Shown in pieces: positions 1 to 64,000 of a DNA stretch of 64,000 bases. A model generated the notes under the pieces. That model was not told where the DNA came from and did not search any database. It worked only from the letters and a program-made list of their open reading frames with translations. Source of the stretch: an uncultured Pseudomonadales bacterium (GTDB lineage Bacteria > Pseudomonadota > Gammaproteobacteria > Pseudomonadales > Azotimanducaceae); assembly GCA_958296295.1 (NCBI GenBank), contig OY282460.1, forward strand, positions 434,001-498,000. The letters are read 5' to 3'. How positions within the stretch are numbered: the first letter of the stretch is position 1; every line of letters begins with the position of its first letter. A program made the position numbers and the translations under genes.

Positions 1-1
1 G

Positions 2-556
2 CACGGGCAGATTTGGAAATCTTCCGAGTTCGCCCGCTCGTTCGGCGTGGCGGACACCACGGTGCGGCGCTATCTGGACATCCTGACGGGCGCTTTGGTG
101 GTGCGCCAGTTGCAGCCCTTGCACGCGAACATCGCCAAACGCCAAGTGAAAGCGCCCAAGGTGTACTTGCGCGATTCCGGCGTGCTGCACACCCTGCTAG
201 GCATCAAGGACATGCGATCGTTGAACGCGCACCCGAAAAGCGGGGCCTCTTGGGAAGGCTTGATGCTGGAATCCATCGTTGACGGATTGAACCTCGGCGA
301 CGACGAAGCGCACTTCTGGGCAACGCACGGCGGCGCGGAGCTCGACTTGCTGATCACCCGCGGCACCAAGCGGGTGGGCATTGAAATCAAGCGCACCACA
401 GCACCCAAGGTCACGCGCTCCATCAAGACGGCGATGGCGGATTTGCACCTCGCCGAAGCGATCGTCGTTCACGCCGGCAAGGAGTCCTACCGGTTGGCCG
501 AGCGCGTCCGAGCCGTCGCCGCCCATCGCTTGGAAGCGGATCTCGGCCTCGATTAG
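2..556 (+). CDS. DUF4143-type AAA ATPase, C-terminal part (5' truncated by window)
   Basis: The reading frame is open from the first bases of the window, so the N-terminal ATPase half lies upstream and 184 residues are visible. The visible part matches the C-terminal DUF4143 region of 'ATP-binding protein' families. It begins with a helix-turn-helix-like stretch (FARSFGVADTTVRRYLDIL), continues with a YLRDSGVLHTLLGI segment, and ends in a nuclease-like core containing GGAELDLLITRG and VGIEIKRT, a D...E-x-K arrangement like that of PD-(D/E)XK folds. These proteins occur widely in mobile and defence-associated DNA and their function is poorly known. The stop is TAG at 554-556. The family call is fairly secure; the biochemical role is not. 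Confidence 0.75.
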   Translation, partial: HGQIWKSSEFARSFGVADTTVRRYLDILTGALVVRQLQPLHANIAKRQVKAPKVYLRDSGVLHTLLGIKDMRSLNAHPKSGASWEGLMLESIVDGLNLGDDEAHFWATHGGAELDLLITRGTKRVGIEIKRTTAPKVTRSIKTAMADLHLAEAIVVHAGKESYRLAERVRAVAAHRLEADLGLD

Positions 557-669
557 CTCTGAAGCGCTGGGCGATTTTGGCCGCGCGCACGCACGGAGGG
601 TTGCGTTCGGTGGCCGGGAATGCCATCGTTGGCATCTTTTGGGCGGGCGGCATCGACGCCAAGGCGGCA

Positions 670-1698
670 ATGCGCGGAGCGGGAATAACAGCGGGCTTGA
701 CGCTCGCCTTGGCGTTGGGCTTGGCGGTTCCCGCGGGGGACGCGCACGCTTACGATGGCGTGATCCACCAACAGCTCACCTTCATCGCGGCGCGACAGTA
801 CAACCGCTGCGTGGAAGGTACGCCGTTGGCGCGGTTGACGCCGTTGCAGATGCGTTACGTCGCCAAGGCGAACGCCAATCGGGCCGACCGGGCGTGGTGG
901 CAGCGGCTGTTCCGGTGGAACTACTACGACCGGAGCGAGCAATCCCCCCGCCGCGTGTTGTGGCTGTTCGAAACGCGCATTCACGACACCTACGAGGACA
1001 CGTTGCGGCGATTGGAGAAAGCCCGCGACCTCAGCCGCCGATTCACGAATCTCGGCCGCATCGTCAACCACCTGCAGGACGCCACCACGCCGGTGAACGT
1101 GGTGCCCATCTTCACCACCCGCTTCTGGCGTTTCAGCTTCTCCGATCGCTTCAACGCCTATCCGGTGGACGAAGAGGCGTTGATCCAGGCCTTGGCCGAA
1201 GATTGCACCGCGGTGCGCGGCTTGGACGGCATGTTCGAGCGGCTCTTGGTGGATACCGCCGAGCGCACCTTGGCTTCCATCAAAGATCCGATTCGCGGCC
1301 TGCCCGCCACTTGGGAGGCGTTCTGGGAGCTGGACAAGGACAATGACGACTTCGGCAGCTACGGAAACGCCGGCAACAACTTCGGCCGCGAGGCGGCTTT
1401 TCCGTGCGCCGAGGGCGACGCGACCCCCGCTCCGGAGAAGCGCCGCCGCAGACGGGGCCGTGACTGCGTGCTGCTGGACGACGACCCCATCTACGCGGAA
1501 TACGCGGCGGCACGGCATCTAGACGCCGTCAAGGCCACTATGGCCGCCGTAGCGATAATGCAGGATCGCTTCCAATCCACGGCCTTCCTTCCGCCTCTGC
1601 CGCAAACGCGGCAACGCGAAGCCGTGTTGGCCGCCTCCGCCGCGCCGGCCGCAGACCGTATGCTCGCCCTCGCCCCGCGGCCCAAGCCGCGGCCATGA
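670..1698 (+). CDS. exported protein, possible zinc-dependent phospholipase C / S1-P1 nuclease-like fold
   Basis: A 342-residue protein starting at ATG 670, which opens a clean signal peptide (MRGAGITAGLTLALALG, cleavage near GDAHA-YD). The in-frame extension to 577 lacks this logic. The mature protein starts with YDGVIHQQLTFIAA (His33) and carries IVNHLQDATTPVNVVPIF around His134-Asp137. This recalls the helical His-rich core of zinc phospholipase C / S1-P1 nucleases (typical motif H-Y-L-Q-D), but the His is shifted by one residue, so metal binding is uncertain. A basic patch (EKRRRRRGRD) lies in the last third. It would act in the periplasm. It stands alone between the DUF4143 gene and an LLM oxidoreductase. 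The fold is a hypothesis only. Confidence 0.5.
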   Translation: MRGAGITAGLTLALALGLAVPAGDAHAYDGVIHQQLTFIAARQYNRCVEGTPLARLTPLQMRYVAKANANRADRAWWQRLFRWNYYDRSEQSPRRVLWLFETRIHDTYEDTLRRLEKARDLSRRFTNLGRIVNHLQDATTPVNVVPIFTTRFWRFSFSDRFNAYPVDEEALIQALAEDCTAVRGLDGMFERLLVDTAERTLASIKDPIRGLPATWEAFWELDKDNDDFGSYGNAGNNFGREAAFPCAEGDATPAPEKRRRRRGRDCVLLDDDPIYAEYAAARHLDAVKATMAAVAIMQDRFQSTAFLPPLPQTRQREAVLAASAAPAADRMLALAPRPKPRP

Positions 1699-1786
1699 AA
1701 ACGGGGCCGCTGCGAACGCGGCTCGGCGTCTAGCAACCCCGCGCCGTTCGACGAGTTCGGTGCGGCGCGCGGTTCATGGTGAAGGC

Positions 1787-2692
1787 ATGCATCTCGGTTT
1801 GACGCCGTGGCGCCTTTCGAGCCGCGTCGATGCGCACGAACTGGCCCGCCAAGCCGCGCTGGCGGAGGGTTGGGGCTATCAATCGTTCTGGCTGCCGGAA
1901 AGCCACTTCACGGGCGACGCGGCCATCCCGGATCCGCTGCTTTCGCTGGCCGCGGTGGCGGCCCAAACCCATCGCATTCAGTTGGGCACCACCTCTTACC
2001 TCTTGCCGTTGCGCCACGCGCTGCAGGCCGCGGAGCAGGTGGCGGTGCTAGACCGGCTGTCCGGCGGGCGCGTGATCCTCGGCGTCGGCAGAGGCCATCA
2101 AGCCGCCACGTTCGATGCGTTCGACGTGGCGCCCCAAGAGAAGCGGCGCCTGTTCGAGGCGCGCCTGGCCACCATGAAACGCGCCTGGCGCGGCGAGCCG
2201 GTGCCGGCCGGCAAGTCCAGCGTTCGCTTGGCGCCGTTGCCCGTACAGCAGCCGCATCCGCCGCTGTGGGTGGCGGCCTTCGGCCCCAAGGCCCTTGCGC
2301 AAGCCGGCCGGCTGGGGTTGCCGTATCTCGCCTCGCCGATGGAAACAATGGCGCGCCTCGGCGAGAATCTCCGCCGCCACGCCGAAGCCTGCGACCAAGC
2401 CGGCCGGCCGCGACCGGCCGCCGTGCCGATCATGCGCACCATGTTCGTTTCCGAGGACGAGCGGCTGCTCGCCAATGTGCGCGAGCGACTCGCCGGCGAT
2501 CGGGCGGCGGCCGGCACGGCGGTGGACGATTGGGCCGTTGTCGGCTCGCCGAGCGAGGTGAAGGAGCGCGTGGCGGCCTACGCGGCCACGTTCGGCGTCA
2601 CCCACCTCATCGTCACGCGGCTGCGCATTGGCGGGGTGGACAACGCCGCCTTGGAGACCTCCGTTCGCCTCGCCGCCGAACTCTTGGGGTGA
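1787..2692 (+). CDS. LLM class flavin-dependent oxidoreductase
   Basis: A 301-residue luciferase-like monooxygenase (bacterial luciferase TIM-barrel family). ATG 1787 was chosen because the conserved first strand (MHLGLTPWRLSS) starts there with GGTGAAGG just upstream. Family landmarks are present: WGYQSFWLPESHFTG after the first helix, LGTTSYLLPLRHALQAAEQ, LDRLSGGRVILGVGRG, and HPPLWVAAFGPKALAQAG. Such enzymes use FMN or F420 to oxidise or reduce small organic substrates; the substrate cannot be read from sequence. It is the first of three LLM genes in the window. Its neighbours are unrelated, so it is probably a single-gene unit. Confidence 0.85.
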   Translation: MHLGLTPWRLSSRVDAHELARQAALAEGWGYQSFWLPESHFTGDAAIPDPLLSLAAVAAQTHRIQLGTTSYLLPLRHALQAAEQVAVLDRLSGGRVILGVGRGHQAATFDAFDVAPQEKRRLFEARLATMKRAWRGEPVPAGKSSVRLAPLPVQQPHPPLWVAAFGPKALAQAGRLGLPYLASPMETMARLGENLRRHAEACDQAGRPRPAAVPIMRTMFVSEDERLLANVRERLAGDRAAAGTAVDDWAVVGSPSEVKERVAAYAATFGVTHLIVTRLRIGGVDNAALETSVRLAAELLG

Positions 2693-2725
2693 GCCCGCAG
2701 GCGGCCGCGGCGGCCCGGCGTGTGG

Positions 2726-4810
2726 CTACTTGGCCGTTTGCTCCAGCAGGTACTCGGCCACGCGCGCGTAAGCGTTGCGCCGGGGTGTTAACGTCAACAA
2801 GTTGCCGGGCCGCGAGGTTGCCTCCTCGTGCAGCTCATACGGGATTTTCGCCTCGTCCAACTCGCGCACCATCTCCCGCACGGTGCCGGGTAGGCTCTCG
2901 CTGAACTGCCGCGCCTCGACCATCAGCAGAGGTGTGCGGATGCGGCGCACGATGTGGGGAATCGACAACTCGCGGAACGCTTCGTCGTCCGTGGCGCTTG
3001 CGCTCACCAAGGCCGAATAGCGCTCGCGCGCGCCACGCACGGGCAACCCGAGGCGTTCGCCCGCCGGGTTGTAAGCCCCCGCGATGGCGACCACGCAACG
3101 GACCGACCGCGGCTCGCGTATAGCCGCCATGACCGCCGCGTAAGCGCCCCAGCCGCGCCCGACCAGGCAGATGCGCGCGGGGTCCGCGGCCAGTTTCTCC
3201 ACCGCGTACTCCATGCCGGCGAGAATGTCGGCCGGCACCGCGGTGGGCACTCGCCCCACGCCGGCGCGCCAGAACTCGCGCCCGTAACCGATGGTGCCGC
3301 GGGCGTTCACCTGCAACACGCCGAACCCTTTGCCGGCGAAGAACTGCGCTTCCCGATCCCATCCCCAAGTTTCCGTTTCCGGGAAGAGGGCGGGGCCCCG
3401 TAGCACGACATAGGGCACGCGCTGACCTTTCTTGACGCCCTTCGGCAACGAGAAGTAGCCCGTCAGCCGCGAGCCGTCCTTGCCTTGGAACTCGACGGGA
3501 TGGCGCTGCACGAGTTTCTCGTCGTCGATTTCGGGAAAGCGCTTGGACAACACCTTCAGCCCCTTGCTGGTCAGCGAGCCCAAGTAGTAGGTGCCGGGGT
3601 CGCGGTCGCCGCTGACGAGCAGGATCACCTCGTCGCTGTCGCGGGCGAAACTCGCGATCTCGAGGTTCATGTCTTTGAACTGCTTGGCCGCGGCGGCGTG
3701 GAACGCTGTGGCGGGCAGCACCGCCCGCCCCGGGCCGGCCGGGTAGTGCCATTGCGGAAAGTGATCGTCGTGCCGCACGGCGTACACTTGGCCTTTGGCG
3801 TCGCGATAGGCCGTCAACACGTCTGTGCGTTGGGCGCGGAACACGGGTTCCAAAGCGCCGTTGGAGAGGTTGAGTTCACTCAACCCCAGGGTGTCCCCAG
3901 TGGCGTCCTCGAGTACGTACACGGTGCCGGCGCGCGAACCGGGCCCAAGCAGGTTGACCTCGTGGTCGTCGAAGGCCCCCGCCAAGGCGACGCTCCATTC
4001 GCTTTTCGGATTCGGCCGGTGAAAGAGCTGCACCCGGTCCTTGAACGTGACCCCGGTGATCTCCGGGTGGCCCCAAGCGGCCAGCACGCGACCTTGTCTA
4101 TCAACATACGCGTCCCATATCTCCCCCGGCACTTCGGCGAGCTTCTCGTAGCGCTCCCGGGTCAAGCCGTAGCGGCTCACCCAAGACGTCCGAGCGTCCG
4201 GGAAGATGACGCTGGCCTGTCCGGGGAACTCGTCGAAGGCGTTTGGAACGAAATAGTCCGCAAACGACGGCAGGCGCAACTTGATCAACCCCCTCGGGCT
4301 GAGCGGCCGCCGCGCCGCCCGCTCGTAAAGACGCGTGATCTTGCGCGTTTTGGTGCCGATGACATGCCAACCGCCGCGGTTGAGCCCGTCTCGCGTCCAG
4401 AACTCGTCCCCGTAGCGGATCTCCACCAGCACGTTGCGGTCGTCCAACCAATGGTGGTCGGCGATGCCGTTGCCGGGCCCGAGGGAATAAGGCGTCACCG
4501 TTTCGCCCCCTTCCCCCAGGTTGATGATGTCCAAGTAAGGCCTGTCTTGCGAGATACGCACCACGGCGACCTGCGTGCCGTCCGGCGACAGCTTCGGGCG
4601 GTCGAACGTGGGCGCGACGAAGCCGCCCACGCCCATGGCTTGCGTTTCCGTCGGCGCGGCGTCCTCTTGGGCGATGGCGGAGCTGGCAATCAGACAAGCG
4701 CCGAAGAACGCGCCAACGGCCGACGGCAGCTTGGAGTGCCGGGCGCCCAAGTTGCGCACCGCGGACACCACGGCCAAACGCTTACGAAACCTAGCCGGGT
4801 CCACGATCAT
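2726..4810 (-). CDS. S9-family (prolyl oligopeptidase-like) exported protein with lost catalytic triad
   Basis: A 694-residue protein with a signal peptide ending near SSAIAQ-EDA, a beta-propeller-like middle (LSPDGTQVAVVRISQDRPYLDII) and a C-terminal alpha/beta-hydrolase domain (YVVLRGPALFPETETWGWDREAQFFAGKGFGVLQVN). ATG 4810 has AGGAGG six bases upstream, better spaced than the ATG at 4813 or 4840. Active S9 peptidases carry G-x-S-x-G-G in ICLVGxSxGGYAA; here the stretch is VGRGWGAYAA and the nucleophile position is Gly553. The regions where the acid and histidine normally sit read MVEARQFSESL and HEEATSRPGNLL, with no obvious Asp or GHG-type His. This looks like a pseudoenzyme, perhaps a binding protein. 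The reading frame is intact. Confidence 0.8.
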   Translation of the reverse strand: MIVDPARFRKRLAVVSAVRNLGARHSKLPSAVGAFFGACLIASSAIAQEDAAPTETQAMGVGGFVAPTFDRPKLSPDGTQVAVVRISQDRPYLDIINLGEGGETVTPYSLGPGNGIADHHWLDDRNVLVEIRYGDEFWTRDGLNRGGWHVIGTKTRKITRLYERAARRPLSPRGLIKLRLPSFADYFVPNAFDEFPGQASVIFPDARTSWVSRYGLTRERYEKLAEVPGEIWDAYVDRQGRVLAAWGHPEITGVTFKDRVQLFHRPNPKSEWSVALAGAFDDHEVNLLGPGSRAGTVYVLEDATGDTLGLSELNLSNGALEPVFRAQRTDVLTAYRDAKGQVYAVRHDDHFPQWHYPAGPGRAVLPATAFHAAAAKQFKDMNLEIASFARDSDEVILLVSGDRDPGTYYLGSLTSKGLKVLSKRFPEIDDEKLVQRHPVEFQGKDGSRLTGYFSLPKGVKKGQRVPYVVLRGPALFPETETWGWDREAQFFAGKGFGVLQVNARGTIGYGREFWRAGVGRVPTAVPADILAGMEYAVEKLAADPARICLVGRGWGAYAAVMAAIREPRSVRCVVAIAGAYNPAGERLGLPVRGARERYSALVSASATDDEAFRELSIPHIVRRIRTPLLMVEARQFSESLPGTVREMVRELDEAKIPYELHEEATSRPGNLLTLTPRRNAYARVAEYLLEQTAK

Positions 4811-5175
4811 CATTCCCCTCCTCGAATGGTGTTCGAACATGGCCCAAGTTTCGCGCCAACGCGAGGGTCAATGCAACCGCTAGGCGAACGAAAACGAAGG
4901 GGGTGCGACGTTTGGCGCGCCAGCCCATCGGCCCCAACCCCTGAGCCGGTGCTGCCCAAGCCGAAAAAATCACAGGAAATTCGCACGAAAAATCGAATCA
5001 ATTTCCTACAGACAAGCGCAAATCCAGCGGTGAAGCTGCTCGATTGCCGGTGTTGAACCGGCCCACGCCGGGCCTGTTTCGCCGGTCGGAATCGACACAG
5101 GCGGGACTATGCCACTTTTCCCGTTGGCGCGGCGGCGGGCCGCGCCCCCGGCACGCCATTACGGAGCACGACCAC
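4811..5175. other. intergenic region between divergent S9-like and Uma2 genes
   Basis: A 365-base gap between divergent starts with no convincing gene. The middle part (about 4965-5010) is visibly AT-richer than its surroundings and contains a perfect inverted repeat (entered separately), so promoters for both flanking genes probably lie here. No clear -35/-10 pair could be fixed by eye. Confidence 0.5.
4974..5007. promoter_or_regulatory. 8-bp perfect inverted repeat, possible operator
   Basis: Arms AGGAAATT (4974-4981) and AATTTCCT (5000-5007) are exact reverse complements separated by 18 bases inside the AT-rich part of a divergent intergenic region. The arm centres are 26 bases apart, between two and three helical turns, which suits a dimeric regulator. 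It could also be a weak hairpin. Confidence 0.35.
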
Positions 5176-5958
5176 ATGCCAGCGCCCCCGGCCGCGGCCG
5201 CCGCCGCTTTGGACATCGCCGCCAACGCCGACGCGCTGGACGCGCTGTACCCCTGGTCGGACGGCAAGCCGATGGCGGAAAGCATATCGCACGGGCGGGC
5301 CATCATGGCAGCCGCCGGCGATCTCGAGGCGGCGCGCCCGGACGCGCTGGTGGCGGCGGACGTCCTGGTGTATCCGGAGAAGGGGAATCCGGACAACCGC
5401 ATCGCGCCGGACGTGCTGGCGGCGTTCGGCCTGGAGAAGCGGCGCGACCGCTCGTGCTATCTGACGTGGCTGGAGGGCAAGCCGCCGGACCGGGTGCTGG
5501 AGGTGGCGTCGCCCGGCACGGCGCGGAACGACCTGCGCGAGAAGCGGCGCGCCTACGCGGCGATGGGGGTGCCGGAGTACTGGCTGTTCGACCCGACGGG
5601 CGAGCTGTACCCGCGCGGTCAGCGGCGGCCGCAGGGCCTCGCGCTGGCGGACGGCAAGTACGAGCCGCTGGAAGAGCGCGTGGAGGGCGGGCTGCGGCTT
5701 GTCCGCAGCCCGGTGCCGGGTTTGGACTTGCGCGCGGAAGGCAGGCTGCTCCGCTTCCGCGACCCGGCGACCGGGAAGGACGTCCGGCACCGCAAGGAAT
5801 CCGACGCGGCCGTCGACGAGGAAGCGGAACGCGCCGACCGGGAGGCGGCGGGGCGCAGGGCGGAAGCGGCGGGGCGCAGGGCCGCGGAAGCGCGGGTCGC
5901 GGAGTTGGAGGCCGCCCTTCAGCGTTTGCGCGCCGATTCGAGCGACGACCGGCCTTGA
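5176..5958 (+). CDS. Uma2 family (DUF820) putative restriction endonuclease
   Basis: A 260-residue protein. ATG 5176 follows ACGGAG and is the only start that removes a non-homologous leader. The Uma2 PD-(D/E)XK core is visible: LVAADVLVYPE supplies the acidic residue, RVLEVASPGTARND the Glu strand, and REKRRAYAAMGVPEYWLFDP the Lys and the family signature. The C-terminus adds an Ala/Arg/Glu coiled coil containing a 21-bp tandem repeat (5842-5862 and 5863-5883, encoding EAAGRRA twice). Uma2 proteins are abundant in cyanobacteria and other genomes rich in mobile DNA, and their target is unknown. It is a single gene, divergent from the S9-like gene. Confidence 0.82.
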   Translation: MPAPPAAAAAALDIAANADALDALYPWSDGKPMAESISHGRAIMAAAGDLEAARPDALVAADVLVYPEKGNPDNRIAPDVLAAFGLEKRRDRSCYLTWLEGKPPDRVLEVASPGTARNDLREKRRAYAAMGVPEYWLFDPTGELYPRGQRRPQGLALADGKYEPLEERVEGGLRLVRSPVPGLDLRAEGRLLRFRDPATGKDVRHRKESDAAVDEEAERADREAAGRRAEAAGRRAAEARVAELEAALQRLRADSSDDRP

Positions 5959-6049
5959 GGTTTCTCCCGCGGCTCGGTTCGGCGCTACCCGCTACGCTTT
6001 GCCGGCCCTCTGCGGAGGGAGGCCGTGAACGAACCGCCTTTTAGGGCGC

Positions 6050-7753
6050 CTACCAGCCTCGGTCCGTTACCGCGCCTTCGGACGCCGACGAAACCAGTCG
6101 CGCGTACTTGGCCAGGGTGCCACGCTGGACGCGGGGCTTTGGCGGCTGCCACTTGGCGCGGCGCGCGGCCAGTTCGTCTGCGGCCACTTGCAGATTGACC
6201 TCTCGCTTCTCCGCGTCCACCGTGATCGTGTCGCCGTCCTCCACCAAGGCGATGGGGCCGCCGTCGAACGCCTCCGGCGTCACATGGCCGATCACGAAGC
6301 CGTGCGAACCGCCGGAGAACCGCCCGTCCGTCAAGAGCGCCACGTCGGCCGACAGGCCGCGCCCGTTGATGGCGCTGGTGGGGCTTAGCATTTCGCGCAT
6401 TCCCGGGCCGCCCTTCGGCCCTTCGTAGCGGATGACCAGCACATCGCCCTTTGCCACTGTGCCGTCCATTATGGCCGCCATGCCGGCTTCCTCGCTGTGG
6501 AACACGCGCGCCCTGCCGGTAAAGCGCAATCCCTCGTGGCCGGTTATCTTCGCCACCGCGCCTTCCGGTGCCAGATTGCCGCGCAGGATCACCAAGTGGC
6601 CATTCGGCTTGATGGGGTTGTCGAGCGGCCGGATGATGCGCTGACCCTCGGGATAAGGCGCCACGCCGGCGAGGTTCTCCGCGAGCGTCTTGCCCGTCAC
6701 GGTGAGGCAGTCGCCGTGCAGCAGCCCAGCTTCTAGCAGAGTCTTCATTAACGGCTGAATGCCGCCGATGGCGATGAGTTCGGACATCGCGTAGTTGCCG
6801 GCCGGTCGCATGTCGGCCAGCACCGGCACGCGGGCGCCGATGCGCGTGAAATCGTCGATGCCAAGCGGCACGTCCGAGGCGCTGGCTATCGCGAGCAAGT
6901 GCAACACCGCGTTGGTGGAGCCTTCCAAGGCCATCACCAAGGCGATGGCGTTCTCGAACGCCTCCACGCACAGGATGTCCGAAGGCTTGATGCCGGCTTG
7001 CACGAGCCTCGCCACCGCGGCGCCGGCGGCGTGGGCGTCTTGCCGCTTCTGCTCGCCCACCGCCTCTTGCGCCGAGGAGTTCGGCAACGACAATCCCATC
7101 GCTTCGATGGCGGACGCCATCGTGTTCGCCGTATACATGCCGCCGCAAGATCCGGGGCCGGGTATCGCCGTTTGCTCCACGGCCAGCAGCTGGGCGTCGC
7201 TCACCGTCCCCGCCGCGTGGCCGCCCACCGCCTCGAACACCGAGATGATGTCGCGCCGCTGCGGGCCGGTTTGGATGGTGCCGCCGTAGACGAAGACGCT
7301 TGGCCGATCCAGCCGCGCCATCGCCATCGCGCAGGCCGGCATGTTCTTGTCGCAGCCACCGATGGCGACGAAGCCGTCGAAACCCTGGGCGCCAACCACC
7401 GTCTCGATTGAATCCGCGATGACCTCCCTGGAGACGAGCGAGTAGCGCATTCCGGGCGTGCCCATGGAAATGCCGTCCGAAACGGTGATGGTGTTGAACA
7501 CGACGCTTTTTGCGCCGGCCTCGTCCGCGCCCTTGGCGGCGGCGTCCGCCAGCTCGTTGATGTGCATGTTGCACGGGGTGACCATCGACCACGTCGAGGC
7601 GATTCCCACCTGCGCTTTGGCGAAATCCTCGCGTTTGAAGCCGACCGGATAGAGCATGGCGCGGCTCGGCGCCTGCTCCACGCCGTCCACAACAATGGCG
7701 GAATGCGGTCTCTTGGTTTCGTTGCCGGCGGCGTCCTTCATGCGTTCTTCCAT
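6050..7753 (-). CDS. ilvD: dihydroxy-acid dehydratase
   Basis: A 567-residue IlvD that dehydrates 2,3-dihydroxy-isovalerate and -methylvalerate to the 2-keto acids in valine, leucine and isoleucine synthesis. Iron-sulfur cysteines are seen in [31 protein letters not shown] and [15 protein letters not shown]. The C-terminal swivelling domain has [14 protein letters not shown] and [20 protein letters not shown]. The start could be ATG 7753 or ATG 7741; the latter has GGAAG upstream. Both give family-typical lengths, and upstream in-frame sequence is not conserved-looking. It diverges from the LLM gene at 7871 with about 117 bases between them. The only other branched-chain gene here is leuB, far away. 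Confidence 0.95.
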
Positions 7754-7870
7754 GCGCAATGTCCAATGTATCGTAGCACCCGACCGGACTGAGGCCGAGG
7801 TTCGGGCTTGCAATCCGCCCGTCAAGTCGTTTGACTTCGCTGCTCGCACCGCAATGGGAAAGCGCAACGC

Positions 7871-9145
7871 ATGAAATTCGGCATCTTCTACGAACACCAG
7901 CTACCCCGTCCGTGGAACGAAGGCGACGAGCAGAAGCTCTTCAACGACGCCTTGGAGCAGGTGGAGGTGGCCGACCGGCTCGGCATCGACTTCGCCTGGG
8001 AGGTGGAGCACCACTTTCTGGAGGAGTATTCCCACTCCTCGGCGCCGGAGGTCTTCCTCGCCGCCTGTTCGCAACGCACCAAGAACATCCGTCTGGGGCA
8101 AGGCATCCGCCAAGTGATCCCGGCCTACAACCACCCGGCGCGCACCGCGGAGGTGATCGCCACGCTGGACCTCGTCTCGAACGGGCGCGTGGAGTTCGGC
8201 ACTGGAGAATCCTCGGCGGAGCTGGAGCTCGGCGGGTTTCGCATCCCGGTAGAGCGCAAGCGCAAGATATACATGGAGTCCTTGGAGCAGATCTGCAACA
8301 TGCTGGCGATGGATCCGTACCCCGGCTACAAGGGCCAGTACTTCGAGATGCCGTGTCGCAACATCGTGCCGAAGCCGGTGCAGCGCCCCCACCCGCCGCT
8401 GTGGGTGGCCTGCTCGCAGCGCGAGACGATCCGCATGGCCGCCCGCCTCGGCATCGGCGCCCTCACCTTCGCGTTCGTGGATCCCGCCGAAGCCACCGAA
8501 TGGGTGGAGGAGTACTACGGCATCATCAAGTCCGACGCCTGCGTACCCATCGGCCACGCCATCAACCCCAACATTTGCATGGTGTCCAGCTTCTCCTGTC
8601 ACCAAGACCGCGAAGAAGCCGTGCGCCGCGGCCTGGCCGGTTTCGAGTTCTTCGGCTTCGCCCTCGGCAGCCTTTACGCCTTCGGCGAGCACAAACCGGG
8701 CCGCACGGATCTTTGGCAGGAGTTTCAAGCCGCCCGGGCGAAGGAACAGGAGACGAGGGACATCACCCGCGCCCTTTCCGGCAGCCGCGGCGGCATCGGC
8801 ACGCCGGCGGACCTGCGGGAGCATTTGCTGAAATTCGAGGCGTGCGATGTCGATCAGGTCACCTTCATTCAGCAGGCTGGACGCAACAAGCACGAGCACA
8901 TCTGCGAAGCGCTGGAGCTGTTCGCCGCCGAAGTCATGCCGGAGTTCAAGCAGCGCGAGGAGGAGCGCGAGCGCAAGAAGATGGCGGAACTCGCGCCCTA
9001 TCTTGAGGCCGCCATGGCCCGCAAAGTCGCGCTGGAGGAATTGCCCGAAGAGGAGATCCCAACTTTCGTCTCGCTGGGGCGCAGGATTTCCGAGGAATCC
9101 AAGAACGAGGAATCCCTCTACGAACAACGCGCCGCCGGCGGTTGA
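7871..9145 (+). CDS. LLM class flavin-dependent oxidoreductase (long form)
   Basis: A 424-residue luciferase-like protein beginning [15 protein letters not shown] at ATG 7871. Core family features are [62 protein letters not shown] and [20 protein letters not shown]. It is longer than the 1787 and 51154 copies owing to a charged helical C-terminus ([14 protein letters not shown]). It resembles the alkanal-monooxygenase-like branch of LLM proteins. The substrate and cofactor (FMN or F420) cannot be decided. It diverges from ilvD and is separated by 51 bases from the next, disrupted gene. Confidence 0.85.
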
Positions 9146-9196
9146 GCGCCAGGGCCGCCGGTTTTTGGAGGTCTCGGCCGCGACGGGCAGCGGTTG

Positions 9197-10801
9197 ATGA
9201 ACGCCGAAACGCCCCGCGACCGGACGACAGCGCGGCGGCTGTTTGCGCTCGTCGCCGTGGCCGTCCTGTGGCTCTTGGTTGCCAAGGCGGAAGCCCCGGC
9301 CGGCGCCGCGCCGGCGAAGGCGGCGTCTGTCCCCGCCTTTGCGGAAGCCCGCGAATCGCCCAAGAACCAGACGGCGGACCTCCGAGAAGCGCATTGGCCG
9401 CTCTCCAGTCCAGAACTTCAACACGACCCCGCCGCGCTCCCTCCGGCCAAAGTTCTCGGCAACCTGCGATGCCGGATGGCGACCGGGCGGCGGGCCGCCA
9501 GCGACTTGGCGGTTGTGGTCCTGCCGCACGAGACCGGGGCCCGATTCGCGGTGGTGGACGGCAGCGGCGCGGTGGCCGGAGGCACGCTGCCGTTCGTGCC
9601 AAACCGCTACAAGCTCGGCAGGCGCGAAGACGGCACACCCTTGATCGGGCTGGCCGCCCTTCTTCCAAGACACGACACGTTTCTCCCGCCGGTGCCGCTC
9701 CGTGTCGAAGCCGACCGCGGACATCGCCGCCGCGACAAGAAGCCGCGCCCGATGGATTCGCCGGAGCCGCTGCGCGTCTACTTGGGCGATCACGTGGTCT
9801 ACGAGACCGAGAAAACCTGGGACTTCCTCGTGGCGGACGACGCCTCTTCCTTCGCGGTTCACGAACCGCTGGGCGGCGAGGCCTCCCGGCTGCTCGTGCG
9901 CAGTCTGGATCTCGGCACGGAGCGGCACTTCGATCTGGACACCCGCGTCAGGCCGATCTACATGTACGCGAATCCGTATTCCACCGCGTATTCGTTGGAC
10001 AACACGGAGATCATGTTTTGACCTTCACACGCCGACGCCTTGGGTAGACCTTCACACTTCAAAGCCTTGGGTAGAGGGATCTATTGGTTCTACCCGGTGG
10101 GCGACGGGTCGCCTCGGGTCGTCACCGTGGAGGAGGATGTCAGGAGCGCCGTGCTCGTCTCGAGTCGGGAGGGCTACTTTGCGGGCTCCCCGCAAGACTT
10201 GGTATCGGACTCGCTGCCGGAAGAACACCGCAGTGTGTGGCAAATCACCAAACGCCGGTTCGACGTCGCCGGCGGCACGGCGGTGGTGTGGCGCCGCGGA
10301 CTGGATGTCAGCTTGTTCCACGGCACCATGTTCGTGTCGGACAACGGCAAGTGGCTGGGCGTGAGCGGCTGGGACTTCCACGCCTTGAACACGCGGAACG
10401 GCGACACGGTGTTCAGCTACCCCAAGATGGACCACTTGGAGCGGCAAGTGGCTTCGCTGATCGACGCCGTTGGCCCGGACGCGTCGCAATCGGACTTGGG
10501 CCGTCTGGACCGCATATCCTTCAAGGGCGACCGCATGATGTTCTTCCGGGTATTCGGGCTGCGGCAATGCTACGGCGATGGCGTCCGCTACCGGAGGTGC
10601 ATGAGAGGGCTTCGGAAGACCGGCCGCTTCATGACCGTGTACGACGTGTACGACATGAAGACCATCACGCCGGACGCGCCGGCCTCCTTTCGGGCCGAGA
10701 CATACGAAGACACCGATTGCATGCCGGGTGACACACGTCTGGGCGGACTGCGAGACGACAACGGAACACTGGTCTACTTCCGCGGCACAGGGGCGCGGTA
10801 G
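9197..10801 (+). pseudogene. exported protein gene split by in-frame TGA inside a 27-bp tandem duplication
   Basis: Two open stretches, 9197-10021 and 10022-10801, share one frame and are separated only by TGA at 10019-10021. The first half has an N-terminal signal/anchor (RRLFALVAVAVLWLLVAKA) and ends ...YSLDNTEIMF-stop. The second has no proper start: its first usable codon is a TTG inside a repeat, and it continues as a beta-rich sequence (GIYWFYPVGDGSPRVVTVEED, FHGTMFVSDNGKWLGVSGWD). Across the stop lies a 27-bp direct duplication whose second copy has AGA (Arg) where the first has TGA. The simplest reading is one roughly 530-residue secreted protein broken by duplication and an A-to-T change. 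A truncated 274-residue product is possible. The family is not recognised. Confidence 0.65.
10019..10072 (+). repeat. 27-bp tandem duplication spanning a premature stop
   Basis: Unit 1 (10019-10045) and unit 2 (10046-10072) match at 22 of 27 positions. They translate as stop-PSHADALG and R-PSHFKALG. The unit length is nine codons, so the duplication itself keeps the frame, and only the first base of unit 1 (T instead of A) creates the stop. Confidence 0.9.
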
Positions 10802-11050
10802 TCCAGTTGCCAGAACCCAAGAAGGGCACGAGCTTCGACCGATCTTCCGGCTGTTTTCGTCAACGATTTCTGGAGCCCGCGACCGCGGCAGCTGTGAACG
10901 AGACCCCTCGTTACGTCCTTGAAGCATGAACCGTCACCGCACAGGCGAACCGCCTAGCGGAATCTCCACATCCCCACGCGGATACGTCCGAATCTGACGC
11001 ATCCACACGGTAAGCTCTCTCCATATCGACACCTCACGACGGAGAAAACC

Positions 11051-13225
11051 ATGCTGACCGGCTATGAACATCGCCTGATCTTCCGCTATCTCGCGAACCT
11101 CGCTTCGTGCCTTCACCACCGGGACCCGGAAGCGAAGGAGTTGGTCGCGTGGGTCGCCTCCAATGGCCGCCGCACGGTGGTCGGAAGCAGACGGAAGGCG
11201 CCCCGGCAGATCGCCGGAATAGGGCGGCGGTCCCGTGCGCTTCCGTCGAACCTGGGCCGCATGCGCCTAGACCTCGATGACCTCCTGGCCCCCGAGCACT
11301 TCAGGGACAACGAAGATGGCGCGAAAGGGCTGACCAGGAAGCAATGGAGCAGCCTCGGAGAGGCCCTGCGGAGCAAGTGTTCCGCGGCGACATCCGTGCG
11401 TGATCCGACGGCGATGCGGCTCCGTTCTCTTGGCAGGGCGACGGGCCTCTCGCGAACGGATGGCGCTATTCTGGAACTCATGCTGCGCTACCAGACGCAG
11501 CCGATCATCGAATCGATGATCGACAGCGTTTTCGAGCAAGTTTCGTACAGGAGCAGCAGCCCCTTCAATGTCAGGGGCACCGCGCTGTCCGCCCTGCTCG
11601 GCGTATCGGGCAATACGATCCTCGCCCGCCTCCGGGCGGATGCGCCTCTCGTGCGGTCGGGGCTCGTGTGCGTCGACGGCGGCGATGGCGAACTCACGGT
11701 GGTCCACCGGCTGCACCGCTTGGCCACCGTTTCCGGCGGCGCGGGGTTCGACGTGAACGGCCTGCTTCTGGGACAGGCATCGCCGAGCGAGCTCGAGTGG
11801 TCGGACTACGACCACCTCGGGCACGACCGCGACCACGTCGAACGGTTGCTCCAAGGTGCCATCGAGACCGGCGCGCCGGGCGTGAACATCCTCCTGTACG
11901 GTCCCCCGGGAACCGGCAAGACCGAGTTCTGCAAGGTGCTGGCGGCACGGCTCGGTGTAACCCTCCACAGCGTCGGGGAAGCGGACGAAGACGGCGACGA
12001 GCCCCACCGCAACCAAAGGCTGCAAGAGCTCCGGCTCGCCCAGCGCCTGATCGCCGGGGGCCGCCGCTCGCTCCTCCTCTTCGATGAAATGGAAGACCTG
12101 CTTTCGGGTTCCGTCGCGGGCTTGGGCATGCTCGGGCAGTTGCTCTCTCCCGGCCCTCGCGGGCCGCGGGCCGGCGGCTCGAAGGTGTTCATGAACCGGC
12201 TGCTGGAGGAAGCGCCGGCGCCGACCCTGTGGACCATCAACGATCCCCGGGCGGTGGACCGCGCCATCCTGCGCCGCATGATGTTCGCCTTGGAGTTGCG
12301 GCTGCCGCCGCCCAAGGTGAGGGCGCGGGTCTGGACGCGGCAGCTTGCCCACCACGGCATCGAGGCGGGGCCGGACGATGCGTTCTCGCTGGCGCGGGAG
12401 TTCGAGGCGACCCCTGGCGTGGCGGCCGGGGCCACCGCCGCGGCGCGGCTCGGTGGCGGCGACCTTGCCGCGGTGCGCCGCGGCGTGCGCAGCCTGTCCC
12501 GGGTGCTGGGCAGCGAAAAGCCGCCGCAGGCGACGCCGGCCCGGTACGACCTCGCGCTCATCCGGGCCGACACCGATCCGGTGAAGCTCGCGGACCGGCT
12601 CGCAAGCAGTGGCGAGCGGCGTTTCTCCCTTTGCCTGCAAGGGCCGCCGGGCACGGGCAAGAGCGCGTTCGTGCGCTACCTTGCCGAGCGCCTCGGCGTG
12701 GAGGTCGTGCAGAAGCGGGCGTCGGATCTGATGTCGATGTGGGTCGGCCAGACCGAGCAGCAGATCGCCGCCGCGTTCGCGGAAGCGCGCGACAGCGGCG
12801 CCTTCCTCGTCTTCGACGAGGCGGATTCGCTGCTCTCGGACCGGCGTTTCGCGCAGCGAAGCTGGGAGATCAGCCAAGTGAACGAGATGCTGACGTGGAT
12901 GGAGAGCCATCCCGCGCCCTTCGCCTGCACGACAAACTACGGCACGCATCTCGATCCGGCGACGCTACGGCGTTTCGTGTTCAAGGTGACGCTGGACTAC
13001 TTGGGGCCGGAGCAGGCGCGAGTGGCGTTCCGGGGCTACTTCGGGCTTGAGCCCCCGGCCGGAGTCGTGGCCCTCACCGTCCTGACCCCCGGCGATTTCG
13101 CGGTGGTACGCAGGAAAGCCGAGGTGCTGGGCTGCCTTGACGACCCGGAAGCGCTCGCCACCATGCTGCGCGCCGAATGCGACGCCAAGCCGGACAGCCC
13201 GCAGACGATCGGTTTTCGGGCGTAG
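11051..13225 (+). CDS. tandem double-AAA ATPase, first gene of a putative defence cassette
   Basis: A 724-residue protein with ATG 11051 preceded by ACGGAG. Residues 1-230 are helical without a recognised domain. Two AAA modules follow. Module 1 has Walker A GPPGTGKT at 284-291, Walker B LLLFDEMED with Asp345-Glu346, and an Arg-rich sensor/finger stretch NDPRAVDRAILRRMMF. Module 2 has Walker A GPPGTGKS at 531-538, Walker B FLVFDEADS with Asp589-Glu590, and DPATLRRFVFKVTLDYL. Both sites look ATPase-competent. It leads a same-strand set followed 185 bases later by a WYL regulator and two nuclease-like genes, so a remodelling or sensing motor in an anti-phage or anti-plasmid system is a fair inference. 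It could also be a general AAA chaperone. Confidence 0.8.
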   Translation: MLTGYEHRLIFRYLANLASCLHHRDPEAKELVAWVASNGRRTVVGSRRKAPRQIAGIGRRSRALPSNLGRMRLDLDDLLAPEHFRDNEDGAKGLTRKQWSSLGEALRSKCSAATSVRDPTAMRLRSLGRATGLSRTDGAILELMLRYQTQPIIESMIDSVFEQVSYRSSSPFNVRGTALSALLGVSGNTILARLRADAPLVRSGLVCVDGGDGELTVVHRLHRLATVSGGAGFDVNGLLLGQASPSELEWSDYDHLGHDRDHVERLLQGAIETGAPGVNILLYGPPGTGKTEFCKVLAARLGVTLHSVGEADEDGDEPHRNQRLQELRLAQRLIAGGRRSLLLFDEMEDLLSGSVAGLGMLGQLLSPGPRGPRAGGSKVFMNRLLEEAPAPTLWTINDPRAVDRAILRRMMFALELRLPPPKVRARVWTRQLAHHGIEAGPDDAFSLAREFEATPGVAAGATAAARLGGGDLAAVRRGVRSLSRVLGSEKPPQATPARYDLALIRADTDPVKLADRLASSGERRFSLCLQGPPGTGKSAFVRYLAERLGVEVVQKRASDLMSMWVGQTEQQIAAAFAEARDSGAFLVFDEADSLLSDRRFAQRSWEISQVNEMLTWMESHPAPFACTTNYGTHLDPATLRRFVFKVTLDYLGPEQARVAFRGYFGLEPPAGVVALTVLTPGDFAVVRRKAEVLGCLDDPEALATMLRAECDAKPDSPQTIGFRA

Positions 13226-13395
13226 GCGGCAATGCTGCGGACGCGAATGCTCCCAGGGGCGGAAGGGGTCTGCGAGGTGCTAGGCCCCACGCTCCAAGGG
13301 TGCCGAAACGCTTCTCTCGCCTGACGTCAGCCCGTTTCGTGGCGTGACATGATGATGCAGGCGACGGTGATCGACGGTCGCAATCGCGAAGGGCG

Positions 13396-13402
13396 AAGGA
13401 GG
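13396..13402 (+). promoter_or_regulatory. strong ribosome binding site for the WYL gene
   Basis: AAGGAGG lies eight bases before ATG 13411, close to the ideal Shine-Dalgarno sequence. It fixes the start and suggests efficient independent translation of the regulator. Confidence 0.7.
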
Positions 13403-13410
13403 GCGACAGG

Positions 13411-14427
13411 ATGCGCTACGAAGGCCTGAAGGACATCTTGGACTTGGCCGTTCGCCTCCAAGGCGCATACGGCGGGTTGACGCTGGACGACATCCAAGCC
13501 GAATTTTCGATCAGCCGGCGCACTGCCGAGCGGCGGCGGGATGCCGTCGAGGCGGCCTTCGGGCCGCTGGAATGCTTGGATCAGGGCGACGGGAAGCGGC
13601 ATTGGCGGTTGCGTTCGGACGCCTTGCGCCGGCTCGTCTCCGTCTCGGCGGAAGAACTGGTGGGGCTCGAAGCCGCCGCCGCGGCCTTGGACGGGCGCGC
13701 CGGCCTCGGCGAGCGCGCGGCCATGCTCCGCAAGCTGGCCACCAAGCTGCAAGCCACTTTGCGCGCGGATTCGCAGGCGCGGATGGAATCCAAACTCGAA
13801 GTGCTGGTGCAGGCCGAGGGCTTGGCGATGCGCCCCGGCCCGAGCGAGCGCCTCGACCAAGGCCTGCTCGCCCTCCTGCGCGAAGCCATCACCACCTGCC
13901 GGGTGGCCGAGTTCCGCTATTTGGCCCAATCGACGAGGCAGAGTAGCTGGCAGCGGGTTCGGCCCTACGGCCTGCTCTATGGGAACCGCACCCACTTGGT
14001 GGGGAGGAAAGAGCAGGTCGATGAGCCGCGGCTGTGGCGCCTTGCGAACATGAGCGAGGCCCGGATAACCGATGAGGCGTTCGCGCGGGATCCGGCGTTC
14101 GACTTGCAGCGCTACGCAGAGCGTTCGTTCGGCACCTACCAGGAAAAGCCGGTCAACGTGGTGCTGCGCTTTGATGCCAAGGCGGCACGGGATGCCGCGG
14201 CCTTCCGCTTCCATCCGAACCAGAGCGTCGAGAAGAACGAAGACGGCTCGCTGATGGTACGCTTCAAGGCCGGCGGCATTGACGAGATGTGCTGGCACTT
14301 GGTGACGTGGGGCGAGAGCGTGACGGTGGAGAAGCCCGCCCGTCTCCGCCGGCGTCTGACCGCGATGTGCGCGTCGCTCGCGGCGCATCATGGCCTAAAT
14401 GGAGGAGAACTACCGTGTCGAACTTGA
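13411..14427 (+). CDS. WYL-domain transcriptional regulator
   Basis: A 338-residue protein. The N-terminus is a winged helix (LTLDDIQAEFSISRRTAERRRDAVEAAF, residues 25-55), followed by a linker, a WYL domain around residues 160-225 (FRYLAQSTRQSSWQRVRPYGLLYGNRTHLVGR) and a C-terminal WCX-like extension. WYL regulators bind nucleic-acid or nucleotide ligands and commonly control CRISPR, BREX and other defence loci. This one sits between an AAA ATPase and two nuclease-like genes. It overlaps the next gene by 13 bases, implying translational coupling. It probably represses or activates the cassette in response to infection (inference). Confidence 0.88.
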   Translation: MRYEGLKDILDLAVRLQGAYGGLTLDDIQAEFSISRRTAERRRDAVEAAFGPLECLDQGDGKRHWRLRSDALRRLVSVSAEELVGLEAAAAALDGRAGLGERAAMLRKLATKLQATLRADSQARMESKLEVLVQAEGLAMRPGPSERLDQGLLALLREAITTCRVAEFRYLAQSTRQSSWQRVRPYGLLYGNRTHLVGRKEQVDEPRLWRLANMSEARITDEAFARDPAFDLQRYAERSFGTYQEKPVNVVLRFDAKAARDAAAFRFHPNQSVEKNEDGSLMVRFKAGGIDEMCWHLVTWGESVTVEKPARLRRRLTAMCASLAAHHGLNGGELPCRT

Positions 14428-15029
14428 TCGAGTTACTTAAGTCGTTCAATCGAAAGGAACGATTCATTTTGTTGGAAAAGGCACTGGATACGTTCCGGCT
14501 CTCCGACGACTTTAGAAAGGAGCTAGGAGATCACCTCGGGCTTGAAATTCCAGATTGTGCGTATGTTGCGATGGACTATCACATTGGCTGGATCCAGATG
14601 GCTGTTTACCTGGAGAACAACGGTGAAGTGCAGAGGAACTGTATTCCTATCACAGAAAAAATCATAGGAATCAATGACAACCAGCAAGACGTCGATTTGC
14701 TAGTGGCCTTTACGGAGGAATCCGTAACACATCTCGTTCTTATCGAAGCAAAGGCCGACACGCCGTGGGACTATGGCCAGCTAGATGGCAAAGTCAAGAG
14801 ATTACAGAGCATCCCCCAAAGCGACACCCTAAAGTTGTATTTTGTTCTGATGTCTCCGAGACCACTTCCTGATCCTAACCGCATCGAGTGGGAAGCCTGG
14901 ATGAAAAAGGACGGCCATATACCGTATATACAGCTTCCCCTGCCGTCAAATCTTTGCAAGATTACACGTTGGAACAAACGTGAATTGCCAAAGGGAGAAT
15001 ATGAGTATTACAAAATTGAGCCAAGGTAG
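14415..15029 (+). CDS. small PD-(D/E)XK nuclease-like protein, AT-rich
   Basis: A 204-residue protein. GTG 14415 has GGAGGAG seven bases upstream; longer in-frame starts would lie inside the WYL gene. The core QDVDLLVAF (Asp92, Asp94), HLVLIEAKAD (Glu111, Lys113) and downstream YGQLDGKVKRL fit a PD-(D/E)XK nuclease fold with a QxxxY-like helix. The N-terminus (NLIELLKSFNRKERFILLEKAL) resembles proteins whose function is not described. Composition is strikingly AT-rich compared with both neighbours, indicating recent transfer or a different origin within the cassette. It is likely the effector nuclease or a nuclease-fold accessory of the system (inference). Confidence 0.6.
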   Translation: MSNLIELLKSFNRKERFILLEKALDTFRLSDDFRKELGDHLGLEIPDCAYVAMDYHIGWIQMAVYLENNGEVQRNCIPITEKIIGINDNQQDVDLLVAFTEESVTHLVLIEAKADTPWDYGQLDGKVKRLQSIPQSDTLKLYFVLMSPRPLPDPNRIEWEAWMKKDGHIPYIQLPLPSNLCKITRWNKRELPKGEYEYYKIEPR

Positions 15030-15037
15030 AAGAGAAA

Positions 15038-16528
15038 TTGTTGGACTCCCGCCTCTCCAAATCCTCCTACCAGAACGGCAAGCAGTGCCATCTGCGCCTT
15101 TGGCACCACTTCCACGCCCGCGATCTCGCTACCCCGGACGACGACGCCAAGCAGCTCGTCTTCGACACCGGCCACGAAGTGGGCGAGCTTGCCTGCAAGC
15201 GCTACCCCGGCGGGTATTCAATCGCGCACGATCACAAGCATCAGCAGGAGGCGCTCGAAGAGACGCGGCGGGTCGTTGATGCGGCCACGGCGCCAGCGCT
15301 CTTTGAGGCGGCGTTTGAGCATGAGCATGTCTTCGTCCGGGCCGATGTGCTCGAACGCCTGCCGGAAGGTGGTTGGCGGTTGGTGGAGGTGAAGTCCACC
15401 GCCAATCTCAAGGACGTCTTCGTACCGGACGTCGGCGTGCAGCTATGGGTGCTGCGCGGCGCCGGCTTGGATGTGCGGGAGGCCGGGGTGCTCACCTTGG
15501 ACCGGGATTATGTCTACGATGGCGTCCAGCTGGATGTGAACGCCCTGTTCAAGCTGCATCCCGTCCTCGATAAAGCCACATTACTGTTGAAGGACATCGG
15601 CGGGGAAACGCGGGAAATGCGGGCCATGCTCGCCCAATCGGAAGCGCCCGCCATCGCCGCCGGCAAACAGTGCGTCAAGCCCTACCCTTGCCCGTACTAC
15701 GCGCACTGCACCCGCGACCTGCCCCGGCCGGCCCACGGCATTGGCGAGTTGCCGTCGCTTAGCAAGACCAAGCGCCGCAAGTTGGACGAGGCCGGCATCG
15801 ACGAAATCAAAGACATCCCAGACAGTTTTGCCCTCAACCATCTGCACCAGATCGTGCGCACCGCGGTGCTGCAAGGGCGCATCCAAATACACGGCAATCT
15901 GCGGGAAGCGCTGGCCGCCATCAAGCCGCCGGTGCGCCACTTGGATTTCGAGACTTTCGCCCCGGCCATCCCTCGCTTCGCCGGCACCCGGCCCTATGGC
16001 ACTATCCCCTTCCTGTTCTCCGTACATACGGAGCACGACGGGCAGCCGCCCGCCCATGCGGACTATCTGCACGAAGGGGACGACGACCCGCGCCCCATGT
16101 TCGCCGAACGCCTGCTGGACGCCCTTGGCGAAGAAGGAGCCATCTGCGTCTACTCACCCTACGAGGCGCGAATGCTGCGGGAACTGGCGGCGGCGGTTCC
16201 GCGGCGGGCGAAAGCGCTTGCCGGTATTGAAGCGCGGCTTTTCGACTTGCTGCCGGTGGTGCGCAACTGCTGCTACCACCCGGATTTCCGCGGCTCCTTT
16301 TCCCTCAAGAGCGTGCTGCCGGCCCTCGCGCCGGGCCTAGGTTACGACGACTTGGCCATAGCCGATGGCCAGATGGCCGCCGCCCTCTACCAGCGCGCCC
16401 TCGCCGACGACAACTTGGCGGAGCGCCAACAAACCTTCGCGGCGCTGCGCGCCTATTGCAAACGGGATACTTTGGCGACGCTGGAGTTGCGCAGAGCGCT
16501 GACCGCATTGGCCCTCCCCGCCGTTTGA
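15038..16528 (+). CDS. DUF2779 protein: Cas4-like Fe-S nuclease fused to DEDD-type exonuclease domain
   Basis: A 496-residue protein starting at TTG 15038 (or TTG 15041), just before the family-typical SKSSYQNGKQCHLRLW. The N-terminal half is a RecB/Cas4-like nuclease: VFVRADVLERL (Asp103) and RLVEVKSTANLKD (Glu117, Lys119), with four cysteines (Cys17, Cys212, Cys218, Cys224) spaced as in Cas4/AddB iron-sulfur nucleases. The C-terminal DUF2779 half has RHLDFETFAPAIP (Asp303, Glu305) and a late CKRDTLATLELR, as in DEDD exonucleases. It would process DNA ends. It follows the PD-(D/E)XK gene by eight bases and closes the cassette. DUF2779 proteins also occur alone, so membership in one system is inferred from layout. 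Confidence 0.8.
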   Translation: MLDSRLSKSSYQNGKQCHLRLWHHFHARDLATPDDDAKQLVFDTGHEVGELACKRYPGGYSIAHDHKHQQEALEETRRVVDAATAPALFEAAFEHEHVFVRADVLERLPEGGWRLVEVKSTANLKDVFVPDVGVQLWVLRGAGLDVREAGVLTLDRDYVYDGVQLDVNALFKLHPVLDKATLLLKDIGGETREMRAMLAQSEAPAIAAGKQCVKPYPCPYYAHCTRDLPRPAHGIGELPSLSKTKRRKLDEAGIDEIKDIPDSFALNHLHQIVRTAVLQGRIQIHGNLREALAAIKPPVRHLDFETFAPAIPRFAGTRPYGTIPFLFSVHTEHDGQPPAHADYLHEGDDDPRPMFAERLLDALGEEGAICVYSPYEARMLRELAAAVPRRAKALAGIEARLFDLLPVVRNCCYHPDFRGSFSLKSVLPALAPGLGYDDLAIADGQMAAALYQRALADDNLAERQQTFAALRAYCKRDTLATLELRRALTALALPAV

Positions 16529-16795
16529 CGGCGTGCATGGAGCGCTCGGCGGCGCTGGACTGAGCCCAGTCGAGCCGCTGCAAGCGCTTGCCCGCGGTTG
16601 CGCTGGTCTGTATGGTGGCTCGGTCTTACGCCTTCGCCTCGCAGCCCGCCCAGATCCGCCGCGGGCCGCCATGCGGTGGCGATGGTTTAGCGTTCCGGGA
16701 GGGCTACCGATGCTTGGGCAGGAGCAGCCGATGCTATGGCCGGGCAGTCGGTCAGCCGGTCTCAACCGTCGCGGCGCAAGCGGGTTCTAGCGTCT
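16529..16795. other. gap between accessory cassette and nuoG
   Basis: These 267 bases hold no recognisable gene and no trace of nuoF, which normally precedes nuoG. No strong Shine-Dalgarno or terminator was seen. This is the likely junction between the acquired cassette and the complex I operon. Confidence 0.5.
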
Positions 16796-19501
16796 ATGGC
16801 CCGCGTCAACATCGACGGCAAGGATTACGAACTCGAAGCCGGGCAGAACCTGCTGCACGCCTGTCTTTCCGAACGGCTGGACCTCCCGTACTTCTGCTGG
16901 CACCCGGCGATGGGGTCGGTGGGGTCTTGCCGGTTGTGCGCCATCGTCGAATACGCGGACGAAGGCGACCAGCGCGGGCGCCTGCAAATGGCCTGCACGC
17001 TGGCGGCCAGGCCAAACATGCGCATTTCCATCCAAGCGCCGTTCGCGGCGGATTTCCGCAAGCAGGTCATCGAGTGGCTCATGGAGAACCACCCGCACGA
17101 TTGCCCGGTTTGCGAGGAAGGCGGCGAGTGCCACCTGCAGGATATGACCGTCATGACCGGCCACTCCATGCGCCGGTACGCGGGGGCCAAGCGCACATGG
17201 CGCAATCAATACCTCGGCCCTTTCGTCGGCCACGAGATGAACCGCTGCATCACCTGCTACCGCTGCGTGCGCTTCTACCGCGACTACGCCGGGGGTGAGG
17301 ATCTCGAAGCCTACGGCTCGCGGGCGCGGATGTTCTTCGGGCGGCAAGATGACGGCGTGCTCGAAAGCGAGTTCGCGGGCAATCTGGTGGAGGTCTGCCC
17401 CACCGGCGTGTTCACGGACAAACCGTTCTCCAAGGTCTACACGCGCAAATGGGATCTGCAGTCCGCGCCCTCCGTCTGCCCGCACTGCGCGGTGGGTTGC
17501 AACACCTTCCCCGCCGAGCGCTACGGGGTGCTCAAGCGCGTCACCAACAGGTATCACGGCGAAGTGAACGGTTACTTTTTGTGTGACCGGGGGCGTTTTG
17601 GGTCGCATTTCGTGAACCACGAGAAGCGCGTCCGCCACGCCGGTGTGCGCGGCGCCGACGGCGTGTTCGAGGCCAATGGCGCGGAGGCCGCGCTGGCGAA
17701 TGTGGCGGCGCGTTGCGCGGGTGCCTTGGTGGGCATCGGTTCCCCGCGCGCCTCGCTGGAGGCCAACTTCGCGCTGAAACAACTGGTGGGCGAGGAGAAC
17801 TACTGCCCCGGCGTCGCGGACGACGAGCACGAGACGTTGCGGGCGGCGCTTGAGATATACCGCAAGGGCGGCTTCCGGGTGCCCTCGGTGACGGATGTGG
17901 AGCGCGCCGACGCGGTGTTGATTCTCGGCGAGGACATCACCGCCACCGCCGCCCGCGTCGCGCTGGCGGTGCGCCAGGCGGTGCGTGGCGTCGCGTTCGA
18001 CATGGCGCGGGAGGCGGGAATCCCCGAATGGCAGGACGCCGGTGTGCGCGGCCACGGACAGGCGGCGCAAAGCCCGCTGTTCGTCGCCACCGCCACGCCC
18101 ACGCGCATTGACGAATTGGCCACCGCCACGCGGCGCGGGGCCGCGAACGATCTCGCCGGCGCCGGCTTCGGCATCGCCCACGCCATCGAGCCGAGCTTCG
18201 CTTCCGGCACGCAGGACGATTTCACCGCGGCGGCGGCGAAAGCGCTGGCCGCCGCCGAGCGTCCGCTGGTGATCACGGGCTGCGAAGCGCGTTCCCCGGC
18301 GTTGCTGCGCGCCGCCGCGAATGTGGTTTGGGCGTTGCGGAAGCAAAACAAGAAAGCGGCGCTCGTCATCGCGGCATCCGAGGCGAACAGCTACGGCGTG
18401 GCCCTGCTTGGGGGCGGGCTTAACCTGGCGGCGGCGCTCCTTCGCATGCGGGAAGGCGAGCCGGCGCTCGTGCTGGAGAACGATCTCTTTCGGCGTGTAC
18501 CCGCCGGGGACATAGACCTCGCACATGCGGTGGTGTTGGATTCGCTGGAAACGCCCACCGCGGAAGGCGCGGCGGTGGTGCTCCCCGCCGCCACATACGC
18601 CGAGCAGACCGGCACCTTTGTCAACTACGAAACGCGGGCGCAGCGGTTCTACCAGGTGTTCGAGCCGGCCGGCGAAGTCGCGCCGTCCTGGCGGTGGCTG
18701 GCGGAAATCGGCAAGCGCCGCGAACGCGCCGCGGATTGGCCCAACATCGATGCGTTAACCGCAGCCTGCGCAAACGGCACCGAAGGTTTGCGCCGATTGA
18801 CGACTCTTGCGCCGGAAGCGGGGTTCCGCGCCCGCGCCAACACGCGCATTCCGCGTCAACCCCAGCGCTACAGCGGGCGCACGGCCATGCTCGCGAACGT
18901 GAGCGTTCACGAACCGAAGGCGCCGGTCGATGCGGAAACGCCGCTCGCCTATTCGATGGAGGGCGAGAACGCCGGCGACCAGCCTGGTGCCGTGGTGCCT
19001 TACGTCTGGTCGCCGGGCTGGAACTCCAACCAATCCGTGTTCAAGTTTCAGCAGGAGGTGGGCGGGCCGCTGGCGGGCGGAGACCCGGGCGTGCGTTTGC
19101 TCGACGACGAATCGGGCTCGCCGGCCAGCTACGGCGAACCGCCGGCAACGGAGCAGCGCAACGGAACGTTCTTGGCCGCGCGCGTTCACGACGTGTTCGG
19201 CAGCGACGAACTCGCCGGCTACTCCGCGCCGATATTGGAACGCGCGCCGGCACCGTACTGCATCCTGAACCCGGACGACGCCCGCGAACTGGGCGTTGCG
19301 GACGGGGGCGGCGTGCGTATTGAGGAGCTGGATGCCAGCGTCCAGGTGCGGGTGGATGCCGACGTCCCGGCGGGTTTGGTCGCCGTCGCCCAGGGGTTGC
19401 CCGGTGGGCCGTTGCTGACCAGCCACCGTGTGCGCCTTGCGGCGGATGCGGATTTCACGCCGCGGTCGGGCGGCGACCCGAACGTCATCGCCAAGGGCTG
19501 A
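16796..19501 (+). CDS. nuoG: NADH-quinone oxidoreductase subunit G
   Basis: A 901-residue complex I peripheral-arm subunit carrying the electron-transfer iron-sulfur chain. ATG 16796 begins the [2Fe-2S] domain (MARVNIDGKDYELEAGQ). Cluster ligands: PYFCWH...GSCRLCAI...QMACT for N1b; HPHDCPVCEEGGECHLQDM (His plus three Cys); NRCITCYRCVRF...EVCPTG; and a PSVCPHCAVGCN...FLCDRGR set matching the extra N7 cluster. The C-terminus is a molybdopterin-oxidoreductase-like domain without obvious cofactor function. It overlaps nothing upstream and is four bases from nuoH. It is the first nuo gene here, which is unusual because NuoF normally precedes it. Confidence 0.95.
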   Translation: MARVNIDGKDYELEAGQNLLHACLSERLDLPYFCWHPAMGSVGSCRLCAIVEYADEGDQRGRLQMACTLAARPNMRISIQAPFAADFRKQVIEWLMENHPHDCPVCEEGGECHLQDMTVMTGHSMRRYAGAKRTWRNQYLGPFVGHEMNRCITCYRCVRFYRDYAGGEDLEAYGSRARMFFGRQDDGVLESEFAGNLVEVCPTGVFTDKPFSKVYTRKWDLQSAPSVCPHCAVGCNTFPAERYGVLKRVTNRYHGEVNGYFLCDRGRFGSHFVNHEKRVRHAGVRGADGVFEANGAEAALANVAARCAGALVGIGSPRASLEANFALKQLVGEENYCPGVADDEHETLRAALEIYRKGGFRVPSVTDVERADAVLILGEDITATAARVALAVRQAVRGVAFDMAREAGIPEWQDAGVRGHGQAAQSPLFVATATPTRIDELATATRRGAANDLAGAGFGIAHAIEPSFASGTQDDFTAAAAKALAAAERPLVITGCEARSPALLRAAANVVWALRKQNKKAALVIAASEANSYGVALLGGGLNLAAALLRMREGEPALVLENDLFRRVPAGDIDLAHAVVLDSLETPTAEGAAVVLPAATYAEQTGTFVNYETRAQRFYQVFEPAGEVAPSWRWLAEIGKRRERAADWPNIDALTAACANGTEGLRRLTTLAPEAGFRARANTRIPRQPQRYSGRTAMLANVSVHEPKAPVDAETPLAYSMEGENAGDQPGAVVPYVWSPGWNSNQSVFKFQQEVGGPLAGGDPGVRLLDDESGSPASYGEPPATEQRNGTFLAARVHDVFGSDELAGYSAPILERAPAPYCILNPDDARELGVADGGGVRIEELDASVQVRVDADVPAGLVAVAQGLPGGPLLTSHRVRLAADADFTPRSGGDPNVIAKG

Positions 19502-19505
19502 CGCC

Positions 19506-20513
19506 GTGCTGTTCGGCTGGGAGGTCAACTGGAGCTATGTGCTTATTCTGCCGCTCGCGGCGGGCACCTTGCTGGCGGTGATGTTCCTGCAATGGTGGGA
19601 GCGGCGGCTGCTCGGCTGGCTGCAGGACCGGCGCGGGCCGAACCGGGTGGGCTGGTTCGGCGTGCTGCAAGGTGTGGCGGACGGCATCAAGTTCCTCACC
19701 AAGGACGATTGGGTGCCGCCGTTCGGCGACCGCGTGTTCTTCGTGGCGGCGCCGGTGATCGTCTGCGCATCCATGTTGTTCGTGCTGGCCGTGATTCCGT
19801 TCGCGCCTTCGTTCCACATCGTCGATGTGAACATCGCCTTGCTGTGGTTTCTCGCCATGTCGTCCTTGGCCGTCTACGGCGTGCTGCTCGGCGGTTTCGC
19901 GAGCAACAACAAGTACGCCCTGCTTGGCAGCCTGCGGGCGGCGGCGCAGATGGTCACCTACGAAGTCTTCATGGGCCTTTCCATCATGGGCGTGGTCATC
20001 CACGCCGGGTCTTTCAGTTTGGTGGAAATCGTCGGTGCGCAAGAGCAATTGTGGTTCATCGTTCCGCAATTCCTCGGTTTCGTCATATTCCTAATCGCCG
20101 GGCTTGCGGAATCCCATCGCTTGCCGTTCGATTTGCCGGAGGCCGAACACGAACTCGCCGCGGGGTTCCACACCGAATACTCGGGCATGAAGTTCGCGTT
20201 CCTGATGTGCGGGGAATACGTTGCGGTCATCGCCACCTGCTGCTTCATCGTGCTGCTTTTCTTCGGCGGTTGGCTGGTGCCGGATTTTCTGGGTTTTCTC
20301 GAGCCGCTGGTGGGCGAGCAATTCGCCGGGCTTTTCTGGTTCGGCTTGAAAGTGCTCTTCTTCATCCACTTCTTCGTCTTGTTGCGGGCCGCCATTCCGC
20401 GCCCGCGCTACGATCAGCTGATGAGCCTCGGCTGGAAAATACTGCTGCCGCTCACGCTCGTGAACCTCTTGGTCACCGGCTTTTTGGTGGCGTGGGCGCG
20501 TTGGGGATTGTGA
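19506..20513 (+). CDS. nuoH: NADH-quinone oxidoreductase subunit H
   Basis: A 335-residue membrane subunit at the junction of the peripheral and membrane arms, forming part of the quinone chamber. GTG 19506 lies four bases after the nuoG stop. About eight transmembrane helices are visible. Signatures are [39 protein letters not shown] and the loop [33 protein letters not shown], rich in the conserved acidic residues of the E-channel. Length matches the family. The gene sits in canonical order between nuoG and nuoI. Confidence 0.96.
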
Positions 20514-20514
20514 A

Positions 20515-21033
20515 GTGGTAAGCCAATTGCGAACGCTGTGGACGGTGTTTCGGCACATTTTCATGCGCAACGAAACGGTGCAGTACCCGGAAGAGATGCC
20601 GTACCAGGCGCCGCGCTACCGCGGCCGCATCGTGCTGACGCGGGACCCGGACGGCGAGGAGCGCTGCGTGGCCTGCAATCTGTGCGCGGTCGCCTGCCCG
20701 GTGGACTGCATCGCCTTGCAGAAGACCGAACGCGAGGAGGACGGGCGCTGGCTGCCGGAGTTCTTCCGCATCAACTTCTCGCGCTGCATCATGTGCGGCA
20801 TGTGCGAGGAGGCGTGCCCCACCTACGCCATTCAGCTCACGCCGGATTTCGAGCTGTGCGAGTTCGACCGCAACAACATGGTGTACGAAAAGGAGCACCT
20901 GCTCATCAGCGGCCAGGGCAAGTACCCGGGCTACAGCTTTTGGCAAGTGGCGGGAAAGACCATCCACGGCAAGGACAAAGGCGAAGCGAACGGCGAAGCG
21001 CCGCCAACGGACGTGCGGAGCCTTCTGCCTTGA
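20515..21033 (+). CDS. nuoI: NADH-quinone oxidoreductase subunit I
   Basis: A 172-residue iron-sulfur subunit holding clusters N6a and N6b that pass electrons toward N2. GTG 20515 lies one base past the nuoH stop. Two 4Fe-4S motifs are complete: [17 protein letters not shown] and [17 protein letters not shown], with [13 protein letters not shown] before the first. The charged C-terminal tail ([12 protein letters not shown]) is not conserved. Its stop overlaps the TTG of nuoJ, implying coupled translation. Confidence 0.96.
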
Positions 21034-21593
21034 ACGCGGATTTGGTGCTGTTTTGGGTGCCGGCGGCCATCGCGGTGTTCTCGACGGCGCTGGTGATCAC
21101 CCGCAAGAACGCCTCCCGGGCGCTGGTGTATCTGGTGATTTCGCTGCTCGCGGTGGCGGTGGTTTTCTTCGTGCTCGGCGCGCCTTTCGCGGCGGCTTTG
21201 GAGGTGGTGGTCTACGCCGGCGCCATCGTGGTGCTGTTCCTGTTCGTGGTGATGATGCTGAATCTTGGGCGCTCGTCCGTGCTGCGCGAAGGCGGTTGGT
21301 TGCGGCCGAACATGTGGGTGCTCCCCGGCATCCTCGCCTTTGTTCTGTTGATCGTGATGTTCCACGTGTTCGCGGGAACGCAGGCCAAGACGGCCGGCAC
21401 GGAGGTGCCGCCGTCGGCTGTCGGGCGGGCGTTGTTCGGGCCGTATCTGCTCGCCGTGGAATTGGCGGGTTTTCTGTTGCTCGCCGCTTTGGTGGGCGCC
21501 TACCACTTGGGTCGGCGCTATCTTGAGGAACGACGGGCGGTTGTCGAGGGAACCGGCGAAGGCGTCGATGCCGGCGGCGACGGAGGCCGGTAG
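21030..21593 (+). CDS. nuoJ: NADH-quinone oxidoreductase subunit J
   Basis: A 187-residue membrane subunit with five transmembrane helices. TTG 21030 overlaps the nuoI TGA by three bases and has GGAG about ten bases upstream. The conserved helix 3 is seen as [21 protein letters not shown], with the Tyr/Gly pi-bulge region important for coupling. The sequence N-terminal to TTG in the same frame is antisense-free but non-homologous, so the short form is preferred. The extended hydrophilic tail ([15 protein letters not shown]) is not conserved. Confidence 0.93.
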
Positions 21594-21905
21594 ATGGCCA
21601 TCTCGATTCCGGTGGAGCATGTGCTGTATTTGGCGGCGCTCTTGTTTCTGCTCGGCCTCGTCGGGGTGCTGGTGCGGCGGAACGTGATATTCCTCTTGAT
21701 GTCCTTGGAAGTGATGATGAACGCCGCCGGCCTCGCCTTCGTCGCCGCCGGCGCGAAGTGGGGGCAACCGGACGGCCAGATCATGTTCATGTTCATCCTT
21801 GCGCTGGCGGCGGCGGAAGTGGCGGTGGCGCTCGGTTTGGTTTTGCAGCTTTCGCGGCGGTTCGAAACGCTGGACGTGGACGCCGCGGACGAGCTCAGCG
21901 GCTAG
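21594..21905 (+). CDS. nuoK: NADH-quinone oxidoreductase subunit K
   Basis: A 103-residue, three-helix membrane subunit homologous to MrpC antiporter subunits. ATG 21594 directly follows the nuoJ stop. The conserved [35 protein letters not shown] and [15 protein letters not shown] segments carry the two intramembrane glutamates that form part of the proton path. Length is exactly typical. Confidence 0.96.
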
Positions 21906-22009
21906 CGCGGGAGCAAGCGGTGTTCAACTTCCACCACGCTCGCCCGGAGCGGGGACGCCAGCGCGGGTTCCACCGCGCGGCCTGCTAGCGGTCTTCGGAG
22001 TCGCGCCCC

Positions 22010-23860
22010 GTGGAACACTTGTGGCTTGTGCCGGCGCTGCCGCTGCTGGGTTTTCTGGTTCTTTTTCTCACCGAAGGCCGGCTGCCGGATAGAGTGGTCG
22101 CCGTCGTGGGCGCCGGCAGCGTTGGTCTTGCCGCGTTGGTGGCGTTGTTCGTCGGCTACCAGTTCACGCAAAGCGGTGTTGCGAGCCATCCGCAAGTCTT
22201 GTGGACGTGGATGGCCGTGGGTTCCTTCGCGCCGACCGTCACGCTGCACTTGGATTCCCTCTCTTTGGTGATGATGGGCGTCGTCACCGGCGTCGGCTTT
22301 CTCATCCATCTCTACGCCACCGGCTACATGTGGAAGGATCACGAAGAACCGCGCGGCTACAGCCGCTTCTTCGCGTACATGAACCTCTTCGTGTTCGCCA
22401 TGCTGATGCTGGTGCTTGGCGACAACCTGCTGGTGTTGTTCCTCGGCTGGGAAGGCGTCGGCCTTTGCAGCTATCTGCTTATCGGCTTCTACCATCGCGA
22501 CGGCGCGAACGGTTACGCGGCCCGCAAGGCATTCGTCGTCACGCGGGTGGGCGATACGGCCTTGGCGCTCGGTTTGTTCCTGCTGTTTTGGGAAGTGGGC
22601 ACGTTGCACATCCAAGACGCGCTGGATCAAGCGGCGGCATTGGACAAGACCACGGTGACGGTCATCTGTCTGCTGCTGCTCGGCGGCGCGGTAGGCAAAT
22701 CCGCCCAGGTGCCCCTGCAAACTTGGCTGCCGGACGCGATGGCCGGGCCAACGCCGGTTTCGGCTTTGATCCACGCCGCCACGATGGTGACCGCCGGCGT
22801 GTATCTGATCGCGCGTATGCAGGGCCTGTATTTGGAATCCGCCGACGCGCGGCATGTTGTGGCCCTGGTCGGCTTGGTGACGTTGCTCGTCTCTTCTTTC
22901 ACGGCGCTGGCGCAAACGGATATCAAACGCATCCTCGCGTATTCCACCATGAGCCAGATCGGCTACATGTTCATGGCGCTTGGCGTCGGCGCGTGGTCGG
23001 CGGCGATTTTCCACCTGATGACGCATGCGTTTTTCAAAGCGCTCCTGTTCCTCGCCGCAGGTTCGGTGATTCTCGCGATGCACCACGAACAGGACATCTT
23101 CAAGATGGGCGGCTTGCGCAAGAAGCTGCCGGTGCCGTTCTGGAGCATGGCGATCGGCTCGCTGGGTTTGATGGCGTTTCCCTTCACCTCCGGTTTTTTC
23201 AGCAAGGACGCGATCCTGCTTACCGCGTGGACGGAAGCCGGCTGGCTCTACTGGGGCGGCGGGGTGCTGGCGGCGGGTCTGACCGCGCTCTACACCGTGC
23301 GCATGATGGTGATCACCTTTTGGGGCGAGACCAAGACCGAGCCGCACGACGCCTCGCACGGCGGGTTCTCGCGCACGAACATGTGGCTGCCGCTGGTGGC
23401 GCTTTGCGCTCTTTCCATCGGCGGCGGCTGGTTCGGCATCGGCGTGCTCGACGACACGCTCGGCGCGCTGATCGAAGTGGACTCCCACTTCAGTCCGGTG
23501 GCTTTGGCGACGATGGCGATGCCGATTCTGATGATTGGCCTCGGCTGGTTGATCTTCACCGGCCGGATCAACGTCCAGGGCTTGGTGGATTCCGCCGTCG
23601 GGCGGGGTTTGCGGCGTTTCTTCGCCGGCGGTTGGGGTTTCGACTGGGTCTACGATCGGGTGTTCGTCGGCCCCTTCGTGTGGTTCGCCAAGGCCAACAA
23701 GGGCGATTTCGTGGATTGGACGTACCGCTTGACAGCGGGTGTTGTCCGCGCCACGCACTACGTCGCTGCGCTCACGCAGTCCGGGCGTTTGCGCTGGTAC
23801 GCCGCGAACATGGCCGCCGGCCTCGTCGTCTTGCTGCTGTTCGTGGCGGGTTGGCTGTGA
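22010..23860 (+). CDS. nuoL: NADH-quinone oxidoreductase subunit L
   Basis: A 616-residue antiporter-like proton-pumping subunit. GTG 22010 starts VEHLWLVPALPLLGF. About 15-16 helices are present, with LVLGDNLLVLFLGWEGVGLCSYLLIGFYH containing the conserved pumping Glu, VGKSAQVPLQTWLPDAMAGPTPVSALIHAATMVTAG with the lysine and His path, and a C-terminal lateral-helix portion. It is preceded by 104 non-coding bases after nuoK, the largest gap in the operon, in which nothing was recognised. It runs into nuoM after 34 bases. Confidence 0.96.
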   Translation: MEHLWLVPALPLLGFLVLFLTEGRLPDRVVAVVGAGSVGLAALVALFVGYQFTQSGVASHPQVLWTWMAVGSFAPTVTLHLDSLSLVMMGVVTGVGFLIHLYATGYMWKDHEEPRGYSRFFAYMNLFVFAMLMLVLGDNLLVLFLGWEGVGLCSYLLIGFYHRDGANGYAARKAFVVTRVGDTALALGLFLLFWEVGTLHIQDALDQAAALDKTTVTVICLLLLGGAVGKSAQVPLQTWLPDAMAGPTPVSALIHAATMVTAGVYLIARMQGLYLESADARHVVALVGLVTLLVSSFTALAQTDIKRILAYSTMSQIGYMFMALGVGAWSAAIFHLMTHAFFKALLFLAAGSVILAMHHEQDIFKMGGLRKKLPVPFWSMAIGSLGLMAFPFTSGFFSKDAILLTAWTEAGWLYWGGGVLAAGLTALYTVRMMVITFWGETKTEPHDASHGGFSRTNMWLPLVALCALSIGGGWFGIGVLDDTLGALIEVDSHFSPVALATMAMPILMIGLGWLIFTGRINVQGLVDSAVGRGLRRFFAGGWGFDWVYDRVFVGPFVWFAKANKGDFVDWTYRLTAGVVRATHYVAALTQSGRLRWYAANMAAGLVVLLLFVAGWL

Positions 23861-23894
23861 TTCTCAAGCCGGCGCCCGGGTGCGCGGAGGCGTC

Positions 23895-25358
23895 GTGATC
23901 CTCTTGGCGATCCTCCTGTTGCTTGCCGCCGGCGTCGTCGCGTGGGCTTCCGAGCGTTTCATCGGAGCGAACGCGCCCCGCTGGGTGAGCTTGACGGCAT
24001 TCGCCGCGGGCTTGGCGTGGGCGGCGTTCGAGTGTTGGAGCGGCGCAGCCGACGGCCTGTACGCGGCGCAGTCTTTCGAGTGGATTCCGCGATTCGGCAT
24101 AAACGTGATTCTGGAGCTCGATGGCCTTAGCCTCTTGCTCGTGGCCTTGACGATGTTCCTCGGCATCGTCGCGGTGGTTTCGTCTTGGGACGAGATGGAA
24201 ACCGGCCACGGCTTTTTCCAATTCAACATTCTGTGGGTGATGGCCGGTGTGGTCGGCGTGTTCACCGCAATGGATTTGTTCCTGTTTTTCTTTTTTTGGG
24301 AAGTCATGCTCATTCCCATGTATTTCCTCATCGCCATCTGGGGGCACGAGAACAAAGGCTACGCCTCCATGAAGTTCTTCTTGTTCACGCAGATCAGCGG
24401 CCTTTTGATGTTGCTGGCGATCTTGGCGCTGGTGTTCTTCACCCAAGCCGCGACCGGCGAGGTGACGTTCGGCTACGCGGCCCTCAAAAACGCCGGCGCG
24501 AGCCTCCCCGCGGATGTTCGCACTTGGCTGATGCTCGGTTTCTTTGTCGCCTTCGCCACCAAGCTGCCGTCGGTGCCGTTCCACACTTGGCTGCCGGACG
24601 CGCACACCCAAGCGCCCACGGCCGGCAGCGTGATTCTGGCGGGAATCCTCTTGAAGACCGGCGCCTACGGCATCATCCGTTTCGCGGTGCCGCTTTTCCC
24701 GGAAGCCTCTTTGGATTTCGCGTGGTGGGGCATGTTGCTCGGCGCGGCGAGCATCCTTTACGGCGGTGTGATGGCGTTCAGCCAATCCGATTTCAAGCGT
24801 TTGGTGGCCTACAGTTCCATCGCCCACATGGGTTTCGTCCTGCTCGGCGTGTACGCCTTCAACGAGCAGGGAATGCAAGGCGCGGTGATGACGATGATCG
24901 CCCACGGCTTTTCCACCGCCGCGCTCTTCATGATGGCGGGCGCTTTGCAGCAGCGCCTGCACACCCGCGAGATGTCGCGCATGGGCGGCCTTTGGAAGCA
25001 TGCGCCGCGCATGGGCGTGATGACGATGTTCTTCGTCGTGGCTTCGGTGGGAACGCCGGGGCTCGGCAATTTCGTCGGCGAGTTTCTCGCCCTCTTGGGC
25101 GCTTTCAAGCAAAACGTCTGGCTGGCCGTTGCCGCGACCGTGGGCATCGTGGTGGCCGCGGTGTACGGCTTGCACTTGCTGCAGCGTTCGTTCCAAGGCG
25201 AACCGAATCCGCAAATTGAGGCGATGGATGATTTCGGCTTTCGGGAAATGAGCGTGATGGCGCTGATGATGCTTGGCCTCGTGTGGCTCGGCGTGTATCC
25301 GCAGCCGGTTCTGGAAATGTCCGCGGCCACCATCGCCGGTTTGGGAGTGTTGCCGTGA
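23895..25358 (+). CDS. nuoM: NADH-quinone oxidoreductase subunit M
   Basis: A 487-residue antiporter-like subunit. GTG 23895 has GCGGAGG directly upstream; earlier in-frame starts would overlap nuoL and lack homology. Landmarks are MDLFLFFFFWEVMLIPMYFLIAIWG with the key Glu, TKLPSVPFHTWLPDAHTQAPTAGSVILAGILLKTGAYG, and SIAHMGFVLLGVYAFN. It pumps protons in the distal membrane arm together with NuoL and NuoN. Its TGA overlaps the GTG of nuoN as GTGA. Confidence 0.95.
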   Translation: MILLAILLLLAAGVVAWASERFIGANAPRWVSLTAFAAGLAWAAFECWSGAADGLYAAQSFEWIPRFGINVILELDGLSLLLVALTMFLGIVAVVSSWDEMETGHGFFQFNILWVMAGVVGVFTAMDLFLFFFFWEVMLIPMYFLIAIWGHENKGYASMKFFLFTQISGLLMLLAILALVFFTQAATGEVTFGYAALKNAGASLPADVRTWLMLGFFVAFATKLPSVPFHTWLPDAHTQAPTAGSVILAGILLKTGAYGIIRFAVPLFPEASLDFAWWGMLLGAASILYGGVMAFSQSDFKRLVAYSSIAHMGFVLLGVYAFNEQGMQGAVMTMIAHGFSTAALFMMAGALQQRLHTREMSRMGGLWKHAPRMGVMTMFFVVASVGTPGLGNFVGEFLALLGAFKQNVWLAVAATVGIVVAAVYGLHLLQRSFQGEPNPQIEAMDDFGFREMSVMALMMLGLVWLGVYPQPVLEMSAATIAGLGVLP

Positions 25359-26794
25359 CGCTCCTGCAGGCGCAAGCGCTCTTGCCGTACTTCGTGCTCT
25401 CGGGCGGCATCGCCTTGTTGCTGGTGCTCGTCGCGTGGTTGCGTTCGGAAATCGTGGCTTTCGCAGGTGCGCTGCTGGTGCTTTTCGCCGCGCTCTTCGC
25501 CTTGCCGACGGCTTTCGAAGCGGGTGCCCAGGTAGTCGACGGCATCGTTCGCGTGGACGGCTTTGCGCTCTTTTTCTTCGGATTGTTCGCCCTGGCCGCC
25601 GCGGTCACGGCGATTCTGGCGTTTCGGTATTTGCCGGCCCGCGCGGCGCATCGCCAGGAGTTCTACATCCTGCTGGCAATTGCCACGCTCGGCGCCGCGG
25701 TGACCGCGAGCGCTGTCAACTTCGCCGGCTTCATGCTCGGTTTGGAGGTGTTGTCGGTTTCGCTATACGTCATGGTCGCGTATCCGGAAGACGCCAAACC
25801 GCCGCTGGAGGCGGCGGCCAAATACCTCGTGCTTTCCGGCGCGGCGTCCAGCACCATCCTGTTCGGCATGGCCTTGATCTACTTGGTGACGGGCACCCTC
25901 GCGTTCGCCTACGACGGTGCCGAAATCGCCCGCAACGATCGCGCCATCCTGGTCTTGGGCCAGGCGCTGTTGCTCGCTGGCGTCTTCTTCAAACTCTCGC
26001 TGGTGCCGTTCCACATGTGGACGCCGGACGTCTACCAAGGCGCGCCGGCGCCGGTGACCGGCTTCGTGGCCACGGTCTCCAAAGGCGCGGTTTTCGCCGT
26101 GCTGCTGCGCTACGCGTTGGACGCCGATCTGTTCCACTCCGCCACCGCCGGCAGCATGGTGGTGTTGATCGGCGTCCTCTCCATGATCGGCGGCAACGTG
26201 CTCGCGCTGCTGCAGACGAACATCAAGCGCCTGCTGGCCTACTCGTCCATCGCTCACATGGGCTACTTGCTCATCGCGCTGCTCGTCGCCGGCGCGCCGG
26301 ACGGCAATCGCGATCTTGGCGTTGAAACGGCCCTCGTGTATCTCGTCGGCTATTTCGCCATGACCCTCGCCGCCTTCGGCGTGGTCACCGCGCTCTCCCG
26401 AACGGTCGAAGACGCCGAGGAACTTGGCGCGTACACGGGCCTGCTTTGGCGGCAACCGGTGCTCGCCGCGGTGCTTGTCGCCGCCGCGCTCTCGCTGGCG
26501 GGCATTCCCCTCACCGTCGGTTTCATCGTCAAGTTCTACGTTGTTGCGGCCGGCGTGGAAGGTGCAGCGTGGACGCTGGTGTGGGCGCTCATCGTCGGCA
26601 GCGCCATCGGCGTGTACTACTACTTGCGCATCGTGTTCGCGGTGATCAAACGCCCAACCCCGGACGTCGCGGCAACGCGAACCGCTTGGGAAGGCGTGTT
26701 GGCCACAGCCGCGCTCGGCGTGGCGATGGTGGCGCTCGGCGTGCATCCAACACCGCTTTTGGAACTGCTGAAGGCGATGCTCGGAGGCGGGTAG
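25355..26794 (+). CDS. nuoN: NADH-quinone oxidoreductase subunit N
   Basis: A 479-residue antiporter-like membrane subunit, last of the operon. GTG 25355 overlaps the nuoM stop. Conserved stretches are FMLGLEVLSVSLYVMVAY, FFKLSLVPFHMWTPDVYQGAPAPVTGFVATVSKGAVFAVLLR and LLAYSSIAHMGYLLIALLV, containing the channel lysines and His. A short hairpin follows the stop. The next gene, for exodeoxyribonuclease III, starts 30 bases later and may be read through. Confidence 0.95.
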   Translation: MTLLQAQALLPYFVLSGGIALLLVLVAWLRSEIVAFAGALLVLFAALFALPTAFEAGAQVVDGIVRVDGFALFFFGLFALAAAVTAILAFRYLPARAAHRQEFYILLAIATLGAAVTASAVNFAGFMLGLEVLSVSLYVMVAYPEDAKPPLEAAAKYLVLSGAASSTILFGMALIYLVTGTLAFAYDGAEIARNDRAILVLGQALLLAGVFFKLSLVPFHMWTPDVYQGAPAPVTGFVATVSKGAVFAVLLRYALDADLFHSATAGSMVVLIGVLSMIGGNVLALLQTNIKRLLAYSSIAHMGYLLIALLVAGAPDGNRDLGVETALVYLVGYFAMTLAAFGVVTALSRTVEDAEELGAYTGLLWRQPVLAAVLVAAALSLAGIPLTVGFIVKFYVVAAGVEGAAWTLVWALIVGSAIGVYYYLRIVFAVIKRPTPDVAATRTAWEGVLATAALGVAMVALGVHPTPLLELLKAMLGGG

Positions 26795-26811
26795 GGCTTT
26801 CCCAAAAAGCC
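26795..26811 (+). terminator. weak hairpin after nuoN
   Basis: GGCTTT (26795-26800) and AAAGCC (26806-26811) form a six-base stem with a five-base loop right after the nuoN stop. No T-run follows, so at best it is an attenuator or a partial terminator. Confidence 0.3.
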
Positions 26812-26823
26812 TTCGAACGAGAG

Positions 26824-27621
26824 ATGCCACCCGAAGCGCCGGCGCGGCTGCGCGTAGTCAGTTGGAACGTCAACGGTTTGCGCGCTGCCGTGAGGAAGGG
26901 CTTTCTGGACTTCCTCGAAACCTCCGAGGCGGACGTGGTGGGCATTCAGGAACTGCGGGCGTTGCCGGAGCAGCTTCCTGACGATGCGCGGGCGCCGCAA
27001 GGCTGGCATGCCGTGTTCAACCCGGCCGAACGCAAGGGCTACAGCGGCGTGGCGCTGTTCTCGCGGCAACCGCCAACGAAGGTGGCAACCGGGCTGGGCG
27101 TCGCCGAATACGACGTTGAAGGGCGGCTTTTGATAGCGCACTTCGGCCGCTTCGCCATCGCCAACGTCTACTTCCCGAAGGGTAGCGGCAAAGACCGGGA
27201 CAACAGCCGCGTGCCGTACAAGCTCGGCTTCTACCGCACCTTGTTCGAGCGGCTCCAGAAATTGCGGCGGCGCGGCCCGGTGCTCGTCATGGGCGATTAC
27301 AACACCGCGCACACCGAGATCGATCTCGCGCGCCCGCGGACCAACACCAAAACCAGCGGTTTCTTGCCGGAGGAGCGCGCAGAGCTGTCGCGCTGGTTGG
27401 ACGCCGGCTGGAGCGACACGTTTCGACGCCAACACCCGGAGGAAGCCGGCCACTACACCTGGTGGCGGCAATGGGGCAACGCCCGCGCCGACAACGTGGG
27501 CTGGCGCATCGACTACGTTCTCGCGTCTCCATCCGCGCAACGGCGCATCGACCAAGCCTTCATCTGGCCGCAGGTGCAAGGTTCTGATCACTGCCCGGTG
27601 GGATGCGATTTGACGGTGTAG
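26824..27621 (+). CDS. xth: exodeoxyribonuclease III (AP endonuclease family)
   Basis: A 265-residue ExoIII-type repair nuclease that cleaves at abasic sites and degrades DNA 3' to 5'. ATG 26824 follows CGAGAG. Catalytic signatures are seen in order: VVSWNVNGLRAAVRKGF (Asn), DVVGIQELRA (metal Glu), YSGVALFSR, NVYFPKGSG, VLVMGDYNTAHTEIDLARP (Asp and Asn pair), GWRIDYVLAS and QGSDHCPVG (catalytic His). Length is typical. It is co-directional with the nuo operon at 30 bases' distance, but its function is unrelated. Confidence 0.93.
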   Translation: MPPEAPARLRVVSWNVNGLRAAVRKGFLDFLETSEADVVGIQELRALPEQLPDDARAPQGWHAVFNPAERKGYSGVALFSRQPPTKVATGLGVAEYDVEGRLLIAHFGRFAIANVYFPKGSGKDRDNSRVPYKLGFYRTLFERLQKLRRRGPVLVMGDYNTAHTEIDLARPRTNTKTSGFLPEERAELSRWLDAGWSDTFRRQHPEEAGHYTWWRQWGNARADNVGWRIDYVLASPSAQRRIDQAFIWPQVQGSDHCPVGCDLTV

Positions 27622-27731
27622 AAACTGGTGCTGGCGTTTAGCGTCGTCGGCCCGTGCAGCGGCAAGGCGCATGGCGCTAGAATCAACCCCGCGCCGAACC
27701 GTTCGCGTCTGAAGCTGCCAGAGTTCATGTC

Positions 27732-28820
27732 TTGAAGATCACCAAGATCACCCGCACTCCCCTCACCATCGGCAAAGGCCTGCTGCGCATCCAGACGGAC
27801 GCCGGAGTGGAAGGTTGGGCCGAGATCCCCGGCCGCAACAACGCGGTTTTTCGCGCCTACTTGGAAAGCGCCATCGGCCCGGCGCTCATCGGCGAAGACC
27901 CGCGCTTGATCGACCGCCATTGGGAAACCTTGGCCTTGGGTCGCGACGAGCGCGCTTACAAATTGCCCGGTTGGGTGGTGGGCGTGGTGGACGTCGCCCT
28001 GTGGGACCTGCTCGGCAAAGAAACAGGGCTGCCGGTCCACACGCTGATGGGCGGCGCCAAGCGCAGCACCATCCCGTTGTATTGGAGCACGGGCTCCGGC
28101 TGGCGCATGCGGCCAGAGGAAATGCTCGCTCTGGTGAAAGACGGTTGGCAACGCGGATTCCGGGCATTCAAGATCCGCATGGATTGGCGGGGTTGGCGGC
28201 AGGATGTAGACCCGGCGAAGGATTACGAACTCTTCAAACTCGCGCGCGCATACCTCTCCGGCGGCGAGTATCTGGGATTCGACGCCAACAACGGCTACTC
28301 CGTTTCCACCGCTATTGCGCAAGGGCGCCGGTTCGAACAGCTCGGCATAGACCACTTCGAGGAGCCGATTCCGCACTACGACCTGCCGGGCCTCAAGCAA
28401 GTCGGCGACGCGCTGGATGTGGCGGTTTCCGCCGGCGAACAGGACGCCTTCCGCTGGTGGTTCCAGAACTTGGTGCTGCTCGGCAACCCCGACATCCTGC
28501 AACCGGACATCCTGTATGCGGGCGGCCCCAGCGAAGTGAAGCGCATCTACGAGATGGCGACCGCCTTGAACAAACCCGTAATGCCGCACAGCCCGCAAGC
28601 CGGCATCAACTCCATGGCGTCGCTGCACGTCTACGCCACCGTGCAGAACGCCACTCGCCCGCACGAGTTCTCCATCGAGTTTTCCGGGCCGCTCGACGAG
28701 CTGGCTGAACTCTATGGGGAAGACGTGCTGCCCAAGCGTGGCGAAATGCGGCTCACCGACAAACCGGGCTTCGGCATCGCATTGAACGAAGCCGCGCTGC
28801 AACGCCTAACGGCGCGTTAA
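27732..28820 (+). CDS. mandelate racemase / muconate lactonizing enzyme family protein (sugar-acid dehydratase-like)
   Basis: A 362-residue enolase-superfamily enzyme. TTG 27732 starts MKITKITRTPLTIGKG; no better start is in frame. The capping domain is followed by the barrel with FKIRMDWRGWR at the catalytic Lys/Arg strand, metal ligands in LGFDANNGYS (Asp), HFEEPIPHYD (Glu) and SAGEQDAFR (Glu), and a late MPHSPQAG His. This pattern fits the mandelate racemase/galactonate dehydratase subgroup, which abstracts the proton alpha to a carboxylate. It probably dehydrates an acid sugar. The adjacent Gfo/Idh/MocA gene, 25 bases downstream, supports a carbohydrate catabolic pair. Confidence 0.85.
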   Translation: MKITKITRTPLTIGKGLLRIQTDAGVEGWAEIPGRNNAVFRAYLESAIGPALIGEDPRLIDRHWETLALGRDERAYKLPGWVVGVVDVALWDLLGKETGLPVHTLMGGAKRSTIPLYWSTGSGWRMRPEEMLALVKDGWQRGFRAFKIRMDWRGWRQDVDPAKDYELFKLARAYLSGGEYLGFDANNGYSVSTAIAQGRRFEQLGIDHFEEPIPHYDLPGLKQVGDALDVAVSAGEQDAFRWWFQNLVLLGNPDILQPDILYAGGPSEVKRIYEMATALNKPVMPHSPQAGINSMASLHVYATVQNATRPHEFSIEFSGPLDELAELYGEDVLPKRGEMRLTDKPGFGIALNEAALQRLTAR

Positions 28821-28845
28821 ACGCTGTTGTTCGGGGACCCAGCCG

Positions 28846-29862
28846 ATGGCAGATCACGTCAGCATGGCCTTGGTGGGCTGCGGCAATATCGCCCGCGCCC
28901 ACTGGCGTGGCATCCGCTACCACGCGCCACGCATCCGGGTGACGGCCGCCGTGGATGCGGACATCGACCGCGCCGAAGCGATGGCCGCGCGCACCGGGGC
29001 GAAGGCGTTCGCCTCGCTAGCCGATGCGCTGGTCGACGGCGACTTCGACGCCGTGGATCTCATGCTCCCGCACGACCAGCACGAAGCGGCCGCGGTGGAG
29101 TGCTTCGCCGCCGGCAAGCATGTGGTGTTGGAAAAACCGATGGCCCAAGACCTGCCGAGTTGCGAACGTATTCTCAAGGCGGCGGAACGGGCCGGCACCG
29201 TCTTCATGGTGGCCGAGCAAGCGCAATACTGGCCTGATGCGCGCGAAGCCCGCGCGCTCATTGATGGCGGCGAAATCGGCGCGGTGATCACGGCGCGCGC
29301 CTGCTTCTACGATCCGCTCAACGTGGACCCCGCCCAGCCGCGCCCGTGGCGATTCCAGCTCGCCCGCGCCGGCGGCGGCATTTCCATCGACGGCGGCGCG
29401 CATTGGATTCGGCCACTGCGGATGATGCTTGGCGAAATCGATGAAGTCATCGCCGCCACCGGCCGTCACATCGCGGACATGGAAGGCGAATCTTGGGCGC
29501 AGGCGTTGTTCCGTTTCCGAAACGGCGTGGTCGCCTCTTTCAACGCCCTGCTCCACGCCAGCCCGGTCGCCAACACGGAGGACTTTCGCATCACCGGCAG
29601 CCGCGGGGAGATCGTCATCGAACACGGTCGAGAAGGCCGACTGCTGTTGTTCAACGCCGCGCACCCGGACGGCAAGACCGTCATGCGCACCTTCCCCGGC
29701 AAGGTGGACAGCTACGGTGCCGAACTGCACGACTTCAGCCAAGCGGTTCTGGACGGCAAAGCTCTGGAAGCGTCGCCGGCGTTTTCCTTGGGCGAGTTGC
29801 GAACCGCTTTGGCGATGTACCGTTCGGTGGAAAGCGGGCGCTGGGAGAAAGTGTGGAGTTAG
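28846..29862 (+). CDS. Gfo/Idh/MocA family NAD(P)-dependent oxidoreductase
   Basis: A 338-residue dehydrogenase. The N-terminal Rossmann fold has VGCGNIARAHWRGIR and an acidic VDADIDRAEA. The EKP signature appears in KHVVLEKPMAQDL, and the C-terminal substrate domain shows GGGISIDGGAHWIRPLRMMLGE with the catalytic His. It would oxidise a sugar, inositol or related polyol. It forms a likely two-gene unit with the dehydratase in front. Its TAG overlaps the stop of the convergent nucleoside-hydrolase-like gene by four bases. Confidence 0.9.
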   Translation: MADHVSMALVGCGNIARAHWRGIRYHAPRIRVTAAVDADIDRAEAMAARTGAKAFASLADALVDGDFDAVDLMLPHDQHEAAAVECFAAGKHVVLEKPMAQDLPSCERILKAAERAGTVFMVAEQAQYWPDAREARALIDGGEIGAVITARACFYDPLNVDPAQPRPWRFQLARAGGGISIDGGAHWIRPLRMMLGEIDEVIAATGRHIADMEGESWAQALFRFRNGVVASFNALLHASPVANTEDFRITGSRGEIVIEHGREGRLLLFNAAHPDGKTVMRTFPGKVDSYGAELHDFSQAVLDGKALEASPAFSLGELRTALAMYRSVESGRWEKVWS

Positions 29863-30851
29863 TCGTCGGCGTGTGCGGACAGGCGCGAGAACGGCACCGC
29901 CACCATGAGGGCTTCGATTTCGGCTTCTATCGCCTGCTTGTCTGCGCGCAACGCAAGATGGGTGCGCCATCCGGGCCGCATTTCCCAAGTGAAACCGTTA
30001 CGGAGCCGGCCCTTGCCCGAGGTCACTTCCTCGAAATAGTCGCCGAGACCCCGCACCCCGTATAGCACCGCCACCTGATCCCAGCTAGACCGATCTTTCA
30101 CCTCGCCCCGCCACCAGAGCCGATAGGCTTCGCGCACGGGGTTCTCTTTCGGCGCGTCGCGCAGGCCGGCGCCGGTGTGGATGTCCGCGCCCTCTTGGCT
30201 GACGACGATGGGCGTTGGCCAATTGCCTAACACATATTCCGTTTGCCCGGCCAAGTTGTGTCGTACGAAGTTGAACCCGTCGTTGCGCACACCGCCCATC
30301 AGCACGAGTTCCCGCACCTTCGCGGCGATCAACGCGCGGTCGCTGCGCAGCAAGTCGTGCAGGTTGTTCAGAAATCCCACGCTAACGATAGTCACGGACC
30401 GATCCGGCTGTCTACGCAGCGCTCGCCGGTACACATTCGGCGACGAGTCCACCACCGGCACACCGGCTGGCAAGGCCATTTGCGCGAGGCCGTCGATGTA
30501 GCGCGAATGTTCGTCGTCGGGATCGTCGAGCCGGCCTTGGAATACGCCGATGGGAACGTCGCCGCGCCCGTACCACGCGTTGACCGAGTGGATGGCGGCG
30601 GCGGCGTTGCTTTGCGCCTCGTTGTAGCTCACCGCAAGGATGTCCACCTCCCCGCGATCGGCCAGCGCATGCAGCACCGCCAACGCGCCCACATCGTCCA
30701 CATCCGCCGTGAAGTCGGTCTCGAGAATGACCTTGGGCCGATCCGCGCGCGTCTCGTCTTGCTCGGCCGTTTCTGCTTCCGCCACACAGACGCCAAGCGC
30801 GAACGCCAGCCAACAGGCGATCTTGGGAACTTGACCAAGCCGTCTCCCCAT
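29859..30851 (-). CDS. exported nucleoside hydrolase-like protein
   Basis: A 330-residue protein with an N-terminal signal peptide (IACWLAFALGVCVAEA). The calcium-binding signature of nucleoside hydrolases is present as ILETDFTADVDDVGALAVLHAL, a slightly altered DTDxxxDD. A later VTIVSVGFLNNLHDLL and ELVLMGGV fit the family core. The usual substrate-binding His/Asn near the C-terminus is not certain. It would cleave ribosides in the periplasm, or bind them if inactive. It converges on the Gfo/Idh/MocA gene with shared stop bases. Confidence 0.78.
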   Translation of the reverse strand: MGRRLGQVPKIACWLAFALGVCVAEAETAEQDETRADRPKVILETDFTADVDDVGALAVLHALADRGEVDILAVSYNEAQSNAAAAIHSVNAWYGRGDVPIGVFQGRLDDPDDEHSRYIDGLAQMALPAGVPVVDSSPNVYRRALRRQPDRSVTIVSVGFLNNLHDLLRSDRALIAAKVRELVLMGGVRNDGFNFVRHNLAGQTEYVLGNWPTPIVVSQEGADIHTGAGLRDAPKENPVREAYRLWWRGEVKDRSSWDQVAVLYGVRGLGDYFEEVTSGKGRLRNGFTWEMRPGWRTHLALRADKQAIEAEIEALMVAVPFSRLSAHADD

Positions 30852-30968
30852 TGGCCAACCCTACCATGCACCTCCCCTCCGGTCGGCAGGACGCCAACGG
30901 GCAAGACTTGGTGGCGTTACACTCCGTGGGCGACTTGACCCGATAGAGGCCCGATAGAGGAGAGCGTA

Positions 30969-32132
30969 TTGCCAGCGCCTGATTTCTTTGCCGAATCTCC
31001 GGCCGCGGTGGGGTTGGACGCCGACATGCTCCGAGCCGTGAGCGCGCGCGTGCGCCGCGAGGTGGACGAGGGCCTGCTGCCGTCGGCGCAGATCGCCATC
31101 GCTCGGCACGGCAAGCTCGCCCTGTTCGAGACCTTCGGCAACGCGACCAACGGCACGCTCTACTGCGTGTTCTCCTGCACCAAGGCGATCACCTGTGCGG
31201 CGGCGTGGCTGCTCATCGAACGCGGTGCGTTGCGCCTTGACGAGCGGGTCGCGGACATCGTTCCCGAGTTCGGCACCAACGGCAAAGACGTGGTGAGCGT
31301 GGAGCAGCTCTTCCTGCACACGGCCGGCTTTCCGCACGCGCCGTTCCGGCCGACGGACTGGCCGGACCGGGACGAGCGGCTGCGCCGGTTCGCGAGCTGG
31401 CGGCTGAATTGGGCACCGGGCTCGCGTTTCGAGTACCACGCGACGTCCGGCATGTGGGTGCTCGCCGAGGTCATCGAACGCAAAAGCGGGCGCGCTTTTG
31501 CCGAGTTCATCCGCGGGGAAATCACGGAACCCCTGGGGCTCGCCGATTTGCATGTCGGTTTGCCGGCGGCCCAGAACGGCCGGGTGGCGATGCTCGAACA
31601 CTGCGGCGATCCGATGACCGCCGCGGACTACGCCCGCCTCGGCCTACCCGAACCCCCCGTGACGGAAGTGACCGAAGAGGCGATCTTGAGTTTCAACCGG
31701 GAAGACGTGCGCGCTGTCGGCGTGCCGGGCGGAGGCGGCATCATGACAGCGGCGGAACTCGCGCTGTTCTACCAGGCGTTGCTGCGCGGCGGCAGCACCG
31801 GCCGTTTGCGGGTTTGGCGCGACGACACTTTGGCGATGGCGCGCCGTGTGCGGTCGGGCGAACTCGCGGACCCGCTCACCGGCAAGCGCGTCAACCGCGG
31901 CCTTGGCATCGTTGTGGCCGGCGACGCCGACCGGAATTTCCGCGGCTTCGGCCACGAGAACTCGGAGCACGCTTTCGGACATGGCGGCGCCGGCGGGCAA
32001 ATCGCGTGGGTGGATCCGGCTACGGGCATCTCCGTGGGCTATTGCACCAACGGCCACGACCGCAATCCCCTGCGCATGGGGCGCCGCACGGTGAGCATCT
32101 CCAACCGGGTGGCGCGAGTCGCCGGGCGCTGA
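30969..32132 (+). CDS. serine hydrolase of the class C beta-lactamase / esterase family
   Basis: A 387-residue protein starting at TTG 30969 with GAGGAGAG upstream. The S-x-x-K nucleophile motif is CVFSCTKAITCAAAW, the Tyr motif is FEYHATSGMWVLAEVIE, and the third box is FGHGGAGGQIAWVD (HxG). This is the EstB/penicillin-binding-protein-like branch rather than a true resistance beta-lactamase. It lacks an export signal and would be cytoplasmic, probably an esterase or peptidase on small substrates. It stands alone, divergent from the nucleoside-hydrolase-like gene by 117 bases. Confidence 0.85.
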   Translation: MPAPDFFAESPAAVGLDADMLRAVSARVRREVDEGLLPSAQIAIARHGKLALFETFGNATNGTLYCVFSCTKAITCAAAWLLIERGALRLDERVADIVPEFGTNGKDVVSVEQLFLHTAGFPHAPFRPTDWPDRDERLRRFASWRLNWAPGSRFEYHATSGMWVLAEVIERKSGRAFAEFIRGEITEPLGLADLHVGLPAAQNGRVAMLEHCGDPMTAADYARLGLPEPPVTEVTEEAILSFNREDVRAVGVPGGGGIMTAAELALFYQALLRGGSTGRLRVWRDDTLAMARRVRSGELADPLTGKRVNRGLGIVVAGDADRNFRGFGHENSEHAFGHGGAGGQIAWVDPATGISVGYCTNGHDRNPLRMGRRTVSISNRVARVAGR

Positions 32133-32187
32133 CCCGCGAAGCCGTGGCCGACCGGAATCGCGCCGCGTTGCCCATGGCCGGCTTCCG

Positions 32188-32445
32188 TCACGCAACCCGC
32201 CTCCAGCCGGCGGCCAAGAGGTCGTTCTCGTAACGTCCGTTGTAGATGCAGGGGAAGACGATCCACAAGATGAGGTTGCCAAGGCCCAACGTCAGGTACG
32301 CCGCCGCGATGTGCGACACAAGGATGATGGCCGCCCACTTCAGATCACCCCGCAGCAAGGCGGGAAAAAAGCCGAAGAAAAACGTGGTCCACGAAAATCC
32401 GGTCGGTGCGCTCTTGCGAGCGCCATTCAGTTCGTACACGTTCAT
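32188..32445 (-). CDS. small membrane protein (DUF2628-like)
   Basis: An 85-residue protein with two hydrophobic segments: SWTTFFFGFFPALLRGDLKW and the following AAIILVSHIAAAYLTLGLGNLILWIVFPCIYN, ending YENDLLAAGWRRV. The WTTFFFGFFPALLRGD pattern and the terminal 'Y-N-x-x-L-x-x-G' style are typical of small DUF2628 membrane proteins of unknown role. ATG 32445 has GGAAGGA nearby. Upstream of it is a 12-bp tandem repeat. Confidence 0.75.
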   Translation of the reverse strand: MNVYELNGARKSAPTGFSWTTFFFGFFPALLRGDLKWAAIILVSHIAAAYLTLGLGNLILWIVFPCIYNGRYENDLLAAGWRRVA

Positions 32446-32463
32446 GTCGTCCTTCCTATGCTC

Positions 32464-32487
32464 TCCTCACTGCTTTCCTCACTGCTT
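32464..32487. repeat. 12-bp tandem repeat upstream of small membrane protein gene
   Basis: TCCTCACTGCTT occurs twice head to tail (32464-32475, 32476-32487), followed by a partial third copy. It lies in the 5' leader of the minus-strand gene, where it reads as a purine-rich AAGCAGTGAGGA repeat. Confidence 0.85.
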
Positions 32488-32552
32488 TCCTTACGTTCCG
32501 GCCGGCGACGCCACTGCCGTGCGAGACACCGAAAGCCGGGGCGATTTCAAGT

Positions 32553-34565
32553 TCACCGCCGCCACCAACGCGGGCGGACGCTTCGGCCCAGGAAATCCTC
32601 GGTGAGCTCGCGGATCAAGGCGATTTTGCCGGATGCGCTGCCGGCGTCGTCCAGCAGCCAGTCCGGGATGTCGGCGCGGGTGCGGGCGAACTCGATGGAC
32701 GCGACCGAAACGATCACCTTGTCGCCGACGATGCTCCAGCAACCCTCCGGCGGTCTGTGCGCGCGGCTGTAGCGGGCCGGTTCCAGCAAGGTGCTCAAGT
32801 AGCGGCGGGGGCGTTCGAAGGCGCGTTGCTGGTACTCCGCCAGCGTCATCGGCTCGCACCAGCCCGGCAGCCGCGCGTCGGCCGGCTTCAACCGCTCGAA
32901 AAGGCCGCAGAGCACGTCCGAAGCGAGGTTCAGCGCGTCCACCGCGACGTCTTGGTCGTGCGACGCATCGTCCACCGCCGCCATCGCCTCGCGCAGGAAC
33001 ATGCGGAACAGCGCCGTGCCCATGCGCCCGCGGATGGCGGCCACCGAGCGTTGCAGGCGGCGGCGAGCCAAGGTGTTGTCGCCGGGTAGCGCGGTGCGGG
33101 TGTAGATCATCAGGCAGCGCTTGACGATCTCCGGCTTGAAGCTGCGGGCGTCCGCGTTCATGGAGAGGGCGAAGCACGGGTATTCGCGGTAGGGGATGGT
33201 CTCGTCCTTGATGATCTCGTCCGCGTGACGGCTGAAACGATCCCGCGTGATGTCGTCGAACACCACGGGGAAGCGTTTGTACGCCTGTTGCAAACCACGC
33301 AGCTTGCCGGGCGTGAAGTCTTGCGAATCGACGATGCGCGGATGCGAGAACATGGACGCCATCAGCGTTTCCACGAGGCTCGTCTTGCCGCAGTTGCTCG
33401 AACCGTAAAGCACCGCGAAAAGCGGTTGATCGAAGCTGAAGGCGTTGTTGCGAAGGGCGGCGTTGCGCAAATCGCACATGAGCGGCGCGAAGTAGAACCA
33501 GCACATGAACGTGAAGTAATCGCGCTGCAGGCGCGGCACATCGCCGACGAAGCCGTTGTGGTAGTTGTCGAAGAACTCCAGCCAACAGGCGACGTCTGCC
33601 CGGGCGTCGTCTTCGCTGGCGGCCAGTGTGAAGTCTTGGCCAGACAGCGTGAAACCGTCGCCGGTTCGGGTCAGATAGGTGGGCGGCGCGGCTTCGGCCT
33701 CTCTCGAACGCGTTATACGCACGATCTCCTTCACCACCTTCGGCGCGATGCGCAACCGGCCGCCGCGATCCGGCCGCAACCCGGCGAGGCCGCGGCGGAG
33801 GAGGGGTTTGATGGCCTCTATGCGTGTCGTCACCGCCGGCACGGAGTAGGTTTCCTCGTCCAGGGCGGGGTTCGGCACGAACAACGTGGTGCCGTCCGGA
33901 TGCGTTTCCGCTTCCGCCAGCGCGGGAACCTCCTCTACGCGCACCTGTTCTTTCGGCAACGGCGCCTGCGGCAGCGGCACGCGGTTGGTCGCGGCGTCGC
34001 GCACCGCTTCGTATTGGCGCGAATAATGCTCCCACGCCACCTCGTCGTCGTCGAAGACGACAAGCGTTTCCGCTTGCCGGCCGGAGAACGCCCGTTCCGA
34101 GAGATTCGCCGAGCCCACCATCACGCGCCGCTTTTCGGCGCTCGCGAGCAAATAGATCTTGGCGTGTGCGATGGCGTCTTTCACCACGAAGAAACGCACT
34201 TCGTCATTCGCCACTCGACGTTGCACATCGGCCTGTGGCCCGGCACCGCGGTTTCCCGCCAGCAGGCAATCGGCGAGTTTCTCGCGCACCGCGTACTGAA
34301 ACGCGAGGATTTCCTCGGCCTCGCGGGAGAGGATGCCGCCGTGGCCGAACACGCACTCGAAATCCGCAAAGTGGTGCTCGGACAACAGCCCGGCGATCAT
34401 GGGGATGCTGGTGCTGTAGGTAAGCGCCCGCATGGATTCGAACCCCGCGAAGTAGTCCGGGCCGAACGCCGCCACGGACGCCGCGCTGGCGTGAACGACG
34501 TTGAGCGCCGATCGACGGGTGACGGACTCCGCGTCTTCGAACAGCAAGGACTGGTGATCGGCCAC
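32553..34565 (-). CDS. PLD-family nuclease fused to P-loop ATPase, candidate defence protein
   Basis: A 670-residue protein starting at GTG 34565. The N-terminal third is a phospholipase D-like nuclease with one HKD motif: HAKIYLLAS (His134, Lys136) followed by VMVGSANLSERAF. The middle has a P-loop NTPase: AVLYGSSNCGKTSLVETLM (GSSNCGKT at 388-395) and a FPVVFDDITRDRF Walker B-like strand with two Asp. Later helices include YREYPCFALSMNADARSFKPEIVKR, a sensor-like block reminiscent of viral SF3-type ATPases. A single HKD implies dimerisation. Fusion of an HKD nuclease to an NTPase is an organisation seen in anti-phage proteins, but no named family was recognised. It is a single gene between unrelated genes. 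Confidence 0.7.
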   Translation of the reverse strand: MADHQSLLFEDAESVTRRSALNVVHASAASVAAFGPDYFAGFESMRALTYSTSIPMIAGLLSEHHFADFECVFGHGGILSREAEEILAFQYAVREKLADCLLAGNRGAGPQADVQRRVANDEVRFFVVKDAIAHAKIYLLASAEKRRVMVGSANLSERAFSGRQAETLVVFDDDEVAWEHYSRQYEAVRDAATNRVPLPQAPLPKEQVRVEEVPALAEAETHPDGTTLFVPNPALDEETYSVPAVTTRIEAIKPLLRRGLAGLRPDRGGRLRIAPKVVKEIVRITRSREAEAAPPTYLTRTGDGFTLSGQDFTLAASEDDARADVACWLEFFDNYHNGFVGDVPRLQRDYFTFMCWFYFAPLMCDLRNAALRNNAFSFDQPLFAVLYGSSNCGKTSLVETLMASMFSHPRIVDSQDFTPGKLRGLQQAYKRFPVVFDDITRDRFSRHADEIIKDETIPYREYPCFALSMNADARSFKPEIVKRCLMIYTRTALPGDNTLARRRLQRSVAAIRGRMGTALFRMFLREAMAAVDDASHDQDVAVDALNLASDVLCGLFERLKPADARLPGWCEPMTLAEYQQRAFERPRRYLSTLLEPARYSRAHRPPEGCWSIVGDKVIVSVASIEFARTRADIPDWLLDDAGSASGKIALIRELTEDFLGRSVRPRWWRR

Positions 34566-34666
34566 GGGGATGAAGCCTAAAAAGCGGCCCTAGGGCCGTG
34601 GGGCTAGCGGGGTGGGCCGAGGAGGCGCGACGTCCGTTGAGCGCAGCCGCCGTTGGACACGCGTTT

Positions 34667-34951
34667 TCAGCCGATCACTTCAAAGCGCTTGAGTTCCGGG
34701 CGCCCGGCCATCAGACCGGCGAACTTCGCGCCGGCGGCCTTGAAGTGATCGCTCGCGCCGTGGGCGCGCAGCGCCTCGTCATCGTCGTAGAGCTCCATCA
34801 CGGCGTAGCCTTCGTCATCCTTCACGAGGGTGTAGAGCTGATTGCCGGGTTCGTTGGCGCGCACTTGGGCGGCAAGATCCAGCATCACGGCCTCGAACTC
34901 GTTCTCCTTGCCGGCGGCCACTTTCAGACGGGCGAGTAGGGCGATCATCAT
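34667..34951 (-). CDS. antibiotic biosynthesis monooxygenase (ABM) domain protein
   Basis: A 94-residue single-domain ferredoxin-like protein: MIALLARLKVAAGKENEFEAVML, EPGNQLYTLVKDDEGYAVMELYDDDEALRAH, SDHFKAAGAKFAGLM. This matches the ABM/YgiN quinol monooxygenase family, which oxidises quinone-like or polyketide substrates without cofactors. Either ATG at 34951 or 34948 can serve as start. It diverges from the NUDIX gene with about 60 bases between. Confidence 0.85.
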   Translation of the reverse strand: MMIALLARLKVAAGKENEFEAVMLDLAAQVRANEPGNQLYTLVKDDEGYAVMELYDDDEALRAHGASDHFKAAGAKFAGLMAGRPELKRFEVIG

Positions 34952-35010
34952 TTCTCCTTGGCATCTGCGGTTTGCCCACGCGCGGGCGTTTGAGGCAGCA
35001 TACCGCGCCC

Positions 35011-35577
35011 ATGCACCGAAACAAACTGCTCGGCCAGCTCGCCCGCTACGCGGAACGCCACCCCGCCGAGGACGCGGAGCGGTTTCGCCGTTTCGTGGCC
35101 ACGCAACCGCGTTGCTTCGAGCGCGACTGCTTTGACGACGGCCACGTCACCGGCTCGGCCGCGCTCTTGAGCGCCGACGGTTCGCGGCTGTTGATGACGC
35201 GCCACGCCAAACTCGGCCGCTGGCTGCAACTCGGCGGCCACGCCGACGGCGATTCCGACGCGCTCCGCGTGGCATGCCGGGAAGCCGAAGAGGAATCGGG
35301 CCTGCGAGTGGCGCCGCTCGGCGAAGATCCGCTGGACATCGACATCCACCGCATTCCCGCGCACGGCGCCGACCCCGCGCACCTGCACTACGACGTGCGT
35401 TTTCTCTTGACCGTGAGGGCGCAAGACCACGAATACCGGCTAAGCGAAGAATCGCTCGCCCTTCGGTGGGTGCCGCTCGCGGAAATCGAGGCCGTCACCC
35501 GCGAAACCTCCGTGCTGCGCTTGGCGGCAAAGTGCCAGCGCGCTTGGAGCGGGCCGGCGCTTACAATGGCCCGATGA
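35011..35577 (+). CDS. NUDIX hydrolase
   Basis: A 188-residue protein with ATG 35011. The Nudix box is LGGHADGDSDALRVACREAEEESGL around residues 83-107: the REAEEESG catalytic half is intact, while the first Glu of the G-x5-E pattern is replaced. An N-terminal helical extension (LLGQLARYAERHPAEDAERFRRF) precedes it. It hydrolyses a nucleoside diphosphate linked to another moiety; the substrate is unknown. Its TGA overlaps the ATG of the acyl-CoA synthetase gene (ATGA), so the two are probably cotranscribed. Confidence 0.88.
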   Translation: MHRNKLLGQLARYAERHPAEDAERFRRFVATQPRCFERDCFDDGHVTGSAALLSADGSRLLMTRHAKLGRWLQLGGHADGDSDALRVACREAEEESGLRVAPLGEDPLDIDIHRIPAHGADPAHLHYDVRFLLTVRAQDHEYRLSEESLALRWVPLAEIEAVTRETSVLRLAAKCQRAWSGPALTMAR

Positions 35578-37400
35578 GCACCCCCACCGAAATAGACGGC
35601 TGCGTCACCGTTCCGACGCTGTTCCGCAAGCGCGTGCGCGAACTCGGCGCGGACAAAGTGGCTTTGCGCGAAAAGGATTTCGGCATCTGGAACGAATACA
35701 CCTGGGCGGACTGGGGCGAGCGGGCCCGGGCGGCGAGCCACGGCTTGATGGCGCTGGGCCTGAAGCGCGGCGACGTCTGTTCCGTGGCCGCCGAGGTCGT
35801 CAAGGAGTGGCTGTTCGCGGATCTGGGCGTGATTTGCGCCGGCGGCGTCACCAACGGCGTTTACCCCACGGATTCGCCCACGCAGGTCGAATATCTCATC
35901 AACGACAGCGGCACGCGCTTCTACTTCGCCGAGGACGAGGAGCAGCTGGACAAAGTGCTCGCGGTGCGCGAACGCGCCCCTACGCTGGAGAAGATCGTCA
36001 TCTTCGACATGGAGGGGCTGCGCGACTTGGACGACCCCATGTGCATGTCGTTCGACGCCCTCCTGGCGCTCGGACGCGAGCACGCCGAGGCGAATCCAAC
36101 GGCGTGGGACGACGCCGTCGAGCAAGCCAAACCCGACGACCTGATGATTCTCACGTACACCTCCGGCACAACCGGGCCGCCGAAGGGGGCGATGATCTCG
36201 GACGCCAACATGATGTTCATGATGGCCACCTTGCAAAGCTGCTATCGCATGACGCCCGACGACGAACAGCTCGGCTTCCTGCCGCTTGCCCATGTCGCCG
36301 GCCGCATGTTCTACACGTTCGTGGTGATCCACGCCGGTTCGGTGGTGAACTTGGTGGAGAACCCGGAAACGCTGGCCCAAGACATCCAAGAGGTCTCGCC
36401 GACTGTTCACTTCGCCGTGCCGCGCGTGTGGGAGAAGCAGTTCTCCGCGGTGCAGATCAAGCTCAAGGAAGCCACCGCCCTCGGCCGGCTTGCCTACCGC
36501 GTGGCCATCCATCTCGGCGGGCGCCGCGCCGGTTACATCAAGAGCGGCCGCACGGTACCGCCGCCGCTGGCCGCGGCGTTTTTCCTCGCCGACGCCGTGG
36601 CCCTCAAGAACGTCCGGCGAATGCTAGGCATCGACGCCAGCCGCTGGCTTTCCACCGCCGCCGCGCCCATCGCCCCGGACCTCATCGAATGGTATTGGGC
36701 GCTAGGCAAGCCCATGTACGAGTGCTACGGGCAAACCGAATGCACGGGCATCGCCACCGCCAACGTCGCCGGCGATTTTCGCATTGGCAGCGTCGGCAAA
36801 GCCGCCCCCGGAGTGGAAGTGGCGCTCGCCGATCAGAACGAGATCGTCATAAGGAGCCCCGGCGTCATCCAAGGCTACTGGAACAAACGCGAGAAAACCG
36901 CCGACACGTTTCGCCAAGGCTGGCTGCACACCGGCGATGTGGGGCGCATCGACGAAGATGGCTTCGTCTACATCGTCGATCGCATGAATGACATCATCAT
37001 CACCGCCGGCGGCAAGAACATCACGCCGAGCGAGATGGAAAACCAACTCAAGTTCTCCCCCTACATCACGGACGCCGTGGTAGTGGGCGACCGGCGCCCC
37101 TACCTAACGTGCCTGGTGATGATCGATCACGAGAACGTCACCAAGTTCGCCCAGGACAACGACGTGCCCTTCACCAACTACACCAGCTTGTGCCACGCCC
37201 AAGAGGTGGTGGATCTCGTGGCAGGAGAGATCGAATCGGTCAACGCCAAGTTCGCGCGCGTGGAGACCATCAAGAAATTTCGCCTGATCGATCAATTGCT
37301 AGACCCGGAGGACGACGAGCTCACCCCCACGCAAAAGCTGAAGCGCAAAGTGGTGAATGAAAAGTACGCGGATCTGATCAACGCCATGTACCGCGGTTGA
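35574..37400 (+). CDS. AMP-dependent long-chain fatty acid CoA ligase-like protein
   Basis: A 608-residue adenylate-forming enzyme starting at ATG 35574, overlapping the NUDIX stop. The ATP-binding P-loop is LTYTSGTTGPPKGAMIS near residue 192, followed by FLPLAHVAGRMF, YECYGQTECTG, WLHTGDVGRIDEDGFVYIVDR and IITAGGKNITPSEME near the hinge. This is the long-chain (FadD15-like) branch that converts fatty acids to acyl-CoA via acyl-AMP. Nothing nearby belongs to beta-oxidation. Confidence 0.92.
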   Translation: MSTPTEIDGCVTVPTLFRKRVRELGADKVALREKDFGIWNEYTWADWGERARAASHGLMALGLKRGDVCSVAAEVVKEWLFADLGVICAGGVTNGVYPTDSPTQVEYLINDSGTRFYFAEDEEQLDKVLAVRERAPTLEKIVIFDMEGLRDLDDPMCMSFDALLALGREHAEANPTAWDDAVEQAKPDDLMILTYTSGTTGPPKGAMISDANMMFMMATLQSCYRMTPDDEQLGFLPLAHVAGRMFYTFVVIHAGSVVNLVENPETLAQDIQEVSPTVHFAVPRVWEKQFSAVQIKLKEATALGRLAYRVAIHLGGRRAGYIKSGRTVPPPLAAAFFLADAVALKNVRRMLGIDASRWLSTAAAPIAPDLIEWYWALGKPMYECYGQTECTGIATANVAGDFRIGSVGKAAPGVEVALADQNEIVIRSPGVIQGYWNKREKTADTFRQGWLHTGDVGRIDEDGFVYIVDRMNDIIITAGGKNITPSEMENQLKFSPYITDAVVVGDRRPYLTCLVMIDHENVTKFAQDNDVPFTNYTSLCHAQEVVDLVAGEIESVNAKFARVETIKKFRLIDQLLDPEDDELTPTQKLKRKVVNEKYADLINAMYRG

Positions 37401-37449
37401 AGAAGACTATTGACCGGCAACTGGCGGAGTTGGACCGGAGTGCTGGCGC

Positions 37450-38787
37450 ATGATCCGATTTCGCATGGAATGGCAGGAGGCCCCCGGCGTAAAGGACACG
37501 GTACTTGCGCGCACTTGGTGCCGCTTGGTTGTCGAAGCTGGAGGGCACTTGGTCACGGAAGCGGTTGACAGCCGCTCGCAGAGTTTGCGCGGCGGGGTCT
37601 ATGGTTCGGCTTTTCCGCTTTGCCAGTGGATCGTGGAGAACTGGTGGTTCCTGCTGAATGAACCAAGTCGATTTCCCGTGCGCTACGCCTCGGAAGATCT
37701 CGCCAGAACACCAAGAGACCGGGGATGGGTGCAGCGCCACAGCCTGCTGGCCGCTCGGGAAGGAAACTCGCTGCCCGATCTCACGCTTCACCGGGACGAG
37801 CAGAAGGTCGTCGTGAGATGGACGCCAGACGCCACACCCTCGATGCATCCATTGCTCCGTTTCACCGGCAAGGGCGAGATCCTTTTGGAGGTGACAGATG
37901 TCGAGCGAGGACTGGTGGAAGCCATCCAAGCGGTCATGGACAGGCTCGACGGAATGGAAGAACCGGAAGTGAGGGACTTCCGCGAGGATTGGGCAGCGAT
38001 CGTGAACGCGACGGAACAGGAGCGCCGAATCTGCGAGTGGTCGGCTCGCCTCGGTATCGACCCTCACGACACCGACGAATTGACGGATGATCTCGAGAGG
38101 GCTCTTCTTGAGGCTGTGGCGGATCTCGATGCCCGGCTTCGCGACGACTTCCTCGATGTGGCGCACCCGCAGACTCTGCGGAGCGACATGGATTGGCTGC
38201 GCGAAGCGGAGGAACTTGCCGCCGACGCCGGCCGTGCCCGCAGCGCGGAAGACGTCTCGTTCGACTCTGACGCAGAAGCGGCTCACCAGCTTGGCTATGC
38301 GTGTGCCACAGCGCTCCGACGCCATTTGTCGCCGGCGAATGGTCACGAACCCATAACGGACTTGGACGAGACCCTTAGTCGTCTCGGCTGGGCGCAATGC
38401 CCTTCCAAAACGGTGAATATCGAGCCAGAAAGCCTACTGGAAGCCGCACTGACCCGGAGCGATGAGAACGCTCCAGTGGCGGTCATCGGCGATGCGGGGC
38501 GAGAAGGAAATCGCTTCAGGCTCGCACGAGCCGCCTTTTTGCGCCACTTCACCCTTAGCGGGCAGACCGACCGGCGACTGGTAACGGCAGCCCACACTTG
38601 GGAGCAACGCGCCTCCCGAGCGTTCGCCGCCGAGTTCCTGGCGCCAGCGGCGGGACTCTCCAGTCATCTCGGTGGCAGAGTTTCGCTAGGCGAGATCGAC
38701 GACCTGGCCGACCACTACGGAGTCAGCTCGCGGGCGATCGCGCAGCAGATCGAGAACCACCGGCTCGCTTGGATAAATGATTCGTAA
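37450..38787 (+). CDS. ImmA/IrrE-like C-terminal domain protein lacking the HExxH zinc motif
   Basis: A 445-residue protein, ATG 37450 with GGAG upstream. Residues 1-300 have no recognised domain (note FPLCQWIVENWWFLLNEPSRF and MHPLLRFTGKGEILLEVTDVERG). The last 100 residues follow ImmA/IrrE layout: NRFRLARAAFLRHFTL, then WEQRASRAFAAEFLAPAAGLSSHL and IDDLADHYGVSSRAIAQQIENH. In active family members the first block contains H-E-x-x-H; here it is RAAFLRH near residues 357-363, so zinc catalysis is lost. It may act as a sensor, an antitoxin-like protein or a scaffold (inference). A small convergent gene overlaps its 3' end. Base use is slightly less GC-rich than in housekeeping neighbours. Confidence 0.65.
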   Translation: MIRFRMEWQEAPGVKDTVLARTWCRLVVEAGGHLVTEAVDSRSQSLRGGVYGSAFPLCQWIVENWWFLLNEPSRFPVRYASEDLARTPRDRGWVQRHSLLAAREGNSLPDLTLHRDEQKVVVRWTPDATPSMHPLLRFTGKGEILLEVTDVERGLVEAIQAVMDRLDGMEEPEVRDFREDWAAIVNATEQERRICEWSARLGIDPHDTDELTDDLERALLEAVADLDARLRDDFLDVAHPQTLRSDMDWLREAEELAADAGRARSAEDVSFDSDAEAAHQLGYACATALRRHLSPANGHEPITDLDETLSRLGWAQCPSKTVNIEPESLLEAALTRSDENAPVAVIGDAGREGNRFRLARAAFLRHFTLSGQTDRRLVTAAHTWEQRASRAFAAEFLAPAAGLSSHLGGRVSLGEIDDLADHYGVSSRAIAQQIENHRLAWINDS

Positions 38788-39077
38788 GAGCCAGCGAACG
38801 CGGTGGCAATGGAGTTGTCGTACGTGTCGGCTCCCAACACCGCATGGTCGCGGTCGGAGCGGTCGGAGGCGACGGCGTATGGGGTCGTTTGGAGGTGTCT
38901 ACTGACGCTGTAGGGCAACGAAAGGATCCGGAGCTGTGGCTGATATGAGCGGATTTTGTCGACGAGCTGGCGTACTCGACTCACACCTTCCGACGCCGCT
39001 ATGAATTTGGAATAGGCGGAGAAAGCACAGTCTATCGATTCATCATAGGTCATCACGCGTATCGAGTAAACGCGAAG

Positions 39078-39086
39078 CGACTCCTC
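39078..39086. repeat. target site duplication, left copy
   Basis: CGACTCCTC directly abuts the left terminal inverted repeat and is repeated exactly at 40625-40633 beyond the right one. A 9-bp duplication confirms transposition into this site. Confidence 0.9.
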
Positions 39087-39110
39087 GGGTGTGCGACGTT
39101 TTAGTGCGCG
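39087..39110. repeat. left terminal inverted repeat of the IS
   Basis: Twenty-four bases beginning GGGTGTGCGACG, identical to the reverse complement of 40601-40624. Confidence 0.95.
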
Positions 39111-39115
39111 AGCCG

Positions 39116-40519
39116 TCAGGCGGCCATTGGCGGCGGTTTGCGCCGACGGCGCCAGAAGTCGTCGTACCGTTCGTCGCGGACGCACGAACGCAACGCCATG
39201 ACGTCGTTCGCGCCGGTCCGGCTCCAGCGCATGCCGGAACACTTGAGGCGCTCGCCGACCAGCGTCCGGCAGGAGCTCTCCACCATGCCCGAACCGATCA
39301 GCAGCCCCATCGCCCGGTACGCGGGGTAGCGCATCCGGCTCCGGTTGTTCTCCACATAGCCGACGCACTGGTCGGCGATCTTGTCGCCGGCGTGCCGGCG
39401 CAGTTCCCGCAGCACGTCTTCGACGCGCCCTTCGGAGAGCGCCGCGCAGACCTTCTCCGACCACGCCCGGCACAGCTCCGTGCCGGCGCCGTACACCGAG
39501 CGCCCCACTTCCCAGAGCCGCTCCCTCGCGTGCCAGATGTCCACTATGCAAACGGCGTTCGGGAACAGTTCCGCGGCGGCGTTCCAGATCCACTTCGCGC
39601 CGTCGGCGACCACCACCTGCCGCTTCGCCGCCGCGAACCCGAACCGCTCCGCGGCCCGCCAGAGCCGCCGCGCGAACGCCGACGGCTCCGCGTCCACGTC
39701 CCTCGACGCCGCGCTGTCGATCGCCGCCGTGTGCCGCGCCGAACCCGCGTCCCGCTCCGGCAGGCCGGTCTTCGCGTTGCGCCGCTCCGCCGTGTGGAAC
39801 ACCGCCACCTTCGCCTCCCGCGTCTTCGACGGCCGGCCGTCCTCCGCCGTCCCCGCGTCCCGCCGCACCACCGGCACGCCGGTGCCGTCCGGGCTGCAGT
39901 ACATCGTCTCCGCCGGCGCTTCGCGCAGCGTCGGCGCCGACTCGTCCCACGCCGTGATCTCGCACCCGACCTGCTTCGCGGCCCGCTCCGTCCGCTTCGC
40001 CGTCGCCACGACGCCGGCCAGCCGCCAAAGGCGCGCCGCCGCCTTCTCGAAGCTCGTCTCCGACGCCAGCTCCGCCAGCGCCCACAGCACCGCCGGCGTT
40101 CCCCGCACGCCGTCCCGTCCCGCGATCCCCAGCACCTCGTCCAGAACATGCCGCCCGCCCTTCGAGCACCCGCACGTCCAGTAGCCGCGCCGCAGCGTCA
40201 GAAGGCCGAGCAGCGACAGCGGCGCCGTCGAGCGCGTGCCGCGCCGGACCATCGCCGAGCCGCAACGCCCGCACGCCGGCGCCCCGGACTCCGCGTCCAG
40301 CGCCGACAGATTCTCCGAAACCCCCGCCGCCGCGCCGCCAAGCAGCGCGCCCCGCAGGTCCAGCTCGAACTCCCGGAACCCCCGCCCGCCGCCCAGAACC
40401 TCCCGGCAAAGCTCCCGGAACTCCGGCGACGACAACAGCAGCCGCCGCACCGCCGCCTCCAGAAAAGCCCACGCCTTCTTGCGCTCCAGCGCGTCCTGCG
40501 CCAACATCTCTTCCGTCAT
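39116..40519 (-). CDS. ISKra4 family transposase
   Basis: A 467-residue transposase filling the element. An N-terminal zinc-ribbon-like pair is visible (ACGRCGSAMVRRGTR and RRGYWTCGCSKGG), a feature of ISKra4 transposases. The DDE catalytic core is supported by MYCSPDGTGVPVV (Asp), QVVVADGAKWIWNAAAELFPNAVCIVDIWHARE (Asp, then the DxWHARE block) and IGSGMVESSCRTLVGERLKCSGMRWS (Glu). ATG 40519 has GAAGGGAA upstream, but both signal and start sit in one arm of an inverted repeat that could mask them. The frame is intact. Confidence 0.88.
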   Translation of the reverse strand: MTEEMLAQDALERKKAWAFLEAAVRRLLLSSPEFRELCREVLGGGRGFREFELDLRGALLGGAAAGVSENLSALDAESGAPACGRCGSAMVRRGTRSTAPLSLLGLLTLRRGYWTCGCSKGGRHVLDEVLGIAGRDGVRGTPAVLWALAELASETSFEKAAARLWRLAGVVATAKRTERAAKQVGCEITAWDESAPTLREAPAETMYCSPDGTGVPVVRRDAGTAEDGRPSKTREAKVAVFHTAERRNAKTGLPERDAGSARHTAAIDSAASRDVDAEPSAFARRLWRAAERFGFAAAKRQVVVADGAKWIWNAAAELFPNAVCIVDIWHARERLWEVGRSVYGAGTELCRAWSEKVCAALSEGRVEDVLRELRRHAGDKIADQCVGYVENNRSRMRYPAYRAMGLLIGSGMVESSCRTLVGERLKCSGMRWSRTGANDVMALRSCVRDERYDDFWRRRRKPPPMAA

Positions 40520-40577
40520 CGCGATTCCCTTCGCTGCGGTTGTACATACCCTCAGCTTACCTGGGAATCGCGATGAC
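40515..40577 (-). promoter_or_regulatory. 15-bp inverted repeat masking the transposase start
   Basis: GTCATCGCGATTCCC (40515-40529) and GGGAATCGCGATGAC (40563-40577) are perfect reverse complements 33 bases apart. In transcripts entering from outside, the arms can pair and bury the ribosome binding site and the ATG at 40519. Transcripts starting inside the element would lack the distal arm. This arrangement is known from other IS elements as protection against read-through expression; its operation here is inferred. Confidence 0.65.
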
Positions 40578-40600
40578 TCCCCAAACCCGCTCGCAGCCCC

Positions 40601-40624
40601 CGCGCACTAAAACGTCGCACACCC
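40601..40624. repeat. right terminal inverted repeat of the IS
   Basis: Twenty-four bases ending GTCGCACACCC, the exact reverse complement of 39087-39110. Confidence 0.95.
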
Positions 40625-40633
40625 CGACTCCTC
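40625..40633. repeat. target site duplication, right copy
   Basis: CGACTCCTC, matching 39078-39086. Confidence 0.9.
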
Positions 40634-40675
40634 ATCCTGCTTCCTGACCCGAGGGTCGTCCCAACCCCTTGGCAT

Positions 40676-41169
40676 CTTCCGACAAGGCACACGGCTTCAA
40701 TAGGGTACTTCGCTTCGTCTGGATCCTTGCGGCTGCGAGGGTTGGGAGTCATTGCGATTCCCGTGGACGAAGAACCGGCTGCAGGCGGCCCGGCTGGTGT
40801 CGAAGGGGCGGACGAAGGGAAGCACCGGAAGCAGCGCGAGCGGACGCCGATTGTGGGTCTGCTGGTGCATCAGGACGGATCGACGCATCACGATCTCAGC
40901 GTGGCGGAGCTCGCCGCCGAACCGGTGTTGCGCCCAGATCCACGTCGCGCTCGGAGTGGGCGCGGCACAGCAGGCAGATGCCGGGAAACAGCAGGTTCAG
41001 CGGGTTCATGCGGCTAGGGCGCTATGCCGCAGAACCGGCCGGCAGCTCCAAATGTGAGCGCCCCGAACCTTGGGCATGTGCTCTGGGCACACCCTGCCTA
41101 GCCGCGCGCCGAAGCCAAGCCGCGCCCTCCCGCCAGCACGGAACCTTGGCACGCCTGCTCGATTCATCG
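40676..41169. other. non-coding or degraded sequence beyond the IS
   Basis: Nearly 500 bases without a convincing gene. At 40731-40762 there is an inverted, slightly gapped copy of the IS-internal sequence 40563-40598 (about 31 of 32 bases match, apart from gaps). After it, the plus strand reads TKNRLQAARLVSKGRTKG, which resembles the start of a transposase helix-turn-helix but does not continue as a family member. The stretch looks like remains of an older insertion. Confidence 0.4.
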
Positions 41170-42309
41170 CTAGCCCCGCGCCGGGCGCAGCCAACCTAGG
41201 GGGTCGATGGCCTTGCCGTTCTGTCGCACTTCGAGATAGAGCCCGGCTTCGGCCCGCCCGCCGCTTTGTCCCACCGAGGCGATGGTCTCGCCGGGCTCGA
41301 CGCGGTCGCCCACGCGCTTGAACAAGGCGTCCGCGTGGCCGTACAGCGAGAGCCGTCCGCCACCGTGGTCGACGATGAGCAACATTCCGAATCCGCGCAG
41401 CCAATCGGCGAAGACGACGCTGCCCCCGGAGATGGCGTACACCTCGGTGCCGAGCGGGGCCTGCAGGTAGATGCCCTGCCAGCGCATTCGGCCGCCGGCC
41501 CGCGCTTGCCCGAAACGCCGTGTCAGGCGGCCATTCACCGGCCAGACCAAACCGCCGGTGGCACGGAAGACCTGCCCTTGGTCGCGCGGCGCGGTGGCCG
41601 CCTTGGCACGCCGCGCGAGCTCCGCCACCAGCTTCTCCAAGCGTTCGCGATCAGCGGCGAGACGCTCGCGCTCCTTGCCCTTGCGCGCGAGTTCGCTGCG
41701 CAAGCTGGCCACCGCGCCACGGCGAGTTCGACGTTTCTCCACGAAGGCGTCCTGCTCCGCCGCCACCGTCTTGCGCGCCGCTTCCAGGTCCCGCTGCTGC
41801 GCTTCCTGTTGACGCCGGTTCGCTTGCGCCGCGGCGGTGGTCTCGCGCAGCGCCCGCACGGCGTCGGCGCGCGCCTCGGCGACGTAGCCGAGGTAGCGCA
41901 TCATGCGCTCGTTCACCACCGGGTCTTCGTTGGTCAAGAGCAATTTGACGGGGTTTTGGCTGGAGCTGCGCCACGCATGGCGCAGGTGGTTCGCCAAACT
42001 CGCCGCTTCGCTATCGCGTCGCCGTTCCAGTTCGCCACCCTCGTCGCGCAACCGCTCCACGGCCGCCGCGGTGTCGCGGATGCGCTTGGTCAGCCCGCGG
42101 ATGCGCCTTGCGGTGACGGCCACGTCGCGGTCGGCGTTCGCCACCTGCTTTTGCTGCGCGGAGAGACGCTTGCCGGCGTCGTCGATCCAGCTGTCGAGGG
42201 CGTTCAGCCGCTTGGCGACGGCCTGCAGGTCGTCGTCAGCGTTCTGGGCACCGGCACCGAGCGACGCGAGTGCGAACGCCAACGCGAATGCCGGTAGCCG
42301 TGCGTTCAT
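41170..42309 (-). CDS. envC: EnvC-like murein hydrolase activator (coiled coil plus degenerate LytM domain)
   Basis: A 379-residue exported protein: signal peptide MNARLPAFALAFALASLGAGA, a long coiled coil (residues 28-250, e.g. GKRLSAQQKQVANADRDVAV) and a C-terminal LytM/M23 domain (residues 255-379). The LytM core reads MRWQGIYLQAPLGTEVYAISGGSVVFADWLRGFGMLLIVDHGGGRLSLYGH, in which the first zinc-binding His-x3-Asp pair of active M23 peptidases is absent. This matches EnvC, which activates the septal amidases instead of cutting wall itself. It lies 25 bases downstream of gpmI on the same strand, as in many gammaproteobacteria. It acts in the periplasm at the division site. Confidence 0.88.
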   Translation of the reverse strand: MNARLPAFALAFALASLGAGAQNADDDLQAVAKRLNALDSWIDDAGKRLSAQQKQVANADRDVAVTARRIRGLTKRIRDTAAAVERLRDEGGELERRRDSEAASLANHLRHAWRSSSQNPVKLLLTNEDPVVNERMMRYLGYVAEARADAVRALRETTAAAQANRRQQEAQQRDLEAARKTVAAEQDAFVEKRRTRRGAVASLRSELARKGKERERLAADRERLEKLVAELARRAKAATAPRDQGQVFRATGGLVWPVNGRLTRRFGQARAGGRMRWQGIYLQAPLGTEVYAISGGSVVFADWLRGFGMLLIVDHGGGRLSLYGHADALFKRVGDRVEPGETIASVGQSGGRAEAGLYLEVRQNGKAIDPLGWLRPARG

Positions 42310-42334
42310 CCGCGGCGCCTCGAACCGTTCCTCT

Positions 42335-43918
42335 CTACGCGGTGGTGACGCGAGCGGCGGGTGCCGAGCGCGCCTCGGCGCGGAGCAGCGAACGGCCGGT
42401 CATCGCGGCCGGCGGATCGATTCCCATCATGTCGAGCAGCGTCGGGGCGACATCGGCCAGCGCGCCACCGGGCGCGAGGCGCGAACGCCCCGGGCCGGTG
42501 TGGACGAGCGGCACCAGGCACGAGGTGTGGGCCGTGTGCGGCTGCGCGGTTTCGTCATCGACCATGCGTTCCACGTTGCCGTGGTCGGCGGTGATCAAGG
42601 CTTGGCCGCCGTGGGCGCGCAGCGCCTCGCCCACCCGGCCAAGGGATTCGTCCACTGTCTCCACGGCTTGCACCGCCGCTTCGAACACGCCGGTGTGGCC
42701 CACCATGTCGCCGTTGGCGTAGTTGCACACGATGAGATCGTGGCGTCCCGCGGCGATCGCGTCCACCAGCCGGGCCGTCACCTCGGCGGCGCTCATTTGC
42801 GGCGCGAGGTCGTAGGTGGCGACTTGCGGCGACGGCACCAGCACCCGCTCTTCGCCGGCGAACGGCGTTTCACGCCGACCGGAGAAGAAATAGGTGACGT
42901 GGGCGTATTTTTCGGTTTCCGCCAAGCGCAACTGCGTTTGGCCGCGTTTGGCCATTATTTCGCCGACGGTGTCCGGCAGCTGCTCAGGGCCGAACGCGGC
43001 CTTGGCCGGGAGGTTCTCGGCGTAGCGCGTGAGGGTTACGAAGGCGGCAAGCGCGGGACGCGACTCGCGCCGGAATCCGCCGAAGCCGTCTTCAAGGAAG
43101 GCGCGGCTCAGCTGCCGGGCGCGGTCGGCGCGGAAGTTCATGAACACCACGGCGTCGCCATCGGCAACCGCTGTCGCCCGCTCCCCGGGCCGGCGAATCG
43201 CGCTCGGTTGGACGAACTCGTCGCCTTCGCCGCGCGCGTAGGCGGCTTCCAAAGCCGCCAGCGGGTTGTCGTAGTGGAACGGCGCTTCGCCAAGCGCCAG
43301 CAGGTTGTAGGCGCGTTCGGTGCGATCCCAACGGGCGTCCCGATCCATGGCGTAATAGCGGCCGCTCACAGACGCGATGACGCCCGGAAACCGCGCTTCA
43401 AAGCGTCGCAACGACGACGAAGCGCTTCGAGGCGGCGTGTCGCGGCCGTCCAGGAACGCGTGCAGGTGGATTCTTCCGCCGTTGGCCCCGGCCGGCGCCT
43501 TCGCTTCCATCGCCAAAGCCAGGAAGGCCTCGATCTGCTGCTCGTGGCTGTGTACGCCCCCGGGGGAAAGCAATCCGAAAACGTGCAGCCCTCGGCCCCG
43601 CCCCACGCCGCTTTTGATGGCCGCCCGGAGGGCGTCGTTCCGCGCCAGCTCTCCCGCGGCGATGGCGTGGTCGATGCGGGTGAGATCTTGATGCACCACC
43701 CGGCCGGCGCCGATGTTCATGTGGCCCACTTCGGAATTGCCCATTTGCCCCGCCGGCAGTCCAACCCTTGTGCCGGAGGCGTCCAAGCATGTGGCGGCGC
43801 CGCGCCACAGCCGATCCCAATTGGGTGTGCGGGCGGCGTGGATGGCGTTGTGGCGAGCGTCGTCGCGCACGCCCCAGCCGTCCAGTACGACGAGCAAGGT
43901 GGCGGCTTTCTTTGGCAT
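42335..43918 (-). CDS. gpmI: 2,3-bisphosphoglycerate-independent phosphoglycerate mutase
   Basis: A 527-residue cytoplasmic glycolytic enzyme interconverting 3- and 2-phosphoglycerate. Metal and catalytic sites are LLVVLDGWGVRDD, AGQMGNSEVGHMNIGAGRVVHQD with the phospho-Ser, HLHAFLDGRDTPPRSA, SGRYYAMDRDARWDR, FMNFRADRARQLSRAF, CNYANGDMVGHTG and ITADHGNVERM. Length is typical. It is followed by envC and preceded by asd (72 bases), all on the minus strand. The C-terminal tail (EARSAPAARVTTA) is not conserved. Confidence 0.96.
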   Translation of the reverse strand: MPKKAATLLVVLDGWGVRDDARHNAIHAARTPNWDRLWRGAATCLDASGTRVGLPAGQMGNSEVGHMNIGAGRVVHQDLTRIDHAIAAGELARNDALRAAIKSGVGRGRGLHVFGLLSPGGVHSHEQQIEAFLALAMEAKAPAGANGGRIHLHAFLDGRDTPPRSASSSLRRFEARFPGVIASVSGRYYAMDRDARWDRTERAYNLLALGEAPFHYDNPLAALEAAYARGEGDEFVQPSAIRRPGERATAVADGDAVVFMNFRADRARQLSRAFLEDGFGGFRRESRPALAAFVTLTRYAENLPAKAAFGPEQLPDTVGEIMAKRGQTQLRLAETEKYAHVTYFFSGRRETPFAGEERVLVPSPQVATYDLAPQMSAAEVTARLVDAIAAGRHDLIVCNYANGDMVGHTGVFEAAVQAVETVDESLGRVGEALRAHGGQALITADHGNVERMVDDETAQPHTAHTSCLVPLVHTGPGRSRLAPGGALADVAPTLLDMMGIDPPAAMTGRSLLRAEARSAPAARVTTA

Positions 43919-43990
43919 GGCGTTTGGAAACTCGGCGGGACGGCTTGGCGAATCCTACCGCAGCCGCGCCGGCGCCGGCGCGCAGCCCGT

Positions 43991-45010
43991 TCAGGCAAGA
44001 AGCTCCACAACGCGCTCGGCGATTTGCACGCTGTTGAGCGCCGCGCCCTTGCGCACGTTGTCGGAGACCACCCACAGATTCAGCCCGCGCGGATGCGTCA
44101 CGTCTTCGCGGATGCGCCCGACGAACACGGAGTCGTTGCCGGTGGCGTGATCCACTGCGGTGGGGCAGCTGCCTTCGGCGTCGTCGATCACGGTCACGCC
44201 TTCTGCTCGGCCCAGCAATTCGCGGGCGTCCAGCGCCGAGATCGGTGCGCCGGTTTCGATGTGAACAGCCTCGGAGTGGCCGTAGAAAACCGGCACGCGA
44301 ACGCAAGTCGCGTTTACCAGCAGGTCTTCGTCTTCGAATATCTTTTTCGTCTCGTTGGTCATTTTCATTTCCTCCACCGAATAGCCGTTGTCGCCAACCT
44401 CCCAAGCCTGAGGAACGGCGTTGAAGGCTATCTGCACCGGGTGCTTCTTGAACTCCGGCAGCGGCTTGGCGTTGAGCATGTTCACCGTTTGACTCGCCAG
44501 CTCCTCAACACCGGCTTGGCCGGCCCCGGAAACCGCTTGGTAGGTGGCCACGTTCACGCGCTCGATGCCCACGGCGTCGTAGATGGGTTTCAACGCCACC
44601 GCCAGCTGAATCGTCGAACAATTCGGATTGGCGATGATGTTGGGGCCGATGCCGTCGGCGATCCGGTGGCGGTTCACCTCCGGCACAACCAGTGGAACGC
44701 CGTCTTCCATGCGGAACTTGGAGGTGTTGTCGATCACCACGGCACCGGCGCCGGCGGCGCGCGGAACGTGATCGGCAGAGACGGCGCCGCCGGCGGAGAA
44801 CAAAGCGATTTGCGTGTCCTCGAAATCGAAATCGTCCAATAGCTGAACGGTCACGGTTTTGCCGCGCACCCGGTAGCGCTTGCCGAGCGAACGCTCGCTT
44901 GCGAGCAAACGCACTTCGCCAACGGCGAAATCGCGCTCGTCCAAAATCTCGCGCATGGCCTCGCCCACCGCGCCGGTGGCGCCAACGATGGCGACGTTTG
45001 GTTTTTCCAT
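43991..45010 (-). CDS. asd: aspartate-semialdehyde dehydrogenase
   Basis: A 339-residue enzyme reducing beta-aspartyl phosphate to aspartate semialdehyde for lysine, diaminopimelate, threonine and methionine synthesis. ATG 45010 starts MEKPNVAIVGATGAVGEAM with the NADP glycine loop. The catalytic Cys is in IIANPNCSTIQLAVALKP, the substrate region in YQAVSGAGQAGVEEL, and the His region in CVRVPVFYGHSEAVHIE. Any longer in-frame start overlaps leuB. It is 53 bases downstream of leuB, a common gammaproteobacterial pair. Confidence 0.96.
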   Translation of the reverse strand: MEKPNVAIVGATGAVGEAMREILDERDFAVGEVRLLASERSLGKRYRVRGKTVTVQLLDDFDFEDTQIALFSAGGAVSADHVPRAAGAGAVVIDNTSKFRMEDGVPLVVPEVNRHRIADGIGPNIIANPNCSTIQLAVALKPIYDAVGIERVNVATYQAVSGAGQAGVEELASQTVNMLNAKPLPEFKKHPVQIAFNAVPQAWEVGDNGYSVEEMKMTNETKKIFEDEDLLVNATCVRVPVFYGHSEAVHIETGAPISALDARELLGRAEGVTVIDDAEGSCPTAVDHATGNDSVFVGRIREDVTHPRGLNLWVVSDNVRKGAALNSVQIAERVVELLA

Positions 45011-45063
45011 TGTTTTGCGGATTGAACGCTGTGCGCGGCGAGACAAGACCGCTCTTTCGCCGA

Positions 45064-46146
45064 TCAGGGAGCTCGTGGCAAGGCCGCGATCACCGCGTCC
45101 GCCATTTCGTCCGTGCCCACCGGGCGCAAATCGTCGGCGTCGGCCGCGGGCAGAATGTCCGCGGTGCGCAAGCCCTGATCCAGCACGTCGGCCACGGCTT
45201 TTTCGATGCGCAGCGCGGCATCGGCTTCGTGCAGGCTGTAGCGCAGCATCATCGCCGCGGAAAGAATGGTGGCGAGGGGATTGGCCACGTTCTGGCCGGC
45301 GATGTCTGGCGCGGTGCCATGCACAGGTTCGTACATGCCTTGCCCAGCCGAGTTCAAGGACGCGGACGGCAACATGCCGAGGGAACCGGTGAGCATCGCC
45401 GCCACATCCGAGAGGATGTCGCCGAACATGTTGCCGGTGAGAACGACGTCGAACTGCTTCGGCGCGCGCACCAGTTGCATGGCGGCGTTGTCCACAAGCA
45501 AATGTTCCAGTTCCACATCGGGATAGTCCGCGTGAACTTCGGCAACAACCTCGCGCCACAATTGCGTTGCTTCCAGCACGTTCGCCTTGTCCACCGAGGT
45601 GAGCTTGCGCCGCCGTTTCGCGGCCAGGTCGAACGCCACCCGGGCCACGCGAATGATCTCGCGCTCGTCGTAGACGTAGGTGTTCACGCCTCGCCGGCCG
45701 CCGTTGTCCACCGTTATTCCCCGCGGCTCTCCGAAATAGATGCCGCCGGTGAGTTCCCGAACGATCAGCATGTCCAAATCCGCCACCAGCTCGGATTTGA
45801 GCGAGCTCGCGTCCGCCAACGGCGGGAACAGCAACGCCGGGCGCAGGTTGGCGAACAGATCCAAACCGGAACGCAAACCGAGCAGCCCTTTCTCCGGGCG
45901 TTTGTCCGTTGGCAGGTCGTCCCACTTGGGCCCGCCGACGGCGCCGAGCAGCACCGCGTCCGCCGCGTGGGCCGCCGCCAGCGTTGCCGGCGGCAACGGC
46001 GTGCCGTGTTCGTCGATGGCGCAGCCGCCCATGTCGGCGTAGTCGAACTCGAAATCGACGCGCAAGGCTTGGAGCACGCGCACCGCGTGCGGCATGATTT
46101 CGGCGCCGATGCCGTCGCCGGGGATCACCAGCACGCGATGGGCCAT
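45064..46146 (-). CDS. leuB: 3-isopropylmalate dehydrogenase
   Basis: A 360-residue enzyme performing the oxidative decarboxylation step of leucine synthesis. Signatures: [21 protein letters not shown], the substrate-binding [46 protein letters not shown], and the NAD and metal block [31 protein letters not shown] followed by [19 protein letters not shown]. leuA, leuC and leuD are not in the window. It lies between a TonB receptor gene and asd on the same strand. Confidence 0.96.
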
Positions 46147-46187
46147 GGGTTTGAGCCTCTCGCCTCGCGGCCTTCGCGCGGTGCCGG

Positions 46188-48500
46188 CTAGAACGCCACG
46201 CGCAGCGAAACGCTGGCGTTGCGCCCCGGTTGCGTGAAGCGCCTTGGGGCGTCCGTGACGATGGCGATCGTGTCCGCCCAGCGAATGTAGGATTTGTCCA
46301 GCAGGTTGAACACGCCGGCGTTGAACCGCGTCCGTTCGCCGAAATCAACATGCGCGAGCAAATCCACCACGCCGTAGCCGCCGGGTGGCGGCGCGAAGCG
46401 CAAATCCAAGCCCGACGGCGCCGCGTCGGTTGTGTCCGCGTCGCCCACGTCGCCGATGTGCACGTCGGAGTCGTCCTTTCCCTGCGCCAGCGTCCACAAC
46501 AAGTCCGCGCCCCAATTGCCTTCGCGAGCGCTGTAGCCCAGGCCAAACACCGCGGTCAGCGGTTCCACGCTGTTGAGCGGTTTGCCGCTCGTCTCGTCCT
46601 CGCCGCTGGCGTAGGCGGCAGCGGCCTTGAAGGCGAAACCGCTGCCGAGCGGCACTTCGGCGGCGGCTTCCCAGCCGTGGATGGAAACGTCGGCGCGGTT
46701 CACGGATTGAAAGGTGATAAGCCCGTCGGCGGGATCCACGCCGCGGGTGGCGACGAACGCCGGCGCGATGGCGAGCGGCTCGATGAAGTCCCGGTAGCTG
46801 TTGCGGAACAACGTCAAGCCGACGTTGCCCCAAGCGCCCCGCAAGCGCAGGCCGGCCTCGATTCCGTGGCTGCGTTCGGCGGCGAGGCCGGGATTGGCGA
46901 TGGTCTTGTAACCGAAGATCACGTTGGTGTTGCCAACGTTCACCTCCGCGAAGCCGGGTGCGCGGAATCCCTCGCTGTAGCGCAGATAGGTGGAGATGCC
47001 GTCGCGCAACGCGAACAAGGCGCCGAAGGTGAAGGTCGCCTCGGAATCCGCGTAGTCCGTCGGCACCGGCGCCCCGGGGTTGCCGCCGCGGTAGATGGCG
47101 TCGGCTTGCACGGCCGCGTCGAACTTGTCGTACCGAACACCCGGCGTAAGCAGCAGCCGACCGCCCATCAACGCTATCTCGTCTTGGGCGAATACCGCCT
47201 GATGCGTCACTTCGGTGAGCGGGAAGTCCCGCGTTGGCAGCGGCACGAACTCGCGGATCGGCGCGCCGGCGGCATCGAACGTGGCGCCGTCGCGTATCGC
47301 GGCGTTGTCCGTGACGTAGTAGTCGAGCCCGTAGGTGAGGCGGTGCGTCGCGCTTCCGGTTCGCAGGTTTTTCGTAAGCTGCGCCAAGCCGCCGCGAATG
47401 TCTTGCTCGAACACCGAATCGCGCGTCCGCGATTGCTTCATCCGGCGCGGCGTCGTGCGATCGTCGCGAGTCCGCTGCACGGTTTCGGAGTTTTGCTGGT
47501 ACACGGTGACGCTGAGCGCGTCCGCCACGCCGAGTTCGCCTTGGAATTGGTAGCGCACGGTTGCGCGCCGCCGCTCGCGGCTGTCCTGGGCGGAGCGGCG
47601 ATCCACCGTGGTGCCGAAAACGACGCTGCCGTGATCCGACAGCAGATTCGCGTTCGTGTCGTTCGCGTAGCGCTCCAAGCTCAGCGCGAGTTCGTGTTCG
47701 GCGCTTGGCCGCCACGCCAGTTTCGCCGTGACGTTGTCCTGCTCGATGGATTGCGGATCCGCCTGCTCGCGCTGTGGTCCGGTGCCGCCGCGGGAGCCGC
47801 GGTTTTCCGTTTCGTTCGCCGATCGTCGCGTGGAGAGCAGGGCGCCGCCGAGCGGCCCCGTCTTGCCCGCCACACTCAGCGTGCCGACGGCGCCGCCATC
47901 GGCGCCGGCGTAGCCGCCCTTCAACCCGGCTGCGAACGGTCGGTCGGCGGCCAGATAGTCGTGCGGCCCCTTGGTGGTCAACGCCACGACGCCGCCCAAG
48001 GCGTCACTGCCGTAGAGCGACGAGATGGGGCCGCGCACGATCTCGGCGCGGGCGAGGCTTTCAACGTCTACAAAATCCCGCCGCGCGTTCAGGAACGGAC
48101 CGAAAGCGAACTGATCGGCGACGCGCACGCCGTCCACCATGGTCACCACGCGGTTGCCGCCGATGCCGCGGATGGAGAATCCGGCCAGCCCGAAACGGCT
48201 GCCGTTGCCCGCCGCCGAGACGCCCGGCATGAAGCGCACCAGATCCGCGATGTCGCTGGCCAGTTGCGCTTCCATTTCCTCGCTTGTGGTCACGGAGACG
48301 TTGGCGGCCACCTCCCGCAACGGGCGCTCGGTGCGGGTGGCGGTGACCACGAGCGTTTCCACGAGCGCGCTTTCCTCTTGCGTCTGCTCCGCGGTTGCGT
48401 CTTGGGCGCGAACCGCGGCACCGGCAAGGAGAAGCGCACCGGCGAACACCGCGCGGAAAGCGGGCGCGGGCGCGACGAGCGGCAAGGCGAGGTGGCGCAT
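46188..48500 (-). CDS. TonB-dependent outer membrane receptor (heme/siderophore type)
   Basis: A 770-residue receptor. ATG 48500 opens a signal peptide ending [12 protein letters not shown]; an ATG at 48539 is possible. A TonB-box-like [17 protein letters not shown] is followed by the plug domain ([62 protein letters not shown]) and a 22-strand barrel. The plug and TATRTERPL style match heme/hemoglobin receptors. The end is the expected aromatic-terminated strand, [10 protein letters not shown]. It imports a large nutrient using energy from TonB-ExbBD. It is transcribed toward leuB, separated by 41 bases, perhaps by chance. Confidence 0.92.
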
Positions 48501-48637
48501 GGACAATCCAGAGAGAGCCAAGGGCGGAAGGGGCGGCATTTTAGCAGAACAACGCTTTGGGCCACCCGCCTTCACGAGCGCGAGAGGCGTGTGCTCGCCG
48601 TCGATCGCGGCCCGACCCCCTCGCGCGGCCAAGACGG

Positions 48638-49384
48638 CTAGCCAGAGGCGCGGGCCCCCGCCGCCAAGGGCTGGCAGTCGAATTCGCTGAAGTCGCCTCG
48701 ATAGTCGCTTTCGATCTTCTTCACGAACAGCACTTTGGCCCGGGCTTGCACCGTCCTGGACATCACCAACAAGGCGCCGGTGGCTGTCTCCGTGGCGAAG
48801 TTGAACGCCATCTGGAACTCTTGCATCGTGACGGTGGGGCCGGGCGAATGGCTTTCCGTCACCTCGATGGCCAAGCGCCGCGCGCGCAAACCGGCCTTGG
48901 ACACGATCAACGTGCCGCGCGTCTTTTCGGGGTCGAAATCGAGTTTCCCCAAGCCCGGCGTGAAGGTGTAGACGAGGGCGTCGCCTTCCACCCGCACCGT
49001 GGCGGCCTGGCCGCGGACATAGGTGGCGAGATCCATTATCGGGTGGTCGCGGCGCCTGCGCGCTCGGGCCTCTCTGGCGTAGGCGCGGAGCGCTTTCGCC
49101 GATGGCGGAGCGTTGTTCAGCGAAACCAGCCGCCAAGTGCCGTGGGACATCGCTCCATCCGCTCCGACGCTGAAGCGCTCCACCCGCGGGCCGTCCCGGC
49201 GTGCGGGATCGAACGCGGAAAGCGTATACCCGCAGGCCACGGGCACGGCGGGATTCGCCGCCAGGACTTCGGCAAGAGAGGGGTGGGCGGCATCGCCGCC
49301 TTCGCCCGAGATCGCCAGCGACAAAAACGCGACCGCGCCGCCCGACGACAAGGCGCCGCGGCGAGGAGTCGCGGACGCGCTCAC
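48638..49384 (-). CDS. exported protein of unknown function
   Basis: A 248-residue protein starting at GTG 49384, which overlaps the MFS transporter stop as GTGA, a strong sign of co-translation. The N-terminus (RRGALSSGGAVAFLSLAISGEGGDA) looks like a signal peptide or anchor. The rest is soluble with beta-strand-like stretches (YVRGQAATVRVEGDALVYTFTPGLGKLDFD, KTRGTLIVSKAGLRARRLAIEV) and no recognised family. Together with the MFS transporter it forms a two-gene unit upstream of the TonB receptor, so a periplasmic uptake or processing role is plausible but unsupported by motifs. Confidence 0.7.
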   Translation of the reverse strand: MSASATPRRGALSSGGAVAFLSLAISGEGGDAAHPSLAEVLAANPAVPVACGYTLSAFDPARRDGPRVERFSVGADGAMSHGTWRLVSLNNAPPSAKALRAYAREARARRRRDHPIMDLATYVRGQAATVRVEGDALVYTFTPGLGKLDFDPEKTRGTLIVSKAGLRARRLAIEVTESHSPGPTVTMQEFQMAFNFATETATGALLVMSRTVQARAKVLFVKKIESDYRGDFSEFDCQPLAAGARASG

Positions 49385-50961
49385 CCGCTGTCGCCGCCGC
49401 GCGCCGCCAACGCCGGCGCCGGCGGCGGGCTCTGGCGGCGCCGAGTGTCCAACACGGCGACGATTTCGGCGTGGCGTTCGCGGCTCAAGTGGTAGTGCGT
49501 GTAGCACCACATGGAAACGATGGAGAAACCGGCCACTATCGGGCCGTAGAACAAGCCGAGATGCACCAGCGTCTCGGCCGGCACGTCGGCGGCGGTTCGG
49601 ATGTGCGCCCCAACCGGCCAGTCGATGATGTCCAGCCCCATGCCGCCGAGAAACGTGCCAAAACCGGAAGTCGCCTTGGCGGAAAAAGCCACGGCGCCGA
49701 AGAAGATGCCCTCTTGGCGGACGCCCGTCTCGTATTCGTGCTCGTCCGCGACATCCGCCATCATGGAACCGAAGGCGACAAAGGCCACCTGCAGAATCAC
49801 GCCTTGCACGAACTTGAAGGCGAACAGGATGTAGAACAGGCTGCCGACGCCGTTCTCGGGCAGCCACTCCAAGAGCCGCAAGACGACGGGAATCACTTGG
49901 CACGTCGCCCACACCGCGGTGCCGAGTATCACGCCGGAACGTTTGCCGGTGAATCGCAACAGCGGCACCACCAGGAAGACGCCCACCAGCAACCCCGCCA
50001 CGGAGCCCATGTTCAGCCACAGCATCTCGTTGCCGGTGAGCTCCCAGAAATACTGGAACATGTACAGGTCCAGCGCGCTGTTGACGCCGGCCATCACATA
50101 GACCACGAGTACGCCAAGAAAGAGCCAACGGAAAGAAACGTTGGAGAAACCGGCGACGAGGTCCATCGCCAATTGCGCGAACACGTTGCGTTTCGGTTTC
50201 GGCGCCGGCACGGAGAGGTGCCGCACTTCCTTCTGGGTGCCGGCGGCGGAAAACCAGATCGTGGCCACCATCAGAACCCCGAGGGTGATGGCGAACGGCG
50301 CGTAGTTGCCCACCTCCGTGCGTCCGCCGCGCGCTTCCGTGAAGAAGTAGCCGAAACCGACGATGGAAACCGTCGCCACGCCGGCCGCGGCGAAGAACTG
50401 TCGATAGGCGACGATGCGGTTGCGCTCGTTGTAGTTCTCCGTCATTTCCGCGCCGAGCGCCAAGTGCGGCACGTGGTAGAGCGTCATCGCGCCGCGCGCG
50501 AGGATGGCGAACAGCGTCAACCAGCCGAACAGAATCCATTTGCCGAACGTTTCCACCTCGCCGGCCGGTGCCGACGAACCCGTTTCGCCCACCACGCCCA
50601 GCCAGACGGAGAGACCCCACTCGCCCAGCGTCTCGATGTCGCCCGGCGGCCACAACAACCCGGTGAAGGCGAGCGCCAGCGGCACCGCCGAGGCGTACAT
50701 GAAGGGATGGCGGCGCCCAAGGCGGGATTTCCAGTTGTCCGAGAGCGAGCCGGCGAGCGGGTCCGTCACCGCGTCGAACAAGAGCGCGATCATCAGCGCG
50801 AGGCCGGCCAGCGTGCCGGGCAGTTCCAGCACCTGGTTGTAATAGAAGAGCACGAACAGCGCGAAAGCGGTGTTCTTCAGGCCTTCGGCGAACTGGCCCA
50901 CGCCGAACGCCAGCTTGCTGGAAAACGGCACCAGGCGGTTGCGGGAGTTGGTAGCGCTCAC
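49381..50961 (-). CDS. MFS transporter of the MelB / glycoside-cation symporter group
   Basis: A 526-residue, 12-helix inner membrane carrier. GTG 50961 precedes the conserved LVPFSSKLAFGVGQFAEGLK; the upstream in-frame part is not homologous. The MelB cation site region is present as LLFDAVTDPLAGSLSDNWKSRLGRRHPFMYASAVPLALAF, and later helices include AYRQFFAAAGVATVSIVGFGYFF and VADVADEHEYETGVRQEGIFFGAVAFSAKA, all typical of MFS_2. The substrate is likely a sugar, glycoside or similar, driven by a cation gradient. It is coupled to the exported protein gene downstream. Confidence 0.9.
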   Translation of the reverse strand: MSATNSRNRLVPFSSKLAFGVGQFAEGLKNTAFALFVLFYYNQVLELPGTLAGLALMIALLFDAVTDPLAGSLSDNWKSRLGRRHPFMYASAVPLALAFTGLLWPPGDIETLGEWGLSVWLGVVGETGSSAPAGEVETFGKWILFGWLTLFAILARGAMTLYHVPHLALGAEMTENYNERNRIVAYRQFFAAAGVATVSIVGFGYFFTEARGGRTEVGNYAPFAITLGVLMVATIWFSAAGTQKEVRHLSVPAPKPKRNVFAQLAMDLVAGFSNVSFRWLFLGVLVVYVMAGVNSALDLYMFQYFWELTGNEMLWLNMGSVAGLLVGVFLVVPLLRFTGKRSGVILGTAVWATCQVIPVVLRLLEWLPENGVGSLFYILFAFKFVQGVILQVAFVAFGSMMADVADEHEYETGVRQEGIFFGAVAFSAKATSGFGTFLGGMGLDIIDWPVGAHIRTAADVPAETLVHLGLFYGPIVAGFSIVSMWCYTHYHLSRERHAEIVAVLDTRRRQSPPPAPALAARGGDSG

Positions 50962-51153
50962 TCGCCGAGAATAGCAGACGCCATCCGTCCCGAACGGCCG
51001 TGCGCAACGCCACCGGCCCGCCAAGCGCGAGCATCGGTTTGCAGCTCTGACACCCTTACAATGAGGGCCGCTTGGGAGCGTGCGCCGGCGTCATCAAGAA
51101 ATCTACCGGGGAACGACGCGAACGGCAATTTCGCAGCAGAGGGAGCAAATCGG

Positions 51154-52149
51154 ATGAGACTGGGCGTTTTGGCCGGGTTCGGCAACAATTGGCGCGAGGC
51201 GTTGGAGAAAGTCCGCATCGCCGAATCCTTGGGCTACGAGCTGGTGGCCACCGGCGAGGCTTGGGGCCCGTCGACCGTGCCGTGGATGACATTGCTGGCG
51301 GCGCATACCGAGCGCATCCAAATCGGCACCTCCATATTGAACGTGTACTCGCGTTCGCCCGGCGCCATCGCGCAGGAGTTCGCCGCGCTGGAAGTGATCT
51401 CCGCGGGCCGTATGGTGTGCGGCCTCGGCTCCTCGGGCCACCGCGTGATCGAGCACTTCCACGGCGTGCCGTTCGAGAAGCCGCTGGCCCGCATCCGCGA
51501 ATACGTCGCCGTCGTGAACACGCTCATCAAGGGGGAGCGCCTGAATCACGAAGGCGACATCTTCACCATGCAACGCGGTTTCCGCTTGGACTACGAGCGC
51601 CCGCGCGATCACGTGCCCGTCTACATCGCCGCGATCACGCCGAAATCCATTCGCCAAACCGGCGAGATCGCCGACGGCATATTCCCTATCCACTGGCCGC
51701 AAAACCGTTTCCCCTCGCTGCGCGAAAGCCTGAACGCCGCGTCCGTCGCCGCCGGGCGGCCGGCGAACTCGGTGACCATCGCGCCTTTCACCAACGTCTA
51801 TGTGCTGGACGGCAAGGACGACGAGCGCCAGTGGCAGGCGGCCCGCGCGCCCCTGTTCCACTATGTGAACCGCATGGGCGATTTCTACTGGAACATGCTT
51901 GCGGACAACGGCTTCGCGGCCGAAGTCTCGGCTTCGCGCGCGGCCTGGGCCAACGACCGCGACATGGCCGGCGCGGTTGCGGCCATTTCAGAGCCCATGG
52001 TGCGCGAAATCCAAGTGATCGGCCCCATCGAATCCGTGGCCGAGCAACTGGCGGCCCGCGCCGAATCCGGCGCGGAACTGCAAATGGTGCCCATGCCCGG
52101 CGGGTCGGCGGCCGATGCCGGCAAACGGCTCGAAGCGTTGCTGGGCTGA
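51154..52149 (+). CDS. LLM class flavin-dependent oxidoreductase
   Basis: A 331-residue luciferase-like protein. ATG 51154 has GGGAG upstream and starts MRLGVLAGFGNNWREALEK. Family blocks: AESLGYELVATGEAWGPSTVPWMTLLA, IQIGTSILNVYSRSPGAIAQEFAALEVISAGRMVCGLGSSG, LARIREYVAVVNTLIKGERLNHEG and VPVYIAAITPKSIRQTGEIADG. This resembles the F420-dependent branch (mer-like) more than the 1787 and 7871 proteins do. It precedes a convergent phytanoyl-CoA dioxygenase-like gene. The substrate is unknown. Confidence 0.87.
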   Translation: MRLGVLAGFGNNWREALEKVRIAESLGYELVATGEAWGPSTVPWMTLLAAHTERIQIGTSILNVYSRSPGAIAQEFAALEVISAGRMVCGLGSSGHRVIEHFHGVPFEKPLARIREYVAVVNTLIKGERLNHEGDIFTMQRGFRLDYERPRDHVPVYIAAITPKSIRQTGEIADGIFPIHWPQNRFPSLRESLNAASVAAGRPANSVTIAPFTNVYVLDGKDDERQWQAARAPLFHYVNRMGDFYWNMLADNGFAAEVSASRAAWANDRDMAGAVAAISEPMVREIQVIGPIESVAEQLAARAESGAELQMVPMPGGSAADAGKRLEALLG

Positions 52150-52201
52150 AAGCCCGGGGCGCCTCGGCCTGGCTACCTGATCGGCGCGTCCAAGCCGGCG
52201 T

Positions 52202-53095
52202 TCAGGCGAACGGATCCGTGCCCGTGCGCATGAAAGGCGCGATGCGTTCGGGGTGCGCGTTGTGCTCCTCGTAGGGATAGAGATGGTTGCGGCCGAGAAT
52301 CGTGCCGAGTTCCGGGTGCTTTTCCAGCAACGCGGGATCCAATTCCACATCGCGCCACATGTTGATGGGGCGCATGTGCATGCGCATGTACACCTGCACC
52401 AACGTGATTCGCAGGCCCGGATTGGCCCGGGGCGTTGAACCGTGCCAAGTGGCGCCATGCCATACGGCTAACGAACCCGCTTCGGCGTTCAACGTCACCG
52501 TCTTGAAGGGCGTGTCGGCGATTTTCTGCTCGTGCGGCAACGTCGCCCGCCCGTAGCGGTGGCTGCCGGGAACGAAGACCGTCGGCCCGTCTTGCGGCCC
52601 GGAATAATCCGTGCACAGCCACGAGAGGTTCGCCACGTGGGCGATGTGGCCGCCGCCCGGCGGCACGCCGTGGGCGTCGCTGTGCAGGCTCAAGTCGTGG
52701 CTGGTGCGCGGCTTGATGATCCACGTGTGGCCGGCCAGCATGGCGCTGCGGCCGAGCAGCCAGCGGGCGATGGCAAGGGCTTTGGGGTTGGTGGCCGCTT
52801 CGGCGAACACCGGATCTTCCCGCAGCAGATACCACGAGTTCTTGCCTAGCTCGGCGCCGGTCGCCTCGGACGTCCGGTAGTCGCCTATCGCCACGCCGTT
52901 GCGCTTCTCGCAGGCCGCGATGATCGCGCCCCGCAAGCGCCGCACGAAATCCTCCGTGACGCCCATCTTCTCGCGCGGGATCACGGTGACGCCGTAGGCG
53001 TCGAGTTCCAAGGCGTGCTTGACGAGATCGTGCTCGTCCAGCGCCCGCATCACCGCGTCCGTGTCCGGGCATGCGCCGAGTGTTGCGATGTCCAT
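52202..53095 (-). CDS. phytanoyl-CoA dioxygenase (PhyH) family protein
   Basis: A 297-residue Fe(II)/2-oxoglutarate oxygenase. ATG 53095 has GGAGGGAG upstream. The iron site is DLSLHSDAHGVPPGG (HxD) with the distal His in LAVWHGATWHGSTPRANPG and the 2-oxoglutarate Arg following in the same block (RANPGLRITLVQ). Middle segments (WYLLREDPVF, GPTVFVPGSHRYGR) are typical of PhyH proteins, which hydroxylate diverse small molecules, often secondary metabolites or lipids in marine bacteria. It lies alone, divergent from the second TonB receptor. Confidence 0.9.
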   Translation of the reverse strand: MDIATLGACPDTDAVMRALDEHDLVKHALELDAYGVTVIPREKMGVTEDFVRRLRGAIIAACEKRNGVAIGDYRTSEATGAELGKNSWYLLREDPVFAEAATNPKALAIARWLLGRSAMLAGHTWIIKPRTSHDLSLHSDAHGVPPGGGHIAHVANLSWLCTDYSGPQDGPTVFVPGSHRYGRATLPHEQKIADTPFKTVTLNAEAGSLAVWHGATWHGSTPRANPGLRITLVQVYMRMHMRPINMWRDVELDPALLEKHPELGTILGRNHLYPYEEHNAHPERIAPFMRTGTDPFA

Positions 53096-53419
53096 TGCGT
53101 TCTCCCTCCTTCCCAGCGGGGCGAACTATAGCGCCGCTGGCGCCAACCAAGCCAGCCTTCCGCCCGCCACAAGCCGGCCAACGGCGTGCGGCGTCGCCGT
53201 GCCGGCGGCACCGTGCCGGCTGGCACTGTAGCTGGCACTGTAGACAGCGGCACCTCTGTGCGCTTAAATGGCGCCCATTCGTTCCTTACGTGAATCTGTC
53301 ACGCAAGGTGGTTCGCCGCACGGCTCGGGAGGGCCGGAAGACGCTAAGGGCTTCGCAACGCGGCGGAGATTGGACAACTGCCAACGCCATCGAGCGTTCG
53401 GCGTTAGGGGGATCAGGAA
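53096..53419. other. divergent intergenic region between PhyH and TonB receptor genes
   Basis: A 324-base gap, probably holding the promoters of both genes. It contains a 12-bp tandem repeat (separate entry) within a GGC/GCC-rich stretch capable of several short hairpins. No gene or clear promoter elements were identified. Confidence 0.45.
53219..53242. repeat. 12-bp perfect tandem repeat
   Basis: GCTGGCACTGTA occurs twice head to tail (53219-53230 and 53231-53242) about 180 bases before the TonB receptor start. It may be a duplicated regulator site or simple replication slippage. Confidence 0.85.
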
Positions 53420-56215
53420 ATGGGAGACGTGGCAACGCGCCCACGGCCCGCACGGGCATTCGTGGCGGGAATCTTGTCAACGGCATTGGTCATCGCGTCG
53501 ATCGGCGCGGTAGGCCAAGACGCGGACGCGCCAGAGGAAGAAGACGACGAAGGTGTTGTCGAGGAGATGGTGGTCACCGATGATGTTGTCGAGGAGATGA
53601 CGGTCACCGGGACGCGCCTCATACACGGGGATCCGTCCGCGCGCGTGGAACTCATCACCGCCGAGGACATCGCGCTGGGCGGTCTCACCTCCGCGGAGGA
53701 GGTGATTCGCTCCATTCCGCAGAACTTCTCGACGATAAACCGCGGCACCAATCTCGCGATCGACGGCGTGCTGGACACCAACTTGGGCGCGTTGGGCCTC
53801 GGCGTGGCCACCGCGAACCTTCGCGGGCTCGGCTCTGGGAACACGTTGGTGATCGTCAATGGTCGCCGCTTGGCAGGCGCCGCCGGGCAGGCCGAGTTCT
53901 TCACGAACATCCGGGATCTGCCCGCCGCCGCCATCGAACGGGTGGAGGTGTACCACGATGGCGGCTCGTCGGTGTACGGATCGGACGCGATAGCCGGTGT
54001 AATCAACATCGTGCTCCGGCAGGACACCCGCGGCCTGCGGGTAACGGGCCGGGCGGAGGACAGCGCCCACGGCTCGGATCAGCAGCGCGCCAGCGTCTTC
54101 GGCGGTTGGGGTTGGGGAAACGGATCGGTCTCCGCCACGGTCTCTCTCACCGAAAGCGATTCCATTGTCCAATCCGAGACCGGGTTCACAACGCGGGACT
54201 ACCGCGATCGCTTCGGCGGCGACGAACGGTACGACTTCCGCAGCCCCTACAACGCGCGTTCGGGACTGGTGGGTTTAAGTCGTTGGGGGCCGTACAACTT
54301 GATCCTGCCGCCCGGCAACGACGGCAGGAATGCCCAGCCGGCGGATTTCAGTCCGTCGACGCCGGCCGACCGCGTGGAATCAATATTCAGCGACGCCGGC
54401 GGCACGAGGGACGACACCTCGCTGACGCTGGCAGCCCGCCACATCTTCTTCGAAAGGCTCACGCTGCACACGGAGGTGCTGTGGACCGAAGCCAACACCC
54501 GTTCGCGGGTGGGAACGCTCTCCGGCGGCTTGGCTATCGCGGTGCCCGCGTCGAACGCCTTCAACAACTTCGGGCACGCCGTTTGGGTCGCCTACAACCC
54601 GCGCACGGAAGTGGAGCAGGGTTTGATTCCAGAGGCGTTTCAGACGAACCAAACCGAACAGCTGCGCTACATCGTCGGCATGGACTACGCGATCGCCCCG
54701 GAGATCGATGTGCGGGTGAATTACAGCCGTTCCGAATCGGGTTCCGAGGGCGTGCAGTACAACTTCGGCGTACGCGTGGATCCCTACGGCAGCCCGGACC
54801 CCGCAAGGGACGCCCGCATCGCCGAGTTGCTGGCGAGCGATGATCCGAACGTAGCCGTGAACCTCTTCGGCGACGGCACCGGCCAGAACCCGACCGTTGC
54901 CGAACTGCTGATTCCCGTGGGCTCGCGCAACGACACAACGGTGTACGACTCCCTCGAAGCCCATGTGACGGGCGATTCGAGCGCTTGGTTCGATCTGCCG
55001 GCCGGGCCTATCGACTTCGTGCTTGGCGTCGAACGCCGCAGGGAGTGGCTGGAGGACGACGGCGACAATCTCCTGTACCTCGGGGTGCCACGTCCCACGC
55101 GGGACTTGGATGCGGTGTTCGTTGAGGTGTCCATACCGGTCATGGGAGGCGACGGGCGCTCGCTCAAGTTGATCGGCCAAGCCCGCTACGACGCCTATGA
55201 AGTCGAAGGCGCGGTGGGCACCATGGTGCCGAACGATCGCACGGCAGCGCCGAACTTGGTACAAGCCAAGTACTCCAACGTTTCGCCACGCTTCGGTGTG
55301 GCTTGGAAGCCGTCAAAGGAAGTGACGATTCGCGCCGCCTGGTCCGAGTCTTTCCGGTCGCCGGTGTTCAGCCAGTTGTTCAGCACGTTCAACAGGAGCC
55401 AATCCAGCTTGTTCGTTTTCGACCCGTTGTCGGAGCAGAGGTTCGTGCCGGCGATTCAGACCTTTGGCCCGAATCCGGATCTTAAGCCGGAAACCTCGGC
55501 GAACATCAATATCGGGGTGCAGTACCGTCCCGCGTGGAGCGAGCGGCTGGAAATCAAGGTGGACTATTCGGACATCGACTATCAGGATCGCATCGCGAGT
55601 GGTTTTCAGCTGCAAAGTCTTTTGCCGGCGGAGGAGTACGGCAACCTGCCGCAGTTCTTCCGCCGCGCGGAGGATGGCACGTTGATCGAATCCATCAGCC
55701 GGCCGGTGAACATCTCCCGCCGGATAAGTCGAACGCTGGATGTCTCGGTCTCGAAGCGCTTCCGAACCGATCGCGGGGATTTCACGCCGCGCCTGCACTA
55801 CCATCGAGTGCTCGAACAATGCGACCAAGCCATCGCCGGCGCCGAGTGCCGACCATTCGTGGGCGAACTGATCGGCATCGACAAGTACAAGGTGCGTGGC
55901 GACGTGAAGTGGACGAAAGGCAGCTGGGCCGCCAACCTGATCGTCAACCACACGCCGGGCTACATAGGCAACTATTTCGAGAACAGCCTGTTCCAAGACA
56001 TCCCCAACACCGATGTGGGCTCCTACACAACGGTGGACTTGGTAGCCAGTTACGTTTTCGACAACGGGGTGACATTGCGCGGCGGTGGGCGCAATCTGCT
56101 CGATCGCGAGTACCCGTTCGTGCTCAACGGTTCCCAACCCTACGACTCCAAGCGTGTGGATCTCCGCGGCCGGGTGCTGCTGCTGGAGGCCTCTTGGAGT
56201 TGGGCCGGCACCTGA
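53420..56215 (+). CDS. TonB-dependent receptor with duplicated TonB-box region
   Basis: A 931-residue receptor with signal peptide RAFVAGILSTALVIASIGAVGQDADA and an acidic linker. The energy-coupling segment reads VVEEMVVTDDVVEEMTVTGTR, a ten-residue duplication encoded by a 30-bp tandem repeat. The plug follows: LGGLTSAEEVIRSIPQNFS, ATANLRGLGSGNTLVIVNGRRLAG, VEVYHDGGSSVYGSDAIAGVINIVLRQ. The long barrel ends GRVLLLEASWSWAGT, slightly beyond the usual aromatic terminus. This large type resembles receptors for carbohydrates or complex organics. It is divergent from the PhyH-like gene and is followed by MacA. Confidence 0.92.
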   Translation: MGDVATRPRPARAFVAGILSTALVIASIGAVGQDADAPEEEDDEGVVEEMVVTDDVVEEMTVTGTRLIHGDPSARVELITAEDIALGGLTSAEEVIRSIPQNFSTINRGTNLAIDGVLDTNLGALGLGVATANLRGLGSGNTLVIVNGRRLAGAAGQAEFFTNIRDLPAAAIERVEVYHDGGSSVYGSDAIAGVINIVLRQDTRGLRVTGRAEDSAHGSDQQRASVFGGWGWGNGSVSATVSLTESDSIVQSETGFTTRDYRDRFGGDERYDFRSPYNARSGLVGLSRWGPYNLILPPGNDGRNAQPADFSPSTPADRVESIFSDAGGTRDDTSLTLAARHIFFERLTLHTEVLWTEANTRSRVGTLSGGLAIAVPASNAFNNFGHAVWVAYNPRTEVEQGLIPEAFQTNQTEQLRYIVGMDYAIAPEIDVRVNYSRSESGSEGVQYNFGVRVDPYGSPDPARDARIAELLASDDPNVAVNLFGDGTGQNPTVAELLIPVGSRNDTTVYDSLEAHVTGDSSAWFDLPAGPIDFVLGVERRREWLEDDGDNLLYLGVPRPTRDLDAVFVEVSIPVMGGDGRSLKLIGQARYDAYEVEGAVGTMVPNDRTAAPNLVQAKYSNVSPRFGVAWKPSKEVTIRAAWSESFRSPVFSQLFSTFNRSQSSLFVFDPLSEQRFVPAIQTFGPNPDLKPETSANINIGVQYRPAWSERLEIKVDYSDIDYQDRIASGFQLQSLLPAEEYGNLPQFFRRAEDGTLIESISRPVNISRRISRTLDVSVSKRFRTDRGDFTPRLHYHRVLEQCDQAIAGAECRPFVGELIGIDKYKVRGDVKWTKGSWAANLIVNHTPGYIGNYFENSLFQDIPNTDVGSYTTVDLVASYVFDNGVTLRGGGRNLLDREYPFVLNGSQPYDSKRVDLRGRVLLLEASWSWAGT
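53555..53614 (+). repeat. 30-bp tandem duplication in the TonB-box region
   Basis: Units 53555-53584 and 53585-53614 both begin GTTGTCGAGGAGATG and encode VVEEMVVTDD and VVEEMTVTGT. The frame is kept. Confidence 0.85.
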
Positions 56216-56327
56216 TGACGTGAGCCTCGCCTCCAGCCGAGGCGCTGAACGGGGCAAGGGCGGCGCTGCGCCTTGGCCGGCGTTGGCGTAGAGTCGACCT
56301 TCAGGTGGTTGGCCGGCGGCGAGGGGC

Positions 56328-57476
56328 GTGAGCGAATCGGATGGAAGCGCGCGACCGGGTCGGACGCGCCGCATCTGGACTTGGCTTGTGCTCGTTGGCG
56401 CGGTGGCCGCGGCGGGCGGCTATTGGTGGTTCGGCAGCGCGGATGAGGCCGCGGACAAGCAGCCGACGCGCACGGCCACCATCGGCTATCGACAGCTGGG
56501 GGATTTGGTCACCGCCGCCGGCAAGCTCAAGCCCAGCAAGATCGTGGAGGTGGGGGCGCAGGTTTCGGGCCAGTTGCGCCGTCTGCATGTGAAAGTGGGC
56601 GACCGGGTCTCGGCTGGCGATCTGTTGGCCGAGATGGACGCCACCATCGCCCGCAATCTGGTGAAGGCGAGCCGAGCGAGTTTGCAATCCCAAGAAGCGG
56701 CGCTGGTTTCAATCCGTTCCAGTTTGCGTTTGGCCGAGGCCCAGGCGGCGCGCCAGCGGCGGCTCATGGAAGCGAACGCCACCACCCAGGTGGCGTTGGA
56801 GCAGGCCGAGGACGCGGTGGTGCGGGCGCGGAGCGATTTGGCGGGCGCGGAATCCCGCACCGAATCGCTGCGCGCCAACCTCACCAGCGAAGAGGCGAAG
56901 CTGGGCTACAGCAACATCTACGCGCCGACGGACGGCACCGTGTTGCAGCTCATTGCCGCCGAGGGCCAGACCCTCACCGCCACTTATGTGACGCCGGTGA
57001 TTCTGCATCTTGCCGATCTTTCCACCATGACCGCGGAGGCCAAGGTGCCGGAAGCCAACATCGGCAAGCTCGCGCCCGGCATGGGCGTCTATTTCACCAC
57101 CCTGGGTAGCGGCGACCGGCGCTGGCGCGGCAAATTGTGGCAGATCATGCCGCGCGCGGCGGTGGAATCCAATGTCGCCACCTACACCGCGCTGCTGGAC
57201 GTGGACAACGCCGACCGCGCCCTCTTGGCGGACATGACCGCCCAAGTGTTCTTCGAGATCTCCGAGCCGCGCCGCATCCTCGGCGTGCCGCTGGACATGG
57301 TGAGCGATTTCGCCCGCAACGAGGCCGGCCGGATGACCGGCGAGGTGCGTCTTCTGCGCCCGGACGGCACTGTGGAACCGCGCCGCATCACCATCGGCGA
57401 GACCAGCCACACCTACGCCGAGGTGGTGGACGGCTTGGTGGAGGGCGACCGCGTGGTGGCGTTGGCCACCGAGTAG
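56328..57476 (+). CDS. macA: MacA-like periplasmic adaptor (efflux membrane fusion protein)
   Basis: A 382-residue protein. GTG 56328 has GAGGGG upstream. A single N-terminal membrane anchor (RIWTWLVLVGAVAAAGGYWWF) is followed by a lipoyl/hairpin region (VEVGAQVSGQLRRLHVKVGDRVSAGDLLAEMDATI and a coiled coil with ARQRRLMEANATTQVALEQAED) and barrel domains (LGYSNIYAPTDGTVLQLIAAEGQTL). It bridges MacB in the inner membrane to the NodT-type outer membrane channel. The outer membrane gene follows six bases later and macB next, giving one operon. Confidence 0.9.
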   Translation: MSESDGSARPGRTRRIWTWLVLVGAVAAAGGYWWFGSADEAADKQPTRTATIGYRQLGDLVTAAGKLKPSKIVEVGAQVSGQLRRLHVKVGDRVSAGDLLAEMDATIARNLVKASRASLQSQEAALVSIRSSLRLAEAQAARQRRLMEANATTQVALEQAEDAVVRARSDLAGAESRTESLRANLTSEEAKLGYSNIYAPTDGTVLQLIAAEGQTLTATYVTPVILHLADLSTMTAEAKVPEANIGKLAPGMGVYFTTLGSGDRRWRGKLWQIMPRAAVESNVATYTALLDVDNADRALLADMTAQVFFEISEPRRILGVPLDMVSDFARNEAGRMTGEVRLLRPDGTVEPRRITIGETSHTYAEVVDGLVEGDRVVALATE

Positions 57477-57481
57477 GCGCG

Positions 57482-58930
57482 ATGGACGTGTTGGCGCGGC
57501 CAGCCGGCCCTCGGGAGGCGGCGCGTTTTGCCCGGCCGCGCCCGTTGGCCGCGGTGTGCGTGGCGGTGCTGCTCGCCGGTTGCGCCGCAACGCCGCTGCC
57601 GGCCTTGCCGCCTTCCGACATCCCCGAGGCTTGGCGCAACGGCGAGCCGGGCGTCGACTGGCCACCGCTGGAGTGGTGGCGGGCATTTGGCAGCGACGAG
57701 CTCACGGCGTTGGTCGGCCAAGTGCGCGAGCGCAATTTCGAGCTGGAGAACAGCGCCCGGGCGCTCGCGGCCGCTGAACTGGCGCTCGCGGATGCCGGGC
57801 TAGACCGCTGGCCGGCCGTCACTCTCGCCACCACCGCCGGCAGGAGCTACTCCGGCGCCGGCAAACGTGGCGACTACGCCGATGGTGGTGGCGAGTCCAT
57901 CGGCCTGAACCTGCGCGCGCCGACCAACGACATCCTTGGCCAACGCCCGCGCCACCAAGCTGCGCTGGCGAGCTACGATTCCGCGCTGGCGCAAGCCGCG
58001 CAGACACGCCAGCGCGTTCTGGCCACCACCGCCACCACCTATTTTCAGATCTTGTTGCTCCGCGATCGCATGCAGGCGGCGCGGGCCAACATCGAGAACG
58101 CCGATGCCATCGAACGCATCGTCAGCGCCCGCGTAGACGCCGGCGTTGCTTTGGCCAGCGACGCCATGCGCCAGCGCATCACCACCCGCCGCCAACGCAA
58201 CTTGCTGCGCACGCTGGAAGTGGAGGTGCTGAAGGCCCGGGCGGCGCTCGCGCTGATGGTGGGCGAGTCGGTTTGGGAGTTCGACGTGGCCGCCACCACG
58301 TTGTCCGATGTGCGGGTGCCGCATGTCGCTATGGGGCTGCCGTCCGACCTTTTGGTGCGACGCCCGGATCTTGTGCAGGCGGAGACTGCGCTGCGCGACG
58401 CCCGCGCCAACGTGGACCTGGCGCGCCTCGCGTTTCTCCCGCGCATCGATCTTGTCACCGGCGCCGGCGCCTCCAGCGCTTCTTTCGGCAGCTTGGCGGC
58501 CCAAGGCGCCACCGCGCTTACGGCCACTGCGGACTTGGCGTTGACGTTGTTCGATCTCGGCCAGCGGCGGCGCAACTTGGAGGCCTCCCGGCTGCGGTTG
58601 GAATCCTTGCTGGCGGACTACCGCCAAGTGGTGATCGGCGCCTTCAACGAGGTGGAACTAGGGCTTGCGGACTTGGGCTTGCTGCGCTCCCTCGCCGACG
58701 TTCTGGCGGACGACGTGCGCTTGGCCGAGGAATCGTTGCGCATCGCCGAAGCCCGCTACCGGGAAGGCGCCGGCCAATTCGAGACGCTGCTAGCCGCGCA
58801 AACCACGCTGTACGGCGCCCGGGAAGCGCTGCTCAACAACAAGCTCGGCGTCCTTCAAGCCGTCGTCGGGCTTTACCGGGCGCTCGGCGGCGGTTGGCGG
58901 TTGCAGGCGCCGCCCACAGCGGTGGAGTGA
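57482..58930 (+). CDS. NodT/TolC-family outer membrane efflux lipoprotein
   Basis: A 482-residue outer membrane factor. ATG 57482 begins a lipoprotein signal with lipobox VLLAGC (Cys34). Typical NodT features: IPEAWRNGEPGVDWPPLEWWRAFGSDELTALV, then long helical repeats (RNFELENSARALAAAELALADAGLDRWP; LLVRRPDLVQAETALRDARANVDLARLAFLPRIDL; AEESLRIAEARYREGAGQFETLLAAQTTLYGAREALLNNKL). It forms the trimeric exit duct for the MacA/MacB pump. It lies between macA and macB, three bases from the latter. Confidence 0.92.
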   Translation: MDVLARPAGPREAARFARPRPLAAVCVAVLLAGCAATPLPALPPSDIPEAWRNGEPGVDWPPLEWWRAFGSDELTALVGQVRERNFELENSARALAAAELALADAGLDRWPAVTLATTAGRSYSGAGKRGDYADGGGESIGLNLRAPTNDILGQRPRHQAALASYDSALAQAAQTRQRVLATTATTYFQILLLRDRMQAARANIENADAIERIVSARVDAGVALASDAMRQRITTRRQRNLLRTLEVEVLKARAALALMVGESVWEFDVAATTLSDVRVPHVAMGLPSDLLVRRPDLVQAETALRDARANVDLARLAFLPRIDLVTGAGASSASFGSLAAQGATALTATADLALTLFDLGQRRRNLEASRLRLESLLADYRQVVIGAFNEVELGLADLGLLRSLADVLADDVRLAEESLRIAEARYREGAGQFETLLAAQTTLYGAREALLNNKLGVLQAVVGLYRALGGGWRLQAPPTAVE

Positions 58931-58933
58931 CCC

Positions 58934-61057
58934 GTGGCGGTGGACGGTTCGACGCATCGCGCCAAGGGCATCGTCGCGAGCGCCCGTGGCGAGCCGCTGA
59001 TCGAGCTGCGCGGCGTCGGCCGGTATTACTCCGGTGCCGGCGGCGTGCACGCGCTCACGGACGTCTCGCTCACCATCGAACGCGGCGAGTTCGTGTGCGT
59101 GATGGGGCCGTCCGGCTCCGGCAAATCCACGTTCATGAACATTCTCGGCTGTCTCGACCGCGCCACCAGTGGCGGCTACCTCTTCCGCGGTCGGCCCGTG
59201 AACAGGCTCGCCCCGGACGAGCTCGCGCACCTGCGGCGCGATGCGTTCGGTTTCGTGTTCCAGTCCTACAACCTGATTGGCTCGGCGACCGCCGAGGAGA
59301 ACGTGGAGTTGCCGGCGTTGTACGCCCGTCTCGGTCGCGCCGAGCGCGTCGAACGCGCCCGGACGTTGCTCAAATCCCTCGGTTTGGGGCACCGCTTGCG
59401 CCATCGTCCGTCCGCTTTGTCTGGCGGCGAACAACAGCGCGTGGCCATTGGCCGCGCCTTGATGAACGGCGGGCAGGTGCTGCTCGCCGACGAGCCCACG
59501 GGCGCGCTGGACGCCGAAAACGGCACCGAAGTGCTCACCGTGCTGCGCGATTTGGCGGAGCGCGGCCACACCGTGGTCGTCATCACCCACGACCCCGACG
59601 TGGCTGCGTGGGCCTGGCGTCGAATAGAGCTTGTCGACGGGCGCGTTGTGGCGGACACTGGGCCGACGTTGCGGCCGGCGGCGCCTGTTACGGCGGCTGC
59701 CCATGCCACCGCGGACTTGGCACCGGCATCGTCCACCCAACCGGCGCGGGCGACGGACGCTGGCGGTGGCAACGACCGGCGTTCCCCGACTGCTGCCCAG
59801 GCGGCGTCGCGGCAGCGGAATGTGCCGGCCGCCGGCGGCTGGCCGAGGTTCGCGGCGCTGCGCGAGGAATTGCGCGCCAGCGTCCGCTCGCTCAGCGCCA
59901 ACCTGCTGCGCACGAGCCGCATGCGCACCGTGTTGACGATGTTGAGCGTCACGGTGGGCGTGTGGGCCGTGGTGGCTTTGTTGAGCGTTGTGCAAGGGAG
60001 CTACCGGCAAGGCGTGGCGCTGGCCGCCCGCGCGGGGGCGGACACCATAGATGTGCGCCCGACCAGCTGGGTCGGCAAGCGGCGGGTGACGCCGGCGCGG
60101 CTCACGCTGGAGGATGCGCGGATCATCGGCGGCTTGGCGAATGTGCGGGCGGTGCTGCCGGAAATCTCCCGGCAGACGGTGATCCGGCGGGGCGACCGGG
60201 AGTTGAAAACGTCTATGTACGCCACGCTGGAAGACGTGCCACTCGCCGAGGATTGGCCGCTCGCGCAAGGCGCGTTTGTGACCGATGCGGATGGCGAACG
60301 CCTCGCCCCGGTGGCCGTGCTCGGCGCCGCCGCGAGGTCGCGGTTGCTGCCGGCGCCTATGCCGGCGGTTGGCGAGTACGTCTTGGTGGCCGACGTGCCG
60401 TTTTTGGTGAAAGGCGTGCTGACTTGGGTTGGAAAGGCGGGAAGCCGCATCGGGACAGAAGAAGACGTGCGCGTCTATGTGCCGCTCAAGACCGCCGCGG
60501 CGTTGTGGTTCGGGGATGGCGGCGTGACGGTGATCAACGTGGTCGTCGCGGATCCGCGCCGCCTTGAAGACACGGCCCAAGCGGTGCGGGACGTGCTGGT
60601 GCGGCGGCACGGCGGCGCCGGTTTCACGCTCGGCAACCCGTTGAGGTATCGCGTCGGATTCTCCGCGATAGAAAAGCTGCTCTCGGGGTTGATCGGCGCC
60701 GTGGGGGCGGTGTCGCTCGTTGTCGGCGGCATGGGCACCATGTCCGTGATGCTCATCGCGGTGACCGAACGGCGGCGCGAGATCGGCATCCGCATGGCGA
60801 CCGGCGCGCGACGCCGCGACATCGCTCGGCAGTTTCTGCTGGAAGCCTCCGCGGTGACGGTTGCTGGCGGCCTGTTGGGGATGGTGTTGGGCGTCGTCAC
60901 CGGCCCCATCCTCGAAGCCGCCGGCCTGCCGGTGGCATTCTCGCCGTGGTTCGTGGCGGCGGCCTTGTGCTGCGCGGTGGGCGCCGGTCTCGTCGCCGGG
61001 TTCGTGCCGGCGCGGCGGGCGGCCAGGTTGGACCCGGTGCGGGCTTTGGCGCGGTGA
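58934..61057 (+). CDS. macB: MacB-like ABC transporter (ATPase fused to permease)
   Basis: A 707-residue half-transporter. GTG 58934 starts four bases after the efflux lipoprotein. The ATPase domain has Walker A MGPSGSGKST, LSGGEQQRVAIGRALMNG signature, LLADEPTGALDAENG Walker B and VVVITHDPD switch His. After a Pro/Ala linker (residues 255-300) comes the FtsX/MacB permease: one helix (VLTMLSVTVGVWAVVALLSVV), a large periplasmic domain and three C-terminal helices (SLVVGGMGTMSVMLIAVTERRREIGIRMATGARRRDIARQFLLEA). It uses ATP to drive export of a peptide, lipid or antibiotic through MacA and the channel. Confidence 0.93.
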   Translation: MAVDGSTHRAKGIVASARGEPLIELRGVGRYYSGAGGVHALTDVSLTIERGEFVCVMGPSGSGKSTFMNILGCLDRATSGGYLFRGRPVNRLAPDELAHLRRDAFGFVFQSYNLIGSATAEENVELPALYARLGRAERVERARTLLKSLGLGHRLRHRPSALSGGEQQRVAIGRALMNGGQVLLADEPTGALDAENGTEVLTVLRDLAERGHTVVVITHDPDVAAWAWRRIELVDGRVVADTGPTLRPAAPVTAAAHATADLAPASSTQPARATDAGGGNDRRSPTAAQAASRQRNVPAAGGWPRFAALREELRASVRSLSANLLRTSRMRTVLTMLSVTVGVWAVVALLSVVQGSYRQGVALAARAGADTIDVRPTSWVGKRRVTPARLTLEDARIIGGLANVRAVLPEISRQTVIRRGDRELKTSMYATLEDVPLAEDWPLAQGAFVTDADGERLAPVAVLGAAARSRLLPAPMPAVGEYVLVADVPFLVKGVLTWVGKAGSRIGTEEDVRVYVPLKTAAALWFGDGGVTVINVVVADPRRLEDTAQAVRDVLVRRHGGAGFTLGNPLRYRVGFSAIEKLLSGLIGAVGAVSLVVGGMGTMSVMLIAVTERRREIGIRMATGARRRDIARQFLLEASAVTVAGGLLGMVLGVVTGPILEAAGLPVAFSPWFVAAALCCAVGAGLVAGFVPARRAARLDPVRALAR

Positions 61058-61073
61058 CCGGGCGGGAAGCTGT

Positions 61074-61095
61074 ACCAACGTGTTTTTTTGTTGGT
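61074..61095. other. short hairpin with T-rich loop after macB
   Basis: ACCAAC (61074-61079) and GTTGGT (61090-61095) pair around a ten-base loop containing seven T. It follows the macB stop by 16 bases. Because the T-run is in the loop, it is not a standard terminator. The remaining gap to 61315 holds nothing recognised. Confidence 0.3.
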
Positions 61096-61315
61096 GGAAC
61101 GAACTTTTCGGCCTCCTCGTGCGCTTAACAGGTACGAGGTGCGGCGGTGGCACTCGAAGACGGATTGGAGATCGAGATGACAAGCGTGATGGAAGGATGA
61201 GAGGCGTTGCGGGGGCGACGGCGTTGTTGATGGTGGCGCGCAGGCGCGCTGAGGAGCTACCGGCCGGTTGGCGGCAAGTGCTACACCGTCGGCCCGTAGC
61301 GTTGCGGCCCTCCCC

Positions 61316-63258
61316 GTGCCCGCGTTGATCGAACTCGCCGGCGTGGGCCGCGCCTTCGCCGGCGAGGCGGGCGCGGATGCCCGTGCGCTGGCGGACGTGT
61401 CCCTCACCATCGAGGCCGGCGAGTTCGTCTGCGTCGCCGGGCCCTCCGGCGCCGGCAAGTCCACGCTGCTGCACATTCTCGGCTGCCTCGACCGGCCCAC
61501 CGAGGGCGTCTACCGGTTCGCCGGCGAGGATGTCGGCGGCTTGGACGCGGACGCGCTGGCCGCGTTGCGGCGGGACGCGTTCGGCTTCGTGTTCCAAGCG
61601 TTCAACCTGCTGCCGGAGCGGACGGCGCGGGCGAACGCGTTGCTGCCGGCCCGCTACGCGGGGCTGTCGCGGCGGGCGGCGCGGGCGCGGGCCGACGAGC
61701 TGCTGGAGTCGCTCCACGTGGCGCACCGCGCCGACCACCGGGCCGACGCGCTGTCCGGCGGCGAGCGGCAGCGGGTGGCGGTCGCCCGCGCTCTCATGAA
61801 CGATCCGCAGGTGCTGCTGGCCGACGAGCCCACCGGCGCGCTCGATTCGGCGCAAGGCGCGGAGGTGCTGTCGGCGCTGCGCGGGCTGGCGGCGCGGGGC
61901 CACGCGGTGGTGGTGGCCAGCCACGATCGCGCGGTGGCGGAGGCGGCCGGCCCGGCGCGTGGAGCTGCGCGACGGGCGCGTGGTCTCGGACTCGGGGCCG
62001 GCCGCGGCGGTTGGCGGGCGAAAAGGCGAGGGGCCGGTTTCGCAAGGCCGCGGGCCGCGGCCTTGGGCGGCGGCTTGGATGGCGGCGTCGAGCGCGTTCG
62101 GGGCGCTCCGGCACCGGCCGGTGTTGGCCGGTCTGGTGCTGCTCGGCGTGGCGCTGGGCGCGTGGGCGTTCGTCGCCACGTTGAGCCTGGCCGCCGGCGC
62201 CTACGACGAGAGCACGGCGACGATTGGGCGCATGGGTGCGGACGAGATAAAAATCGGCGCGAATTCTCAGTTCGCCCCGACTGCCTTGGACTACGCCGCG
62301 ATGCGCGACCTGCCGAACATTCGCCATGTGGAGATGTCTGAGTTTAGAAGCCTGGACATGCGCCGAGGTGCCGAAGTGGTGCCGGGTGTGGACGTGTATG
62401 GCACCGAGGCGTTGCAGCTGCCGCAGTTCCAATTCATGGAGTACGCGGTCGCGCGCGGCGCCCACCTCGCTCCCGCGGACGCCGCCGCTGGCGCCCGCGT
62501 GGTCGTGATCGGTGCGCTGCTCGGCCGCCGGCTGTTCCCGGACGGTGCGAACGCCGTGGGAGAGACGGTGCTCGTCGGCGGCCAGCCGTTCGTGGTCAAG
62601 GGCGTGCTGGCGCCCCATCCGATCTTGACGCGCCAACGAGGATTGGATCACGGTCTCGCCCAAGCGTTTGTGCCTTTTGGCGCTTTGGGTTCGCCGTTTC
62701 CGGACCGGGAAGCGCGGATTTACGGGCAGGTTCGGGTTGAGGACGCGGCCCGCGTGTGGGAAACCGCCGAGGCGATTCGCGACCTCTTGATCCGGCGGCG
62801 CGGCGCGCCGGCCGAGCAGTCCTTGATCTTGCCCCAAGCCGCGTTAGTCGAGCCCTACCGCCAACTCGTGCGCGCCCGGGTGACGCTGATGGGCGGGCTG
62901 GCCACCGTGGCGCTGCTGGCGGCGGGTTCGGCGTGATGGCGGTGATGCTGGCGTCGGTGAGCCGCCGCACGCGCGAGATCGGCCTGCGCCTGGCGGTGGG
63001 CGCCCGGCAACGCGACGTGCTCTGGCAGTTCCTGGCCGAAGCGGCGGTGTTGACCGCGAGCGGCGGCGTGGCGGGGACGCTGCTCGGCTTCGCCACCGGC
63101 GCGCTGGTCGCCGAGGTGGCCGGCACGCCGGTCGCGCACGCCGCGTGGTTCGCCCCCGCCGCGGCCGGCTGCGCGGTGGCTGTGGGCTTGGTGGTCGGCG
63201 TCCTGCCGGCCCGCCGCGCCGCCGCGTCGACCCCGTGGTCGCGCTGGCCTCCGAATAG
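61316..63258 (+). pseudogene. second MacB-like ABC transporter broken by three frameshifts
   Basis: From GTG 61316 the ATPase domain is intact: AGPSGAGKSTLLHILGCLDRP, LSGGERQRVAVARALMND, LLADEPTGALDSAQG, VVVASHDRAVAE. Near 61950-61965 the frame must change to continue as VELRDGRVVSDSG and the permease (LAGLVLLGVALGAWAFVATLSLAAGAYDES). Near 62930 a second change is needed after LATVALLAAG to reach GVMAVMLASVSRRTREIGLRLAVGARQRDVLWQF. Near 63222 a third restores RVDPVVALASE-stop at 63256-63258. Homology runs end to end, so this was a full MacB. Either it is a decaying duplicate of the upstream macB or the assembly has indel errors in GC runs. No intact product is expected. Confidence 0.85.
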
Positions 63259-63426
63259 GGCGACGCCTCGAACAAGGAAGAGACGCCTCGGAGGGGCCAG
63301 GGCTGCGGCTGACGGCGAAGCTCAAGACGTTGCTGTACGTCCGGAGCGACCACGGGCCGCCAGACGGAAGCACCTCGAGAACGAAGGCGAGACGCCGGCG
63401 CGGTTTCGCCACACCCAACGGCCGTT

Positions 63427-63447
63427 CCCGTTGGCCCGTCCAACGGG
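63427..63447. terminator. strong GC hairpin between macB pseudogene and PLD-like gene
   Basis: CCCGTTGG (63427-63434) and CCAACGGG (63440-63447) form a perfect eight-base stem with a five-base loop. No T-run follows, so it may be a terminator only in part, or a structured leader. The rest of the 272-base gap (63259-63530) shows no gene. Confidence 0.4.
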
Positions 63448-63530
63448 TTCCGAACTGTCTGGGGCGGGCGGAGAATTGCTTCTTTGTCGTAAGCTGCAAA
63501 GGTCGCTCGCGAACTCGTCCAACACATTCG

Positions 63531-64000
63531 ATGTTTGTGGTGCAGAACCAACTTCGCCCGGCCGCGATTCAGAACGCGCTGCACGATCTGATGCGAGACG
63601 GTCTCTCGCGTGTGCGCATATGTAGCGCATACCTGTCGCACATGGGCAGTCGGATGCTGCTCGACGCCATCAAACGCGGCGCACCGAACGGCGACCACAC
63701 GCGTGTTCTAAAGACCGTTGTCACGTCGTTGGACTTCGGACTGACCGAGCCGAGGGCGCTACAAATGTGGCACGGCCTGCCGGCAACGGAAGTGTTCGTT
63801 GCTGGCACCTCGGCATTGCAAGGCCGTACGCTTAGGCCGGTTGCCGCTTTCCATCCCAAGTTCTATGTGTTCGATAGGCCGGACGGCAAAGTGGCGAGCC
63901 TCGTTACGTCCGCGAACCTAACGAATCGCGGCCTCACCACGAATAGCGAAGTAGGGTGGACGGCCGTCGCGGCGGATGCCGGGCCGACCGATCGCGCTTG
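63531..64000 (+). CDS. PLD-like (HKD) domain protein, 3' truncated by window end
   Basis: The frame from ATG 63531 stays open to the window end (156 codons visible). The N-terminus is RPAAIQNALHDLMRDGLSRVRICSAYLSHMGSRMLL, a helix and strand arrangement typical of PLD-like nucleases acting on a stretch of DNA. The first half-motif is FHPKFYVFDRPDG (His-x-Lys, then Asp), followed by LVTSANLTNRGLTTNSEVG. This resembles the phospholipase D-like domain found next to helicases and restriction systems. The rest lies outside the window, so the partner domains are unknown. Confidence 0.75.
   Translation, partial: MFVVQNQLRPAAIQNALHDLMRDGLSRVRICSAYLSHMGSRMLLDAIKRGAPNGDHTRVLKTVVTSLDFGLTEPRALQMWHGLPATEVFVAGTSALQGRTLRPVAAFHPKFYVFDRPDGKVASLVTSANLTNRGLTTNSEVGWTAVAADAGPTDRA

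Follow-up and report, generated by a model that had tools for sequence, protein, structure and literature searches.

A modular AAA-WYL cassette with a DriD-like operator and variable predicted nucleases, possibly a defence module triggered by single-stranded DNA

Introduction

The timing of dangerous nuclease expression in bacteria is an open question. The closest known counterpart of the control elements analysed here is DriD of Caulobacter (PDB 8tp8, 9pfq), a WYL activator that is switched on by single-stranded DNA (ssDNA) and whose role is DNA damage control, not immunity. Its pseudo-palindromic site is ATACGAC-N7-GTCGTAT, its published targets include recJ and dnaG, and in Caulobacter it activates bapE (PMC12340889). 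The product of bapE is an endonuclease whose action resembles apoptosis in its result.

Several defence systems have parts in common with the locus. IetAS combines an AAA ATPase, IetA, with a protease, IetS. BrxR, a WYL regulator of the type found with defence operons, is described as a repressor (PMC9122601). The excerpt of PMC9503650 lists ADP-ribosylglycohydrolase, WYL or Nudix regulator, phosphatase and restriction-endonuclease-fold genes for the ARG-centric systems, and PMC3985635 describes a Cas4-like plus DEDD architecture for DUF2779 proteins.

Here we analyse a four-gene locus within a stretch of 64,000 nt (contig OY282460.1, 434,001 to 498,000, forward strand), hereafter the window. 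We propose, with a probability of roughly one half, that it is one version of a modular cassette, whose DriD-like WYL protein is predicted to bind a conserved palindrome before a p97-like double-AAA gene and to turn on expression when ssDNA appears, and which likely defends against phages or plasmids through swappable predicted nucleases.

Results and discussion

Layout of the cassette

Four ORFs on the same strand, AAA, WYL, PDD and DUF2779, occupy 11051-16528 (Table 1). The ORF coordinates confirm the arrangement given in a first-pass annotation of the sequence, with a 13-base overlap between WYL and PDD and an 8-base gap between PDD and DUF2779; AAA and WYL are separated by 185 bases. Its domain calls also agree with Pfam, in which AAA, WYL together with WCX (on the 338-aa regulator) and DUF2779 score above cut-off and PDD has no significant match. 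PDD has a GC content of 46%, in a cassette of 65-69%. The first-pass annotation lists neither the operator and -10 box (10982-11016) nor this drop in GC. An intrinsic promoter and terminator scan of the cassette returned five sites, all on the - strand, a count not above that in shuffles.

Table 1. Features of the cassette, as positions in the 64,000-nt window
Feature	Position	Strand	Remarks
Palindromic operator ATACGTC-N7-GACGCAT, predicted WYL binding site	10982..11002	+	Half-site conservation, likeness to DriD site
-10-like box TAAGCT	11011..11016	+	8 nt past operator; fixed offset across operator sites
Tandem AAA ATPase	11051..13225	+	ATG start, 724 aa; resembles p97/NVL; Walker A and B intact in both modules
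DriD-like WYL transcription regulator (wHTH, WYL, WCX)	13411..14427	+	ATG start, 338 aa
PDD, small predicted PD-(D/E)XK nuclease	14415..15029	+	GTG start, 204 aa, GC 46%
DUF2779 protein, Cas4-like PD-(D/E)XK with four-cysteine set and DEDD-type exonuclease domain	15038..16528	+	TTG start, 496 aa

The WYL regulator resembles DriD

By sequence, the closest solved relative of the window WYL is the damage activator DriD: phmmer against the PDB aligned residues 1-319 of 338 with the 9pfq/8tp8 chain (E 2e-60, 207 bits). We take this chain to be DriD, a name that the PDB listing does not give, because the residues named for DriD fall at the right positions. It carries G18, S19, A20, S118, R120-R122, P125 and E128 where PMC12340889 places them, and that paper reports R120, R121, R122, P125 and E128 to touch RNA polymerase.

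The similarity is full-length and extends to the order of domains along the chain, wHTH, three-helix bundle, WYL and WCX (phmmer, Pfam), with a closely similar wHTH stretch (RRTAERxRDAVxAAF). Unlike in DriD, the RNA polymerase contacts are only partly kept in the phmmer alignment (R122 and E128 of the five, but not R120, R121 or P125), Ala20 of DriD is a Tyr, and ssDNA binding by the window protein is putative. A further difference is the setting of the regulator gene, next to nuclease cargo and the gene of a p97-like AAA protein.

A conserved operator with fixed spacing to a -10 box

The window operator is close to the DriD site, as is the consensus drawn from 50 sites. Like that of DriD it is palindromic with a 7-bp spacer and lies over the -35 region at a fixed distance from the -10 box, a placement read here from sequence only, as is the predicted binding by the window WYL. 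Strict half-sites occur 5' of 50 of 66 AAA genes, the window's included, with 0.3 expected in shuffles, and are missing from 16 of the 66 upstream regions. After the operator, TA stands at +9/+10 in 46 of the 50 sites and T at +14 in 47, and the spacing is kept in 31 of 35 sites once near-identical ones are removed.

The window's own genome (4.33 Mb) contains a single operator site, an exact match; since a backward control pattern gives 5 matches there at ≤2 mismatches, the weight lies on exactness and not on the count. Across 217 Mb from 50 genomes, the operator plus -10 pattern at ≤1 mismatch was found at 45 sites, while its backward control had none. Thirty of the 45 lie ≤300 nt upstream of AAA, and these are not independent because loci of the same genomes supplied the pattern. 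Operator and WYL types are both assignable in 45 of the 66 regions, and there the two types of operator track two types of WYL (35/36 vs 9/9; Fisher 1e-8). The comparison omits the 21 regions lacking an assigned operator or WYL type; the window is among them, since the seed table predates its addition and enters it as without WYL.

The same palindrome also stands before nuclease-family genes apart from AAA. At the 15 non-AAA operator plus -10 sites the next genes include PDD; a c17-type protein; a weak c100-like protein with DUF2779; HNH with c17 and DUF2779; WYL-ThiF-JAB, at two sites; and, in one genome, an AbiEi/AbiEii pair, whose operator has one mismatch and lies 433 nt away. A DUF2779-WYL pair (L163) with no AAA in the 12 kb fetched has a strong operator, and in a relative (L005) PDD is set apart behind an operator of its own, which carries one mismatch.

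The AAA protein is probably a protein remodeller

Pfam AAA matches two stretches of the 724-aa protein (111.6 bits), and both Walker A/B sets, which had been said to be kept in each module, are invariant in an alignment of 22 sequences, the window's included. PDB profiles match NVL/VCP/Rix7/AFG2, and Foldseek finds the same relatives with a weak model (pLDDT 67, pTM 0.52). Because the protein resembles p97/NVL remodellers, a protein unfoldase or remodeller is more likely than a DNA motor, and the motor role of the first-pass annotation gives way to it.

The gene was found in 15 of 274 genomes in a class scan and 28 of 398 in a phylum scan, on 18 plasmids and on 5 viral contigs, all five with operator and WYL. 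Culturable plasmid hosts include Rhodoferax antarcticus and Azospirillum brasilense. One viral-contig copy lies beside type ISP restriction and HerA genes, and on one plasmid BREX-2 genes stand 2 kb away. We regard the AAA as outside the housekeeping families because of this patchy distribution and the plasmid and viral-contig copies.

A constant core with variable cargo

Family counts were based on stop-to-stop ORFs and HMMs because the first gene calls in high-GC loci gave spurious antisense ORFs; cluster c8 is actually the reverse strand of WYL. AAA genes are associated with WYL, DUF2779 and other nuclease-family genes. A WYL gene lies ≤3.5 kb from AAA in 60 of 79 loci, and PDD is near it in 3 of 79. 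The four-gene block was rejected as a general unit, since just 3 of the 79 AAA loci outside the window hold the whole set. The constant core is operator, AAA and WYL, and the nucleases are variable cargo; at 26 of 44 well-flanked AAA loci no recognised nuclease was found within 6 kb. Thus, where the first-pass annotation had proposed a complete four-gene defence system, the genes do co-occur above chance but do not form a fixed set, and a defence role is what we infer from the evidence weighed below.

Within 50 AAA-carrying genomes, 12 of 22 DUF2779 copies (0.15 expected; binomial 8e-21) and 3 of 8 PDD copies (0.04 expected; binomial 9e-6) lie ≤12 kb from AAA, binomial values that are inflated by related loci. 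The expectation that the genes stay together elsewhere held in this set but not in the phylum scan, where AAA and DUF2779 are both present in 4 genomes and seen close together only in the window's own; in the other three they are 36 kb apart (one) or on different contigs (two). In the class scan, 13 of 17 DUF2779 genomes had no AAA match at 1e-60 (12 counting a split AAA in G234), and 11 of 15 AAA genomes had no DUF2779.

These counts bear on whether AAA and WYL are a true pair behind which PDD and DUF2779 merely landed. The rarity of PDD, and of all four genes, at AAA loci is what such an accident would give, as is the class scan at 1e-10, in which PDD occurs in 1 of 274 genomes, the window's own. 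The co-location in the 50 genomes and the operator copy before the L005 PDD argue the other way, and we disfavour accidental neighbours as very improbable.

Several AAA-WYL pairs sit amid apparent housekeeping genes, as judged by eye. AddB-like and UvrD-like genes come after or beside the AAA-WYL pair at 4 of 79 loci (L013, L014, L028, L045). PADLOC families are not enriched near AAA, with 57 among 141 neighbour genes and 54 among 141 control genes (141 of 175 neighbour genes from 16 AAA loci, the sample falling in 15, and 141 of 301 from 18 control stretches). All three observations suit an SOS-independent DNA-damage repair module, in which the WYL would sense ssDNA of broken chromosomes and AAA, the DUF2779 exonuclease and AddAB-like partners would process and repair the ends, with no invader involved. 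So do the many AAA loci without a recognised nuclease and the kinship of the WYL with a damage regulator that targets recJ and dnaG. A repair module fits poorly with the patchy AAA distribution, the copies on plasmids and viral contigs, the low-GC, restriction-endonuclease-like cargo that differs from locus to locus, and the presence of this operator ahead of WYL-ThiF-JAB and close to AbiE genes; we consider it unlikely, while counting it as a serious rival to defence.

The predicted nucleases

Across 25 PDD sequences, the window's included, D92, D94, E111 and K113 do not vary, in line with the catalytic Asp92/Glu111/Lys113 first assigned. A fold comparison of PDD, confined to Foldseek's own candidates, excluded no family, and a sequence search of the PDB up to E 1 found no solved relative of PDD or DUF2779. 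The DUF2779 protein matches PF11074 at 118.6 bits (cut-off 23.3). Its C17, C212, C218, C224, D103, E117, K119, D303 and E305, among them all the catalytic and cluster residues of the first-pass annotation, are kept in 28-29 of 29 alignment rows, a few of which are one gene fetched twice. It shares both the two-domain architecture and the catalytic residues of the DUF2779/Cas4-like nucleases (PMC3985635); the literature searched for a DUF2779 protein within an AAA-WYL operator-linked cassette yielded no description. Of the small nuclease cargo genes, 15 of 21 are >8 GC points below their AAA; among WYL genes 1 of 65 is, and among DUF2779 genes 0 of 13.

The nucleases might also be aimed at the cell itself. 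A damage-triggered suicide module would have the trigger and parts of the defence cassette in common with it and differ in target, ssDNA turning on nucleases that cut the host chromosome and thereby kill cells that are infected or damaged beyond rescue. DriD activates bapE (PMC12340889), the four cassette proteins include no methyltransferase or other self-marking enzyme (Pfam), and an operator, if distant and imperfect, precedes an AbiEi/AbiEii pair, all of which speak for suicide. By analogy, though, a Cas4-like DUF2779 protein would act on DNA ends, which suits clearance of DNA over killing. Suicide is a serious rival too, and in our judgement even less probable than repair.

Comparison with known defence systems

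PADLOC at E≤1 found no complete known system in the cassette and no BREX, DISARM, Zorya, CBASS or Hachiman set, which bears out the earlier statement that none of these fits. The matches of the AAA protein are to ATPase modules, namely IetA (92 bits), TRIP13, a CBASS accessory ATPase (43 bits), and weaker ones. The WYL matches models of CRISPR-associated WYL proteins and the WYL portion of Cas3c, DUF2779 matches Cas4 at 0.017, and PDD matches nothing (E≤1).

In both PADLOC and NCBIfam, the second AAA domain scores best with IetA profiles. Membership of IetAS was rejected, at 92.2 bits against the NF042959 equivalog cut-off of 510 bits; unlike IetAS, moreover, the window ATPase has two AAA domains, and Pfam finds no protease among the four cassette proteins. 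As in the ARG-centric systems of the PMC9503650 excerpt, some AAA loci carry ADP-ribosylglycohydrolase, ARPP-1, REase-ARP and helicase genes, and at one (L105) the ADP-ribosylglycohydrolase is fused to a phosphatase. No ADP-ribosylglycohydrolase was found among the four cassette proteins, the two upstream genes or nuoG downstream, and that excerpt, unlike our cassette, features no AAA gene. A WYL gene near defence genes recalls the BrxR-type regulators of defence operons, but BrxR is described as a repressor (PMC9122601) and the window operator has the geometry of the DriD activator.

A model for the cassette

The operator precedes AAA in many bacteria and varied predicted nucleases in several, and therefore the cassette is likely damage-triggered defence. 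We read it as an SOS-independent defence module with swappable nucleases, and infer both the defence role and the ssDNA trigger. In this model, ssDNA would be exposed by phage replication, cleavage or DNA damage and bound by the WYL dimer, whose DNA-binding domains would be released; sitting over the -35 region, the WYL would recruit RNA polymerase in the manner of DriD. Production of AAA would follow and, if its promoter also drives the genes beyond the 185-base gap, that of the regulator and both nucleases. The AAA hexamer may remodel a target protein: it could load or activate the nucleases, or it could dismantle a protein that sits on the DNA of the invader. PDD would then cut DNA, and the DUF2779 protein would enter at the ends and degrade them. 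In this reading the nuclease slot turns over fast while operator, AAA and WYL are retained.

More tentatively, and at somewhat less than even odds, the cassette may represent a new class of immunity, an SOS-independent, ssDNA-triggered regulon in which a DriD-type activator and one operator, found across phyla, plasmids and prophages, command a p97-type unfoldase, exchangeable nuclease cargo and operator-tagged effectors elsewhere in the genome. The sequence suggests a control logic that can be tested, made up of an ssDNA sensor family, an operator-plus--10 pattern and the genes behind it. If true, it would link the DriD damage response to immunity, bring an unfoldase into the working of a nuclease system, provide a DNA tag by which effectors could be discovered through pattern search alone, and constitute a new way of switching bacterial immunity on.

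Cassette layout and conserved residues

The four genes at 11051-16528 lie on one strand, as the first-pass annotation had them, and the catalytic residues that it named are present and conserved in the AAA, PDD and DUF2779 alignments. In PDD, D92, D94, E111 and K113 are conserved across 25 sequences. The DUF2779 alignment has 29 rows, a few of them duplicate fetches of a single gene. The four cysteines, D103/E117/K119 and D303/E305 are kept in 28-29 of these rows, Y473 in 28 and D477 in 27; we take Y473 and D477 to resemble exonuclease motif III of DEDDy-type enzymes. The window's own genome carries a second, more distant DUF2779 gene (L144), with no AAA match, WYL match or operator hit within the 20 kb fetched.

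Walker A and B of both AAA modules are conserved across 22 aligned sequences. The best solved-structure matches of the AAA profile were NVL, VCP/p97, Rix7 and AFG2, all protein-remodelling hexamers, and the same four were again best for the predicted fold, a weak model. The segment SMWVGQTE in the second module, where W564 is almost invariant in the AAA alignment, looks like the pore loop with which such hexamers grip their substrates. IetA profiles matched AAA with only 92 bits against a cut-off of 510. The family is patchy, being found in 15/274 genomes of the class and 28/398 of the phylum, on plasmids (18 of 72,556), in phage records (1 of 50,697) and in viral contigs (5 long matches among 38 hits).

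On the 5' side of the cassette we recognized ilvD-like and luciferase-like genes by eye; two genes upstream of it had no Pfam match. The nuo genes behind the cassette, together with the best nuoF-family match at 3.71 Mb of the same genome, indicate that the complex I genes are split, with the cassette at the break.

Features of the cassette, its relatives and the operator+(-10) sites (palindrome plus -10-like box) that lie elsewhere than ≤300 nt upstream of AAA
Feature	Coordinates	Description
Predicted operator	window 10982-11002	palindrome in front of AAA
TAAGCT	window 11011-11016	-10-like box
AAA		double-AAA ATPase, 724 aa
WYL		regulator, 338 aa
PDD		small PD-(D/E)XK protein, 204 aa
DUF2779		DUF2779 protein, 496 aa
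nuoG and further nuo genes	window 16736-19501	directly 3' of cassette; nuoG starts at 16736
L144	G000:C1:2080599-2080964	distant DUF2779 gene
L234	1-6700 (G659:C1:1296301-1303000)	WYL, ThiF, JAB
Other 15 sites: AAA remnant		one
Other 15 sites: PDD		one
Other 15 sites: WYL-ThiF-JAB		two
Other 15 sites: c17		one
Other 15 sites: c100-like + DUF2779		one; c100-like match weak (18 bits)
Other 15 sites: HNH + c17 + DUF2779		one
Other 15 sites: AbiEi/AbiEii pair		one, 433 nt distant
Other 15 sites: short ORFs		two
Other 15 sites: contig end		three, ≤366 nt from the end
Other 15 sites: unknown proteins	L231 389-1333; L233 4870-5904	two (315 aa; 345 aa); sites exact

Association of AAA with WYL and with variable nucleases

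Among 79 loci fetched through AAA similarity from the best 80 of 235, a choice that favors close relatives, WYL lies within 3.5 kb of AAA in 60, a recognized nuclease family within 6 kb in 30 (18 of the 44 loci with full flanks), and all four window genes together in L005, L056 and L073. WYL was equally near in 5/16 of a class sample and 9/14 on plasmids. None of 18 control stretches held a recognized nuclease family, although the families had been seeded from AAA loci. The nucleases vary, comprising PDDEXK_4, an Mrr-type enzyme, REase-ARP/PDDEXK_13, AddB-like PDDEXK_1, a PLD protein and DUF2779, and two small families near AAA without a Pfam match, c17 and c100, read by eye as PD-(D/E)XK families. 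Other recurrent neighbors are ADP-ribosylglycohydrolase genes; the one in L105 is fused to a phosphatase. In L003 and L006, genes with DGRRYEGDFVDGK-form repeats, which we take to be MORN-like, sit between AAA and WYL. Phylum labels of loci from metagenome-assembled genomes need care, since two contigs (L068, L069) with equal gene layout and match scores are binned as Spirochaetaceae and Deltaproteobacteria, which likely reflects misbinning or a shared element.

Whether the genes stay together elsewhere was assessed in 50 AAA-carrying genomes, from start to start within 12 kb. DUF2779 (22 copies in 20 genomes, from 23 matches with two adjacent pieces counted as one) was near AAA in 12 copies against 0.15 expected, and PDD (8 copies in 7 genomes) in 3 against 0.04. 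In the class scan, AAA and DUF2779 were ≤10 kb apart in all four genomes holding both, and in a fifth (G234) DUF2779 lies next to an AAA gene that is split; however, 12/17 DUF2779 genomes had no AAA seen and 11/15 AAA genomes no DUF2779. Of four such genomes in the phylum scan, the two are close only in the window's own, being 36 kb apart in one and on separate contigs in two. Three of five plasmid records with both have them within about 2 kb. The link between AAA and the nucleases is therefore real but not universal.

PDD has 46% GC against 65-69% in the other cassette genes. Among relatives, 15/21 small nuclease genes (PDD, c17, PDDEXK_4, c100) are >8 GC points below AAA, against 1/65 for WYL and 0/13 for DUF2779. 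This supports turnover of the cargo without proving it, since low GC is common in restriction enzymes anyway.

A DriD-like regulator and its predicted operator

WYL residues 1-319 align with PDB chains 9pfq and 8tp8, listed as a WYL domain-containing protein and a DeoR-family regulator. We take both to be Caulobacter DriD, partly because the DriD residues named in PMC12340889 fall at the same positions. According to that paper, single-stranded DNA switches DriD on as an activator of SOS-independent damage genes, and the DriD site, ATACGAC-N7-GTCGTAT, has its center over the -35 region and a constant spacing to the -10 box. Of the DriD residues given there, only two of five RNA polymerase contacts are kept in the window WYL, and Gly18 is kept whereas Ala20 is not.

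A palindrome of DriD form precedes the AAA start codon, with strict half-sites in 50/66 upstream regions, the window included; 0.3 hits were expected from shuffled regions, and random stretches gave 6 in 347 kb. TA follows the operator at exactly +9/+10 in 46/50 sites (31/35 once near-identical ones are removed) and T at +14 in 47/50. This fixed spacing would put the putative operator roughly between -41 and -21, as in the DriD arrangement. The window operator is an exact match and a single site in its own genome; only this exactness is telling, as the backward control pattern gave 5 sites at ≤2 mismatches. Two operator types, ATRCGWC-N7-GACGYAT and ATGCGAC-N7-GTCGCAT, follow two WYL subfamilies (35/36 and 9/9) in the 45/66 regions with both types assignable, a match that shared descent could partly explain. 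L026 contains two AAA copies, around which CTGCGACGCGATCTGTCGCAC occurs in three identical and two similar copies, each time before a different small gene.

Defense, repair or suicide

Operator and WYL accompany AAA in all five long viral-contig loci (L190-L194). One of these adjoins a phage terminase gene; another is flanked by type ISP restriction and HerA genes and, at its opposite end, by phage or GTA tail genes. In L191 and L193, two genes without a Pfam match lie directly 3' of WYL (248+195 and 247+204 aa). On a Sphaerotilus plasmid, the AAA copy begins some 2 kb away from BREX-2 genes. PADLOC families were no commoner near AAA than in controls (57 versus 54), 26/44 well-flanked loci from the best 80 of 235 had no recognized nuclease within 6 kb, and DriD is a damage regulator. 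Consequently, we give the reading as a defense cassette a probability of about one half, and we retain as rivals that the cassette is a DNA damage repair module or a suicide module. Among the open-access papers that the searches listed, none dealt with an AAA-WYL-nuclease cassette.

Genes marked by the operator apart from AAA

Genes located away from AAA carry the operator too. In L005, PDD stands behind its own operator and c17 holds its place after WYL, and L163 has a DUF2779-WYL pair with an operator and no AAA in the 12 kb fetched. Across the 50 genomes, operator+(-10) at ≤1 mismatch gave 45 sites against 0 for the backward pattern, 30 of them ≤300 nt upstream of AAA; the rest are in the table. 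The unknown proteins of L231 and L233 are candidate new effectors. In L234, a DriD-like WYL gene has two operator+(-10) copies on its 5' side and ThiF (E1-like) and JAB genes behind it; the group is possibly an operon for ubiquitin-like conjugation, controlled by a switch of the same type.
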